A stretch of 48,964 bases of DNA from the NCBI GenBank assembly GCA_030019475.1, contig JASEER010000017.1, positions 1 through 48,964 on the forward strand. The letters run 5' to 3'. The position numbers were made by a program, and so were the translations under genes. Below are positions 1-48,964 of this stretch, piece after piece (the stretch's first letter is position 1; each line of letters opens with the position of its first letter). The notes below the pieces were generated by a model. The model searched no databases. It saw nothing but the letters and a program-made list of their open reading frames with translations, and was not told where the DNA came from. Source of the DNA: Thermoanaerobacterales bacterium (GTDB lineage: Bacteria; Bacillota; Desulfotomaculia; Desulfotomaculales; JASEER01).

Positions 1-93
1 GGGTATGCGGGATTATTTCTCCAGTTCCGCCCGTTCGCTACCGTAAGGCCCCCGGTTTCTCAGATAGCAGGACTGGGCTAGGCCGGAGGCGAA

Positions 94-102
94 TGGTATA
101 AC
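94..102 (+). promoter_or_regulatory. Possible extended -10 promoter for yifB
   Basis: The motif TG-G-TATAAC at 94-102 matches an extended -10 element, which can work without a good -35 box; none is seen 17 bases upstream. It would give a leader of roughly 35-40 nt before the yifB start. Nothing else is recognised in bases 1-146. This is motif reading only. Confidence 0.3.
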
Positions 103-146
103 GCAGATACCGAAGACCAGCCGAGAAACGATACGGGAGTATATCT

Positions 147-1679
147 ATGCTTGCCATAGTTCACACCGTCGCCCTGACCGGACTTGAAGGGCATATCGTA
201 CGCGTGGAGGTTGACGCGGGAGGCGGCCTTCCGGGCTGGGAGATCGTAGGCCTGCCGGATGCGGCCGTCCGCGAAGCGAAGGATCGGGTACGGGCGGCGA
301 TTAAGAATGCGGGGTTCGAGTTCCCTTCCCGCAGGATTACGGTGAACCTGGCTCCGGCCGATATACGGAAGGAGGGGCCGGGCTATGACCTGGCCATCGC
401 CGTAGGCCTCCTGGCGGCGACGGAACAGGCGCCGGCGGACGCCGCCGGGAGCATCCTGCTCTTCGGGGAGCTGTCCCTGGACGGCAGCGTGCGCCCGGTG
501 ACCGGGATGTTGCCCGCAGTGGCGGCGGCCGTGGCCCGAGGTTTCCCCCGGGCCGCCGTGCCGGCGGGTAACGCCGTGGAGGCGGCGCTGGTGGACGGGG
601 CCGGGATTTATCCCGTGGTCAGCTTGGCCCAGGTCGTGCGGTTCCTGCAGGGGGAAGAAGGGATCACTCCTTGTACGGCCGACGTATACGCCCTGCTGGC
701 CGAGGGGGATGAGAGCGGACTCGACCTGGCGGACATCAAGGGGCAGCCGGCGGCACGCCGCGCCCTGGAGGTCGCCGCCGCCGGAGGGCATAACCTGCTG
801 CTGGTCGGCAGCCCGGGCGCCGGCAAGACCATGCTCGCCCGTAGGCTGCCCGGCATCCTGCCCGCACTGACGCCGGAAGAGGCCATCGAATGCACGAAGG
901 TGCACAGTCTGGCCGGGCGCCTCGCTCCCGGGCAGCACCTGGTGACCCGGCGTCCCTTCCGCGCCCCGCACCATACCGCCTCGGCGGTATCCCTGGCAGG
1001 CGGGGGAAGGGTGCCGCGGCCCGGCGAGATCAGTCTGGCGCATAACGGCGTCCTTTTTCTCGACGAGTTACCGGAGTTCCCGCGGGATGCTCTGGAGGCG
1101 CTGCGGCAGCCCCTGGAGGACGGGACGATCACCGTCGCCCGCGTCTCGGCGGCCGTCAGCTTTCCGGCGAGGATAATGCTCGTAGCCGCAATGAACCCGT
1201 GTCCCTGCGGGCATTTCGGCGATACCGGCAAGGAGTGCCTTTGTACCCCGGCCCAGATCCAGCGCTACCTGGGGCGCGTCTCGGGACCGCTGCTGGACCG
1301 CATCGACATCCAGATCGAGGTCGGGCGGGTGGCATACGACGACCTGGCGGCCGCCCCGCCCGGGGAAAACTCGGCTGCGGTTCGGCAGCGGGTCGAGCGG
1401 GCACGGGCCGTGCAGCGCGCCCGGCTGGACGGAAGCGGCGCGGACTGCAACGCCCGCATGGGCGTGCGCGAGATCCGCCACCACTGCCGGCTGGGGCGGG
1501 ATGCGCACGAGGTCATGCGTCTGGCCTTCCGCCAACTCCAGTTGAGCGCTAGGGCCTATGACCGTATATTGAAGGTCGCCCGCACCATCGCCGACCTGGA
1601 CGGGAGCGCCGACATCCAGGCTCCCCACGTCGCCGAGGCCGTGCAGTACCGCAACCTGGACCGGAAATACTGGGCCTAG
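147..1679 (+). CDS. yifB: YifB/ComM family Mg-chelatase-like AAA+ ATPase
   Basis: The 510-aa protein has the full YifB/ComM layout. An N-terminal Lon-protease-like fold opens with TVALTGLEGHIVRVEVD. The Mg-chelatase AAA+ core follows, with Walker A GSPGAGKTM near residue 225, Walker B VLFLDELPEF near 305, and the family motif AAMNPCPCG with a small cysteine cluster near 350. The C-terminal helical domain ends in the typical ARTIADLDGS region. ComM of Vibrio and Haemophilus is a hexameric branch-migration helicase used in natural transformation. In Bacillota the protein is widespread and its role is less clear. The ATG has a GGGAG Shine-Dalgarno site 8 bases upstream. Length is normal for the family. 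It lies just upstream of rtcB, with no obvious functional link. Confidence 0.95.
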   Translation: MLAIVHTVALTGLEGHIVRVEVDAGGGLPGWEIVGLPDAAVREAKDRVRAAIKNAGFEFPSRRITVNLAPADIRKEGPGYDLAIAVGLLAATEQAPADAAGSILLFGELSLDGSVRPVTGMLPAVAAAVARGFPRAAVPAGNAVEAALVDGAGIYPVVSLAQVVRFLQGEEGITPCTADVYALLAEGDESGLDLADIKGQPAARRALEVAAAGGHNLLLVGSPGAGKTMLARRLPGILPALTPEEAIECTKVHSLAGRLAPGQHLVTRRPFRAPHHTASAVSLAGGGRVPRPGEISLAHNGVLFLDELPEFPRDALEALRQPLEDGTITVARVSAAVSFPARIMLVAAMNPCPCGHFGDTGKECLCTPAQIQRYLGRVSGPLLDRIDIQIEVGRVAYDDLAAAPPGENSAAVRQRVERARAVQRARLDGSGADCNARMGVREIRHHCRLGRDAHEVMRLAFRQLQLSARAYDRILKVARTIADLDGSADIQAPHVAEAVQYRNLDRKYWA

Positions 1680-1735
1680 GGTGCACGGCGGCCGAGACGT
1701 TGCCGGGGCGGCGGCCTCGCGATGGAGGTGTGAGC

Positions 1736-3163
1736 GTGGAGTTGAAGCTGAAGAAGGACGGGGAGAACCGCTGGCGTTTGCCCCGCCGGGGGAAGATGCT
1801 GGTTGATGCAGTGGTTTACATCAGCGAAGAACTCCTGCCGCAGCTGTACGAGGATAAGTCGCTGGAACAACTGGCACATGCCGCCTCCCTTCCGGGAGTG
1901 GTGGAGCCGGTTCTCGGCATGCCGGACATCCACGAGGGCTTCGGCCTGCCCATTGGCGGCGTCATGGCCGTGGAACCCGACGGGGTAATCTCCTGCGGTG
2001 CCGTGGGGATGGACATTAACTGCGGCGTCCGTCTCCTTCGCAGCGGCCTGGAGGCACGGTACTGCGACAGGCCGCTCCTGCGGCGTCTGATCGAGCGGAT
2101 CGAGTACTACGTGCCCACCGGCGTAGGCAAGAAGGGGAGACATAAGGGACTCAGCGGGGAAATCTTTGAGGCGGTGGCGGCCCGGGGCGCGGCGGCCGTG
2201 GTCGCCGAGGGGTTCGGCGCGCGCCAGGACCTTGAGTATATCGAGGAGGGCGGCTTCCTGCCCGGGGCCGACCTCGGGGCCGTTTCGCGGCAGGCGCAGC
2301 GGCGGGGCGCGGTGCAGTTGGGGACGCTTGGGGGCGGGAACCACTTCGTCGAGATCCAGGAAGTGACCGAGATATACGACGCGGAGCTGGCGGGCCGCTT
2401 CGGGCTCTTCCCCGGCCAACTGACGGTGATGATCCACACGGGGAGCCGCGGTTTCGGCCACCAGATCTGCACGGACTACACCCGCCGGCTGGCGGAGGCG
2501 GCGCCTCATTACGGGATCGAACTCCCGAGCCGGGGACTGGCCTGCGTGCCGGTTGACTCCCCCGAGGGGCGTGACTATTACCGGGCCATGTCGGCGGCGG
2601 TGAACTTCGCCTTCGCCAACCGGCAGATCATTATGACGGATGTGCGGCGCGCCTTCAACGACGTGCTGGGCTCCCCGCCGGAGGCGCTCGGGCTGCGGCC
2701 GGTGTACGACGTGGCGCACAACATCGCCAAGTGGGAGACGCACCGGGGGCGGCGCCTGCTGGTGCACCGGAAGGGAGCAACCCGCGCGCTTTGCGCGGGG
2801 CACCCGGGCAACCCCCCGGTCTACCTGGATGTCGGGCATCCGGCACTCATACCCGGGAGCATGGGGACGGCCTCCTATGTTCTGGTCGGGACCGAGAAGG
2901 CGGCCGAGACCTTTTTCTCGATCAATCACGGGGCCGGGAGGGTGCTCTCCCGCACGGCGGCGGAAAAGGCGATCAGCCGGGATGAATTCGAGCGGACCAT
3001 GGGCGACGTCCTTTACAACGCCTGGGACTACCGGGAGATCGTGGATGAGGCGCCCTCGGCCTACAAGGATATCGAGCAGGTGGTCGGCGTCCTGGCCGCT
3101 GCCGGGCTTGCGCGCATGGTCGCGCGTATGCGGCCGCTGGCGGTGATCAAGGGAAAGGACTAG
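1736..3163 (+). CDS. rtcB: RNA-splicing ligase RtcB family protein
   Basis: RtcB joins RNA 2',3'-cyclic phosphate (or 3'-phosphate) ends to 5'-OH ends, using GTP and Mn2+, in tRNA splicing or RNA repair. The 475-aa product has the family signatures. GMDINCGVRL carries the metal-binding Asp and Cys. GGGNHFVEIQ, MIHTGSRGFGHQ and VAHNIAKWE supply His/Asn ligands. HRKGATRA lies near the active-site His that becomes guanylylated. The C-terminus YKDIEQVVGVL...AVIKGKD is typical. I chose the GTG at 1736 because GGAGGTG precedes it; an ATG 36 bases upstream lacks such a site and would add residues outside the family alignment. No RtcA cyclase or archease is nearby. A broken second copy lies at the far end of the window (48.2 kb). 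Confidence 0.93.
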   Translation: MELKLKKDGENRWRLPRRGKMLVDAVVYISEELLPQLYEDKSLEQLAHAASLPGVVEPVLGMPDIHEGFGLPIGGVMAVEPDGVISCGAVGMDINCGVRLLRSGLEARYCDRPLLRRLIERIEYYVPTGVGKKGRHKGLSGEIFEAVAARGAAAVVAEGFGARQDLEYIEEGGFLPGADLGAVSRQAQRRGAVQLGTLGGGNHFVEIQEVTEIYDAELAGRFGLFPGQLTVMIHTGSRGFGHQICTDYTRRLAEAAPHYGIELPSRGLACVPVDSPEGRDYYRAMSAAVNFAFANRQIIMTDVRRAFNDVLGSPPEALGLRPVYDVAHNIAKWETHRGRRLLVHRKGATRALCAGHPGNPPVYLDVGHPALIPGSMGTASYVLVGTEKAAETFFSINHGAGRVLSRTAAEKAISRDEFERTMGDVLYNAWDYREIVDEAPSAYKDIEQVVGVLAAAGLARMVARMRPLAVIKGKD

Positions 3164-3217
3164 CAGTCCAGCGGGGCCAATCCTTATGATAAAACATCAT
3201 GGTGGGGGAAAGCGGTT

Positions 3218-5122
3218 GTGCGGGTACGGTTTTTGCCTGATGACGTCAGTGTGGAGGATGTGGTGGGGGAAAAGCTGGTCACCCTGGCGGCAACGGCCGG
3301 AATCGTCCTCCGCGGGGCCTGTGGCGGCGCCGGGACGTGCGGCCGTTGCCGCGTAACGCTGCGCGAGGGGAGGGTGGCCCTGGGGTCCGACGGGGACACC
3401 GTGCTGGAGGGGCCGGCGGATGTTCCGGCCTGCCGGTGCCGCCCGCTGAGCGACCTCGTGGTGGAGATCCCGGAGACGGCGCGGCTGAGGGAACACCGGG
3501 TCCTGATCGAGGCTGCGGGGGACGAACGCCTACTGCCGGAACTTCGGGATGCGGTGCCTGGTACGCTGTCGGCCCTCTACCGGACGGTAAATGTGGCCCT
3601 CGATCCTCCGACGGTGAATGATGCCAAGGACGATTTGGCGCGGCTGCGCGGCGCCCTGGAAGCCGTTGTCCCGGGCAGGGTGCTCCGGGTCGGACTGGAT
3701 GTCCTGCGGGATCTGCCGGGCGTCCTGCGCGAGGGGCAGTGGCGGGTGACGGTAGGGCTGGCCGAAAGCGCCGACGGCGTAGAGGTCTCGGCCCTGACGC
3801 CGGGCTACGCGACCGACGGCGTCCTCGGATTGGCCCTTGACCTGGGAACCACGACGGTGGCCGGGCAACTGGTGGACCTGGCCACCGGGCGGGTGGTGGC
3901 GGAGGCGGGGGCGTACAACCGTCAGGCGGCCTTTGGGGACGACGTGATTTCGCGCATTGTCTACACGGTTGAGGAAAAGGACGGCCTCGCGCATCTACAG
4001 CGGGAGGCCGCGGCAAGTATCAACAGCGTGTTGCAGGCGATGCTGGCCGGGCTCGGGCGGAGTGGGCTGGACGTGCGGTCCGCCGTCTGCGCCGGCAACC
4101 CGACCATGATCCACCTCCTGTTCGGGGTGGATGCGAGATACCTGCGGCTGGAGCCGTACGTTCCGGCGGCCGACGAATGGCCGGCTGTTCGCGCGGCTGA
4201 ACTGGGGCTCGCGCTGCACCCGCGGGCGCTGGTGCACACGCTGCCGGGAGTGGCCAGCTACCTTGGCGGGGATATTACAGGCGGCCTTGTGGCCGCGGGG
4301 GTTGACGTCAGCGACGAACTGACCCTTTTCCTGGATGTCGGTACTAACGGGGAGATGGTGCTCGGCAACCGGGAGTGGCTGGTGGGCTGCGCGTGCTCGG
4401 CGGGCCCGGCCTTTGAAGGCGGGGGAATCGCCTGCGGGATGCGCGCCGAGACCGGGGCCATCGAGCGGGTCGGCATCACCGCCGGAGGTTACGAGGTTGT
4501 CCGGCGTACGGTCGGCGACGCTCCCCCGGCCGGCCTCTGCGGCAGCGGACTGATCGGGACTGTGGCTGCGCTGCGGCGGGCGGGAGTGGTCGACCGTGCA
4601 GGGCGCTTCGTCAACGGTGTGGATACACCGCGGCTGCGGCCGGGACCGGACGGGCCTGAGTTCGTGATCGCCTGGCCGGCCGAAACGGCGGGCGGGCGGG
4701 CCATTACTCTCGGAGAGGCGGAAATCGCGAATATCCTTCGGGCGAAAGCCGCGGTCTTCGCCGGCATTCGCAGCATGCTCAATGCAGTCGGCATCGGGCT
4801 GAATGAGATTGAGCGTGTCGTGATCGCCGGCGGTTTCGGGCGTTACCTGCATCTCGCTGATGCGGTGGCCATCGGGCTCTTGCCCGACCTTCCGCCGGAA
4901 AGGTACTCATATCTCGGCAACACCGCTCTCAAGGGAGCGCGGGCGGCGCTGTTGGCAGCCGAAGTGCGGACGCGGGTCGCCGCGGCGGCCGAGCGCATGA
5001 CTTACCTGGATCTGAGCATGGAGACCGGCTTCATGGACGAGTTCATGCGGGCCCTCTTCCTTCCCCACACCGATGAATCGTTGTTTCCTACGGTTGCGGG
5101 CCATGGGTTGGCTGATCCTTAG
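3218..5122 (+). CDS. acsV: RACo/AcsV-like reductive activator of corrinoid protein (2Fe-2S + ASKHA ATPase)
   Basis: RACo proteins use ATP and a low-potential electron to return Co(II) corrinoid to Co(I). The 634-aa protein has an N-terminal plant-type [2Fe-2S] domain with CGGAGTCGRC near residues 35-45 and a fourth Cys in ACRCRP near 75. After a linker comes an ASKHA/DUF4445 domain: ALDLGTTTVAGQL near 210, LFLDVGTNGEMVLG near 370, GLCGSGLIG near 440 and VIAGGFGRYLHL near 535. Length and order match characterised RACo (about 630 aa). The GTG start follows GGTGGGGGAA. Because it sits just upstream of the WL operon, the CFeSP AcsCD is the likely target. RamA-type activators of methyltransferase corrinoids share the fold, so the partner is inferred. 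Confidence 0.85.
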   Translation: MRVRFLPDDVSVEDVVGEKLVTLAATAGIVLRGACGGAGTCGRCRVTLREGRVALGSDGDTVLEGPADVPACRCRPLSDLVVEIPETARLREHRVLIEAAGDERLLPELRDAVPGTLSALYRTVNVALDPPTVNDAKDDLARLRGALEAVVPGRVLRVGLDVLRDLPGVLREGQWRVTVGLAESADGVEVSALTPGYATDGVLGLALDLGTTTVAGQLVDLATGRVVAEAGAYNRQAAFGDDVISRIVYTVEEKDGLAHLQREAAASINSVLQAMLAGLGRSGLDVRSAVCAGNPTMIHLLFGVDARYLRLEPYVPAADEWPAVRAAELGLALHPRALVHTLPGVASYLGGDITGGLVAAGVDVSDELTLFLDVGTNGEMVLGNREWLVGCACSAGPAFEGGGIACGMRAETGAIERVGITAGGYEVVRRTVGDAPPAGLCGSGLIGTVAALRRAGVVDRAGRFVNGVDTPRLRPGPDGPEFVIAWPAETAGGRAITLGEAEIANILRAKAAVFAGIRSMLNAVGIGLNEIERVVIAGGFGRYLHLADAVAIGLLPDLPPERYSYLGNTALKGARAALLAAEVRTRVAAAAERMTYLDLSMETGFMDEFMRALFLPHTDESLFPTVAGHGLADP

Positions 5123-5294
5123 ACCGCAACGTAGCGGCGGCCCGCCCCGACCGTACGTCAACCGCGTCCGGCGGCGCCGGTGCGGTCCGCTTTCCCCGAA
5201 CGGTAACCGCCCCGCCGGGAAGGGCCGCCGGCACGGGGTGAAGAGATCAGGGTTGAACACCAAAGGCTGAAAACTATCACCCACACGTCGTAAG

Positions 5295-5336
5295 AAGCAG
5301 CACACCGCGGACTTCCAGCGGGTGGCTGCTTTTTTG
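5295..5336 (+). terminator. Rho-independent terminator between acsV and the WL operon
   Basis: Arm AAGCAGC-A-CACC (5295-5306) pairs with GGTGGCTGCTT (5321-5331), with one bulged A, and is followed by a run of T. It lies 170 bases after acsV, inside the 298-base gap 5123-5420. The rest of that gap is GC-rich with no gene recognised. A TATAAT hexamer at 5373-5378, downstream of the hairpin, could be the -10 of the WL operon, but no convincing -35 is present. An attenuator role is also possible. Confidence 0.6.
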
Positions 5337-5420
5337 TTGCCCGGGGCGGGCGAATCTAATTACCATATCTCCTATAATTCACGCCTTTTGGTGAACCGCC
5401 TGAGTGAAGGGGGAGAGAAT

Positions 5421-5906
5421 TTGGTCACAGAGTGCGGTACCACGCTGCTAGAGAGGACTCGCGGCATCGTGGCTCCCTATGCGGGGCGGGAAGGCATGCT
5501 TGTCCACGCCCTGCAGGATGTCCAGGGAGTCTTCGGCTACTTGCCCGAGGATGCCTTGCGGGTGCTGGCGGAGGAACTGGGCGTATCGTTGTCCCACATC
5601 TGGGGGGTTGCCTCCTTCTATGACCGTTTTCATTTTATACGCCGGGGGCGGAATACCGTGCGGGTATGCACCGGAACGGCATGCCAGGTCCAGGGGAGCC
5701 GGAACGTTCTGCAGCAGGTGGAGAAACTGCTGGGCCTCAGGAACGGTGAGACGAGTCCGGATTTCAGCTTCACTCTGGAAACGGTCAATTGCGTCGGCTG
5801 CTGCGGGCTGGCTCCGGTCGTTACGGTGAACAACGAGGTCGTCCCGGCGCCAGAAATGGAACGCGTGCTTGCCGACCTGCGAAAGGGGAACGGCGGCAAT
5901 GACTAG
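5421..5906 (+). CDS. NuoE-like [2Fe-2S] thioredoxin-fold subunit
   Basis: The 161-aa protein matches the NuoE / HydC / HytE1 family, the small [2Fe-2S] partner of NADH-oxidising flavoproteins. It has the helical N-terminal part (LQDVQGVFGYLPEDALRVLAEELG) and the thioredoxin-like [2Fe-2S] fold with CTGTACQVQG and, about 35 residues later, CVGCCGLAPVV. These provide the four cluster cysteines. I chose TTG 5421 because AGGGGGAGAG stands directly upstream and the length then fits the family; an in-frame GTG at 5391 and an ATG at 5322 would add unrelated residues. The stop overlaps the next gene by 8 bases, which implies translational coupling. It passes electrons between the NuoF-like flavoprotein and the NuoG-like subunit. 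Confidence 0.9.
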   Translation: MVTECGTTLLERTRGIVAPYAGREGMLVHALQDVQGVFGYLPEDALRVLAEELGVSLSHIWGVASFYDRFHFIRRGRNTVRVCTGTACQVQGSRNVLQQVEKLLGLRNGETSPDFSFTLETVNCVGCCGLAPVVTVNNEVVPAPEMERVLADLRKGNGGND

Positions 5907-7809
5907 ACTGGCGAGTGCGGCGGACCTGGCCGCGCTGCGGGAACGCCTGGCGGCGCAATACGCGTCCGGCGAACCCGTGGTCAGGGTTTGCACCGGCTCG
6001 GCCTGCCGGGCCGCCGGCTCATTACGGGTGGCCGACGCGGTGACCGAGGAGCTTCGCCGCGCCGGAATTCAGGTGAGTGTCCGGCGAACCGGCTGCCAGG
6101 GGTTCTGCCAGCACGGCCCGTTGGTGATGGTCGATCCGGAGGGCTGGCTTTACGGAGGGGTTACGCCCTCCGACGCGGCAAAACTGGTGGATTTGACGGT
6201 ACGACGCAGACAACTGATCGAACACCTTGCCTGCCGGCACCCGGAGACCGGGCGACCGATCGGTTCAACCTCCGAACTGCCGTTTTATCAGCGACAAACC
6301 CGCCTGGTGTTGCGGCACTGCGGGTTGATCGACCCGACCTCCATCGAGGACTACATCGCGGCGGGCGGCTATCGCGCCCTGGCCAGGGTGCTGGAGACGA
6401 TGTCACCGGAGGCGGTGATCAGCCTCATCAAGCGTGCGGGGCTGCGCGGACGTGGCGGCGCCGGCTTTCCCACCGGCCGGAAGTGGGAGGCCGGGCGGGC
6501 GGCCACCGGGACGCGGAAGTTCGTCATCTGTAATGCCGACGAGGGCGACCCCGGAGCGTTCATGGACCGCAGCCTGCTGGAAGGGGATCCTCACGCCGTC
6601 CTGGAGGGGATGATCATCTGCGCGTACGCCATCGGTGACTGCCGGGAGGGTTTCGTGTACGTGCGCGAGGAATACCCCCTGGCCCTCGAGCACGTGCGCA
6701 TCGCCATCGAAAAGGCCCGCGAGTTCGGGCTGCTCGGCAAGAATATCCTGGGCAGCGGCCTTGACTTCGATATCGAAATCCGGCGCGGGGCCGGCGCTTT
6801 CGTCTGCGGCGAATCGACGGCACTCATGTTTTCCATTGAAGGAAAACGGGGTATGCCCCGCGTCACCCCGCCTCGTTCGGTGGAAGCCGGGTTGTGGGGC
6901 TGCCCCACCTGCCTGAATAACGTCGAAACCTTCGCCAACGTCCCCTTGATCCTGAACCGCGGCGCCGATTGGTACGCGGGTATCGGTACCGAGGGTTCGA
7001 AGGGCACCAAGGTTTTCGCCCTTTCCGGCAAGGTCAAGTACACCGGGTTGATCGAGGTGCCCATGGGAGCGACCGTCCGGCAGGTGGTCTTCGACATCGG
7101 GGGCGGTATCGAGCAGGGGAAGCGCTTTAAGGCGGCGCAGATCGGGGGACCCGGTGGAGGGTGCATCGCCGAGGAACACCTTGACCTGCCCATTGACTTC
7201 GAGTCGCTCAAGGGTGTCGGATCCGCCATGGGATCCGGGGCGCTGGTGGTCGTGGACGAGACCACCTGCATGGTGGATCTGGCCCGCTATTTTCTCTCCT
7301 TTACGCAACAGGAATCCTGCGGCAAATGTCCGCCCTGTCGTATCGGGACCTATCAGATGCTTAGGATCCTGAACCGGATCGTTGAGGGAAAGGGAGAGGA
7401 AGCCGATCTCCGGAAACTGGACGATCTCGGTCGTCTGATCAGCAGGACGTCGCTCTGCGGACTCGGCAAGTCTGCGCCCGGACCGGTACTCTCGACGCTT
7501 CGTTTCTTCCGGGAAGAGTACCTGGCCCACATCCTTGAGCGACGCTGCCCGGCGGGGAGCTGCGAGACATTGAAGCGTTTGACGATCGGACCCGAATGTG
7601 TGCAATGCGGTCTCTGTGAGGAAACGTGTCCACAGCATGCCATTATGGAAACGGAGAACGGCCTCGCCATCGACCTGCTTCTCTGTGTGAACTGCGGGGC
7701 GTGTGTGTCCGTATGCCCGATGGAATGCATCGCGGAGGCAACCGGGGAGGGTGGAGCCAATGACGGCACCGGCGACGAAGGAACCGGCCCTGATCACTCT
7801 TACCATTGA
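5899..7809 (+). CDS. NuoF-like NADH-binding FMN/iron-sulfur subunit
   Basis: This 636-aa flavoprotein has three parts. The N-terminus is a thioredoxin-like [2Fe-2S] domain (CTGSACRAAG and GCQGFCQHG). Next is the NuoF core, with the NADH site GRGGAGFPTGRKWE, FMN site CNADEGDPGAFMDR, an SLBB region and the N3-type cluster motif ESCGKCPPCRIGT. The C-terminus is a two-[4Fe-4S] ferredoxin domain (CVQCGLCEETCP and CVNCGACVSVCP). This is the layout of HydB/HytB/HylB subunits of NAD-linked hydrogenases and formate dehydrogenases, including electron-bifurcating ones. Start at ATG 5899, behind AAAGGGG and overlapping the nuoE-like stop. The next gene starts inside its 3' end. It is expected to oxidise or reduce NAD(H) for the complex encoded here. 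Confidence 0.93.
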   Translation: MTRLASAADLAALRERLAAQYASGEPVVRVCTGSACRAAGSLRVADAVTEELRRAGIQVSVRRTGCQGFCQHGPLVMVDPEGWLYGGVTPSDAAKLVDLTVRRRQLIEHLACRHPETGRPIGSTSELPFYQRQTRLVLRHCGLIDPTSIEDYIAAGGYRALARVLETMSPEAVISLIKRAGLRGRGGAGFPTGRKWEAGRAATGTRKFVICNADEGDPGAFMDRSLLEGDPHAVLEGMIICAYAIGDCREGFVYVREEYPLALEHVRIAIEKAREFGLLGKNILGSGLDFDIEIRRGAGAFVCGESTALMFSIEGKRGMPRVTPPRSVEAGLWGCPTCLNNVETFANVPLILNRGADWYAGIGTEGSKGTKVFALSGKVKYTGLIEVPMGATVRQVVFDIGGGIEQGKRFKAAQIGGPGGGCIAEEHLDLPIDFESLKGVGSAMGSGALVVVDETTCMVDLARYFLSFTQQESCGKCPPCRIGTYQMLRILNRIVEGKGEEADLRKLDDLGRLISRTSLCGLGKSAPGPVLSTLRFFREEYLAHILERRCPAGSCETLKRLTIGPECVQCGLCEETCPQHAIMETENGLAIDLLLCVNCGACVSVCPMECIAEATGEGGANDGTGDEGTGPDHSYH

Positions 7810-10231
7810 CGGGCGGCAAGCGGCGGCGGCCCCGGGTACCACGGTCATCGAGGCCGCGGCCGCCCTGGGCATCGATATTCCCCATCTCTGTTATTGTCCG
7901 GAACTCCCGAGCACCGGGTCGTGCCGCCTCTGCCTGGTCGAGATCGAAGGAGTCCGCGGACTGGTGGTGGCCTGCAAGCGCGAGGTGGCCCCGGGAATGG
8001 TCGTGCGCACGAACAGCGCCGAGATCCGGGATGCGCGCCGTTTTGTGGTGGAGCTGTTCCTGTCGCGGCATCCCCGGGGGTGTCTGACCTGTGAGGCGAG
8101 CGGCCGCTGCCTCCTCCAGCGGTATGCTTACGAACTGGGAGCGCAACACGATCGCTTCCCGTATGAGGATCCCGGGTTTGCGGTTGACGATGCCAATCCG
8201 TTCATCATACGCGATCCGAACCTCTGCGTCCTCTGCGGTCGCTGTATCCGGATCTGCAAACTTCAGGGCGCCGGCATTCTCGACTTCATTTACCGGGGCC
8301 TGGACACGAAGGTGGGGACGCCCTGGGACCGGCCGTTGCTGCAGTCCGGCTGCGACTTCTGCGGGAGTTGCGTCGGGGTCTGTCCCACGGGAGCCTTAAC
8401 GGAAAAGCCGGGGCGCGGGCGGGGCCGGGAATGGGAACTCCGCAAGGCTCCTTCGGTCTGCAACCTTTGCGGCGCCGCCTGTGCCGTGGACCTGCACCTC
8501 AAGGACAACACTGTGGTGCGAGCGAGCTCCCCCCGGCCGACAGGTTTCCTTTGCGGCCGCGGCCGGTTCGGATGGACACGCTTCAGCCACCCCGAACGGC
8601 TGACGGCGCCCATGGTGAGAAAGGGCGGCGTCCTGGAACCCGTCGAGTGGGAGGAGGCCCTGGAGGCCGCGGCGCGGGGGCTGCAAACGGTGTGGCGGAA
8701 GTGGGGTTCCGGTGCCGTCGGGGGAGTTCTCGGCACCGACGTTTCAAGAGAAACCGGGCACGGCTTTCTTGAGGTCATGCGGGGCGGGTTGCAGACGGAT
8801 CGCATCTACAGCACCCTGAGCTTCGGAGGGCTGGACGTGCTGTGTGATCTGCAGGCCGTGAGCGGCGGCAGGTATGCCGCTTTGGCGGATGTGGCCGCCG
8901 CCGATGTGCTTCTGGTCATCGGCGACGCCGTCCGGCGGGCGCCCGCTCTCTGGGCCTCGATCAACCGGGCGCTGGGGCGCGGCGCAAAGCTGATTTATGT
9001 GGGCCCCTACCGCGGCCGGCTGGCCCGGGCCGCGGGGGTGTGGTTGCGTCCCCGTCCCGGAATGACTGCCGTGGTCCTGCAAAGGATGGCGGCGGCGCTG
9101 TTGAGAGAGGACGGGAAGGCCCGGCTGCCCGGCCGGAGACTCGACAACTTCGCAGACTTCCTGGCCACGCTCGACACGGTCCCGGAGGGGGACCCGGGCA
9201 GCGGGGTCAGTGACGTGGACGTCAGCGCCGCCGCCGGCCTCTTCGGAGATCCGGCAGCGAGGGCGGTAACGGTCTTCGCCGTGGACGGCGTGGACCGCAG
9301 TACGGCCCGGGCGGCCGTCAACCTGGCCCTGTTCACGGGGAGAGGGGAACGCGGCCTTCACCCCGTCGCCGCTGTCGCCAATGCTTACGGACTCATAGGC
9401 ACGGTCCCGAGGGGCGGGACGGGCCGGGACGCCACCCCCGGCGCCGAGAATATCCTGTCGGCCATGGAGCGCCACCGTGCCTGGTACGTGCTGGCCGAGG
9501 ATCCCGTCTCCTCGTTCCCGGACCCGGAGCGGGTCCGTCATGCAATGGAGAAGGCCGATTTCCTCGTGGTTCAGGACATGTTCCTGACACCGACGGCCGC
9601 CATGGCCGATGTCGTATTGCCCGCCTCCGGGATCCCGGAGGAGAACGGAAGTATCACGGACGTTACGGGTAATCCTGTTCGATTCAGGCAGGCGGTAACT
9701 GCCCCTGCGGAGATAACGAACCTGCAAATCCTGATGGAAATCGCCTCCCGCCTGGAGCCGCGGCCGGCCGGCGGGGATGAGCGGCGCCCGCCGGGAAAGG
9801 AATCGCCGTTGGCGTCCTCTCCGCCGAAAGCAATGTTTCTGCCGGTGGGGATCGACGGCGCCGCCGGCGAGGACTCGTCCGGGTTATGGCTCGTCGGCTG
9901 GGCGTCCCGAACCGGTCCTCTCTTTCACCCCCGGTTGCGGTTGCAGGACTTCACCGTACTCGAGCCCTACGGCGGCGATTACGTCTCCCTGGCGCCCGAG
10001 GACGGCGCGGCCCTGGGCTTGGAGGAAGGAACGGAGGTTATGGTCCGGTCGCCCTCCGGACGCGCCGGCACCAGGGTGAAACTGGACGAGGGATTGGAGC
10101 GGGGGGTCGTCCTGGTCTCTCCGGACACACCCCTGGCCCGGGCCGTCATGGGCGACAGATGGCCCCTGGGGCCGACACCGATCCGGTTGACCCCGGCGAA
10201 TGGATCGCAAGGAAGGGATGGAGACCGATGA
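7760..10231 (+). CDS. NuoG-like iron-sulfur/molybdopterin-fold subunit, no catalytic Cys/Sec seen
   Basis: The 823-aa protein begins with a [2Fe-2S] domain (CYCPELPSTGSCRLC) and the His/Cys [4Fe-4S] motif (HPRGCLTCEASGRC). Two further [4Fe-4S] motifs follow (CVLCGRCIRIC and CDFCGSCVGVCP). It then has a molybdopterin-oxidoreductase fold opening with its own cluster (CNLCGAAC...CGRG), and a C-terminal dinucleotide-binding domain (GGDYVSLAPEDGAALGL). Unlike true formate dehydrogenases, the region that should carry catalytic Cys or Sec (around DRIYSTLSFGG) has neither, and there is no [FeFe]-hydrogenase motif. It therefore looks like an electron-transfer NuoG-type scaffold, not an enzyme on formate or H2. 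Start at ATG 7760. The stop overlaps the acsA start as ATGA, so a structural partnership with CODH is plausible but inferred. Confidence 0.85.
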   Translation: MTAPATKEPALITLTIDGRQAAAAPGTTVIEAAAALGIDIPHLCYCPELPSTGSCRLCLVEIEGVRGLVVACKREVAPGMVVRTNSAEIRDARRFVVELFLSRHPRGCLTCEASGRCLLQRYAYELGAQHDRFPYEDPGFAVDDANPFIIRDPNLCVLCGRCIRICKLQGAGILDFIYRGLDTKVGTPWDRPLLQSGCDFCGSCVGVCPTGALTEKPGRGRGREWELRKAPSVCNLCGAACAVDLHLKDNTVVRASSPRPTGFLCGRGRFGWTRFSHPERLTAPMVRKGGVLEPVEWEEALEAAARGLQTVWRKWGSGAVGGVLGTDVSRETGHGFLEVMRGGLQTDRIYSTLSFGGLDVLCDLQAVSGGRYAALADVAAADVLLVIGDAVRRAPALWASINRALGRGAKLIYVGPYRGRLARAAGVWLRPRPGMTAVVLQRMAAALLREDGKARLPGRRLDNFADFLATLDTVPEGDPGSGVSDVDVSAAAGLFGDPAARAVTVFAVDGVDRSTARAAVNLALFTGRGERGLHPVAAVANAYGLIGTVPRGGTGRDATPGAENILSAMERHRAWYVLAEDPVSSFPDPERVRHAMEKADFLVVQDMFLTPTAAMADVVLPASGIPEENGSITDVTGNPVRFRQAVTAPAEITNLQILMEIASRLEPRPAGGDERRPPGKESPLASSPPKAMFLPVGIDGAAGEDSSGLWLVGWASRTGPLFHPRLRLQDFTVLEPYGGDYVSLAPEDGAALGLEEGTEVMVRSPSGRAGTRVKLDEGLERGVVLVSPDTPLARAVMGDRWPLGPTPIRLTPANGSQGRDGDR

Positions 10232-12165
10232 ACAGAGAGAACCACCTGACCGTCTGCCGGGCCACCCGGCAGATGATCGCTAAAGCGGGCCGCGACGGTG
10301 TCCCCACGGTGTTTGACCGCGTCCGGGGACGCAGGACCTGTGCTTTCGGGTCCGGCGGGACCTGCTGCCGTATCTGCGCGATGGGTCCCTGTCAGGTGAG
10401 GGAAAACGGCCCCGGAGCGGGGAGCGGCGTCTGCGGAGCTACTCCCGCCACCATCGCCGCGCGGAATTTCGGACGCATGATCGCCGCCGGCACCGCCGCG
10501 CACTGCGACCACGCCCGGGAGGTGATCGCCACCGCGCTGGAGGCCTTGCACAGTGAGAACGCCATCTACTCCGTCCGGGATCCGGAAAAGGTACGGGCGC
10601 TGGCCGGGGTTCTCGGCCTCACCCCGAAGGATACCGGGCCCGGCGGACTGGCGAGACAAGTCGCCGAGATGCTGAAGGGCGAGTTCGGGAGTCAAGACGG
10701 CGAGCTGCTTTTTGCCCGCCGGGCGCCCGCGAAGCGCTACGAAATCTGGCGCCGCCTCGAAGTCATTCCCCGCGGGATCGACCGCGAGGTCGTGGAGATG
10801 CTCCACCGCACCAGTGTGGGCGTGGACCAGGACTTCGAACACCTGATGCTCCAGGGTATGCGGACGGCTCTCGCCGATGGATGGGGCGGCTCCATGATCG
10901 CCACCGAATTGCAGGACGTGCTCTTCGGCGCGCCCCGCCCGACGCGCGGGAGAGTCAACCTCGGCGTCTTACGAGAGGACCATGTGAACATCGTGGTGCA
11001 CGGGCACGAGCCGATGCTGCCGATGGCCGTGGTGGAGGCGGCACGCGACGAGGACCTGCTGGCCAGGGCCCGGGACGCCGGAGCGCGGGGAATCAACGTT
11101 GTCGGCATCTGTTGCACCGCCAACGAACTCCTGATGCGCCAGGGTGTTCCCGTGGCCGGGAGCGTGCTTCAGCAGGAACTGGCCATTATTACCGGCGCCG
11201 TGGATCTGATGATGGTCGATGTGCAATGCGTGATGCAGGGCCTTGCCAATGTCGCGGCGTGTTATCATACCGCGCTGGTGACCACCTCGCCCAGGGCGCG
11301 CATTGAAGGGGTTGCACATGTCGAGTTTGATCCCGCGCACGCCGACAAGACGGCCCGGGAGTTGATCATCAAGGCCGTTGAAAACTTCCCGCGGCGCGGC
11401 GTGGTTGAAATCCCGCGGGAAGAGATGGATGTGGTCGCAGGCTTCTCGCACGAGGCGATCCGTTACATGCTCGGCGGCCGTTTCCGGGCCGGCTACGGCC
11501 CGCTCAACGAGAACATCATCAACGGGCGCATCCGGGGTGTCGCGGCCGTGGTGGGCTGTTCGAACCCGCGGGTGCGCTTCGGGGACCTGCACACCGCCGT
11601 GGTCAGGGAACTGATCGCGAACAATGTCCTGGTGCTCACCACCGGCTGCGCGGCCATCAACTGCGCCAAGGAAGGGCTCCTGGTCCCGGAAGCGGCCGAC
11701 CTGGCCGGATCCGGCCTCCGGGAGGTCTGCGAAGCGGTGGGCATTCCGCCGGTGCTGCACTGCGGTTCCTGCGTCGACAACAGCCGTTTGCTGGTGGCGG
11801 CCACGGAAATGGTGCGGCAGGGAGGCCTCGGCGACGATATCGCCGACCTCCCGCTCGCCGGATGCGCGCCCGAATGGATGAGCGAAAAGGCGATCGCCAT
11901 CGGACAGTACTTTGTAACCAGCGGCGTAACGGTCGGTTTCGGCGTCGGATTCCCCACACTCGGTAGCGAGAGGTTCTCGCGCTTCCTTTTTGAGGATATC
12001 GCCAGGCTTACCGGCGGCAGGTGGTTCTTTGAGCCGGATCCGATGCTGATGGCCCGCCGGATCGTCGAGCACATCGACGCCCGGAGGCGGGCGCTCGGCA
12101 TTGAGCAGGCCAGAGAACGCGTGCTGTTCGATATGGAGATGCGCCGGCAGATCGGGGCGGGATAG
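10228..12165 (+). CDS. acsA: Carbon monoxide dehydrogenase catalytic subunit (CooS/AcsA)
   Basis: This Ni-Fe CODH interconverts CO2 and CO; in the WL pathway the CO goes to AcsB. The 645-aa protein has the B/D-cluster cysteines at C38, C46, C47, C50, C55 and C69 in the usual spacing. C-cluster regions are present: [37 protein letters not shown] and [12 protein letters not shown]. Length is normal for bacterial CODH. ATG 10228 overlaps the stop of the NuoG-like gene by 4 bases (ATGA). In many acetogens acsA sits directly beside acsB. Here folD separates them and a NuoEFG-like module lies upstream, so the enzyme may exchange electrons with NAD(H) through that module as well as with ferredoxin. 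Confidence 0.95.
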
Positions 12166-12175
12166 GAGGATCACA

Positions 12176-13063
12176 ATGACAGCCAGGGTTTTGGACGGTA
12201 AGGCGACAGCCGCCGTGATCCGCGCGGAGGTCGCCGGGGAGGTTGAGGTGTTCGCCGCCGAACGGGGATTCGCTCCCGGCCTGGCGGTGGTGGTCGTCGG
12301 CGATGATCCCGCGTCACAGACCTATGTCCGTAACAAGGAGAACGCCTGTCGCGAGGTCGGCATGCGATCCCGGGTCCACCGTCTCAGCGCCGGCGTTTCG
12401 ATGCGGGAGTTGCTTGACCTCCTTGACGAGTTGAATGAGGACGACAGCGTGCACGGGGTTCTGGTCCAGCTGCCCCTCCCGGAGCACCTGGACTCATTGG
12501 TTGTGACCGGCGCTATTCGGCCGGAAAAAGACGTCGACGGCTTTCACCCGCTTAACGTAGGGAAACTCCAGGCGGGCGAGCCGTGCCTCGTTCCGTGCAC
12601 GCCGCATGGAATAATCACTCTTCTGGAACGGGCGGGGGTTCCCATCGCCGGCCGCCATGCCGTCGTGATCGGTCGCAGCAATATCGTCGGCAAACCCACG
12701 GCGGCTTTGCTGCTGCAGCGCCATGCCACGGTCACGGTGTGCCACTCCAGGACACCGGATCTCACGGCCCTGACGCGGCAGGCCGACATCCTGGTGGTCG
12801 CGGTCGGCCGTCCGCGGTTGGTGACCGGGGCGATGGTTAAGGAGGGCGCGGTGGTGGTCGACGTGGGCATCAACCGCGTCGACGGGCGCCTGGTGGGCGA
12901 TGTCGACTGGGACAGCGTCGTCCGGCGCGCTTCGGCTGCCACGCCCGTGCCCGGCGGGGTCGGGCCGATGACGGTCACCATGCTCCTGGTTAACACCCTC
13001 CTGGCGGCGAAGCGGCAGGCGACCGTCCCCACCGGTCCCTGGGATGCCCCGGACGGTGTGTAA
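12176..13063 (+). CDS. folD: Bifunctional methylene-THF dehydrogenase / methenyl-THF cyclohydrolase
   Basis: FolD converts 10-formyl-THF to 5,10-methylene-THF via methenyl-THF, covering two steps of the WL methyl branch. The 295-aa protein has [14 protein letters not shown] with the catalytic Lys, the motif [23 protein letters not shown], and the NAD(P)-binding Rossmann motif [17 protein letters not shown]. It ends with [18 protein letters not shown] 12176 follows TAGGAGG. No separate cyclohydrolase (fchA) is seen in the window, consistent with a bifunctional enzyme. Its place between acsA and acsB mixes methyl- and carbonyl-branch genes. NAD versus NADP preference cannot be told from sequence here. 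Confidence 0.95.
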
Positions 13064-13157
13064 CGACCTATTGAACGGGCGTCACCCGCTCCAAGTGACC
13101 CGTCATCCGGCATAACTGCGTCTCGCCGGAAGACCACGGCGATTAACGCTCAGGATC

Positions 13158-13186
13158 TTGGTCCCGGCGTATGCCGCGATTATACT
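13158..13186 (+). promoter_or_regulatory. Sigma-A type promoter upstream of acsB
   Basis: TTGGTC (13158-13163) and TATACT (13181-13186) are separated by exactly 17 bases, 43 bases before the acsB start. The 165-base folD-acsB gap also holds an inverted repeat (arms 13075-13084 and 13096-13103) and a smaller one (CCGGC 13107-13111 with GCCGG 13125-13129), neither with a T-tract. This suggests acsB and the genes after it can be transcribed separately from the upstream module. Confidence 0.5.
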
Positions 13187-13228
13187 CGGTTTACACACCC
13201 TGTTGACGGCGAAGGGGAGGCGTTTTCC

Positions 13229-15406
13229 TTGTCCAGGAACATTGCCACGGCAGCCATTCGCGGCGCGCACAGCATCGTGCGGCGCGCCGAAAAACGGCTC
13301 CAGGAAGCATTAGACACCCTGGGGGCGGATCATCCCGTCGAACTGCCCAACACCGGGTACTATCTTCCCGTGATTTATGGTATCACCGGGCGGAAGGTGA
13401 CCCGACTGGCCGATGCCGAACCGGTGCTGGCGCTGGCGAGGGAGCTTCTCCCTCCCTTGCCGGCGCGGGAGCGATGGACTCCGTACCTCGGCCCGGCGCT
13501 GGACGCGGGCATGGCGACACTGTTCGCCGAGGAGATCATCGAGGCCCTGCGGTATGTCACCGGTTCAAGTCCGGGTGGTATCTGGCTGGGCGCCGCAGAC
13601 GACGTCATTCTGCGCGAGCGCGGCATCGAATTCGTGGACGGTCGCGCCCCCGGTTTCGCCGCCGTCGTCGGCGCGGCGCCGGATACGGCCACGGCGGTGA
13701 AACTCGCCCGGGAGATGCAGCAGAAGAACCTCTATGTCTTCATGGCGGGACGGACGGACGGCGCCAGCTTCGCGGAACAACTGGCCGCGGCGGACGTGCA
13801 GCTCGGCTGGCCCACCCGGCTGGTCCCGTTCGGTGAAGAGGTGTACGCCCATATCTTCTCCCTCGGGTTCGCCACGCGGGTGGCCCTCTCGTTCGGCGGG
13901 GTGAGTCCCGGCGACTATCACCGCGTGCTCATGTACAACAAGGACCGCGTCTTCGCCTTCGTCCTGGCGCTCGGCCCGGTCACCGACGAGTGGTATGCCA
14001 CCGCCGCCGGAGCGATCAACTTCGGATTTCCGGTTATCGCCGACACCGACATCCCCCAGATCCTGCCCTACGGTGTCTGCACCTATGAACACGTGGTCTC
14101 GGGCGTCCCGCACGACCGGATTGTGGCCCGGGCCGTCGAAGTGCGGGGACTGAAGGTGGCCGCGGCCGAACTCGAGGTGCCCGTGGCCTTCGGCCCGGCG
14201 TTTGAGGGCGAGATCATCCGCCGGCCCGACACCTTTGTGGAAATCGGCGCCGGACGCGCTCCGGCCTTTGAGTTCCTCGTGACGCGCCCGATGAGCGAGG
14301 TGGAGGACGGCCGGGTACAGGTCGTCGGGCCCGAATTGGATAACCTGGGTGAGGGCGGTATTCTTCCGTTGGGTCTCGTTGTGGAGGTCGCGGGCCGGAA
14401 AATGAAGGAGGAGTTCGAGCCCGTCCTCGAGAGACGCCTGCACTATTTCGTTAACTACCTGGAGGGCGTCGTGCACATCGGCCAGCGCGATATCGTCCGC
14501 ATCCGCATATCCAAGAAAGCCTTCGCCGCCGGCCTGCGCCTGCGCCACATCGGGGAGGCCGTCGCCAACCGGGTCAAGGCGGAGTTCGGGTCGCTCGTGG
14601 ATAAGGTCCAGGTGACACTTTACTCCATGCCGGACCTGGTGCTCACCGAGCAGGAAACGGCGCGCGCGCAGTACAGGCGCCGTGACGAACGGCTGGGCTC
14701 CCTGACCGATGAGGCCGTCGACACGTTCTATACGTGCAGTCTCTGTCAATCGTTCGCCCCCGCCCACATCTGCGTCGTCACGCCCGAGAGACTGGGGCTG
14801 TGCGGCGCGGTGAACTGGCTCGACGCGCGGGCCTCCTACGAGCTCAAGCAGACCGGACCCAACCAGCCGGTGGCGATCGGTACATGCATCGATGAGGTAC
14901 GGGGGCAATTCAGCGGCGTCAACAGCGCCATGGAGCGCTACACCCAGGGCAAGATCACGGCCCTCAACCTCTACTCGATGATGGAAAACCCGATGACCTC
15001 CTGCGGGTGCTTCGAAGCCATCGCCGCCGTCCTCCCCGAGGCCAACGGGATCTTTATCGTGAACCGCGAGTATTCGGGGGATACGCCCATCGGGATGCGG
15101 TTTTCGACCCTGGCCGGGATGGTGGGAGGAGGCGAGCAGACCCCCGGCTTCATGGGACTCGCCAGGGCTTACATCCTGAGCCGGCGCTTCATTCAGGCCG
15201 ACGGCGGTCTGCCCCGCGTGGTCTGGATGCCGCGTCAGCTCAAGGAGTACCTCAGGGCAGGGCTTCTTCGCCGCGGGGCCGAGATCGGGATCCCGGACCT
15301 CTACGAGCGCGTCGCCGACGAAACGGTGGGCACCTCGCCGGACGATATTTTCCCGTTCCTCGAGGCAAAGCAACATCCGGCCTTAAGCCTGGCACCGATC
15401 ATGTAA
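13229..15406 (+). CDS. acsB: CODH/ACS complex subunit beta (acetyl-CoA synthase)
   Basis: AcsB condenses CO, a methyl group from the corrinoid protein and CoA into acetyl-CoA at the Ni-Ni-[4Fe-4S] A-cluster. The 725-aa protein carries the cluster cysteines C503, C506, C515 and C525 (CSLCQSF...HIC...GLCG). The distal-nickel C-G-C motif is at C592-G593-C594 (TSCGCFEA). Spacing equals that of the Moorella enzyme (C506-C528, C595/C597). The N-terminal domain that docks CODH is present, so the protein is the full bacterial form, not the short archaeal one. The start is TTG 13229, behind GGGGAGG. Confidence 0.97.
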   Translation: MSRNIATAAIRGAHSIVRRAEKRLQEALDTLGADHPVELPNTGYYLPVIYGITGRKVTRLADAEPVLALARELLPPLPARERWTPYLGPALDAGMATLFAEEIIEALRYVTGSSPGGIWLGAADDVILRERGIEFVDGRAPGFAAVVGAAPDTATAVKLAREMQQKNLYVFMAGRTDGASFAEQLAAADVQLGWPTRLVPFGEEVYAHIFSLGFATRVALSFGGVSPGDYHRVLMYNKDRVFAFVLALGPVTDEWYATAAGAINFGFPVIADTDIPQILPYGVCTYEHVVSGVPHDRIVARAVEVRGLKVAAAELEVPVAFGPAFEGEIIRRPDTFVEIGAGRAPAFEFLVTRPMSEVEDGRVQVVGPELDNLGEGGILPLGLVVEVAGRKMKEEFEPVLERRLHYFVNYLEGVVHIGQRDIVRIRISKKAFAAGLRLRHIGEAVANRVKAEFGSLVDKVQVTLYSMPDLVLTEQETARAQYRRRDERLGSLTDEAVDTFYTCSLCQSFAPAHICVVTPERLGLCGAVNWLDARASYELKQTGPNQPVAIGTCIDEVRGQFSGVNSAMERYTQGKITALNLYSMMENPMTSCGCFEAIAAVLPEANGIFIVNREYSGDTPIGMRFSTLAGMVGGGEQTPGFMGLARAYILSRRFIQADGGLPRVVWMPRQLKEYLRAGLLRRGAEIGIPDLYERVADETVGTSPDDIFPFLEAKQHPALSLAPIM

Positions 15407-15428
15407 TCGCTGAAGGAGTGTCGCGAGG

Positions 15429-16781
15429 ATGGCGTTGACGGGACTGCAAATCTTTAAACTTTTACCGAAAACCAACTGCCGCGACTGCGGGTTTGCGACG
15501 TGCATGGCCTTCGCCATGGCCCTGGCCGCCGGGAAGGCCTCCCTGGAGGCCTGTGCCCATGCTTCGGATGAGGCCCGCGCCACCCTCGGCGCGGCGGCCG
15601 AACCGCCGGTACGGCTGATCGCCGTGGGCCGGGGGGAAAACGCGGTCGAGCTGGGAGGGGAAGTGGTCCTCTTCCGCCATGAAAAGACCTTTTATCACCC
15701 CACGGCGGTCGCCATCGAAGTGCGGGACGATCTCCCCGAGCCGCAACTGGTCGAGCGGCTGCAGCGTATTCACAGCCTGGCCTTTGAACGGGTGGGCCTG
15801 ACGATGCGCGTCGATATGGTCGCCGTGCGCCAGACCGGTCCGGAAGCGGAGGCTTTCGTCGGGGCCGTGCGGCTGGTGCGGGCGCACAGCCCGCTGCCGC
15901 TCATCCTGGCGACCCCTGATCCTGCGGCGATGCGGGATGCGCTCGGCGTTTGCGCCGCGGAACGCCCTCTTCTCTGGGGAGCGACCGAGAGCAACCGGGA
16001 GGCCATGGCTTCCCTGGCGCGGGAGCACAACTGTCCCCTGGTCGTGACGGCGCAAGACCCCGCGCGTCTCGCCGGTCTCAGTGAAGAGATCATCCGCGCC
16101 GGACACAGGGATATTATTCTGCATGCGGCCTGCTCCGGTGTCGGCGACACGTTACGGGCCGCCACCGCCATCCGGCGGATGGCGATCAAGAAGCGCTTCC
16201 GTCCTTTCGGCTTGCCCATTCTCACCTCGGTCAGCGGAAACGGGGATGCCTACCGGGCCGTCCTTGAGGCCGGGACCTATGTCGCCAAGTACGCGAGCAT
16301 CGTCGTCGTGGATACGGTTGAGCCGGCCGTGGTCCTGCCGTTGCTGACATTGCGGCAAGACATCTACACCGACCCCCAAAAACCGATCCAGGTCGAGGCC
16401 ACGTGCTACACCATCGGAAACCCCGGCCGCAACGCCCCGGTGCTTGTGACCACCAATTTCTCGCTGACCTACTTCTCGGTGGTCAACGAGGTCGAGGCAA
16501 GCAGGATCGGGAGCTACCTGGTGACGGTGGACACCGACGGCACCTCCGTCCTTACGGCCTGGGCCTCCGGGAAGTTCGGCGCGGAGCAAATCAGTGAGGC
16601 GCTGGATAAGACCGCCGTCGGCGAAAGAGTCGATCACCGGCGGGTCATCATTCCCGGCTATGTGGCCGTGCTGAGCGGACGGCTCGCCGACCTTTCGGGA
16701 TGGGAGGTCAGCGTCGGTCCCCGCGAGGCGGCCGGGATACCCGCCTTTCTGCGCGCCTACACGTCGGGCCGGGCCGGCTGA
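15429..16781 (+). CDS. acsC: Corrinoid iron-sulfur protein large subunit (gamma)
   Basis: AcsC binds the [4Fe-4S] cluster and, with AcsD, the corrinoid that carries the methyl group between AcsE and AcsB. The 450-aa protein begins with the cluster domain (LLPKTNCRDCGFATC...EACAHA). A TIM-barrel domain follows, with segments such as DTVEPAVVLPLLTL, and a C-terminal corrinoid-binding region contains TTNFSLTYFSVVNEVE. The size matches known gamma subunits. The ATG follows GAAGGAGTG. The cooC gene sits between acsC and acsD, an unusual insertion since the two subunits form one heterodimer. Confidence 0.96.
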   Translation: MALTGLQIFKLLPKTNCRDCGFATCMAFAMALAAGKASLEACAHASDEARATLGAAAEPPVRLIAVGRGENAVELGGEVVLFRHEKTFYHPTAVAIEVRDDLPEPQLVERLQRIHSLAFERVGLTMRVDMVAVRQTGPEAEAFVGAVRLVRAHSPLPLILATPDPAAMRDALGVCAAERPLLWGATESNREAMASLAREHNCPLVVTAQDPARLAGLSEEIIRAGHRDIILHAACSGVGDTLRAATAIRRMAIKKRFRPFGLPILTSVSGNGDAYRAVLEAGTYVAKYASIVVVDTVEPAVVLPLLTLRQDIYTDPQKPIQVEATCYTIGNPGRNAPVLVTTNFSLTYFSVVNEVEASRIGSYLVTVDTDGTSVLTAWASGKFGAEQISEALDKTAVGERVDHRRVIIPGYVAVLSGRLADLSGWEVSVGPREAAGIPAFLRAYTSGRAG

Positions 16782-16818
16782 CGGCGATCCGGATACGAAC
16801 CGGAGGGGGTGTGGTCGG

Positions 16819-17661
16819 ATGGAATGCAAAATCGCCGTGGCAGGGAAAGGCGGTTCGGGGAAGACATCGGTCGCCGCCCTGGTGATCCGTTACCTTATGC
16901 GGCACGGACCGGGGCCGGTGCTGGCGGTGGACGCCGACCCGAACGCCAATCTGGGCGAGGCCCTCGGCCTGTCTCCATGCGTCGACCTCATGGATGTCTT
17001 GCAGGAGATTCAGGGGACGTCCCCCATGGCCGGAGGGATGGACAAGACATCTTATGTTGATGCGCGTGTACGGGAGGCGCTCATGGAAGCGGACGGCGGC
17101 CCGGTTGACCTCATCGCCATGGGGCGGCCGGACGGCCCCGGGTGCTATTGCTACGCCAACGCCCTTCTCCGTGCGGTCATGGAGAAGCTGGAGAACAATT
17201 ACGCCTTCGTCGTGGTCGATAATGAGGCCGGGCTCGAGCACCTCAGCCGCCGCACCACCGATCTCGTTGATCTGCTCCTCGTGGTCAGCGACAACAGCAT
17301 GCGCGGGGTGCGGTCCGCCGGACGCGTGGCCCGCCTCGTGGCCGCACTCGGCCTGCGTGTGAAACGGCAATGCCTGATGATCTGCAAGGTGCAGGGGAAG
17401 CTGAGCCCGGCGATGCGCGAGGAGGCTGCCGCCACGGGCCTTGAGTTCGCGGGCGTCCTGCCGTACGACTTCAGGCTCGCCGCCGGCGACGCGGCCGGAG
17501 AGCCGCTTCTGGGGCTGCCGGATGAGGCGGCGGCGGTGCGCTGGTTGGAGCCCGTGCTCGATGAACTGTTGCAGCCGAACCGGAACTTGCGAAAGAAGGT
17601 GACATTGCCATGCCGTTCGAGCTTTACCGGGAACATCCGCCCTTCAGGATCAATGAAGTAG
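16819..17661 (+). CDS. cooC: CooC-type nickel-insertion ATPase, within the acs operon
   Basis: CooC/AcsF proteins are MinD-like P-loop ATPases that help insert nickel into CODH or ACS. The 280-aa protein has the deviant Walker A motif GKGGSGKTS, switch motif AVDADPNANLGEALG, and a GCYCYAN region with the C-x-C pair that binds metal in the CooC dimer. The Walker B-like stretch is FVVVDNEAGLEHLSR. The last ~17 codons overlap acsD by 52 bases (17610-17661), so the tail NIRPSGSMK may be a recent extension. Its place next to acsC/acsD suggests service to AcsA or AcsB. A second, divergent copy lies at 24.9 kb. Confidence 0.9.
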   Translation: MECKIAVAGKGGSGKTSVAALVIRYLMRHGPGPVLAVDADPNANLGEALGLSPCVDLMDVLQEIQGTSPMAGGMDKTSYVDARVREALMEADGGPVDLIAMGRPDGPGCYCYANALLRAVMEKLENNYAFVVVDNEAGLEHLSRRTTDLVDLLLVVSDNSMRGVRSAGRVARLVAALGLRVKRQCLMICKVQGKLSPAMREEAAATGLEFAGVLPYDFRLAAGDAAGEPLLGLPDEAAAVRWLEPVLDELLQPNRNLRKKVTLPCRSSFTGNIRPSGSMK

Positions 17662-18563
17662 AACTGGGGGAGCTGAACACGGAGGGCGGCAGCCGGCGGC
17701 TGTCGATCGGCGGAGCGGGGGCCCTGCCCTTCCTCACCTATGACGGACCGCTCGCCCATCTCCCCGCGGTGGGGGCGGAGGTATGGGACGTGGTGCCGGA
17801 GTCGTGGCCCGCCCCCCTGGAGGAGGTCCTGGGCCCCGTGGCGGGCGACCCGCTGACCTGGGCCCGATGCGCCGTCCGGGACTGGGGAGCGGAGTTCATC
17901 TGCCTGCGGCTCCGCGGCGCCGATCCCGAGCACGGCGACGCCTCGCCGGAGGCGTGCGCCGGTCTGGCCCGGGAGGTGCTGGCGGCCGCAGAGGTACCGT
18001 TGGTCATACTGGGGTGCGGCAATGCCGCCAAGGACAACGCCGTGTTGCAGAGCGTCTGCGAGGCCTGTGCCGGCACGCGCTGCCTGGTGGGGCCGGTGAC
18101 CGGCGACAACTACCGCACCATCGCCGCCGCGGCCATGGTCAACGGGCATGCCGTGATCGCCCAGAGTCCGGTCGATGTCAACATGCAGAAACAGGTCTGC
18201 GTCCTGCTCAACGACCTGGGCATGCCGCAGGAACAGATCGTGATGGACCCCACCACCGGCGGGTTGGGGTACGGTCTCGAATACACTTACTCCGTTATGG
18301 AGCGCATCCGCCTGGCCGCCTTGCAGGGCGAGGCGAGCCTGGCCTCCCCGATGATCGTGTTTTGCGGCTGTGAGGCATGGCGGGCCAAAGAGGCGAAGAA
18401 CGGCCCCGCCGACGGGATCGTCCAGGGCGTCGTCTGGGAGGCCCTCACCGCGGCCGCCCTGGTCCTCTCCGGGGCCGATATGCTGGTGATGCTTCATCCC
18501 GGGGCGCTGCGCGCGGTGCGACAACACGTCGGATCTCTGGCTGAGGGAGAGATGCCGCTATGA
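17610..18563 (+). CDS. acsD: Corrinoid iron-sulfur protein small subunit (delta)
   Basis: AcsD is the TIM-barrel partner of AcsC; together they hold the corrinoid for methyl transfer. The 317-aa protein shows the family segments LPFLTYDG, VGPVTGDNYRTIAAAAM, SPVDVNMQKQ, IVMDPTTGGLGYGLEYTYS, and a C-terminal GADMLVMLHPGALRAV. Length matches the Moorella protein. ATG 17610 is preceded by GAAGGTG; this strong site lies inside the 3' end of cooC, supporting real coding overlap. The stop overlaps the acsE start. Confidence 0.95.
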   Translation: MPFELYREHPPFRINEVELGELNTEGGSRRLSIGGAGALPFLTYDGPLAHLPAVGAEVWDVVPESWPAPLEEVLGPVAGDPLTWARCAVRDWGAEFICLRLRGADPEHGDASPEACAGLAREVLAAAEVPLVILGCGNAAKDNAVLQSVCEACAGTRCLVGPVTGDNYRTIAAAAMVNGHAVIAQSPVDVNMQKQVCVLLNDLGMPQEQIVMDPTTGGLGYGLEYTYSVMERIRLAALQGEASLASPMIVFCGCEAWRAKEAKNGPADGIVQGVVWEALTAAALVLSGADMLVMLHPGALRAVRQHVGSLAEGEMPL

Positions 18564-19357
18564 TGCTGATCGGTGAGCGTATCAACGGGCTGTTCCGGGA
18601 TGTGGCGACGGCCATCCAGACGCGGAATCCCGAACCGATCCAGCGGCTGGCGATAGCCCAGCGTGGGCAGGGAGCCGCCTACCTGGACCTGAACACCGGG
18701 CCGGCCGTGGATGACCCGGCGGCGGTAATGCCCTGGCTGGTGAAAACGGTGGAAGAAGTCGTCGATACCCCGCTCTGCATCGACGCCGCCAAACTCCCGG
18801 TGATCGAAGCCGGCCTGAAGGCCGTCACCAAGGGGAGACCGGTCATCAATTCGACCACGGCCGAGCGCGACCAGTTGGAGAGGTATCTGGCGATGGCCAA
18901 GGAGTACGGCGCCTATCTGATCGCGTTGACCATGAACCGGCAGGGCGTTTCGAGGGACGCCGCCGACCGCCTGGCCATGGCGATGGAGATCGTGGTCGCC
19001 GCCGATGAACTCGGCTATCCCGTGGCGGATCTCTTTATCGACCCGCTGGTATTGCCCGTCAATGTGGGGCAGGAGCATGCCGTGCAGGTGCTGGAGACGA
19101 TACGCCAGGTCAAGTCGCTGTCCGATCCCCCGCCACGGACGGTGATCGGCCTCAGCAACGTCTCGCAGGGTTGTCCGCACCGGCCCCTCCTCAACCGCAC
19201 CTTTGCAGCCATGGCTATGGCCGCCGGATTGGACGCCGCCATCGCCGACGTCGGCGACGGACAGCTCAGGGAAACCATCGCCGCGGGGCGCGTGTTGCTG
19301 GGCAAGGAGATTTACAGCGACGCGTTTCTCGGAAGCGCGGGGCGGCGGCACTCCTAG
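18560..19357 (+). CDS. acsE: Methyl-THF:corrinoid iron-sulfur protein methyltransferase
   Basis: AcsE (MeTr) moves the methyl group of 5-methyl-THF to the Co(I) corrinoid of AcsCD. The 265-aa pterin-binding TIM barrel has IGERINGLFRD at the start, the pterin-binding segment YLDLNTGPAVDDP, INSTTAER, DLFIDPLVLPVNVG, and GLSNVSQGCPHRPLLNRTF. Length is typical (about 262 aa). ATG 18560 overlaps the acsD stop (ATGATG), so the genes are translationally coupled. MetH-type pterin domains are related, but lone-domain size and context make MeTr clear. Confidence 0.95.
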   Translation: MMLIGERINGLFRDVATAIQTRNPEPIQRLAIAQRGQGAAYLDLNTGPAVDDPAAVMPWLVKTVEEVVDTPLCIDAAKLPVIEAGLKAVTKGRPVINSTTAERDQLERYLAMAKEYGAYLIALTMNRQGVSRDAADRLAMAMEIVVAADELGYPVADLFIDPLVLPVNVGQEHAVQVLETIRQVKSLSDPPPRTVIGLSNVSQGCPHRPLLNRTFAAMAMAAGLDAAIADVGDGQLRETIAAGRVLLGKEIYSDAFLGSAGRRHS

Positions 19358-19386
19358 CGAACACACGTTACACGGAGGCGGAAGGA

Positions 19387-19803
19387 ATGAGTTTTGAGCC
19401 GAGGATCATCGCTTTCTGCTGCCACCACTGCGCCTACGGGGCGGCGGACCTGGCCGGCGTGCTCCGCCTTCAGTATCCGGCGAACATCCGGATTATCAGG
19501 GTGCCCTGCTCGGGCCGGGTGAGCGAAGAGCATATCCTGTGGGCTTTCGCCAACGGCGCCGACGGAGTGTGCGTATCAGGCTGCCTCGAAGGCGACTGCC
19601 ATTACCAAAGCGGTAATCTCCGGGCCGGTAAAAGGGTGCGGATCTTGAGGAACCGCCTGTGGGACATCGGCCTGGAACCGGAACGCCTGCGGATGTTCAA
19701 CATCTCCGCCGCCATGGGGAGCGCCTTCATCGGCCTGATGCAGGAAATGACGGACGTCATCCGCGCCCTGGGCCCGGTGGCGGGGAGCGGCGGCGCTCGA
19801 TAG
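19387..19803 (+). CDS. mvhD: MvhD-family hydrogenase/heterodisulfide reductase iron-sulfur subunit
   Basis: MvhD proteins bind a [2Fe-2S] cluster and bring electrons to HdrA-type flavoproteins. The 138-aa product has IIAFCCHHCAYGAADLAG, a central VPCSGRV and GCLEGDCHYQSGN, giving the conserved cysteines. ATG 19387 follows CGGAGGCGGAAGG. In Moorella, mvhD lies with metF, metV and hdrABC in a methylene-THF reductase complex. Here it is followed by metV and metF but no hdrABC is seen, so the electron donor to MetF is unclear. Confidence 0.92.
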   Translation: MSFEPRIIAFCCHHCAYGAADLAGVLRLQYPANIRIIRVPCSGRVSEEHILWAFANGADGVCVSGCLEGDCHYQSGNLRAGKRVRILRNRLWDIGLEPERLRMFNISAAMGSAFIGLMQEMTDVIRALGPVAGSGGAR

Positions 19804-19815
19804 GGGGGGAAGAGC

Positions 19816-20484
19816 ATGATTCTTGCCCGGCCGAGGCAGGTTTCATCTATCCTGGCGGGTTTGGGCGGCGCCAGGCGCCTGGCGGTGATCGGCTGCCAGG
19901 AATGTGTAACGGTGTGTCAGGCGGGCGGCAGGAAGGAGGTCTCCTGCCTTGCTCACCTGCTCCGCATCGCCGGCCTCAAAGAGGGCTTGCCTTTGATGGT
20001 CACGGAGGCGACCGTAGCGCGCCAGTGCGATACCGCCTACCTTGCGCCGCTCGACCCTCTTGTGGAACAGGTAGAGGCGTGTATCTCGCTGGGTTGCGGG
20101 GTCGGCGTGCAGTTCATCGCCGAGAGATACCCCGGCGTGCCGGTGATCCCCGGGGTGGATACCGTCGGCGGCGGGGGTACGACAGCCCCCGGGGTGTGGG
20201 AGGAGCGCTGCGCAATGTGCGGGGAGTGTGTGCTCGATCAGACCGCGGGGATCTGCCCGGTTACGCGCTGCGCCAAGAGCCTGTTGAACGGTCCGTGCGG
20301 CGGTTCGAGCGGCGGGATGTGCGAGGTCGACCCCGACCTTCCCTGCGCCTGGGAAATGATCTACCGTCGGATGAAGGAGCGGAAGAGCCTTGACGACCTG
20401 CGGTCGATCAGACCACCCAAGAACTGGGTTAGTTCGCGTTCAGGGGGACTGCGCAGGGTGATACGGGAGGATGCAATGCGATGA
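19816..20484 (+). CDS. metV: MetV, zinc/iron-sulfur partner of methylene-THF reductase
   Basis: The 222-aa protein matches the methylene-THF reductase C-terminal domain family (MetV), which partners a FAD-containing MetF in acetogens. It has a flavodoxin-like first half (LAVIGCQECVTVCQAGG) and a cysteine-rich second half, CAMCGECVLDQTAGICPVTRC followed by NGPCGG and CAWEMIYRRM. ATG 19816 follows GGGGGGAAGAG. The stop overlaps the metF start by 4 bases (ATGA), in line with a MetFV complex of fixed ratio. Confidence 0.9.
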   Translation: MILARPRQVSSILAGLGGARRLAVIGCQECVTVCQAGGRKEVSCLAHLLRIAGLKEGLPLMVTEATVARQCDTAYLAPLDPLVEQVEACISLGCGVGVQFIAERYPGVPVIPGVDTVGGGGTTAPGVWEERCAMCGECVLDQTAGICPVTRCAKSLLNGPCGGSSGGMCEVDPDLPCAWEMIYRRMKERKSLDDLRSIRPPKNWVSSRSGGLRRVIREDAMR

Positions 20485-21470
20485 GCACCGGCCCTCAAAC
20501 GGACAAAAAAAAGAATGCGGCCGCAAGCCGTCTGGAGGCCGTCCTGCGGGCCGGCATCTTCGCCGTTACCGCCGAGATCGGCCCGCCGAAACATGCCGAC
20601 GGCACCAGGATCCGGCGGCTTGCCGCCGAGCTGAAGGAATACTCCGACGCGCAGAATCTGACCGACAACCAGACGGCGGTGGTGCGGCTCTGCAGCCTGG
20701 CGGCCGCCGTACACGTGTTGCAGGCCGGCGGCGACCCGGTGCTCCAGATGACGACGCGCGACCGCAACCGCATCGCTCTGCAGTCGGACCTGCTCGGGGC
20801 GGCCAGCCTGGGGATCAGAAACGTCCTCTGCCTGAGCGGCGATCACCAGCGGTTCGGCAACCATCCGGAGGCCAAAGGGGTCTTTGACCTGGACTCCGTC
20901 CAACTGACGGCCGCGGTACGGCGAATGCGCGACGAGGGGCTCTTTCTGTGCGGCGAGGAAATCAAGGCTCCCCCGCGCGTCTTCATCGGCGCGGTGGAGA
21001 ACCCCTTCGCCGGCCCCGTCGAACTCCGTGTCCTCCGCCTGGGCAAGAAGATAGCGGCCGGTGCGGAGTTCATTCAGACCCAGGTGGTCTACGATGTTCC
21101 GGCCTTCAGCGAGTGGATGGCCGCCGTACGGGCGGCCGGCTGGCATAAACGGGCCTTCATCCTGGCCGGGGTCATACCGCCGAAGTCGGACCGCGCCATC
21201 CGCTATATGAGCCGCGTGCCCGGGATCACGGTACCCGATGAGTTGATCAGGCGCATGGAACGGGCCGCCGACCCGTTGGGCGAGGGCCGGCGCATCGCCC
21301 TGGAGATTATACGGCAGTTGCGCGATATCGAGGGTGTCAGCGGAGTGCACATTATGGCCGTCAACTGGGAGGACGTGGTGCCCGAACTTGTGGCCGAAGC
21401 AGGGCTTTACCCGCGGCCACGAATCAGTACAACTCAAGGAGGGGGCGACAGTGATGCTGCCGGACATTGA
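20481..21470 (+). CDS. metF: Methylenetetrahydrofolate reductase
   Basis: MetF reduces 5,10-methylene-THF to 5-methyl-THF, the last folate step before AcsE. The 329-aa TIM barrel shows FAVTAEIGPPK near the N-terminus, a region LTDNQTAVVRLCSLAAA, LCLSGDHQRFG for FAD, and FIQTQVVYD. It is longer than the E. coli enzyme by about 30 residues, with a lysine-rich leader (TDKKKNAAASR). The ATGA start overlaps metV. The last 17 bases overlap fhs. With MetV and MvhD adjacent it probably forms a multi-subunit reductase. Confidence 0.93.
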   Translation: MSTGPQTDKKKNAAASRLEAVLRAGIFAVTAEIGPPKHADGTRIRRLAAELKEYSDAQNLTDNQTAVVRLCSLAAAVHVLQAGGDPVLQMTTRDRNRIALQSDLLGAASLGIRNVLCLSGDHQRFGNHPEAKGVFDLDSVQLTAAVRRMRDEGLFLCGEEIKAPPRVFIGAVENPFAGPVELRVLRLGKKIAAGAEFIQTQVVYDVPAFSEWMAAVRAAGWHKRAFILAGVIPPKSDRAIRYMSRVPGITVPDELIRRMERAADPLGEGRRIALEIIRQLRDIEGVSGVHIMAVNWEDVVPELVAEAGLYPRPRISTTQGGGDSDAAGH

Positions 21471-23133
21471 AATAGCCCGCCGGGCCAGGTTGAGGCCGAT
21501 TGAGGAGGTGGCCTCCGATCTGGGTTTGACGCCCGATGAAATTGAGCCATACGGCAGGTACAAGGCCAAGGTCAGCCTCGATGTTTACCGGCGGGCGAAG
21601 GAGCATCCCCGCGCCAGACTGATCTTCACCACGGCCATCACCCCGACGCCCGCCGGCGAGGGGAAGACCTGCACCGCGATCGGCCTGACCCAGGCGCTCG
21701 GGCGTCTGGGCAAGAGGGTGATGGTTTGTCTGCGCGAGCCGTCGCTGGGGCCGACTTTCGGCATCAAGGGGGGCGCGGCCGGCGGAGGGTACTCCCAGGT
21801 GGTGCCGATGGAGGATATCAACCTTCACTTCACGGGAGACCTGCACGCCATCTCGGCCGCGCACAATCTCCTGGCGGCGGTGCTTGACAACCACCTGTAC
21901 AACGGGAATGAACTGCAGATCGATGCCAAGCGAGTCATCTGGCCACGGGTGGTGGACATGAATGACCGTGCCCTGCGCAATATCGTGTGCGGCCTGGGCG
22001 GGCCGGCCGACGGCGTGCCGCGCGAGGCCCGCTTCGACATTACGGTGGCTTCGGAGATAATGGCACTGATGTGCCTGGCCGAGGGGCCGCAGGACTTCAA
22101 GGAGCGCGTGGGGAGGATTCTGGTCGCCTACACCCGGAACGGAAAACCGGTCTTCGCCCGTGACCTGAAAGTGGCCGGGGCGTTGACGGCCCTGATGAAG
22201 GACGCCCTCAAACCCAACCTGGTGCAGACGATCGAGGGTCAACCGGCCTTCATTCACGGAGGGCCGTTCGCCAATATCGCCCACGGGAACAACTCCATCA
22301 TCGCGACGAGGACGGCGCTTGGGTTGGCGGACTTCGTGGTCACCGAGGGCGGTTTCGGGTCCGACCTCGGGGCGGAGAAGTTCTTTGACATCGTATGCCC
22401 TTACGCCGGATTCAAACCCGATGCGGTGGTGCTGGTGGCCACGGTACGTGCCCTGAACCTGCACGGCGGGGTGCCGCTGGCCGAGGTCGGCCGAACCGAC
22501 CTGGAAGCCCTGCGCCGCGGTCTGGCCAACCTCGACTGGCACGTGCACAACATCAGGAATAATTTCGGGCTCCCGGTCGTGGTCGCGGTCAACCGGTTCC
22601 CGACCGACGATCAGGCGGAACTGGATCTGATCCAGCGCCATTGCGCGGAGCAGGACGTACCCGTGGCGATTTCGGAAGTGGTTGCGGCCGGCGGCGCCGG
22701 GGGAGAGGAGTTGGCGGTTAAAGTGCTCGATGTCCTGGAAAACTCCGGTGAAGCGTTCGCCTTCCGAGCGCTTTACGACTGGAACCTGCCGGTAAAGGCG
22801 AAAATCGAGACCGTCGCCCGCAAGGTGTACGGCGCCGACGGTGTTGTCTACACCGATCAGGCCGCTCAGCAGATCGCCGACCTGGACGGCCTCGGCTTAA
22901 GCCGCCTTCCGATTTGCGTAGCGAAGACACAGAGTTCGCTTTCCGATAACCCAAAGCTGCTCGGCCGTCCTACAGGTTGGAAGCTCACGGTGCGGGAAAT
23001 TCGGCCCGCGGCGGGGGCCGGGTTCCTGGTGGTGTTGACCGGGAAAACAATGACGATGCCCGGTCTTCCGCGGGTTCCGGCGGCGGAAAGAGTTGATCTC
23101 GATGCGGACGGCAACGTATTAGGGCTTTTCTAA
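21454..23133 (+). CDS. fhs: Formate-tetrahydrofolate ligase
   Basis: Fhs makes 10-formyl-THF from formate, THF and ATP, the entry of formate into the methyl branch; it can run backwards to make ATP. The 559-aa protein has the N-terminal IEPYGRYKAK, P-loop TPTPAGEGKTCTAIGL, LREPSLGPTFGIKGGAAGGGYSQ split by the substrate loop, GPFANIAHGNNS, TEGGFGSDLGAEKF, and a C-terminal LTGKTMTMPGLP. Length is typical. AAGGAGGGGG lies upstream; ATG 21454 or the adjoining GTG 21451 could start it. It is the last clear WL gene of the long operon. No terminator is obvious before the LytTR gene 76 bases on. Confidence 0.96.
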   Translation: MLPDIEIARRARLRPIEEVASDLGLTPDEIEPYGRYKAKVSLDVYRRAKEHPRARLIFTTAITPTPAGEGKTCTAIGLTQALGRLGKRVMVCLREPSLGPTFGIKGGAAGGGYSQVVPMEDINLHFTGDLHAISAAHNLLAAVLDNHLYNGNELQIDAKRVIWPRVVDMNDRALRNIVCGLGGPADGVPREARFDITVASEIMALMCLAEGPQDFKERVGRILVAYTRNGKPVFARDLKVAGALTALMKDALKPNLVQTIEGQPAFIHGGPFANIAHGNNSIIATRTALGLADFVVTEGGFGSDLGAEKFFDIVCPYAGFKPDAVVLVATVRALNLHGGVPLAEVGRTDLEALRRGLANLDWHVHNIRNNFGLPVVVAVNRFPTDDQAELDLIQRHCAEQDVPVAISEVVAAGGAGGEELAVKVLDVLENSGEAFAFRALYDWNLPVKAKIETVARKVYGADGVVYTDQAAQQIADLDGLGLSRLPICVAKTQSSLSDNPKLLGRPTGWKLTVREIRPAAGAGFLVVLTGKTMTMPGLPRVPAAERVDLDADGNVLGLF

Positions 23134-23209
23134 GAAAACCTCACGCCCGGAACACCGCTTTTGAATCACGACAACAAGACTATGGCTGAACGGGGTGGGG
23201 CCGGTGATA

Positions 23210-23980
23210 ATGAAGGCGTTGATTGTGGATGACGAATACCCGGCGCGTACGGAATTGCGCCACCTGTTGTCACAATGCGACTGCATGAAAGTGATCGGCG
23301 AAGCCACGAACACCGATGATGCCTGGCAATTGATCAACGCCGTCGACTACGATGTCATTTTTCTTGATATCAAGCTGCCGGGCACCAGCGGTATAGAGTT
23401 GGCGTCCAGATTGAAGTCGATGACCAAGGCCCCGCGACTGGTCTTCGTCACGGCTTTCGAGGACCACGCCGTCAAGGCGTTCGCTCTGGGAGCTTTCGAC
23501 TATCTTCTGAAACCGGTGAGCGATGAACGGCTGCGTGAGACCATCGCCCGGTTGCGCAAGACACTGTGCGAGGAAGCACCCCCACCGAAATGGCTGACGG
23601 GTGAGAGGAACGGCATCGCCGTACCGGTGGCGGTGAAGGATATTGTCTATGCCTTCGCCGCCAACAATTCCACTTTTGTGCGCACGTATGCCGATCAGGT
23701 GCGGATCAGATGCACCATGGAACAGCTCTGTGAACGCCTGCCGAACGATGTTTTCTTCCGTTCCCATCGCGCGTACCTGGTCAACGTTAACAAGATCAAA
23801 GAGATCTGGCCCGACGTTAACGGTGCCTACACCCTGGTCATGAATGACGCGGATCACAGTACGGTTACGGTGAGCCGGGGACGCGTGGAGGACCTCAAAA
23901 GGCGCTTGGGATTGCAGGGGCGCCTTCGTCTGAGAGGTGGCGCCTGTGCCCGTAAAAAACGGCCGAGGGAGGGGGTGTAG
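23210..23980 (+). CDS. LytTR-family response regulator
   Basis: The 256-aa protein has a receiver domain (VDDEYPAR with acidic pocket, FLDIKLPG with the likely phospho-Asp, and YLLKPV with the conserved Lys). A LytTR DNA-binding domain follows (AVKDIVYAFAANNSTFV...FFRSHRAYLVNVNKI). It ends in a basic tail. LytTR regulators bind pairs of short direct repeats upstream of target promoters. No histidine kinase lies nearby. The gene follows fhs by 76 bases and precedes iron-sulfur and CooC genes, so it may control CODH or electron-transfer genes; RcoM, a CO sensor, also uses a LytTR domain but with a PAS domain, which is absent here. ATG 23210 has GGGG 9 bases upstream; GTG 23195 or 23204 are alternatives. 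Confidence 0.88.
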   Translation: MKALIVDDEYPARTELRHLLSQCDCMKVIGEATNTDDAWQLINAVDYDVIFLDIKLPGTSGIELASRLKSMTKAPRLVFVTAFEDHAVKAFALGAFDYLLKPVSDERLRETIARLRKTLCEEAPPPKWLTGERNGIAVPVAVKDIVYAFAANNSTFVRTYADQVRIRCTMEQLCERLPNDVFFRSHRAYLVNVNKIKEIWPDVNGAYTLVMNDADHSTVTVSRGRVEDLKRRLGLQGRLRLRGGACARKKRPREGV

Positions 23981-23984
23981 CACG

Positions 23985-24560
23985 ATGGATACCGTCTGCC
24001 GGGTGACGGAGAGCGAAGAGCGGTTGCTGGCGTTCGCCTCGGGCCGAACGTGTGGTTCCGGTAAGCATGTGCGGTCCTGGTGCATCCCCTGCACCGTCGC
24101 CTTGAAGCAGGCTGCGGCCGCCATCGGCCGTATCCGCAGCGGGCATGCCGGAGCATCCGACGAGGTGTGCCTCCGGGAGTGCTGCCGGCGGTTGCCGTCC
24201 GTCATTCGCTGCAAGTTCGGCCGGACGGCCTGGACGGAGTTGGGGAGATTGCTTGAAGGTCACGGGGATCCCCTGGAGGAGCATGTAACGAAAAAGCAGT
24301 GTGCCGCCGGTGTCTGTCCCGGTCTGGTTTCCCACCGGATAGATCCGGAAAGGTGCGTAATGTGTGATCAATGCCGGGAAGCCTGTCCGGAAAAGGCGAT
24401 CGTGGGACGACGTTACGTGGCGTACCGGACTGATAACCAGCCTTACAGAATCGTCACCCATCGTTGCACCAACTGCGAACAATGCATCCCGGCGTGCCCG
24501 GAAAACGCGATCGTGACCGTTTCAGGAGAACATGGCGGGGAGGTGCCGGTATGGTCCTGA
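23985..24560 (+). CDS. Stand-alone NuoF-like iron-sulfur module fused to a 2[4Fe-4S] ferredoxin
   Basis: The 191-aa product resembles only the C-terminal third of a NuoF/HydB subunit. Its N-terminal part (CGSGKHVRSWCIPCTVAL, then LRECCRRL and CAAGVC) parallels the N3-cluster helical domain and linker of NuoF. Two ferredoxin motifs follow (CVMCDQCREACPEKAI and CTNCEQCIPACPENAI). The flavin- and NADH-binding parts are missing. ATG 23985 lies 4 bases after the LytTR stop, behind GGGAGGGGG, and the 3' end overlaps the YbjQ-like gene. It may be an electron carrier or adaptor for a flavoprotein complex, or for CooC-dependent maturation. Function is not known to me. Confidence 0.7.
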   Translation: MDTVCRVTESEERLLAFASGRTCGSGKHVRSWCIPCTVALKQAAAAIGRIRSGHAGASDEVCLRECCRRLPSVIRCKFGRTAWTELGRLLEGHGDPLEEHVTKKQCAAGVCPGLVSHRIDPERCVMCDQCREACPEKAIVGRRYVAYRTDNQPYRIVTHRCTNCEQCIPACPENAIVTVSGEHGGEVPVWS

Positions 24561-24835
24561 CAACCACGCCCGGTGTTCCGGGAAAAACCCTTGAGATCCT
24601 GGGGATAGTCGGAGCCGAAGCGCGTTGCTGGTTGGACGATGGCTCCGGCGTGCGGTGCCCGGCGATCTTCGAGCAGGGACGGTCCTCCATTCTCGCCAGG
24701 CTGGCGGAAGAGGCCCGCGCCCTGGGGGCGGACGCGACGGTGGGGATCGCCTTTCACGTTTGCCCCATTGGCGGAGGCGAGGTGCTCATCACCGCGTCGG
24801 GAACGGCCGTCAGATTCCTCGGTCCCAGGAGATAG
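24551..24835 (+). CDS. YbjQ/UPF0145 family protein
   Basis: The 94-aa protein fits the YbjQ (DUF74, 'heavy-metal-binding domain') family. It opens with a conserved TTTPGVPGKTLEILGIVGAEA and has the helix ILARLAEEARALGADATVGI and the closing strand ITASGTAVRF. These proteins form pentameric rings and their biochemical role is unsettled. ATG 24551 overlaps the preceding ferredoxin gene by 10 bases. The central part has cysteines (RCPAIFEQGR, FHVCPIGGG) that are not general to the family and might bind metal. Context with an iron-sulfur protein and a CooC ATPase hints at metal handling, which is inference. Confidence 0.75.
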   Translation: MVLTTTPGVPGKTLEILGIVGAEARCWLDDGSGVRCPAIFEQGRSSILARLAEEARALGADATVGIAFHVCPIGGGEVLITASGTAVRFLGPRR

Positions 24836-24919
24836 GCTCCGGCGGGCGGGGATGGCGCGCCACCCGACCACGGGTGTGGCCATGCGCCGCGGTTTTCTTT
24901 TTGCTGAAGAGGTGAAAGT

Positions 24920-25750
24920 ATGAAGATCGCCGTCTGTGGCAAGGGTGGCGTCGGTAAAACAACGTTGACCGCGGCCCTGGTCTGGCTCGTAGCCGGCCGG
25001 GGCACCGTGGTTTACGCCATCGATGCCGATCCGGACGCCAATTTGGGCCTCGCCATCGGTATCCCCGAGGATGATCTGGCGACGATCCGATCTCTGGCCG
25101 ACTTGGAAAAGGTGATCAAATCCTGCACCGGCGCCGGCGGAGGCCTTTTCACCCTCAATCCGAAGGTGGACGACATTCTCGATACCCTGTGCTATCATCT
25201 GGGACGGGTTCGCTTTCTCCGCATGGGTAATGTCAAGCGGGGTGGAACGGGGTGCTACTGTCGCGAGTACGCGTTCTTGAACGCCGTTGTCACGAGTCTG
25301 CTCCTGGACAAGACCGATGCGGTGATCCTCGATATGGCCGCCGGCATCGAGCATTTGACACGCGGGGCCTCCCGCGGGATGGATGCGCTGTTGGTGGTCG
25401 TGGAACCGACACGGGCGGCGGTGGACACGGCGCGCAACCTTGCCGCGCTGGCCGCGGACCTCGCCATCCCCCGCGTCTTCTTTGTGGGCAACAAGAGCAC
25501 CGGGATCGCCGACGACGATTTCCTCCGCCAGACGCTGGATGTGGCCCCTCTGATCGGGAATATCCCGCTTGATCCAGGCGTTTTATACCGGTCGGACACA
25601 GCGGGTGCCCGTAGGGGCAATACCCCGGCGGGAGCGGAAGATGTCCTGCGTGTCCTGCTGGATCATTTGCAGTGGCCGGCCGGGCCGGTGACAGGCGCGT
25701 GCGGGAGTCCCGCCAGGCTTACCAGGTCAAGGGACAAGGCCGCGCGGTGA
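24920..25750 (+). CDS. Second CooC-type ATPase
   Basis: A 276-aa MinD/CooC-like ATPase with Walker A GKGGVGKTTL, switch motif AIDADPDANLGLAIG, GNVKRGGTGCYCREYAFL with the C-x-C metal motif, and VILDMAAGIEHLTRGASRGMD. These are hallmarks of CooC nickel-insertion proteins. It is closer to the classical CooC pattern than the copy at 16.8 kb. No CODH gene sits beside it, so it may serve AcsA or a CODH elsewhere. GAAGAGGTG precedes ATG 24920. Its last 88 bases overlap, tail to tail, the minus-strand ferredoxin gene at 25663-26127. Confidence 0.88.
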   Translation: MKIAVCGKGGVGKTTLTAALVWLVAGRGTVVYAIDADPDANLGLAIGIPEDDLATIRSLADLEKVIKSCTGAGGGLFTLNPKVDDILDTLCYHLGRVRFLRMGNVKRGGTGCYCREYAFLNAVVTSLLLDKTDAVILDMAAGIEHLTRGASRGMDALLVVVEPTRAAVDTARNLAALAADLAIPRVFFVGNKSTGIADDDFLRQTLDVAPLIGNIPLDPGVLYRSDTAGARRGNTPAGAEDVLRVLLDHLQWPAGPVTGACGSPARLTRSRDKAAR

Positions 25751-26127
25751 CGCCGGCAGGCGACGCACAACCCCAGGAAACCATCCGGGACGAGGGTGGA
25801 GAGATGCTCGATTTGGGGGGCCGCAGCATAGGGAACACCGCACGATGAGCACCGGCGGAGGGAGAAGGCTGCTCTTATCACTGCTTTAGGCGGTGACGGC
25901 GGTTGTTCCGCTCCGGGCATGAAGGTGATTGCCCCGGTGAGGCAGTACCTGGCGCACCGCCCGCAGCCCATACACACCTCCGGAAGAAAGCGCCAGATGA
26001 TACTGGCGGCCATGGGCGCCGTGCTTATCACCAGGGCCCCCGTCCGGCACGCCGCAGCACAGGCGCCGCATGCCACGCAGAGATCCCTCCGGTAGACCGG
26101 GAAAGGCTGGATTTTCGCCACCGCCAT
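25663..26127 (-). CDS. Ferredoxin-like subunit with C-terminal zinc-ribbon-like motif, FDH operon
   Basis: The 154-aa protein carries two [4Fe-4S] motifs (CVACGACAAACRTGAL and CMGCGRCARYCLTGAI). A C-terminal segment has paired cysteines, CSSCGVPYAAAPQIEHL and later CVACRR, like the zinc-ribbon tail of HycF/HyfH-type subunits. It is the third gene of the minus-strand formate dehydrogenase operon and probably links FdhA/FdhB to another redox partner. AGGAGA lies right against ATG 26127; the in-frame GTG two codons later has better spacing and may be used. The 3' end overlaps the second cooC on the other strand by 88 bases. Confidence 0.8.
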   Translation of the reverse strand: MAVAKIQPFPVYRRDLCVACGACAAACRTGALVISTAPMAASIIWRFLPEVCMGCGRCARYCLTGAITFMPGAEQPPSPPKAVIRAAFSLRRCSSCGVPYAAAPQIEHLSTLVPDGFLGLCVACRRHRAALSLDLVSLAGLPHAPVTGPAGHCK

Positions 26128-26148
26128 TCTCCTGTTTTCCCCCTTTCC

Positions 26149-26724
26149 TTATGGATAGATACGCTGGACATCGACGGCGGCAGCGCCGAAATGCGCCTTC
26201 CGCCGTTCCACCGCCAAAAGGTGAACGTCCCCGGCATCGAGAAGCACCAGGGCCTTGGTGGGACACGCCCTGATACAGGCCGGACCGTCGGGCCGGAAGT
26301 AACAGAGGTCGCATTTCACGGCGACCTTTCGCACCTTTTTCTCGTCCTGCTCACCGGCCGGCGCGGGGAGAGGGATGGACGTCGCCAGTCCGACGGCGGA
26401 GGGAGACATTTGACGCCCGACCTGAATCTCAATACAGCCGATGGGGCAGGCCAGGGCGCAAATACCGCAGCCCACGCACTTTTTCTCGTTGAGGACAACG
26501 GCCTGAGCCTGCGGTTCGATCGCGCCGACCGGGCAGACCCGTGCGCAGGGCGCCTCGTCACAATGACGGCAAGGTAAGGGAACGCTGCCCTGCGGGAGCG
26601 GCGTAAGGAACAGACGCGGTACCGGCGTCACGCCCTCCTCTTTGTGCGCGAGGGCGCAGGCCGCCAGGCAGGTGTAGCAGCCGAGGCACCGGGCCGGATC
26701 AGGGACGACCAGTCTCCTGGGCAT
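26149..26724 (-). CDS. Four-cluster ferredoxin subunit of formate dehydrogenase (HycB/FdhB-like)
   Basis: The 191-aa protein has four cysteine groups typical of HycB/FdnH-like electron-transfer subunits: CLGCYTCLAACALAH, CRHCDEAPCARVCP, CVGCGICALACPIGC and CDLCYFRPDGPACIRACP. There is no C-terminal membrane anchor, so it should be soluble. Its ATG lies 26 bases inside the end of fdhA, implying coupled translation. In acetogens such subunits link FDH to hydrogenase (as in the hydrogen-dependent CO2 reductase) or to ferredoxin. No hydrogenase gene is seen nearby. Confidence 0.88.
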   Translation of the reverse strand: MPRRLVVPDPARCLGCYTCLAACALAHKEEGVTPVPRLFLTPLPQGSVPLPCRHCDEAPCARVCPVGAIEPQAQAVVLNEKKCVGCGICALACPIGCIEIQVGRQMSPSAVGLATSIPLPAPAGEQDEKKVRKVAVKCDLCYFRPDGPACIRACPTKALVLLDAGDVHLLAVERRKAHFGAAAVDVQRIYP

Positions 26725-28888
26725 CGGCCCCGTCTCCTTTCTTGCGAGTCTGGCGGTTCACCGGAGGCTCCAGGTCGGTGCGGTACTGTTCCTTTTTCCG
26801 GCGGCGGATGGCCCGCGCCTCGACCGAGGAAATCTTTTCCATCCTCGCCGCGCACGCCTTGGCCTCGATCACTCCGGAAACCGGGTCGCGGGCCCGCCCG
26901 GTCAGCTCATTGGCGCATGCTTCCCAAAAATGAAAGGTCATAAAAACGGTCCCGGGCGGCACCCGTTCGGTGACCCAGGCGCGCGCCGCCAAGGACGCGC
27001 GCCGGGTGGAGACACGGACCAGACCGCCGTCGGTGACGCCGATCCGGCCGGCGTCCCGCGGGTTGATTTCGACGAGTTCCTCGGGCCCCATCTGGTTCAG
27101 CACCCACTCCTTGCGGGTCATCGTTCCGGTGTGGTAATGGTAAACCCGCCGGCCCGTGGTGAGCACCAGAGGGTAGTCGTCGTCGGGCTTTTCGACCACG
27201 CCGCCGGGCGATGACGCCTGATGGGGAACCGGATGGAGCAGGGCCTTCCCCGACGGGGTCGGAAACACGCCGCCCTCGTAAAGCACGGGGGTGCCGGGAT
27301 GGCTCTCGTCCGGACACGGCCAGATGAGACCCGACGGACTGTCCAATCGCCGGTAGGAGATGCCGCCGAACTTCTCCGGCACCAGGCGGCGGACCTCGTC
27401 CCAGATCTCCCCGGCGGACCGGTACGAAAAAGGGGCGCAGCCCATCTTCTCCGCCAGGGCGGTGAAGATCCGCCAGTCCGGCCTGGCCTCCCCCGGTGGA
27501 GGAACGGCGGCCCGCACACGCTGGACCCGGCGTTCCGTGTTGGTGAAGGTCCCATCCTTTTCGGCGGCGCCGGCGGCCGGGAGGACCACCGTGGCCAGCC
27601 GGGCCGTTTCCGTAAGAAAGATGTCCTGCACCACAAGCAGTTCCAACCGCGCGAGGGCTTCGCGAAAGCGGCCGGCATCCGGTTCGCTCAGCACCGGGTT
27701 TTCCCCGAAAATGTACAGAGCCGTGATTTCTCCACGCAGGATGGCGTCGTCTGTTTCCGTCGCTCTCAGGCCGCGGCCGGCCGGAGGCTCCACGCCCCAC
27801 AGCCGCCGGCAGCGATGTCGCGCCGAGGGGTCGGAAACGCTGAAATATCCCGGCAGAACATCCGGCAGGCAGCCCATGTCACACGCTCCCTGGACGTTAT
27901 TCTGGCCGCGCAAAGGAAAGAGCCCGGCTCCGGGCCGGCCGATCTGCCCCGTGATGACCGCCAGGTCGGCCAGGGCCATTACGCTGTCCGTGCCGTGCAC
28001 GAATTGGGTGACGCCCATACCGTACAGTATCGCCGCCGTGGCGGCGGTCCCGTAGGCGTGGGCCGCCGCTTCCAGGTCCGCGGCGGGAACGCCGGTCAGC
28101 TCCTCCACGCGGGACGGGGTCCACGGGGACAGCCCCGCCGCAAGCGCTTCAAAGCCGCCGGCCCGGCTGCCGACCCAGGAGGCGTCGACCAGGCCGTCGC
28201 GGATGATCACGTGCATCATGCCGTTGATCACGGGAAGATTCCGTCCCACCGGCACGCGCAGCCAGATATCGGCCCGCGCGGCCATCTCGGTACGCCGGGG
28301 ATCGGCGACGATCAGCCTCGCTCCCCGTCCCCGCGCCTTGAGAACCTGCCGGGCCGCCAGGGGGTGGCATTCCGCTGTGTTTGAGCCGATGATAAAGATG
28401 GCTTCGGTTAATGAACCGATTTCCGGAAGCGAATTGGTCATCGCTCCACTGCCCAGGCTCCTCGCCAGACCGGCGATGGTCGGGGCGTGTCACAAACGGG
28501 CGCAGTGATCCACGTTGTTGGTGCCGATCACCGTCCGGGCGAATTTCTGGGCGACGTAGTTATCTTCATTGGTGGCCCTCGCCGACGCGATGAGAGCGAA
28601 AGCATCCGGGTTGTGCCGGCGCAGGAGGTCCAGTTTCGCGCCGACGTACTCCAGGGCCTCCGCCCAGCCCACCGGAGTGAGCCTCCCTTCTTTTCGGATG
28701 AGAGGCGTTTGCAGCCTGCGGGGGTCGTGCACGTGCCGGTGACCGAAGGAGCCCTTCAGACAGAGTTCGCCTTCGCTCACCGGGTGCGCGGGGTCCCCCT
28801 CGGCCCCCGTAATCCGCCCTTCCTTCACCAGCAGATAAAGGCCGCAGCCCACGCCGCAGTACGGACATACCGTAAGCACCCGTTCCAT
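26699..28888 (-). CDS. fdhA: Formate dehydrogenase catalytic subunit, selenoprotein (in-frame UGA)
   Basis: This molybdo/tungsto-enzyme interconverts formate and CO2. The reading frame is broken only by a TGA at complement 28490-28492, at residue 133. Read as selenocysteine, it gives NVDHCARL-U-HAPTIAGLA, the canonical FdhF active-site sequence (E. coli Sec140). The full protein is 729 aa. It has an N-terminal [4Fe-4S] motif (CPYCGVGC...GELCLKG), the bis-MGD domain (IIGSNTAECHPL, FPLRGQNNVQGACDMG), and a C-terminal dinucleotide-binding domain (TGRRVYHYHTGTMTRK, INPRDAGRIGV). ATG 28888 follows GGAGGGG. A ZTP-type riboswitch stands in the leader. Selenocysteine machinery must be encoded outside the window. 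Confidence 0.93.
28455..28492 (-). promoter_or_regulatory. Bacterial SECIS element in fdhA
   Basis: Immediately after the UGA (complement 28490-28492) the RNA can fold a hairpin whose tip is CGCC-GGUCU-GGCG (complement 28463-28475). The apical GGUCU begins 18 nt after the UGA, the same distance I recall for the E. coli fdhF SECIS bound by SelB. The lower stem is less regular. This supports Sec insertion over a sequencing error or nonsense mutation. Confidence 0.8.
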
Positions 28889-28916
28889 GTCAACCGCCAC
28901 CCCTCCGCGGCAAGCC

Positions 28917-29025
28917 AATAAAAGCAACGCCTGGCACAGGTGACTGCTTCCTGCCCAGGCGGACGGCTTTCCACCGCAGTGTTCCCCGGTGGTTATGCCC
29001 ACCCTTTGCCGCCAGTAACACTGCG
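28917..29025 (-). promoter_or_regulatory. ZTP (pfl-type) riboswitch with terminator, fdhA leader
   Basis: The leader RNA matches the ZTP/pfl aptamer. P1 is a perfect 9-bp stem (complement 29017-29025 with 28975-28983). ACUGGCGGCAAAGG follows P1 and a GGUGG/CCACC hairpin (complement 28999-29003 with 28988-28992) leads into CGGGGAA. The hallmark CCGCCUGGGCA is at complement 28952-28962. GGCGG (complement 29009-29013) can form the known pseudoknot with CCGCC (complement 28958-28962). The CGCCUGGGCAGG arm then pairs with CCUGUGCCAGGCG (complement 28928-28940), followed by UUGCUUUUAUU, which is a terminator that competes with the aptamer 3' part. ZTP binding should permit fdhA expression when 10-formyl-THF is low. 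Confidence 0.85.
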
Positions 29026-29046
29026 TGTTCTTTGAACTTTGGCCGT

Positions 29047-29076
29047 ATTCTATCGGGGATCGGGCGGCGGCGGCAA
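29047..29076 (-). promoter_or_regulatory. Promoter of the fdhA operon
   Basis: On the minus strand, TTGCCG (complement 29071-29076) and TAGAAT (complement 29047-29052) are 18 bases apart. Transcription would begin near 29040, about 15 bases before the riboswitch P1 stem, which is where an aptamer leader would be expected to start. Consensus match is moderate. Confidence 0.5.
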
Positions 29077-29188
29077 CGATTCCGCCTCGAACGGCACGCG
29101 GGCCGGAGTTAATGACAGTTAGGTCGGGCGGATGGCATACTCTGCCGGCACTACAAGTACTACCGACAATGGACGGGGAGTTTTGGGC

Positions 29189-29686
29189 TCAATAGCGCTC
29201 CCAACGCAGGACATCCGCCAGGGACCGCTTGGACGCCCGTCCCCCGCGGTCGGCGGGGTAGCCAACGGGAATCAGCGAAACGAGCGTGAACTCCTCGGGA
29301 ACCCCCAGGATGAGCTTGACGCCTTCCGCATACTTCTTCTTGTCTCCGGCCACCCAACAGGATCCCAGCCCCAGGGCCGTGGCGGCCAGCAGCATGTTCT
29401 GCGTCGCCGCGGACCCGTCTTCCAGGTAGTATTTTTCGGTCCTCTTGCAGAACACGGCGATACACACCGGGGCCTCGGCGATGAATTTGCCGTAGTCGGT
29501 AAGGGCAGCGATCCTCCCGCGGGTTTCCGCTTCGGTTACGGCGATGAATACCCACGGCTGCTTGTTGTTCGCGGTCGCCGCCAGCCGGCCGCAGTCGATG
29601 ATTTCCTCCACCAGATGGCGCGGTACTTCGCGCTGCTCGTATTTCCGCACGCTGCGCCTTTCCTTGATAAGGGCCGTCGATTCCAT
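29189..29686 (-). CDS. Nitroreductase family protein
   Basis: A 165-aa FMN-dependent nitroreductase-fold protein. It has the N-terminal RRSVRKYEQREVP for FMN phosphate binding, AATANNKQPWVFIAV, a central AATQNMLLAATALGLGSCWVAG, and LGVPEEFTLVSLIPVGYPAD near the end. These are the signatures of small, single-domain members of the family. Substrate cannot be assigned. ATG 29686 is preceded by GGGAGG. It lies upstream of the fdhA leader on the same strand; the fdhA promoter and riboswitch in the 300-base gap (28889-29188) imply independent control. Confidence 0.9.
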   Translation of the reverse strand: MESTALIKERRSVRKYEQREVPRHLVEEIIDCGRLAATANNKQPWVFIAVTEAETRGRIAALTDYGKFIAEAPVCIAVFCKRTEKYYLEDGSAATQNMLLAATALGLGSCWVAGDKKKYAEGVKLILGVPEEFTLVSLIPVGYPADRGGRASKRSLADVLRWERY

Positions 29687-29779
29687 TTGCGAGCCTCCCT
29701 GCCGTCAGTATCAGTCTTTAGGATAACATAAACCCCCGGTACAAACCCGTTCAGTTACACCTCATTTTTGGCGGGTCTG

Positions 29780-29808
29780 TTGGCTGTCAAGGGCTTTCGT
29801 TTTACAAT
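29780..29808 (+). promoter_or_regulatory. Promoter of dinB, predicting a leaderless mRNA
   Basis: TTGGCT (29780-29785) and TACAAT (29803-29808) are exactly 17 bases apart. The dinB ATG at 29815 lies 7 bases after the -10 box, so transcription would start at or next to the start codon. No Shine-Dalgarno sequence is present. Confidence 0.55.
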
Positions 29809-29814
29809 TATCGC

Positions 29815-30975
29815 ATGACCAGCGACATCCTCCTCTGCGACCTTGACGCCTTTTTTGCCGCGGTGGAGCAGCATGACCATCCGGAGTACCGCGGCCGGCC
29901 GGTTATTGTCGGCGGGGACCCCGGGGCCAGGGGGGTGGTTTCCACCTGCTCCTACGAGGCCCGGAAGTACGGCGTCCGCTCCGCGATGCCGGTGCGGCGG
30001 GCGCTTGAACTCTGCCCGAAGGCGGTGTTGCTTCCGGTTGACATCCGCCGCTACCGGGAAGTGTCGGCGCAGGTGATGGAGGTGTTCCATCGCTTCACCC
30101 CGGACATCGAGGCCGTTTCCATTGATGAGGCCTACCTGGCCGTGAAAGCCGGAAGGGGCGTGGAAACGGCGGCGCAGATCCGTGATGCCGTCCGAATGGA
30201 ACTGGGTCTTCCGGTTTCGGTCGGCGTTTCCGGTAACAAGCTTTTGGCGAAGATCGCCTGCGAGATGGCGAAACCTGACGGCCTCAAGGCCCTCTGGCCG
30301 GCGGACGTGCCGGCCGTGCTCTGGCCCCTGCCCGTAAAGGTCCTTCCGGGCGTCGGCCCGAGGAGCGAAGAGAAGCTGACGGGCGCCGGCATCCGGACGG
30401 TGGGGGACCTGACGTGTGCTCCCGCGTCGTTACTGAAGGCCTTGTTGGGCGAATTCGGCGCCACCCTGCGGAACTACGCACACGGGTTGGACGACCGCCG
30501 GCTGGTGCCCGTGCACCAGGTCAAATCTGTGTCCGAGGAGACGACCTTCCCCCACGACGTGGCGGAAAGGGAATACGTTTGGTCGGTCCTGATGGAACTG
30601 GCCGAGGGCGTTGGTTATCGCCTACGGAAGAAGGGCCTGACGGCCAGGACGATCACCCTGAAGCTCCGGTACGCCGACTTCCGGACCATCACCCGGGCCC
30701 GGACCCTGGCCTGCGCCACGGACCGGGATACGGTGATCTATAAGGCGGCGCGCGAGCTGTTCGACCGCCACGGCGGTACGCCCCCCTGGCGGCTGATCGG
30801 CGTACGGGCGTCGAATCTTACGCCGGGCGAGCAACTCTCCCTCGTTCCCTCCGGGGGCGGGGAGAAGGAACGGGAGGTCAGCCGGGCACTGGACGGTCTC
30901 CGGGCCAGGTACGGCCGGGAGATGGTGTGGCGGGCGAGGCGGCTCGTGGTGAAGGAGAAAGATGAGCGGACATAG
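29815..30975 (+). CDS. dinB: DNA polymerase IV (Y-family)
   Basis: A 386-aa error-prone translesion polymerase. The palm motif LLCDLDAFFAAVEQ carries the first catalytic Asp. The steric-gate region precedes RGVVSTCSYEARKYGVRSAMP, and the second catalytic pair is in SIDEAYLAV. SVGVSGNKLLAKIACEMAKPDG and the helix-hairpin-helix PGVGPRSEEKL follow, with the little-finger domain at the C-terminus ending GEQLSLVP. The normal length suggests a full enzyme. No clear beta-clamp motif was resolved beyond QLSLV, which fits one. No LexA-type operator was recognised near its promoter. Confidence 0.95.
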   Translation: MTSDILLCDLDAFFAAVEQHDHPEYRGRPVIVGGDPGARGVVSTCSYEARKYGVRSAMPVRRALELCPKAVLLPVDIRRYREVSAQVMEVFHRFTPDIEAVSIDEAYLAVKAGRGVETAAQIRDAVRMELGLPVSVGVSGNKLLAKIACEMAKPDGLKALWPADVPAVLWPLPVKVLPGVGPRSEEKLTGAGIRTVGDLTCAPASLLKALLGEFGATLRNYAHGLDDRRLVPVHQVKSVSEETTFPHDVAEREYVWSVLMELAEGVGYRLRKKGLTARTITLKLRYADFRTITRARTLACATDRDTVIYKAARELFDRHGGTPPWRLIGVRASNLTPGEQLSLVPSGGGEKEREVSRALDGLRARYGREMVWRARRLVVKEKDERT

Positions 30976-31100
30976 GCACGGCCGGCTTCCTGGTCAACGG
31001 GGGCCGGTTGTTTAGTGCCGGCCTTTGGGGGATATTAAGCAACGATACTTGGGCCAAGGAGAGGGAAGTCCAGTGCGAATGTTCTGCAAACAGTGCGGGC

Positions 31101-31132
31101 AGCCCGCCGGGTACAACCGGCGGGCTTCTTTT
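31101..31132 (+). terminator. Strong Rho-independent terminator after dinB
   Basis: A perfect 10-bp stem, AGCCCGCCGG (31101-31110) with CCGGCGGGCT (31117-31126), 6-base loop, is followed by TCTTTT. It ends plus-strand transcription from dinB before the minus-strand splB. A short ORF with a C-x-x-C motif (31073-31144, 23 codons, GTG start behind GGAGAGGG) runs across the hairpin and is probably fortuitous. Confidence 0.75.
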
Positions 31133-31144
31133 AGCAGGACGTGA

Positions 31145-32167
31145 CTATACAAAGTAATCCAGGCGCGCCCCGGGGAAGAGGCGGCCGATGAGGTCCTCAA
31201 ACAAGACCTCGGCTTCCTTAAGGACGTCGCGGGGGTAGAGGTATTTGCCGTAACCGAACTGTCCCCGGCGGTATTGTCGCCGGCCCGGATCAAGGGGCAG
31301 GGAGGTGTGCGGGAACATCTCGAGGATCGTTGCCTTGGCCCGGTCGGTGAAGCGGTGGGTGATCAGCTCAAACGTAAAGTCAGCTCCGCGCAGGTCCCCG
31401 CAGGTCTGCCTTATCAGATGGAAGAGAGCCTCATAGTCGCTCTTCCAGTCCCCTTCGAGGAAAAGCGGCGCCACGATGAATCCCGAGGGGTAACCCGCCT
31501 CCAGGATCAGGCGCAACGCCGCCAGGCGTTGCGGTACGGGGGGCGTCCCGTGCTCGTAAGCCCGCACCACGCGATCGGTATTGATACTGAACCGGAAGCG
31601 CGTATGGCCGTTGTGGGCCAGCCGTGTGAGCGGCCCGACATCGGTATACTTGGTAACGAAGCGGAATCTCCCGTTGGGCCGGGAGGCAAAGAAGGTGATG
31701 ACGTCGCGCAGGGCACGGGTGTAAGTCTCGACGGGCAGGGGATCCGAGGTGCAGGAGCCCTCGAAGGTGCGGATCCGTCCCCCGGCCTCATCCAGGTATG
31801 CCCGGGCACGGGAGAGGATCTCCTCCAGGTTGACGTAGACCTGCACATAGGGCCTTTTTCCCAATGTGGTTTGAAGGTAGCAGTACTCGCAGAAGCTCGG
31901 GCAGCCTGAAGAAAGCGGCAGCTGGTAGTCGGCGGAGGGCTTGGACGGCAGAAAGCGAGCCGCATTGACGGTGGTCACCACAAGGGTGCGCTTCGCGCGG
32001 ATGTAGCCCCGGCGCGGGCCTTCGAGGGGCGGAACCGGGACGCGCTGCCGGGGACCAAGGACGGTTACCGGGACTCCCCTGTCACGGAAATAGGCCGCGA
32101 TTTCCCGGCCCCGGGGCCAGTCCAGGGCCCGCTCGCGGACGAATACGGCTTCGGGTTCAAAGGCCAC
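31145..32167 (-). CDS. splB: Spore photoproduct lyase
   Basis: SplB is a radical-SAM enzyme that repairs the spore photoproduct (5-thyminyl-5,6-dihydrothymine) during germination. The 340-aa protein has the Spl-type cluster motif C-x3-C-x2-C in SGCPSFCEYCYLQT near residue 90. The conserved Cys lies in EGSCTSDPL near 140, and FRFVTKYTDV, RFRFSINTDRV and the C-terminal YRRGQFGYGKYLYP follow. This gene is nearly exclusive to endospore formers, a key clue to the organism. The codon before the usual start context is not fully resolved; I use the ATG giving MAFEPEAVFV. Two tiny membrane-protein genes lie just upstream on the same strand. Confidence 0.95.
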   Translation of the reverse strand: MAFEPEAVFVRERALDWPRGREIAAYFRDRGVPVTVLGPRQRVPVPPLEGPRRGYIRAKRTLVVTTVNAARFLPSKPSADYQLPLSSGCPSFCEYCYLQTTLGKRPYVQVYVNLEEILSRARAYLDEAGGRIRTFEGSCTSDPLPVETYTRALRDVITFFASRPNGRFRFVTKYTDVGPLTRLAHNGHTRFRFSINTDRVVRAYEHGTPPVPQRLAALRLILEAGYPSGFIVAPLFLEGDWKSDYEALFHLIRQTCGDLRGADFTFELITHRFTDRAKATILEMFPHTSLPLDPGRRQYRRGQFGYGKYLYPRDVLKEAEVLFEDLIGRLFPGARLDYFV

Positions 32168-32240
32168 CGGTGTTCACCCTTTTTTAGCTTGCCCCCGGGA
32201 ACGGCCCGTTAACCAAACGGGGTGCTCGGGTCTCCCCGGT

Positions 32241-32330
32241 CTACTGCCGCAGGATGAGAAGCGCCGCCGGGGCGAGGCCCAGAAGGCCCAGGGAGAACAT
32301 CAGGACGGCGAAGCGGTCAGAGCGGTGCAC
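32241..32330 (-). CDS. Tiny single-pass membrane protein (29 aa)
   Basis: A GTG-initiated 29-codon frame encodes MHRSDRFAVLMFSLGLLG followed by LAPAALLILRQ: a short basic start and one hydrophobic helix. AAGGA lies 8 bases upstream of the start, at normal spacing. It is 73 bases upstream of splB on the same strand and 60 bases after another tiny membrane frame. No family is recognised. The combination of a good ribosome site and a clean transmembrane helix supports it, but so short a gene remains uncertain. Confidence 0.45.
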   Translation of the reverse strand: MHRSDRFAVLMFSLGLLGLAPAALLILRQ

Positions 32331-32390
32331 AGGGAATATCCTTCTTGCTTTGGCATGCAAGGCGCCGCACTAGCGCCAGATACGGGGCCC

Positions 32391-32468
32391 TCATGGGGCG
32401 CAGTAGTAATAGAGCAGGAGCCCGGCGACAACCAGCAGGGCGATGCCCAGGTAGCGCAGAAACGGCAC
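32391..32468 (-). CDS. Tiny single-pass membrane protein (25 aa)
   Basis: A GTG start behind GGGAGGG opens a 25-codon frame, MPFLRYLGIALLVVAGLLL ending YYYCAP: one hydrophobic helix with a positively charged residue before it. It forms a possible operon with the 29-aa frame and splB downstream. No family is recognised; small sporulation or stress membrane peptides have this size. Confidence 0.45.
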   Translation of the reverse strand: MPFLRYLGIALLVVAGLLLYYYCAP

Positions 32469-32608
32469 GGCTGGACCCTCCCGTTCACCCTTGTTGCTCT
32501 GGCTACATTATAACCGTGCCCGGAATGTGACGAAAGCCCCGGCGGAAATGGGACTCGAGACCGTTGTCACAAAAGGCGGCTCCGGTCAGTTAATAGGGAA
32601 AGGAGGCG

Positions 32609-32722
32609 ATGACATTGTCCTGGCTCGGTACGTCGTTGGCGATGGTCATGGTCTTCGCCTTGGGCTTTATGGTACTGATGGCCGAGGCGCACCGTAAGAG
32701 ATCGCAAACGAGAAATCTCTAA
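32609..32722 (+). CDS. Small membrane protein (37 aa)
   Basis: AAAGGAGG stands 4-5 bases before ATG 32609, opening a 37-codon frame: MTLSWLGTSLAMVMVFALG, then FMVLMAEAHRKRSQTRNL. It has one transmembrane helix followed by a basic cytoplasmic tail. A strong terminator follows 20 bases after its stop, so it looks like a complete monocistronic unit. No family is recognised. Confidence 0.55.
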   Translation: MTLSWLGTSLAMVMVFALGFMVLMAEAHRKRSQTRNL

Positions 32723-32742
32723 CACTTAATACTGCCGGCTTC

Positions 32743-32786
32743 GGCGTCCCCGGGGACCTAAACGGCCCAGGGGACGCCGGCCTTTT
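32743..32786 (+). terminator. Rho-independent terminator after the 37-aa gene
   Basis: GGCGTCCCC (32743-32751) pairs perfectly with GGGGACGCC (32770-32778). Flanking GCCGG/CCGGC can extend the structure, and CTTTT follows. It separates the small membrane-protein gene from the HAD phosphatase downstream. Confidence 0.65.
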
Positions 32787-32918
32787 AACGGCCCCTTGCG
32801 GGAAGTTGCCGGTCTTCCCGGGGAGGTATTCGGGATACGGGGGAGAATATATGAGCGTGATTTGAAGCGGGAAGGGTGAACGCTCATCAGGCAGAAGATA
32901 AGGCGGCCGCTCAAGGCC

Positions 32919-33584
32919 GTGGTGTTTGACATGGATGGGACGCTGACGCCGGTGCACAGCGTCTGGCAGTATATCCACGAGCACCTTGGGACCTGGGAGA
33001 GCCACGGTTTGCGCTCGCTCAGCGCCTTCCTGGCCGGGCGGATCACCTACCGGGAGTTCGCCGACCGCGACGTCGCCGCCTGGCGGGGGGTGCCGCGTGC
33101 GCGCCTGGAGGAGGCGGTGGCCGCCATCCCTTTGCGCCCCGGGGTGCCGGAGTTGGTGAATACCCTGCGGGAGCGGGGCTGCCGCCTGGCGGTTCTCTCC
33201 TCCGGCCTGGACCTTCTCGTGCGCCGGGTGGCCGACCCGCTTGGATTTGATCTTTGTATTTGTAATGAGCTGGGTTTCTCCGGCGGAGTCATTGACGGCC
33301 GGGTTACCATTAACGTGGGGTGGGACGGGAAGCCGGGGCAACTGCCGACGATTTGCCGCCGTTTCGGGGTCATGCCGGGAGAAGTGGCGATGGTCGGCGA
33401 CGGCTCCGGGGATGCCGCGGTCTTCCCGCTGGTCGGCCTCGGAGTAGCGTTCAACGCCGCCCCGGAGGTCGAGGTCCTGGCCCATGTCACGGTGCGGCAT
33501 GAGGACGCACGGTCGCTTCTGCCGGTGTTGTTGCCGCGATTGGCGGGGGATGGGGAGTGGACGAATGCCGTGGCGGTCCGTTGA
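32919..33584 (+). CDS. HAD-superfamily phosphatase (phosphoserine-phosphatase-like)
   Basis: The 221-aa protein has all four HAD motifs: FDMDGTLT (nucleophile and acid Asp), VLSSGLD, a Lys in GKPGQLP, and MVGDGSGDAAVFP. The helical cap (HSVWQYIHEHLG...YREFADRD) fits the SerB/HAD-IB type, so phosphoserine or a similar small phosphoester is possible. The start is doubtful: GTG 32919 has no ribosome site. The frame is open upstream with sensible residues (IRRPLKAV) behind GAAGGG but shows no ATG, GTG or TTG there. A non-standard start such as ATC cannot be excluded. The next gene overlaps its 3' end. Confidence 0.85.
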   Translation: MVFDMDGTLTPVHSVWQYIHEHLGTWESHGLRSLSAFLAGRITYREFADRDVAAWRGVPRARLEEAVAAIPLRPGVPELVNTLRERGCRLAVLSSGLDLLVRRVADPLGFDLCICNELGFSGGVIDGRVTINVGWDGKPGQLPTICRRFGVMPGEVAMVGDGSGDAAVFPLVGLGVAFNAAPEVEVLAHVTVRHEDARSLLPVLLPRLAGDGEWTNAVAVR

Positions 33585-33972
33585 AGTCGTGACCCATGCG
33601 CGCGAGGAGTTGGTGGACGTGACGGCGCAGGTCAACCGTGTGGTTGCCGAGAGCGGGGTCCCGGACGGAGTGTGCCACCTGTGGGTGCCGCATACCACGG
33701 CGGGGGTCTGCGTCAACGAGCACGCCGACCCGGCGGTGGCTGAGGACCTCCTGGCCCACCTCGCGCGGCTTGTGCCGCGGCGGGGGGATTACCGCCACGC
33801 CGAGGGCAACAGCGATGCCCATATCAAGGCCGTCCTGGTCGGGTCGGGCATAAGCATCCCCGTGGCCGGGGGGCGCCTGGCCCTGGGCACCTGGCAGGGC
33901 GTCTTCTTCGCCGAATTCGACGGTCCCCGCCGCCGCCGCCTTCAAGTCTGCGTCGTGCCGGCTGCGCCTTGA
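33565..33972 (+). CDS. YjbQ/UPF0047 family protein
   Basis: A 135-aa YjbQ-fold protein with EELVDVTAQVNRVV, HTTAGVCVNEHAD, RHAEGNSDAHIKAVLVG and LGTWQGVFFAEFDGPR. The conserved His/Glu/Asp cluster is intact. Members complement thiamine-phosphate synthase weakly; the native role is unknown. ATG 33565 follows TGGGGAGTGG and lies 20 bases inside the HAD gene, suggesting an operon. Confidence 0.92.
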   Translation: MPWRSVEVVTHAREELVDVTAQVNRVVAESGVPDGVCHLWVPHTTAGVCVNEHADPAVAEDLLAHLARLVPRRGDYRHAEGNSDAHIKAVLVGSGISIPVAGGRLALGTWQGVFFAEFDGPRRRRLQVCVVPAAP

Positions 33973-34198
33973 CGTCGGCCGGCGTGCCTCCGGTCAGCCG
34001 CAGCAGGTCCTCCGGCGTGAGCAAACCCCGCCTCACCGGGCAGCCCGTAACACGGGTGGGTAAAGTCCGGGTCCGCATACGTACTTTTGACCCTGCTATT
34101 GCTGCCGGTTTCTTAGTGTCGACGCGATTGTGGCCGGCGGTAGCACGGCCCGTCTGTGCCTGGCAAGGGCCGCTTCTTTGTTAAGGAGGGCAAGCACA
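33973..34198. other. Intergenic region with coding-like minus-strand fragment
   Basis: No complete gene is evident. On the minus strand, 33973-34078 reads as MRTRTLPTRVTGCPVRRG then LLTPEDLLRLTGGTPADV, which looks like real protein sequence. It then runs antisense into yjbQ without a conserved continuation. It may be a gene remnant. The last part holds the ribosome site of the amidohydrolase gene. Confidence 0.35.
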
Positions 34199-35047
34199 TT
34201 GGACGATTGGAGCGGGAACAGCCGCCCGGGGGTAAGGGACGGGCTGGTTGACGGCCACGTGCACCTCTTCCCGCCCGGGGTGCAGAAGGCGATCTACCGC
34301 TGGTTCCGGGAACGGGATTGGCGGCTGGCGGTTGACGGGTTGATGGGGGAAGAGATCCTGGCTTACCTCGCGCGCAAAGGAGTGTCGCGGGCGGTGGGCT
34401 GCGCCTACGCCCACAAACCGGGCCTGGCCACCTTCCTCAATGACTGGCTGGCGGATCTGGCGCGTGAACACCCGATGGTCCTTCCCCTGGGGACGGTCCA
34501 TCCGGACGATCCCGACCCGGCGGCGGAGGCTAGGCGCTGCCTCGACGAACTTGGTTTCGCGGGCCTCAAGGTCCACTGTGCGGTGCAGGAGGTAGCGGCC
34601 GACGACGCCCGGCTTTTCCCGGTCTACGAGGCGGCCCTGGACCGGGGCCGGCCGGTGCTCATCCACGCCGGCGGCGCACCCTACCCGACCCCCTGGCTGG
34701 GTTACGAACGCTTCGCGGCCTTAATGCGGCGCTACCCGGATCTAAAGGTCCAGGTCGCTCATCTCGGAATGTGGGAGCACCCGCGCTTTCTGCGCCTTGC
34801 CGACCGTTATCCCAACCTTTATTTCGACCTGGCCGCGGTCACCGACCGGCATATGGGGCTGCCGACCGAAACCCTGGAGGCGATCCTGCGCCGCTACCCC
34901 GAGCGCATCATCTTCGGCAGCGACGCACCGGTGATCGAAGGTGACTACGAAACCTTCCCCCGTTTCCTGGAGAGACTAAGCCTGCCGGAAATGGCCCTGC
35001 GCCATGTCTTCCGTAGTAATGCCCTTGACCTCTGGGATGTTCCCTGA
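34199..35047 (+). CDS. Amidohydrolase family metal-dependent hydrolase
   Basis: The 282-aa TIM barrel belongs to the amidohydrolase-2 type. It has the metal motif VDGHVHLFPP near the start, GLKVHCAVQE, PVLIHAGGAPYP, VQVAHLGMWEHP, NLYFDLAAV and the final Asp in IIFGSDAPV. Similar proteins are decarboxylases or lactone/amide hydrolases; the substrate is not predictable. TTG 34199 is chosen because TAAGGAGGG stands 9 bases upstream; an in-frame GTG/ATG farther up lacks a site. A terminator shared with the convergent CoA-disulfide reductase gene follows. Confidence 0.88.
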   Translation: MDDWSGNSRPGVRDGLVDGHVHLFPPGVQKAIYRWFRERDWRLAVDGLMGEEILAYLARKGVSRAVGCAYAHKPGLATFLNDWLADLAREHPMVLPLGTVHPDDPDPAAEARRCLDELGFAGLKVHCAVQEVAADDARLFPVYEAALDRGRPVLIHAGGAPYPTPWLGYERFAALMRRYPDLKVQVAHLGMWEHPRFLRLADRYPNLYFDLAAVTDRHMGLPTETLEAILRRYPERIIFGSDAPVIEGDYETFPRFLERLSLPEMALRHVFRSNALDLWDVP

Positions 35048-35072
35048 AGAATCAAATGAGGTCCAGGGTGAC

Positions 35073-35099
35073 AAAAAACCCCGCCGTGAGGGCGGGGTT
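35073..35099. terminator. Terminator between convergent genes
   Basis: AACCCCGCC (35077-35085) and GGCGGGGTT (35091-35099) form a perfect 9-bp stem with a 5-base loop. The A-run just before it gives a U-tail for the minus-strand gene; the plus-strand tail (ATGTTT) is weaker. Confidence 0.75.
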
Positions 35100-35120
35100 A
35101 TGTTTAAGAGGCATCTGGTG

Positions 35121-36818
35121 TTAGTACGGCCAGGAGGAGAGGCCGCCCTCCAGGAAACGGACATCCTTGAAACCGAGTCCATCCAGGACGCGCTGCGCCT
35201 CCCAGGCGCGCATGCTCACCGTGCAGTAGGGAACCAGGGTCTTGTCCCGTGGCAGCCTTTCGTGGAGTTCGCGTATCTTGGCCAGGGGAATGAACTTGAC
35301 CTGGTCGCGGATCGGGGGGACGTCCGAGAACTCGCGGTTGGTGCGCACATCGACGAAGACGACATCCTCCCCGCGTTCCAGCATCTCCTTCATCTCCGGG
35401 ACCTCGATGGTCCGGGCCAGGCCGTCCAGCTTGTTGCGCAAGGTGTTGGCCGCATGGTGCAGCACGTCCATCGAGGTGTTGTACGGCGGCGCGTAGGCCA
35501 GGTCGAAGTAGGCGAGCTGATCCACCGTCGCCCCCATGTGCAGGCAGGCGACGATGACGTCCAGGCGCTTGTTGATCTCGCCGGGGCCGACGATCTGGGC
35601 GCCCAGAAGCTTGCGCGAGGGGGCGTCGACAACCAGTTTGACGTGGACGGCGGCATGCCCCGGGTAGAAGTGGGCGCGGTCCGAGCCGGCGACGAGAATG
35701 GTTTCGACCTGGTAGCCGAAGTCCTGGGCCTGTTTCTCGGTCAGGCCGGTACGCCCGACCGTATAGTCGAAGACCTTGTAAATCGAGGTCGACAGAACGC
35801 CGGGGAAGGTTTCACGGCCGCCGACGATGTTCGTGCCGATAACCCGGCCCTGCTTGTTGGCCACCGAACCAAGGGGCGTGTAGATCGATTTGGCGGTGAT
35901 GAGGTGGGTGCTCTCGACGCAGTCGCCGCCCGCGTAAATGTCGGGATCGGAGGTCTGCATGCGCTCGTTGACCTTGATTGCTCCGGTCCCGCCGATTTCC
36001 AGGCCGGCCTCACGTGCCAGGGTGACGTTGGGGCGCGCGCCGATGGCCACCAGGACGAGGTCGGCCGGGACGGCGCCGTTTGGTGTGATAACGTTCATAG
36101 AGCCGTTCTCGGCGGGTTCGATGCGCTGGACCAACTCGTTGACGCGGATCTGCAGGCGATTGATGTTCAGGTGCTTGGTTACGAGGGCGGCGATTTCCGG
36201 ATCGAGCAGGGCCGGGGTGATGTGGGGCATGGCCTCCAGCACGACCACCCGGGGCGGACCTCCCGGCAGGCCGCGGGCCCGCAGGATCGACTCGGCCACC
36301 TCCAGGCCGATCAGGCCGGCGCCGACGATCACCACCTGGCCGATCTTACCGGTGGCCAGCTTGCTGCGGATGACCTGGGCGTCGTCCGGCGTCCAGACGT
36401 GGTGGACGTTGGGCAGGTCGGTTCCGGGGACCGGGAGTCGGGCCGGGCGCGCCCCGGTGGCGATCACCAGGCGGTCGTAGGGCAGGGAAAGCTGTTCGCC
36501 CGTTTCCAGGTTAACGGCGTGGACCACTTTCTTCTTGCGGTCAATTGACTCGGCGCGGGTCCGCGTGAGGAAGTCAACGGCCTTCACGCGGCGGAAGAAG
36601 GCGGGGTCGCGCTTGATGCCGACGGGCGTGCTCAGCAGCGCCTCCAGGTGCTCGGTCTGGCCGCCGATGTAGTAGGGTATGCCGCAGGCGGCGTAGGAGA
36701 TGTGTTCTCCCTGCTCGAGGACCGTAATTTCGGCTTCGGGGTCAAGCCGGCGGGCGCGGGCCGCGGCCTTGGGGCCGCAGGCGACGCCGCCGATGACGAC
36801 GATGCGCAACGGGGCCAT
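35121..36818 (-). CDS. FAD-dependent CoA-disulfide reductase with C-terminal rhodanese domain
   Basis: The 565-aa protein has a pyridine-nucleotide-disulfide oxidoreductase core. FAD motif IVVIGGVACGPKAAARARR opens it, and the single active-site Cys is in SYAACGIPYY near 45. The NAD(P)H motif VIVGAGLIGLEVAES follows, then the FAD contact YAGGDCVES and a dimerisation domain. A rhodanese domain near 465-565 has the loop PYCTVSMRAWEA, with the persulfide Cys. CoADR-rhodanese fusions act on CoA disulfides, CoA persulfide or polysulfide in anaerobic sulfur or redox homeostasis. ATG 36818 follows GAGAGGAGAA. A DUF2892 gene diverges from it. Confidence 0.92.
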   Translation of the reverse strand: MAPLRIVVIGGVACGPKAAARARRLDPEAEITVLEQGEHISYAACGIPYYIGGQTEHLEALLSTPVGIKRDPAFFRRVKAVDFLTRTRAESIDRKKKVVHAVNLETGEQLSLPYDRLVIATGARPARLPVPGTDLPNVHHVWTPDDAQVIRSKLATGKIGQVVIVGAGLIGLEVAESILRARGLPGGPPRVVVLEAMPHITPALLDPEIAALVTKHLNINRLQIRVNELVQRIEPAENGSMNVITPNGAVPADLVLVAIGARPNVTLAREAGLEIGGTGAIKVNERMQTSDPDIYAGGDCVESTHLITAKSIYTPLGSVANKQGRVIGTNIVGGRETFPGVLSTSIYKVFDYTVGRTGLTEKQAQDFGYQVETILVAGSDRAHFYPGHAAVHVKLVVDAPSRKLLGAQIVGPGEINKRLDVIVACLHMGATVDQLAYFDLAYAPPYNTSMDVLHHAANTLRNKLDGLARTIEVPEMKEMLERGEDVVFVDVRTNREFSDVPPIRDQVKFIPLAKIRELHERLPRDKTLVPYCTVSMRAWEAQRVLDGLGFKDVRFLEGGLSSWPY

Positions 36819-36942
36819 GGGCTGTTCTCCTCTCTATCGGGAATTGCTTTTTTTAGTCGTACCCCCGTCTCCGCCCTCCGATGCCCTTCGTATATACCGG
36901 GCGCGGCGCGCAAACGCTAGGCGATGGAAGGGGGTATCGACG

Positions 36943-37113
36943 TTGCGGCTGGACTGGGAGCGCAACATCGGGCGTGTCGATCAGGCCGTTCGGGGTATCC
37001 TCGGGGCCGGCCTGCTGATCCTGGCGGCGGCGGGCGTCGTTTCCGCCGGGTGGGCGGCCGCGGCCGCCGTTGTGGGGTTCGCCCTGCTCCTGGAGGCGGT
37101 CAGCCGGTACTGA
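36943..37113 (+). CDS. DUF2892 (YgaP-like) small membrane protein
   Basis: The 56-aa protein starts with RLDWERNIGRVDQAVRGI, typical of DUF2892. It then has two hydrophobic helices (LGAGLLILAAAGVV and WAAAAAVVGFALLLEAV). DUF2892 is often linked to rhodanese domains, as in YgaP; here the divergent neighbour also carries a rhodanese domain. Start TTG 36943 lies behind AAGGGGG. The 3' end converges on copA with no clear terminator. Confidence 0.75.
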   Translation: MRLDWERNIGRVDQAVRGILGAGLLILAAAGVVSAGWAAAAAVVGFALLLEAVSRY

Positions 37114-37162
37114 ATCGTGATGGACCTGGCCGGTTGGTCAACCGTGGAACCCGGAACCGGAC

Positions 37163-39601
37163 TCAAGGACTGAAACGTCTCAGGAGGAGGGAGTTGGTGA
37201 CAACGGAGACCGAGCTGAAAGCCATCGCGGCGGCGGCGATGATCGGGTTAAGGACGCCGGACGCGGCCAGGGGGATCCCCAGGGTGTTATAAATCAGCGC
37301 CCAGAAAAGGTTCTGCCGGATCTTGACCATGGTGCGGCGGCTGAGACGGATGGCCGATACGATCCCGCGCAGGTCGCCGCCCATCAGGACGACGTCGGCG
37401 GTTTCAATGGCCACGTCGGTTCCGGTGCCGATGGCTATGCCAAGATCCGCGGTGGCCAGGGCTGGCGCGTCGTTGATCCCGTCGCCGACCATGGCCACGG
37501 TACGACCCTCCCGTTGCAGCCGGGCGACCTCGTCGGCCTTATGCTCGGGCAGCACCTGGGCCCGGACCTCATCGATGCCCACCTGGGCGGCGATGGCCCC
37601 GGCCGTGCGCTCGTTGTCTCCGGTGAGCATCACGACGTTAAATCCCATCTCTTTTAACCGGGTGACGGCCTCCCGGGAATGCTCCTTGACGGTATCGGCC
37701 AGCGCCACGGTGCCCAGGGGGCGGCCGCCGGCCGCGACGAGGATGGCGGTTTTGCCCTCCTTCTCCAGGCGATCCAATACCACCTCATCCGCCGGGCCTA
37801 GGGCGATCCCTTCGCCCTCCAGCAGGCGGCGGTTGCCCAGGAGCAGGCTTTGGCCGCCGACCGTGGCCCGCACGCCAAGTCCGGGAACCGCCGCAAAGTC
37901 CGAGACCGGCGGGAGGGAAAGATCACGTTCGGCCGCGTAGGCTGCAATGGCCTGGGCCAAAGGGTGTTCGGAGTTTTTCTCGCCGGCGGCGGCCAGGGCA
38001 AGGAGTCCGTCCGGGTCGAGGTCCCGGCCGAAAGGCACGATGTCCGTCACCGCCGGGTGTCCCCGGGTGATGGTGCCCGTTTTGTCCAGGACGACGGTAT
38101 TCAGCTTCCACGCCCTTTCCAGGGATTCTCCGCCCTTGATCAGGATGCCCATCTCCGCCCCGCGGCCCGTGCCGACCATGATCGCCGTGGGGGTGGCAAG
38201 CCCGAGGGCACAGGGACAGGCGACGACCAGGACGGCGGTCATGTTCAGCAGCGCCGGTCGTAGGGCGCCCGTGCCGAAAAACCAGGCCAGGAAGGTCACG
38301 GCGGCGATGCCGACCACGGCCGGCACGAAATAAGCCGCGACGACGTCGGCGAAACGCTGAATGGGGGCCTTGGATCCCTGCGCCTCTTCGACGACGCGGA
38401 TGATCTGGGCGAGGGCGGTGTCCCGCCCGACCCTGGTCGCCTCAAAGATCAGGCTTCCGTGGCGGTTGATCGTGGCGCCGGTGACCCGGTCGCCCGGTCC
38501 CTTTTCCACCGGCAGGCTTTCGCCAGTAAGCATGGACTCGTCCACGCTGGAGTGCCCCTCGCGGACGACGCCGTCCACCGGCAGCCGTTCACCGGGGCGG
38601 ACCACGACCAGATCGCCGGCGCGGACTTCATCCACCGGGATATCGATTTCGGCGTCGTCCCGGATGACGCGGGCCGTCCTGGGCTGCAGGGCGATCAGCT
38701 TGGAGATGGCCTGTGAGGTGCGGCCCTTGGCCACGGCCTCCAGCCAGCGGCCGAGAAGAACCAGGGTGATGATGATGGCCGAGGTCTCGTAATAGACGAA
38801 ACCGTTGAGGAAAAAGGTGTTGGCCGCGCTGTAGACATAAGCCGCGGTGGTCCCGAGGGCGACCAGGACGTCCATGTTGGCGCTGCCATGGCGCAGGTTC
38901 AGGTAGCTGCGGCGGTAGAATTGAAAACCGGGGCCGAACTGGACGACGGTGCCCAACATGAACTGGAAAAGACGGTCCATAAGGAACATGGGCAGGGGCA
39001 GCCCGAAGACCTCGGCGAACATGGCATATGAGAGGGGAGCGGCGGCGAGGGCGGCTACAATGAGCCAGAATCTCTGGCGGGCGGCCTCGCCGCTGCCGGG
39101 AATCTTGCCGTCGCTTGCCCGGGGGGATTCGGGAACCGCGACGCCGTACCCGGTTTCCTCGACCGCCCGTTTCAAGTCGGAGAGCCCGGTCACGGCAGGG
39201 AGGTAGGTTACAAGGGCCCGGTTATTGGCCGGGTTGACGCTCGCCGCCAGCACCCCGTCGGCGGCCGCCAGCCGGCGCTCCACACGGGCGGCGCAGGCGG
39301 CGCAGGACATCCCGGTGATGTCCAGGTTGAGGGTGGCGGTCTCGACGGTGTAATCCAGGTCCGTAATGGCGCGGACGATGGCGGCCAGGCCGACCCGGCG
39401 CGGATCGTACATAACGGTGGCCTTGCCGGCGGCCAGGTTGACCCGCGCTTCACGCACGCCCTCCATGGCGTTCAGCCGCCGCTCGATCCGCGCCACGCAG
39501 GCCGCGCAGGTAACGCCTCCCACGGCCACGGTCGCCGAGCGTTCAGCGGGCGCCGCGGCTTCCGGGGGCGGTTCGACAACCGGGAGTCCCTTGGCGCTCA
39601 T
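37163..39601 (-). CDS. copA: Copper-exporting P1B-type ATPase
   Basis: An 812-aa heavy-metal P-type ATPase. Two N-terminal metal-binding domains carry [14 protein letters not shown] and [14 protein letters not shown]. The membrane CPC motif is in [12 protein letters not shown], typical of Cu(I) pumps. The TGESLPV actuator loop, phosphorylation site DKTGTIT, the HP dipeptide in SEHPLAQA and the hinge [10 protein letters not shown] are all present. Expected to export Cu+ from the cytosol. ATG 39601 follows GAGGAGGGG. No CopZ chaperone or CsoR repressor is seen beside it. Confidence 0.95.
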
Positions 39602-39743
39602 GGCAGCCCCTCCTCATTGTGCCCGCGGGTATCGAGCCCCCCTGCCCGCAATCCTGACCGGGACGGCGGGGTTTCTCTCCTGAGAGTAGCATGCGGCTCG
39701 GCACTGCGCCAGGAAAAGCATGGCATCCCGAGGAGCCAAAGAA

Positions 39744-39765
39744 GCGGATGCCGCAAGGCATCCGC
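39744..39765 (-). terminator. Hairpin terminator after the DUF3243 gene
   Basis: GCGGATGCC (39744-39752) and GGCATCCGC (39757-39765) form a perfect 9-bp stem with a GCAA/TTGC tetraloop. On the minus strand it is followed by TTCTTT. It lies just after the stop of the DUF3243 gene. Confidence 0.6.
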
Positions 39766-39792
39766 CCGTTAAAGGAATGAAAGAGGCGGGTG

Positions 39793-40035
39793 CTAGAGCC
39801 GGTCCGCCATGCGGAGCACGATGTTGGCCATGGTGCGCTTCTCTTCGTCGGTGCTGACCTGCCACATCTTTTCCATTAAAGCCTCTTCCGGAGAATCAGG
39901 CTTAACGAACTTGGCGACGACGTTCCCCAGGTGAACGATTCCTTCCGCGATCTGTTCGTTGGAGAGCCCGGCTCCTCTGCCCTCCTGGATCTTCTCGGCG
40001 ATCTCCTTGGGGAATGATGCCAGCTTCGGATCCAT
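39793..40035 (-). CDS. DUF3243 family protein
   Basis: An 80-aa, mostly helical protein with the DUF3243 pattern: DPKLASFPKEIAEKIQEGRG, a central IAEGIVHLGNVVAKFV, and a final ANIVLRMADRL. The family is small and largely limited to Bacillota, often spore formers (YmfJ). Function unknown. ATG 40035 is preceded by AAAGGGAGTG. It stands alone between copA and the divergent YyaL gene. Confidence 0.85.
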   Translation of the reverse strand: MDPKLASFPKEIAEKIQEGRGAGLSNEQIAEGIVHLGNVVAKFVKPDSPEEALMEKMWQVSTDEEKRTMANIVLRMADRL

Positions 40036-40183
40036 GCAAAAGTCACTCCCTTTATTCGTTTGACTTTGTATGTCTTAGGTTTTAACGTTGGTGTAAGGTT
40101 GATTCAGGAAGATTGTGTCAGCGATGTGATTGTCGGGGTTATGGCCGGGTGGGGTTAAACTAGGCTCGAAGGGATGGTCTGCA

Positions 40184-41989
40184 GTGGCGGAGCAGCGGTT
40201 TCACTTTTCACCGCGCCCGAACCGGGCGCACGAGATCAACTGGCGGGAATGGGGGGATGCCCCCTTCGCTGAAGCGCTGGTGGAGCGAAAGCTGGTCCTC
40301 CTGTCGATCAGCGGTGTCTGGTGCCACTGGTGCCACGTTATGGACGAGACCAGCTACTCCGACCCGGAGATCATTTTTCTCGTGAATGAGCGGTTCATCC
40401 CGGTACGGGTGGACACGGACCAGCGGCCGGACGTCAATGCCCGGTACAACCTCGGCGGGTGGCCGACGACGGCCATCCTGACGCCCGAGGGTCGGCTGGT
40501 GACCGGCGGGACCTATATGCCGCCCGACGAACTCCGCCCGCTGCTGGAGAAGGCGAGCCGCCTGTTCGCCGAGGAGCCGGAGGCCTTCCGGTCGGATGAG
40601 CCGATCCTGCGTGGGCCGGAGCTCGCCGTAACGGAGGAACTCACGCTGGAGTTTTATGAAGGTGTCGCCGGCCGGTTGCGCCGCGCCTTCGACCGCCGGT
40701 ACGGGGGGTTCGGACGCGCGCCCAAGTTTCCCATGGTGGAGGCCCTGGAGATGGCCCTGAACCTTTATTACCATGGGTCCCGCGAGGATGATCTTGAAAT
40801 GGCGTCCTTCAGCCTGAAGGTGATGGCGGGCGGGGGCATGTACGACCCGGTCGAAGGGGGATTTTTCCGTTACAGTACCAGCCGGGACTGGCTTATTCCT
40901 CATTACGAGAAAATGCTCGAAGACAACGCCGGCCTCCTGGGGGTACTGGCGCTGACCTACCAGGTGACGGGGGACGTCCACTTCCTGGACGTGGCCAGGG
41001 ACGTCATGCGCTACCTGGAGGAAAACCTCCACCTTCCGGACTCCCGTTGCTGGGCCGGAAGCCAGGACGCCGACGAGGGGTATTATATGCGCGACCTGCC
41101 GGAGCGGCGCCGGATGGGGCGCCCCTACATCGACCGCCGCATTTACACCGACTTCAACGCCCTTCTGGTCCGGAGCCTCTGCCAGCTGGCCTGGGTGACG
41201 GGGGAGGGCCGTTGGCAGGAGATGGCGCTTGCCACCCTGAACGCCCTTTGGCGGCGCGCCTACCGTGAAGGGCAAGGGATGGGCCACGTGATCGATGACA
41301 AAGGCCTGGTGAGCCTGGTGGGCCGGCTTGAAGACCAGGTGGCGACCGGGAGGGCCTGCCTTGCGGCCTACCAGGGCACGGGGGACGGGGTCTGGCTGGA
41401 GCGTTCGCGGGCTTTGGCCGCCGTTTGCCGTGCCCGGCTACGGGCCCCAAACGGGGGCTTCTACGATATCCCGCCCGACCCGGGGGCGCCGGGGGCCCTG
41501 GCCGTCCCCCTGGTCGATTTCCAGAGCAATGCCCGCGCGGCGCGGTGGCTGGTTGAGCAGTCCGCCCTGACCGGAACGGAAGACGACCGGCGGGAAGCCG
41601 TCGCCGCGGTGAAGACAGCCCTGGCCGGCGGGCGCGAGGCCGGCATCCACGCAGCCGGCCTGGCCCTCGCCGTTTACGAATGCCTGGCTCCCGCGACGAC
41701 GGTAAGGGTGGTCGGGCGACCAGGCAAAGAGACGGCGGCGCTGCATCGCGCTGCCTTGGCCGCTTACCGGCCGGGGAAGGCCGTGCGCCTGCTCGAGGCC
41801 GGGCGCCACGACGAGGCGCTGCGGGAAGCCGGATACGCAGCCGGCGCGAAACCCCAGGCGTACGTCTGTATCGGCAGGCATTGCCTGGCTCCGGTCGGCG
41901 GGCCTGCGGAACTGGTCGACCTGCTGCAGCGGGCGCAGGCGCCGGACGCCAAGGGGGCCCCCGGCGATCCGGCAACCGCACCAGGATAA
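40184..41989 (+). CDS. YyaL-type thioredoxin-domain protein (DUF255)
   Basis: The 601-aa protein begins with a DUF255 thioredoxin-like domain containing GVWCHWCHVM (CxxC) near residue 50. A helical six-hairpin glycosidase-like barrel follows (FGRAPKFPM, YEKMLEDNAGLLGVLA, WAGSQDADEGYY). This is the SSP411/YyaL family. Members have thioredoxin fold plus sugar-hydrolase-like fold and no firm function. The first residues (EQRFHFSPRPNRAHEINW) are typical, so I chose GTG 40184, behind GAAGGG. It is somewhat shorter than the usual ~650-700 aa, mainly at the C-terminus. Confidence 0.9.
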   Translation: MAEQRFHFSPRPNRAHEINWREWGDAPFAEALVERKLVLLSISGVWCHWCHVMDETSYSDPEIIFLVNERFIPVRVDTDQRPDVNARYNLGGWPTTAILTPEGRLVTGGTYMPPDELRPLLEKASRLFAEEPEAFRSDEPILRGPELAVTEELTLEFYEGVAGRLRRAFDRRYGGFGRAPKFPMVEALEMALNLYYHGSREDDLEMASFSLKVMAGGGMYDPVEGGFFRYSTSRDWLIPHYEKMLEDNAGLLGVLALTYQVTGDVHFLDVARDVMRYLEENLHLPDSRCWAGSQDADEGYYMRDLPERRRMGRPYIDRRIYTDFNALLVRSLCQLAWVTGEGRWQEMALATLNALWRRAYREGQGMGHVIDDKGLVSLVGRLEDQVATGRACLAAYQGTGDGVWLERSRALAAVCRARLRAPNGGFYDIPPDPGAPGALAVPLVDFQSNARAARWLVEQSALTGTEDDRREAVAAVKTALAGGREAGIHAAGLALAVYECLAPATTVRVVGRPGKETAALHRAALAAYRPGKAVRLLEAGRHDEALREAGYAAGAKPQAYVCIGRHCLAPVGGPAELVDLLQRAQAPDAKGAPGDPATAPG

Positions 41990-42068
41990 GCGTGCCTGGC
42001 ATATTCCTGCGCCTCTCCGGTGACCCTAGGTGCCAAACGGGAGAGACAGGAAAGGGGAGAGTCCACGT

Positions 42069-42326
42069 ATGCTTGACGGGATCTACCTGATGGGTGTCCT
42101 GATCGAAGAACGCGCCGTGCACGGACCCGAAGTGCAGGAAGTGCTCACCCGTTACGGGTCGGTGATCCTCAACCGCAGCGGGATTCCGGACCCCTCGCGG
42201 AAACGGGGGATTATCAGCGTCACTTTCCAGGCTGACGAAGCCGGCGCCGAGAAGTTTCGCCAGGATCTGCTCCGTGTGCCCGGGGTGCGGGCCGAGGCGG
42301 TGCGCCTTGGTGACGCCCTGACGTAG
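42069..42326 (+). CDS. TM1266-like ACT-fold protein
   Basis: The 85-aa protein resembles the TM1266 family ('iron-only hydrogenase system regulator'). It has YLMGVLIEERAVHGPEVQEVL, YGSVILNRSGIPDP, IISVTFQADEAGA and the closing VPGVRAEAVRL. The family has an ACT/NikR C-terminal-like fold and often sits near [FeFe]-hydrogenase maturation genes. None is seen here. ATG 42069 follows AAGGGGAGAG. Confidence 0.75.
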   Translation: MLDGIYLMGVLIEERAVHGPEVQEVLTRYGSVILNRSGIPDPSRKRGIISVTFQADEAGAEKFRQDLLRVPGVRAEAVRLGDALT

Positions 42327-42603
42327 CCAGGCCGGCACAGCGCCGCGTGGCGCGCGCACCGGGCTCACCGCCCCCTTGCGCGGCGGTGCCGGCCCGGTGA
42401 CCCAACCCGATTTTCATCCGCCCGCATCCGTACCCCGCCTCCCGCGACCCGTATCCGCAAGGCAGGAATCCACCCCCCGTGCGGCGAATCCTGTCCAACA
42501 TTCTCGAAAACGGTGATCGTCTTCCCCTCGGACCGGTGAAAGATGCCGCGCCGCAAGGGGAGTTTGTGTATGGCTGTTTGCCGTTTGGGTGGAGGGTGTT
42601 GGT
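42327..42603. other. Intergenic region with GC-rich hairpin
   Basis: No gene is recognised. A strong inverted repeat at 42357-42399 pairs CACCGGGC and CACCGCC with GGCGGTG and GCCCGGTG around a short loop. There is no T-run, so it is not a typical terminator. A second pair, GCCGGCAC (from 42331) with GTGCCGGC (to about 42393), gives an alternative fold. The rest holds the GGAGGG site for the FemAB gene. Confidence 0.5.
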
Positions 42604-43689
42604 TTGCGGGGGCGTGTACTTGAGGAGAAGGAGCGCGAAAGGTTCGATGCTTTTGTAGCCGGGCACGCCAAGGGTCATATTCTGCAATCCTGGGCCTGGG
42701 GTGCGGTCAAGGCCGGCACCGGCTGGCGGGCACACCGCCTTGTGCTGGAAGATGATGATGGCGGTATTCGGGGCGCGGTCAGCATCCTCGAGCGGGAATT
42801 GCCCGTCGTCAGGCGTCCCATTTTTTATTCCCCGCGGGGGCCGGTGGTCGACTTCGGTGATGCCGAGGCCTTCGCCGCTCTGTGCCGGGCGGTCCGGGAA
42901 TTAGCCGAAAAGCGGGGAGCCGTTTTCTGGAAGATCGACCCCGATCTGCCGGCGGAGCCGGCGACGGCGGCCTTCCTGCTGGACCAGGGATTCCGTGAAC
43001 TGGCGCGGGGTCCGAACTTCGAGGGCGTGCAGCCCCGGTTTGTCTTCCGGCTTTCCCTGGAGCGGGAGTTGGACGGAATCTTTGCCTCGTTCTCTTCGAA
43101 GACGCGCTACAATATAAGGCTGGCGGGGCGCCGGGGTGTGACGGTGCGCACCGGGACGGCCGAGGATCTGCCGGCCTTCTACGCCCTCTTGCGGGAAACG
43201 GCGGAGCGCGACCGCTTCCTTATCCGGGGTGCGGGATATTTCGACCTCATCTGGCGCCACATCATCGAGCGCGGCTACGGGCGGCTGTTCATGGCCGATT
43301 ACCAGGGGGAGCCGATTGCCGCCACGCTGGCCTTCACCATCGGGGACAAGGCCTGGTATATCTACGGCGCCTCGGGAAACCGGCACCGGGACGCGATGCC
43401 GAACTACGCCCTGCAGTGGGCTATGATCTGCTGGGCGAAGGAACTCGGCTGCCGGATGTACGACTTTCGGGGGGTTTCGGGCGATCTGAACCCGGACAAC
43501 CCCCTCTACGGCCTGTACCGCTTCAAGAAAGGCTTCAACGGTGACTTCGTGGAATTCGTCGGCGAGTTCGACTACGTCTTCGCGCCCGTTATCTATAACC
43601 TCTGGCAATGGGGCGAACCGCGCTACCGTCGTTGGCGGGGGCGGCTGGCGGAGTTGCGGAAGCGCCTGGCGGGGGGTGGCCGCCGGTGA
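42604..43689 (+). CDS. FemAB-family peptidyltransferase (peptidoglycan cross-bridge type)
   Basis: The 361-aa protein has the double-GNAT FemX/FemAB fold. It includes HILQSWAWGAVKAGTGWRAHRL, PIFYSPRGPVVDF, FSSKTRYNIRLAGRRGV, RDRFLIRGAGYF, the second-domain AWYIYGASGNRHRDAMPNY, and the C-terminal YDFRGVSGDLNPDNPLYGLYRFKKGF. These enzymes add amino acids from aminoacyl-tRNA to lipid II. There is no tRNA-synthetase-like coiled-coil arm, as in Weissella FemX. TTG 42604 is favoured by GGAGGG 7 bases upstream; GTG 42589 is the alternative. The stop overlaps alr (GTGA), linking it to cell-wall synthesis. Confidence 0.9.
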   Translation: MRGRVLEEKERERFDAFVAGHAKGHILQSWAWGAVKAGTGWRAHRLVLEDDDGGIRGAVSILERELPVVRRPIFYSPRGPVVDFGDAEAFAALCRAVRELAEKRGAVFWKIDPDLPAEPATAAFLLDQGFRELARGPNFEGVQPRFVFRLSLERELDGIFASFSSKTRYNIRLAGRRGVTVRTGTAEDLPAFYALLRETAERDRFLIRGAGYFDLIWRHIIERGYGRLFMADYQGEPIAATLAFTIGDKAWYIYGASGNRHRDAMPNYALQWAMICWAKELGCRMYDFRGVSGDLNPDNPLYGLYRFKKGFNGDFVEFVGEFDYVFAPVIYNLWQWGEPRYRRWRGRLAELRKRLAGGGRR

Positions 43690-44882
43690 GCGAAGCGCGG
43701 CTTTTACCGGAAGTCGGGCCGACCTGGGTGGAGATTGACCTGGACAACCTGGCCCATAACGTACGGGAAGTGCGTAAGATGATCGGCCCCCGGGTACGGC
43801 TGCTGGCGGTGGTGAAGGCTGATGCCTACGGGCACGGTGCGGTCGAGGTGGCGCGGGTCGTCATGGCGCACGGGGCCGACCGCCTGGGGGTCTTCAGCCT
43901 GGCGGAGGCGCGGGAACTGCGCGCCGCCGGGATCAAGGCGCCGACCATGGTCTTTGCGTCGCCGCTCCTGGAGCAGGTGGACGAGGCGGTGGCCCTGGAC
44001 GTGGCGGTCAATGTGGCCGCCGAGGATGTGGCCCGGGCGTTGGGCGCCGCCGGCCGGCGGGCGGGACGGACCGTGCCGGTACACCTGGAGGTGGACACCG
44101 GCATGCGGCGCGGCGGGGTCGGGCCGGCGGAGGCGCCGGAGCTTTGCGCCCGCCTGGCGGAGATCGAAGGGATCGCCCTGGAGGGCGTTTATACCCACTT
44201 CGTGCACCCGGACGCCCGGAGGAACAGGAGACAGTTGGAACAGTTCGAGTCCGTTCTCGCCGAGTTGACACGGCGGGGGCTCAGGCCGCCCATAGCCCAT
44301 GCCGCGAACAGCGCCGGAGTCGTCGGGCTGCCGGAGTCTTATCTCGACATGGTCAGGGTGGGGAACCTTCTCTATGGCGTGGGGGCGCATGGTTCCGGCC
44401 TCGACGTCAGGCTCACCTGGAGCTTGAAGGCGAGGGTGGTGCAGGTCCGCAGGGTGGCGCGGGGCGAGGGGGTAGGGTACGGCAGCGACTTCATCGCCAA
44501 CCGCGATATGACCGTCGGCGTCCTGGCCGTCGGCCTGGCCGACGGGTTCATGCTTGACCCGGTTCGCCCGGTGGCGCGCCCGCTGGATTGGTTGAGCCGG
44601 GTGGTTATGGCCGGGCTGCAAGGCTGGCGCGCCATGTCACGCGGGAACGGCGTGCGCCTGGCCGGTCGTCCCGCGCGGCTGGTAGGGCGGGTTGGCATGC
44701 AACACTGCCTGGTCGACATAAGCGGCATGGATGTCCAGGAGGGCGACGTGGCGACTGTTCAGTGCCGCTGGACCGCCGTCTCGTCCAGGGTGCCCCGGGT
44801 ATACATCGAGACGGGCCGGCCGATTAAGGTGGCCCTGCCGGCGGAGCGGCGAATAGTGGCCTTCGGCACGCCGTCGGCCTGA
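43686..44882 (+). CDS. alr: Alanine racemase
   Basis: A 398-aa PLP enzyme that makes D-Ala for peptidoglycan. The catalytic Lys is in AVVKADAYGHG near 45 and the fold-type III barrel contains VHLEVDTGMRRGG. The catalytic Tyr is in VGYGSDFIA, followed by GLADGF. The usual CMDQ motif reads GMQHCLVDIS, so the conserved Asp after Met is replaced by Gln, a variant worth noting. GTG 43686 overlaps the FemAB stop by 4 bases. A role in spore germination control is also possible, as many spore formers have two racemases. Confidence 0.93.
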   Translation: MSEARLLPEVGPTWVEIDLDNLAHNVREVRKMIGPRVRLLAVVKADAYGHGAVEVARVVMAHGADRLGVFSLAEARELRAAGIKAPTMVFASPLLEQVDEAVALDVAVNVAAEDVARALGAAGRRAGRTVPVHLEVDTGMRRGGVGPAEAPELCARLAEIEGIALEGVYTHFVHPDARRNRRQLEQFESVLAELTRRGLRPPIAHAANSAGVVGLPESYLDMVRVGNLLYGVGAHGSGLDVRLTWSLKARVVQVRRVARGEGVGYGSDFIANRDMTVGVLAVGLADGFMLDPVRPVARPLDWLSRVVMAGLQGWRAMSRGNGVRLAGRPARLVGRVGMQHCLVDISGMDVQEGDVATVQCRWTAVSSRVPRVYIETGRPIKVALPAERRIVAFGTPSA

Positions 44883-44895
44883 GGGGCCGTCCCTC

Positions 44896-45141
44896 TTAAC
44901 GGTTGTCCCGGTCGGCGAGGTTCGCTTCCGCTTTGCACCGGCCTTCCCGGGCCAGGGCCTCTTCTCCGGCCTCGACCAGGGCGGCGGGTCCGCGCCCGGG
45001 GTCGGGCGCTTGGGATGGCGGAACGATACCGTTCACCGACTTATTCTCATCGGCCAGCCCTATCTCCTTGGCCGTTTCCCACTGCAAGTAGTCGTATTGC
45101 CTCAGGGTGCGCAGCCGGTCGAAATCCTTCTTATGGCTCAT
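44896..45141 (-). CDS. Small possible spore protein (SASP-like N-terminus)
   Basis: An 81-aa basic/acidic, Cys-free protein. Its N-terminal part (RQYDYLQWETAKEIGLAD) resembles the first helix of alpha/beta-type small acid-soluble spore proteins. The expected second motif (LTxRExGxxGG) is absent and the C-terminus (ALVEAGEEALAREGRC) differs, with one Cys near the end. AGGTG precedes ATG 45141. A sigma-G-like promoter stands upstream. I cannot place it in a family with confidence. Confidence 0.5.
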   Translation of the reverse strand: MSHKKDFDRLRTLRQYDYLQWETAKEIGLADENKSVNGIVPPSQAPDPGRGPAALVEAGEEALAREGRCKAEANLADRDNR

Positions 45142-45159
45142 CACTCAACACCTAGTGTG

Positions 45160-45190
45160 CAGTTTGTTTATCCTTGGGCAGCTTTATTCA
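45160..45190 (-). promoter_or_regulatory. Sigma-G-like promoter for the small spore-protein candidate
   Basis: On the minus strand TGAATA (complement 45185-45190) and CAAACTG (complement 45160-45166) are 18 bases apart. The sigma-G consensus is about TGAATA-N17/18-CATACTA, so the match is 6/6 and 5/7. It lies 19 bases before the start codon of the small gene, inside a locally AT-rich stretch (45145-45299). The same gap also holds TATAAA at 45274-45279, a possible -10 for uspA. Confidence 0.35.
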
Positions 45191-45299
45191 TACAACCCCC
45201 CTCTTGCAAATAATCAGAAAACACATTATCTTATTGGTTAGTGAAAACGGTAACAAGTCGGAGCTGTTATGACTATAAATTACACGGGGTGATGTTGGA

Positions 45300-45779
45300 A
45301 TGCTGACCAAGATCCTGGCCGCCGTTGACGGTTCGGCGAACTCTATTCGTGCGGTCCACGTGGCGGTAGACATCCTCCTGCGCGATGCTCCCGGAACACT
45401 GACCCTGGTTTACGTCGGGAAAGCACCGTCGGCGTTGGAATGGTTCCACGGGCCCGGCGGGGGTTTGACCGGAGGGCTGGGCGAGGTGGAACGGCAGGAA
45501 CAGGCGGCGATCGAGACGGCGACCAGGGAGGGGCACAGCATCCTCGAAGAGGCCTACGCCGTCGCCCTGGAGAAGCTTAAGGAGCGCCCCGTACGCGTCG
45601 AAAAGCTGGTGGTCTTCGGTGACCCCGCGGAGGAGATTATCCGGTACGCCGAGGAGAAGGGCTATGATGTCGTTGTCATGGGCAGCCGCGGCTCAGGACC
45701 GCTACGGGGTGTTTTGCTTGGAAGTGTAAGCTACAAGGTTCTTAACAGCGCACGTTGCCCCGTCCTGATCGTCAAATAG
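45300..45779 (+). CDS. Universal stress protein (UspA family)
   Basis: A 159-aa Usp-fold protein: ILAAVDGSANSIRAVHVAVD at the start and DVVVMGSRGSGPLRGVLLGSVSYKVL near the end. The latter is the ATP-binding G-2x-G-9x-G-(S/T) motif, followed by CPVLIVK. Likely ATP-binding. The ATG at 45300 follows GGGGTGATG. The Na/Pi cotransporter gene starts 16 bases after its stop, so the two are probably co-transcribed. Confidence 0.93.
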   Translation: MLTKILAAVDGSANSIRAVHVAVDILLRDAPGTLTLVYVGKAPSALEWFHGPGGGLTGGLGEVERQEQAAIETATREGHSILEEAYAVALEKLKERPVRVEKLVVFGDPAEEIIRYAEEKGYDVVVMGSRGSGPLRGVLLGSVSYKVLNSARCPVLIVK

Positions 45780-45795
45780 AGGCAGGCGATACGCT

Positions 45796-47514
45796 TTGAC
45801 AGACGCATCATGGGCTTTCATGGCTTTCGGTTTCCTGGGCGGGGTCGGCATCCTCCTGTACGGCATCCAGGTGATGGGTGACGGCCTGCAGAAGATCCTC
45901 GGCCGTCAGCTTCGCCAGATGCTGGAATCGGTGACCAAGAGGCCGGTTTTTGGTGTTCTGGCGGGTGTTGTTGTCACCGTCCTCTTCCAGAGCAGCACGG
46001 CGACGACCGTGATCCTCGTCGGCCTTACCAGCGCGGCCGTCATTACCCTGAGGCAGTGTATGCCGGTGATCCTCGGCGCCGATATCGGCACGACCATCAC
46101 CGCCCAGCTTATCGCCCTCAAGTTTACTGAACTGTCGCTCCTGATCGTGGGATTGGGCGCTCCTATCGTTTTCTTCGCCAAGAGGGACCGTCACCGCCGG
46201 ATCGGTCAGGCCATCACCGGGTTCGGCCTGCTGTTTCTCGGCCTCAAGATCATCGGCGACACGATGCATCCTCTGCAGGATGTACCGGCCTTTACGGACA
46301 CCCTCCTGGCCGTCAGCAGCAACCCGGTGCTGGCCGTGATCGTGGCCGCCCTGGTAACCTTCCTGGTGCACAGCAGCGCCGCGGTGCTCGGGATTGTCAT
46401 GGTCCTGGCCACCAAGGGCATGGTCGACCTCTACGGGGCCATCTATCTCCTGCTCGGGGCCAACGTGGGCACATCCTTCACGGCCCTGCTGGCGAGCATC
46501 GGTTCCCGCCGGGAGGCGCAAAGGGTCGCTATGGCCCATTTTCTGGCCAAGATGGGCGGTACGGCTTTGCTCTTCCCCGTCGTGCCCTGGTACGGCTCGC
46601 TGTTAACCCACGTCACGCCCTCGGTGGCGTTCCAGGTCGCCAACGCCCATACCTTCTTTAACGTGGGGCTGGCGGTGGTCTTCCTGCCCTTCAGCAACTT
46701 CGGCTGTCTGATACTTGAAAGGCTGCTGCCGGACAAGAAGATCCCCGAACTGGAACCCAAGTACCTCCGCGAGGAGGTCATCAGCGCCCCCTCGGTGGCC
46801 ATCGGATTGGCGCGCAAGGAAACGGTACGCCTTTCCGCCGAGACATTGAGGGTCGTGCGCGACGCGGAACGTGCTCTCCTGGAGGGCAACACGGACCTCC
46901 TGGACCGCATTACCCATAAAGAAAGAGTAATGGACACCTTATGCAAGACGGCGGTGTCCTACCTTACGCGTGTCCTGCGCCAGCCGCTGAGCCGCGATGA
47001 AATGGAGTACGCCATGGGGCTTATACACGTGCTGGACGGATTGGAGAAGATCACTGACATCGTGGAGCGGAATATCAAGTTCCTTATCGAGAGCAAAATG
47101 GCGCAGGGCGTTGAGTTCTCCGCGCGGGGCAGGGACGAACTGTCAAAGGTCATCAGCCAGGTGAGCGACCTGATGCGGGTGACGCACAAAGCGCTGGTAC
47201 AGGACGACTTCTGTCTCGCGGAGCAGGCGGTAACCGGTCAGCCCCGGATAGCGACCCTGGTTCGGGAACTGCGGCAGGCACACGTCCACCGTTTGACGGA
47301 GGGGATCAAGGAGACGGAAGCCACCAGCAACCTGCACCTGGAGTTCCTGACCAGTTACCAGCAGCTCAGCGAACTCGTACGGGATATCGCGTTCACCATT
47401 CTGGAGCAGCTTGCCAAGAGCAAATGCTGTCTCCCCGGTGTCCAGGCCGTGGCAAAAAAAGCGGCGGATGATGTAACGGAGGAGAAAAAGGAGAACCGGG
47501 CGGTTTCAGCCTAG
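45796..47514 (+). CDS. Na+/phosphate cotransporter family protein with PhoU-like tail
   Basis: The 572-aa protein has two NptA/Na-Pi repeats with the family motif QSSTATTVILVGLTSA in the first and HSSAAVLGIVMVLA in the second. About eight to ten hydrophobic helices end near residue 315. A cytoplasmic PhoU-like helical domain (residues ~340-550) follows. Such proteins move phosphate or similar anions with sodium. TTG 45796 follows GAGGCAGGCGA. The C-terminus converges on the SpoIIM-like gene with an 11-base gap and no clear terminator. Confidence 0.92.
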   Translation: MTDASWAFMAFGFLGGVGILLYGIQVMGDGLQKILGRQLRQMLESVTKRPVFGVLAGVVVTVLFQSSTATTVILVGLTSAAVITLRQCMPVILGADIGTTITAQLIALKFTELSLLIVGLGAPIVFFAKRDRHRRIGQAITGFGLLFLGLKIIGDTMHPLQDVPAFTDTLLAVSSNPVLAVIVAALVTFLVHSSAAVLGIVMVLATKGMVDLYGAIYLLLGANVGTSFTALLASIGSRREAQRVAMAHFLAKMGGTALLFPVVPWYGSLLTHVTPSVAFQVANAHTFFNVGLAVVFLPFSNFGCLILERLLPDKKIPELEPKYLREEVISAPSVAIGLARKETVRLSAETLRVVRDAERALLEGNTDLLDRITHKERVMDTLCKTAVSYLTRVLRQPLSRDEMEYAMGLIHVLDGLEKITDIVERNIKFLIESKMAQGVEFSARGRDELSKVISQVSDLMRVTHKALVQDDFCLAEQAVTGQPRIATLVRELRQAHVHRLTEGIKETEATSNLHLEFLTSYQQLSELVRDIAFTILEQLAKSKCCLPGVQAVAKKAADDVTEEKKENRAVSA

Positions 47515-47525
47515 TCCCCGCGTTA

Positions 47526-48143
47526 TTACCTTAGCACCCGGGCCAGGACGTGCGGGGTGACGTAGACCTCGGCCGCGGCGGCCACGGCCAGCATTGGAAG
47601 GACAACCTTCAGCAGGAAGGCCATCCGCCGGCCGACGGACGGCGCATCCCGCCCGTAAAGCTGGAGGTGGGCTGTGGACAGGGCGTACCCGGCGGCAAGC
47701 AGGAGCGCCGGCAACTCGATCACCCCATGCGGCGCCAGGCCGAGGACATAGGCCCAGGGGGAGATGCCCTGTTGTCCCAGGACCACTCCCATAAAGCCCA
47801 CCATCAGCCCGTTGGTAGCGATCACGAGGAGTGCCGGCAGGGCCAGGAGGATGTGCCCGACGGCCAGCAGGATCAGGGCCACCGAGAGGTTCTTGAGGAA
47901 GATTCCCGCGGCCAGGACGGCCTCCCGTGTGCCCGGGGCCAGCGCCCGGCTGGCCCGGGCCATTTCCTTTAAGCCATCCAGGGATGGTTCCAGGAACCGG
48001 CCCACGGCGTCCGAAAAATAAGCGCCGGCGGCCGCCGCCGCCGCAAAGAGGATAACGGCCGCCAGAAAACCGTTGCGAAGCAGGGCGGGTGTCAGGGCAA
48101 ACGCCCTCCCATTCCGTTTTTCCCACACCTTACCACAATCCAT
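47526..48143 (-). CDS. SpoIIM-like (DUF95) membrane protein
   Basis: A 205-aa integral membrane protein with about five hydrophobic helices and the DUF95/SpoIIM signatures: AAGIFLKNLSVALILLAVG, a long VIATNGLMVGFMGVVLG, and GLAPHGVIELPALLLAAG. SpoIIM acts in forespore engulfment, but DUF95 proteins also occur as general stage-II-like membrane proteins in non-spore contexts. ATG 48143 is chosen; an upstream TTG would add 12 residues. The rest of the SpoIID/P machinery is not in view. Confidence 0.85.
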   Translation of the reverse strand: MDCGKVWEKRNGRAFALTPALLRNGFLAAVILFAAAAAAGAYFSDAVGRFLEPSLDGLKEMARASRALAPGTREAVLAAGIFLKNLSVALILLAVGHILLALPALLVIATNGLMVGFMGVVLGQQGISPWAYVLGLAPHGVIELPALLLAAGYALSTAHLQLYGRDAPSVGRRMAFLLKVVLPMLAVAAAAEVYVTPHVLARVLR

Positions 48144-48176
48144 GCTCGCTGCCAAGGGCAAGACAGTACCGACTAA

Positions 48177-48479
48177 CAAGGACTATGGCCGCGGCGGCGC
48201 CTCATTACGGTATAGACCTCCCGGCCGGGGGGCCGGCCTGCGTGCCCATTGACCCGAAGGAAGGCCGTTACAACCTGGCCGCCATGGCGTGCCAGGCTGA
48301 CTTCGCCTTGAGGTCAGCCCTGGGAGAAGTTGTTCTGCGTGCCGCGAACGAGCAGAAGGTCCTGGATGAATCCCCCAGGCCTACAAGGATATTCACGCCG
48401 TCGTGGAGACCCTGGCCGAGATCGGGCTGACGCGCAAGGTGGCGCTGATCCTTCGGCCGTGATTAAAGGTGAAGATTAG
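48177..48479 (+). pseudogene. rtcB: rtcB pseudogene (internal deletion and frameshift)
   Basis: The sequence repeats parts of the intact rtcB at 1.7-3.2 kb. Its first part translates as AAAPHYGIDLPAGGPACVPI, followed by DPKEGRYNLAAM, against EAAPHYGIELPSRGLACVPV in the intact gene; nucleotides such as GGCGGCGCCTCATTACGG are identical. It then jumps to the C-terminal region. In other frames the end reads AYKDIHAVVETLAEIGLTRKV and, after a shift, IKGED-stop at 48477-48479. About 130-150 codons between are missing, including the metal-site His and the guanylylated-His region, and at least two frameshifts occur. It cannot encode a working ligase. Confidence 0.85.
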
Positions 48480-48541
48480 AAACGCATGTTAACGGGAGAG
48501 GGGTCTTCCGGCCCGCCGCACAAGGATGGGGATGGATAGGG

Positions 48542-48964
48542 ATGTTCTCCTGGATCAGACGACACCACCGGTATGCCCGGCGCTACCGCGCCATCGCGGG
48601 TACGCTTACCAGGCACGGCTTCGATTACCTGCTGTCGCAGCTCGGGCGGACTGAACTCGTCGCCCGCTCGCGCCGCCTGGTACGGCGGGGCCGGAAGGAC
48701 GAAATCCTCCACCGGTCGCCTCCCGAGCGCCTGCGCCTGGTTTTGCAGGAACTCGGCCCCACCTTTATCAAGCTCGGCCAGGCCCTGTCCATACGGGGCG
48801 ACCTGTTGAGCGAGGACTACATCCGTGAACTGGAGAAGCTCCAGGATGCCGTCCCGCCCGTGGATGCGCCGGAGATCCGCCGCCGGATCGCCGAGGAATT
48901 GGGTCGTCCCCTCGAGGAGGCCTTTACGACGTTCGACGCCGTAGCCAGGGGCATGTCGTCGAAC
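48542..48964 (+). CDS. UbiB/ABC1 kinase-like protein, truncated by window end
   Basis: The first 141 residues of an ABC1/UbiB atypical kinase. RRYRAIAGTLTRHGFDYLLSQ and RLVLQELGPTFIKLGQALS lead to the family's KxGQ motif, then RGDLLSEDYIRELEKLQDAVPP. This family regulates quinone or lipid metabolism. The kinase core lies beyond the window. ATG 48542 is the best start, following GGATAGG. Confidence 0.9.
   Translation, partial: MFSWIRRHHRYARRYRAIAGTLTRHGFDYLLSQLGRTELVARSRRLVRRGRKDEILHRSPPERLRLVLQELGPTFIKLGQALSIRGDLLSEDYIRELEKLQDAVPPVDAPEIRRRIAEELGRPLEEAFTTFDAVARGMSSN

Follow-up and report, generated by a model that had tools for sequence, protein, structure and literature searches.

A ZTP/ZMP-class riboswitch precedes a selenocysteine formate dehydrogenase operon beside Wood-Ljungdahl genes in a Thermoanaerobacterales bacterium

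The ZTP riboswitch class has an ON architecture, described earlier, in which the terminator overlaps the aptamer (PMC2864571; PMC7337938). The nearest relatives of the leader reported here are those that precede pflB, in the same taxonomic class (e.g. L009-L015) and in other Bacillota, which share with it the aptamer class and a terminator built on the P3 arm. By analogy the enzyme under control here would likewise be one that makes formate, but the target is a selenocysteine formate dehydrogenase (FDH) rather than pyruvate formate-lyase (PFL), in a host without PFL. FDH is not among the genes listed by Weinberg 2010 (PMC2864571), and our literature search, whose scope stopped short of the gene associations of Kim et al. 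2015, found no link between a ZTP riboswitch and a formate dehydrogenase; an earlier mention is possible.

On the enzyme side, the closest described system is the hydrogen-dependent CO2 reductase (HDCR) of Thermoanaerobacter kivui (PDB 7qv7), whose FdhF is 61% identical over its full length to the one studied here and whose HycB3 matches the product of the next gene; unlike HDCR, the ZTP-linked operon is without hydA2, has a HycF-like and not a HycB4 third gene, adjoins acs/fhs genes, and carries a ZTP leader. Hyf-type formate hydrogenlyase (FHL) operons have a same-clade FdhF and a HycB-like protein, as here, but they also have membrane hydrogenase genes and are without a ZTP aptamer. Since the ZTP-linked operon contains no hydrogenase gene, we file it neither as HDCR nor as FHL.

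The locus lies in a 48,964-nucleotide stretch of genomic DNA (contig JASEER010000017.1), here called the window, and its features are as follows.

29047..29076, minus strand: promoter-like site TTGCCG-18-TAGAAT, 9/12 consensus matches (a consensus match only)
28946..29029, minus strand: ZMP/ZTP riboswitch aptamer (RF01750), 61.6 bits, E 1.1e-7
29025-29017 / 28983-28975, minus strand: P1, 9 bp, CGCAGUGUU / AACACUGCG
29009..29013, minus strand: pseudoknot 5' arm GGCGG (J1/2)
29003-28988, minus strand: GGUGG-GCAUAA-CCACC hairpin
28967-28952, minus strand: P3 element carrying the conserved CCGCCUGGGCA
28958..28962, minus strand: pseudoknot 3' arm CCGCC, also part of the terminator
28928..28961, minus strand: predicted intrinsic terminator hairpin overlapping P3 and the pseudoknot 3' arm, CGCCUGGGCAGG/CCUGUGCCAGGCG
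28917..28927, minus strand: U-rich tail UUGCUUUUAUU
26699..28888, minus strand: fdhA/fdhF, selenocysteine formate dehydrogenase alpha (TIGR01591, 761 bits, one TGA read through)
28490..28492, minus strand: UGA codon 133 (Sec), in frame; a bSECIS-like hairpin (loop GGUCU) lies 3' of it
26149..26724, minus strand: 4Fe-4S electron-transfer subunit, HDCR HycB3 homologue (7qv7_A, E 7.8e-55)
25663..26127, minus strand: another 4Fe-4S protein, a relative of subunit 6 (HycF) of formate hydrogenlyase (7z0s_F, E 4.3e-11)

An Rfam scan of the whole window assigns the aptamer to RF01750 (ZMP-ZTP) with a score above the gathering value of 39 bits (the E value is computed over the whole window and 4227 families), and the match covers model positions 1-86 of 86 with the conserved positions kept. 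P1, P2, P3 and a pseudoknot from J1/2 to the P3 loop are all present, and within the class two-sided changes occur at all seven consensus P1 pairs. The original prediction, made from the letters alone, had named a ZTP aptamer with a 9-bp P1, a GGUGG/CCACC hairpin, a GGCGG/CCGCC pseudoknot and the hallmark CCGCCUGGGCA; the covariance model agrees, every element lies where it had been placed, and the proposed span of 28917-29025 runs exactly from the start of P1 to the end of the tail. The aptamer stands in the leader of a one-carbon gene, a formate dehydrogenase adjoining the fhs/acs cluster, and is the sole RF01750 site over the cut-off in the 2.28-Mb genome; the acs/fhs operon was predicted to lack a ZTP leader, and the whole-genome search found none there. 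Two further matches, the next best genome-wide at 27 and 20.6 bits, were rejected because both fall within coding sequence. Judged by these features, the fdhF leader is a canonical ZTP/ZMP riboswitch by class and is predicted to bind the ligand; the sensor itself is ordinary, and it is the controlled gene that is unusual.

The expression platform is coupled to the aptamer through the P3/pseudoknot arm that the two have in common. The hairpin at 28961-28928 (12 pairs, one bulge, -19.6 kcal/mol) begins within the pseudoknot 3' arm, and aptamer and terminator are therefore mutually exclusive, an overlap that predicts a transcriptional ON switch. A terminator reusing the last aptamer arm and ending in a U-rich tail had been foreseen and is found, though the tail UUGCUUUUAUU is interrupted, which is its weak point; a generic terminator scan passed over the hairpin, whose loop of more than 8 nt is beyond the limit of that scan. 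In each of the three fdhF leaders (the window, G049 and G050) the P3/pseudoknot arm doubles as the 5' arm of the terminator, and such a hairpin is present in 73/96 surveyed ZTP leaders. The promoter-like site, for which shuffles of the region give a mean of 0.1, ends 18 nt upstream of the aptamer, and its position predicts a terminated leader of ~120 nt; a promoter scan of G050 gave no site over threshold.

The operon that follows comprises three genes, fdhF (Sec), a hycB3-like gene that overlaps it by 26 nt, and a hycF-like gene, with a GGAGGGG ribosome site 5' of the fdhF ATG at 28888. We read fdhF as a selenoprotein gene, as originally proposed, because its in-frame UGA, at the active-site Cys/Sec position, aligns with Cys in the two nearest orthologues (G049 and G050), the codon is followed by a bSECIS-like hairpin whose loop reads GGUCU, and a tRNA-Sec gene (78.6 bits) is present in the genome. 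The genome encodes two more Sec FDHs, both without a riboswitch, and the one under ZTP control may therefore provide a dedicated supply or one for times of stress.

The best PDB chain for the window FdhF is 7qv7_S, the T. kivui HDCR FdhF, at 1022 bits, the next FDH scoring 674. In the FdhF tree the window sequence groups with those of G049 and G050 (support 100/100), and this group is sister to the HDCR FdhF plus seven other FdhFs, the whole forming a clade of 11 (support 100/100) that also includes FHL-type FdhFs, which makes clade membership non-discriminating. The seven, from other genomes and 59-61% identical, were first taken as HDCR loci, a reading we dropped; a scan of neighbouring genes, made for L268, L269 and L271, showed these three to be Hyf-type formate hydrogenlyase operons. 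At our locus a HycB3-like subunit adjoins fdhF, as in HDCR, and the third gene matches FHL subunit 6 rather than HycB4. An [FeFe] hydrogenase catalytic domain (HydA2) is absent from the window and from L022/L023; one hydrogenase-domain match in the window was rejected, since it corresponds to the Fe-S region at the N terminus of a NuoG-like gene product, and several [FeFe] hydrogenases are encoded on other contigs of the genome. Because HydA2 is not encoded at the locus, any HDCR here would be incomplete and the reaction direction is not deducible from the complex. No Hyc/Hyf membrane or hydrogenase subunits occur among the surrounding genes.

An association between aptamer and fdhF is evident within the class. 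The aptamer occurs in 14/113 genomes of the class, ahead of pflB in seven, purH in three and fdhF in three (the window, G049 and G050), with no clear target in G052; an FdhF orthologue (at least 67% identity) is found in 3/113 class genomes, all three with the aptamer, while ~125 other FDH places in the class (41-52% identity) have none. The aptamer-fdhF pairing is not chance. The 80 FdhA loci of GTDB closest to this one were scanned with a ZTP model built in this analysis, which at E<0.01 recovers 85/87 known sites drawn from the whole phylum; the aptamer occurs at one of them, that of G050, and the related FdhF loci at 59-61% identity have none. The G052 aptamer (L020, on G052:C14) is weaker, at 44.3 bits, and has a terminator and no pfl downstream; its next long ORF, ~490 nt downstream, looks by eye like a ModA-type molybdate-binding protein.

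The genomic setting goes beyond the original prediction. On its plus strand the window carries a Wood-Ljungdahl set (AcsV, CODH, FolD, ACS, corrinoid proteins, a methyltransferase, a MetF-like protein and Fhs), and the fdhF unit is inverted and located beyond cooC. In G049 and G050 the order on one strand is fhs, response regulator, small Fe-S ORF, ZTP-fdhF-hycB3-hycF, cooC and acsV; these two genomes thus share the ZTP-fdhF arrangement, with the unit placed within the acs/fhs cluster. Lying beside or within that cluster, the switch would act on a formate source next to formate-using enzymes. Two further parts of the cluster deserve mention. The LytR/BtsR-type response regulator and the ferredoxin-like small ORF without a family match that follow fhs (window 23195-24560) are kept in G049 and G050 and may represent a second regulator of the cluster. 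NuoF/NuoG-like genes are located between acsV and the gene for CODH (window 5322-10231) and could form an NADH-linked electron module that serves CODH or the MetF-like protein.

PFL was not found in any of the three ZTP-fdhF genomes (G000, G049 and G050) and is present in two tested relatives with ZTP-pflB. Since the aptamer precedes pflB in the PFL-bearing relatives, we take the switch to mark the formate source, and because the FdhF is nearest a CO2 reductase as well, the switch most likely raises formate supply at low formyl-folate. PurH, which consumes ZMP, is encoded in all three genomes.

We therefore consider it probable that the leader is a ZTP/ZMP transcriptional ON switch of the three-gene fdhF operon, and that CO2 reduction by the enzyme supplies Fhs with formate. 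When 10-formyl-THF is short, PurH would stall and ZMP/ZTP would rise; bound ligand would keep P3 and the pseudoknot joined, so that no terminator forms and the operon is read through, whereas without ligand the terminator would capture the P3 3' arm and transcription would end after ~120 nt. FdhF would then reduce CO2 to formate for Fhs of the nearby acs/fhs cluster, and the Fhs product would restore 10-formyl-THF for purines and feed the Wood-Ljungdahl methyl branch, FDH filling in this lineage the place that PFL has in other ZTP regulons. That ZTP would raise FDH and thus formate for Fhs was the physiological core of the original prediction; it gains comparative support from the closeness of this FdhF to that of a CO2 reductase, the missing PFL and the pflB aptamers. 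Ligand binding, read-through and the CO2-reducing direction in vivo are inferred.

It is unlikely, in our judgment, that a working riboswitch controls an enzyme whose main reaction is formate oxidation, with formate as a respiratory donor or in a formate hydrogenlyase, the folate link being one of formate recycling and not making. Same-clade FdhFs in Hyf-type formate hydrogenlyase operons of other genomes, able to run either way, count in its favour, as do the resemblance of the third subunit to FHL subunit 6 and the [FeFe] hydrogenases elsewhere in the genome. However, the locus is without Hyf genes, the relatives' operon lies inside the acs/fhs cluster, and PFL, the usual formate source under a ZTP switch, is absent. 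Burning formate through an ON switch would moreover aggravate a 10-formyl-THF shortage; ON logic and CO2 reduction would fit together, and formate oxidation under the same control would be self-defeating.

A switch that turns a Mo/W enzyme gene OFF and so spares pterin for folate is highly improbable. FDH does require molybdopterin, and tandem ZTP aptamers on moeA are reported to form an OFF system, for which this economy was proposed (PMC9481103), but a single aptamer overlapping a terminator is an ON layout, and the genome's other FDHs, with the same cofactor need, have no aptamer.

Signs of drift are seen in the two Desulforudis-like relatives, where the switch may be weakening: both aptamers have a broken pseudoknot pair (CCCCC for CCGCC), that of G050 (L016) having lost this one pair to a C-C mismatch, and that of G049 (L021), which at 34.8 bits falls under the gathering score, having lost more. 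All three ZTP-fdhF genomes are multi-contig drafts, and the broken pair together with a Cys enzyme could reflect switch drift or draft-genome error. These weaker copies are what would suggest that the leader came along with the fdhF module and is now a relic in decay, its regulation lost, which is highly improbable for the window copy: it retains the conserved positions, the 9-bp P1 and a strong terminator, and its P1 differs from the relatives' P1 through paired changes.

The rarity of the ZTP-fdhF pairing is apparent from a wider survey. At 101 Bacillota ZTP sites, the gene that comes first downstream is PflB-like at 38 sites, PurH at 25, Fhs at 7, FdhF at 3 (the window, G049 and G050 being the only FDH cases), FolD at 1 and other at 27. 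These assignments come from BLAST against five references, so the 'other' set is mixed and some of the 'PflB-like' genes may code for different glycyl radical enzymes; beyond the phylum, coverage was of sites near the 80 FdhA loci. Eleven ZTP aptamers (L115, L121, L127, L136, L140, L161, L163, L172, L177, L186 and L192) stand ahead of a gene for an MFS transporter from the oxalate/formate antiporter family, and the one tested matched L-lactate MFS transporter SfMCT by name; because this pairing recurs, the transporter may carry formate or a related acid. In large-genome Bacillota, six more (L150, L165, L173, L180, L182 and L184) precede what look like uncharacterised proteins of the TIGR01440 family, L150 being the one examined by profile.

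Together, these results widen the ZTP regulon beyond pyruvate formate-lyase, adding a formate dehydrogenase of the CO2-reductase type, and support a simple rule for these bacteria, in which the switch is placed on the formate-producing enzyme, whichever that may be. More tentatively, and as a possibility we would not yet call probable, PFL-less CO2-fixing Bacillota may have recruited the ZTP alarmone to control how the methyl branch of the Wood-Ljungdahl pathway begins, at its first step, gauging 10-formyl-THF for carbon fixation beyond purine synthesis. If the ligand response proves true, a folate-stress alarmone would be tied directly to the step by which carbon enters an ancient pathway of CO2 fixation.
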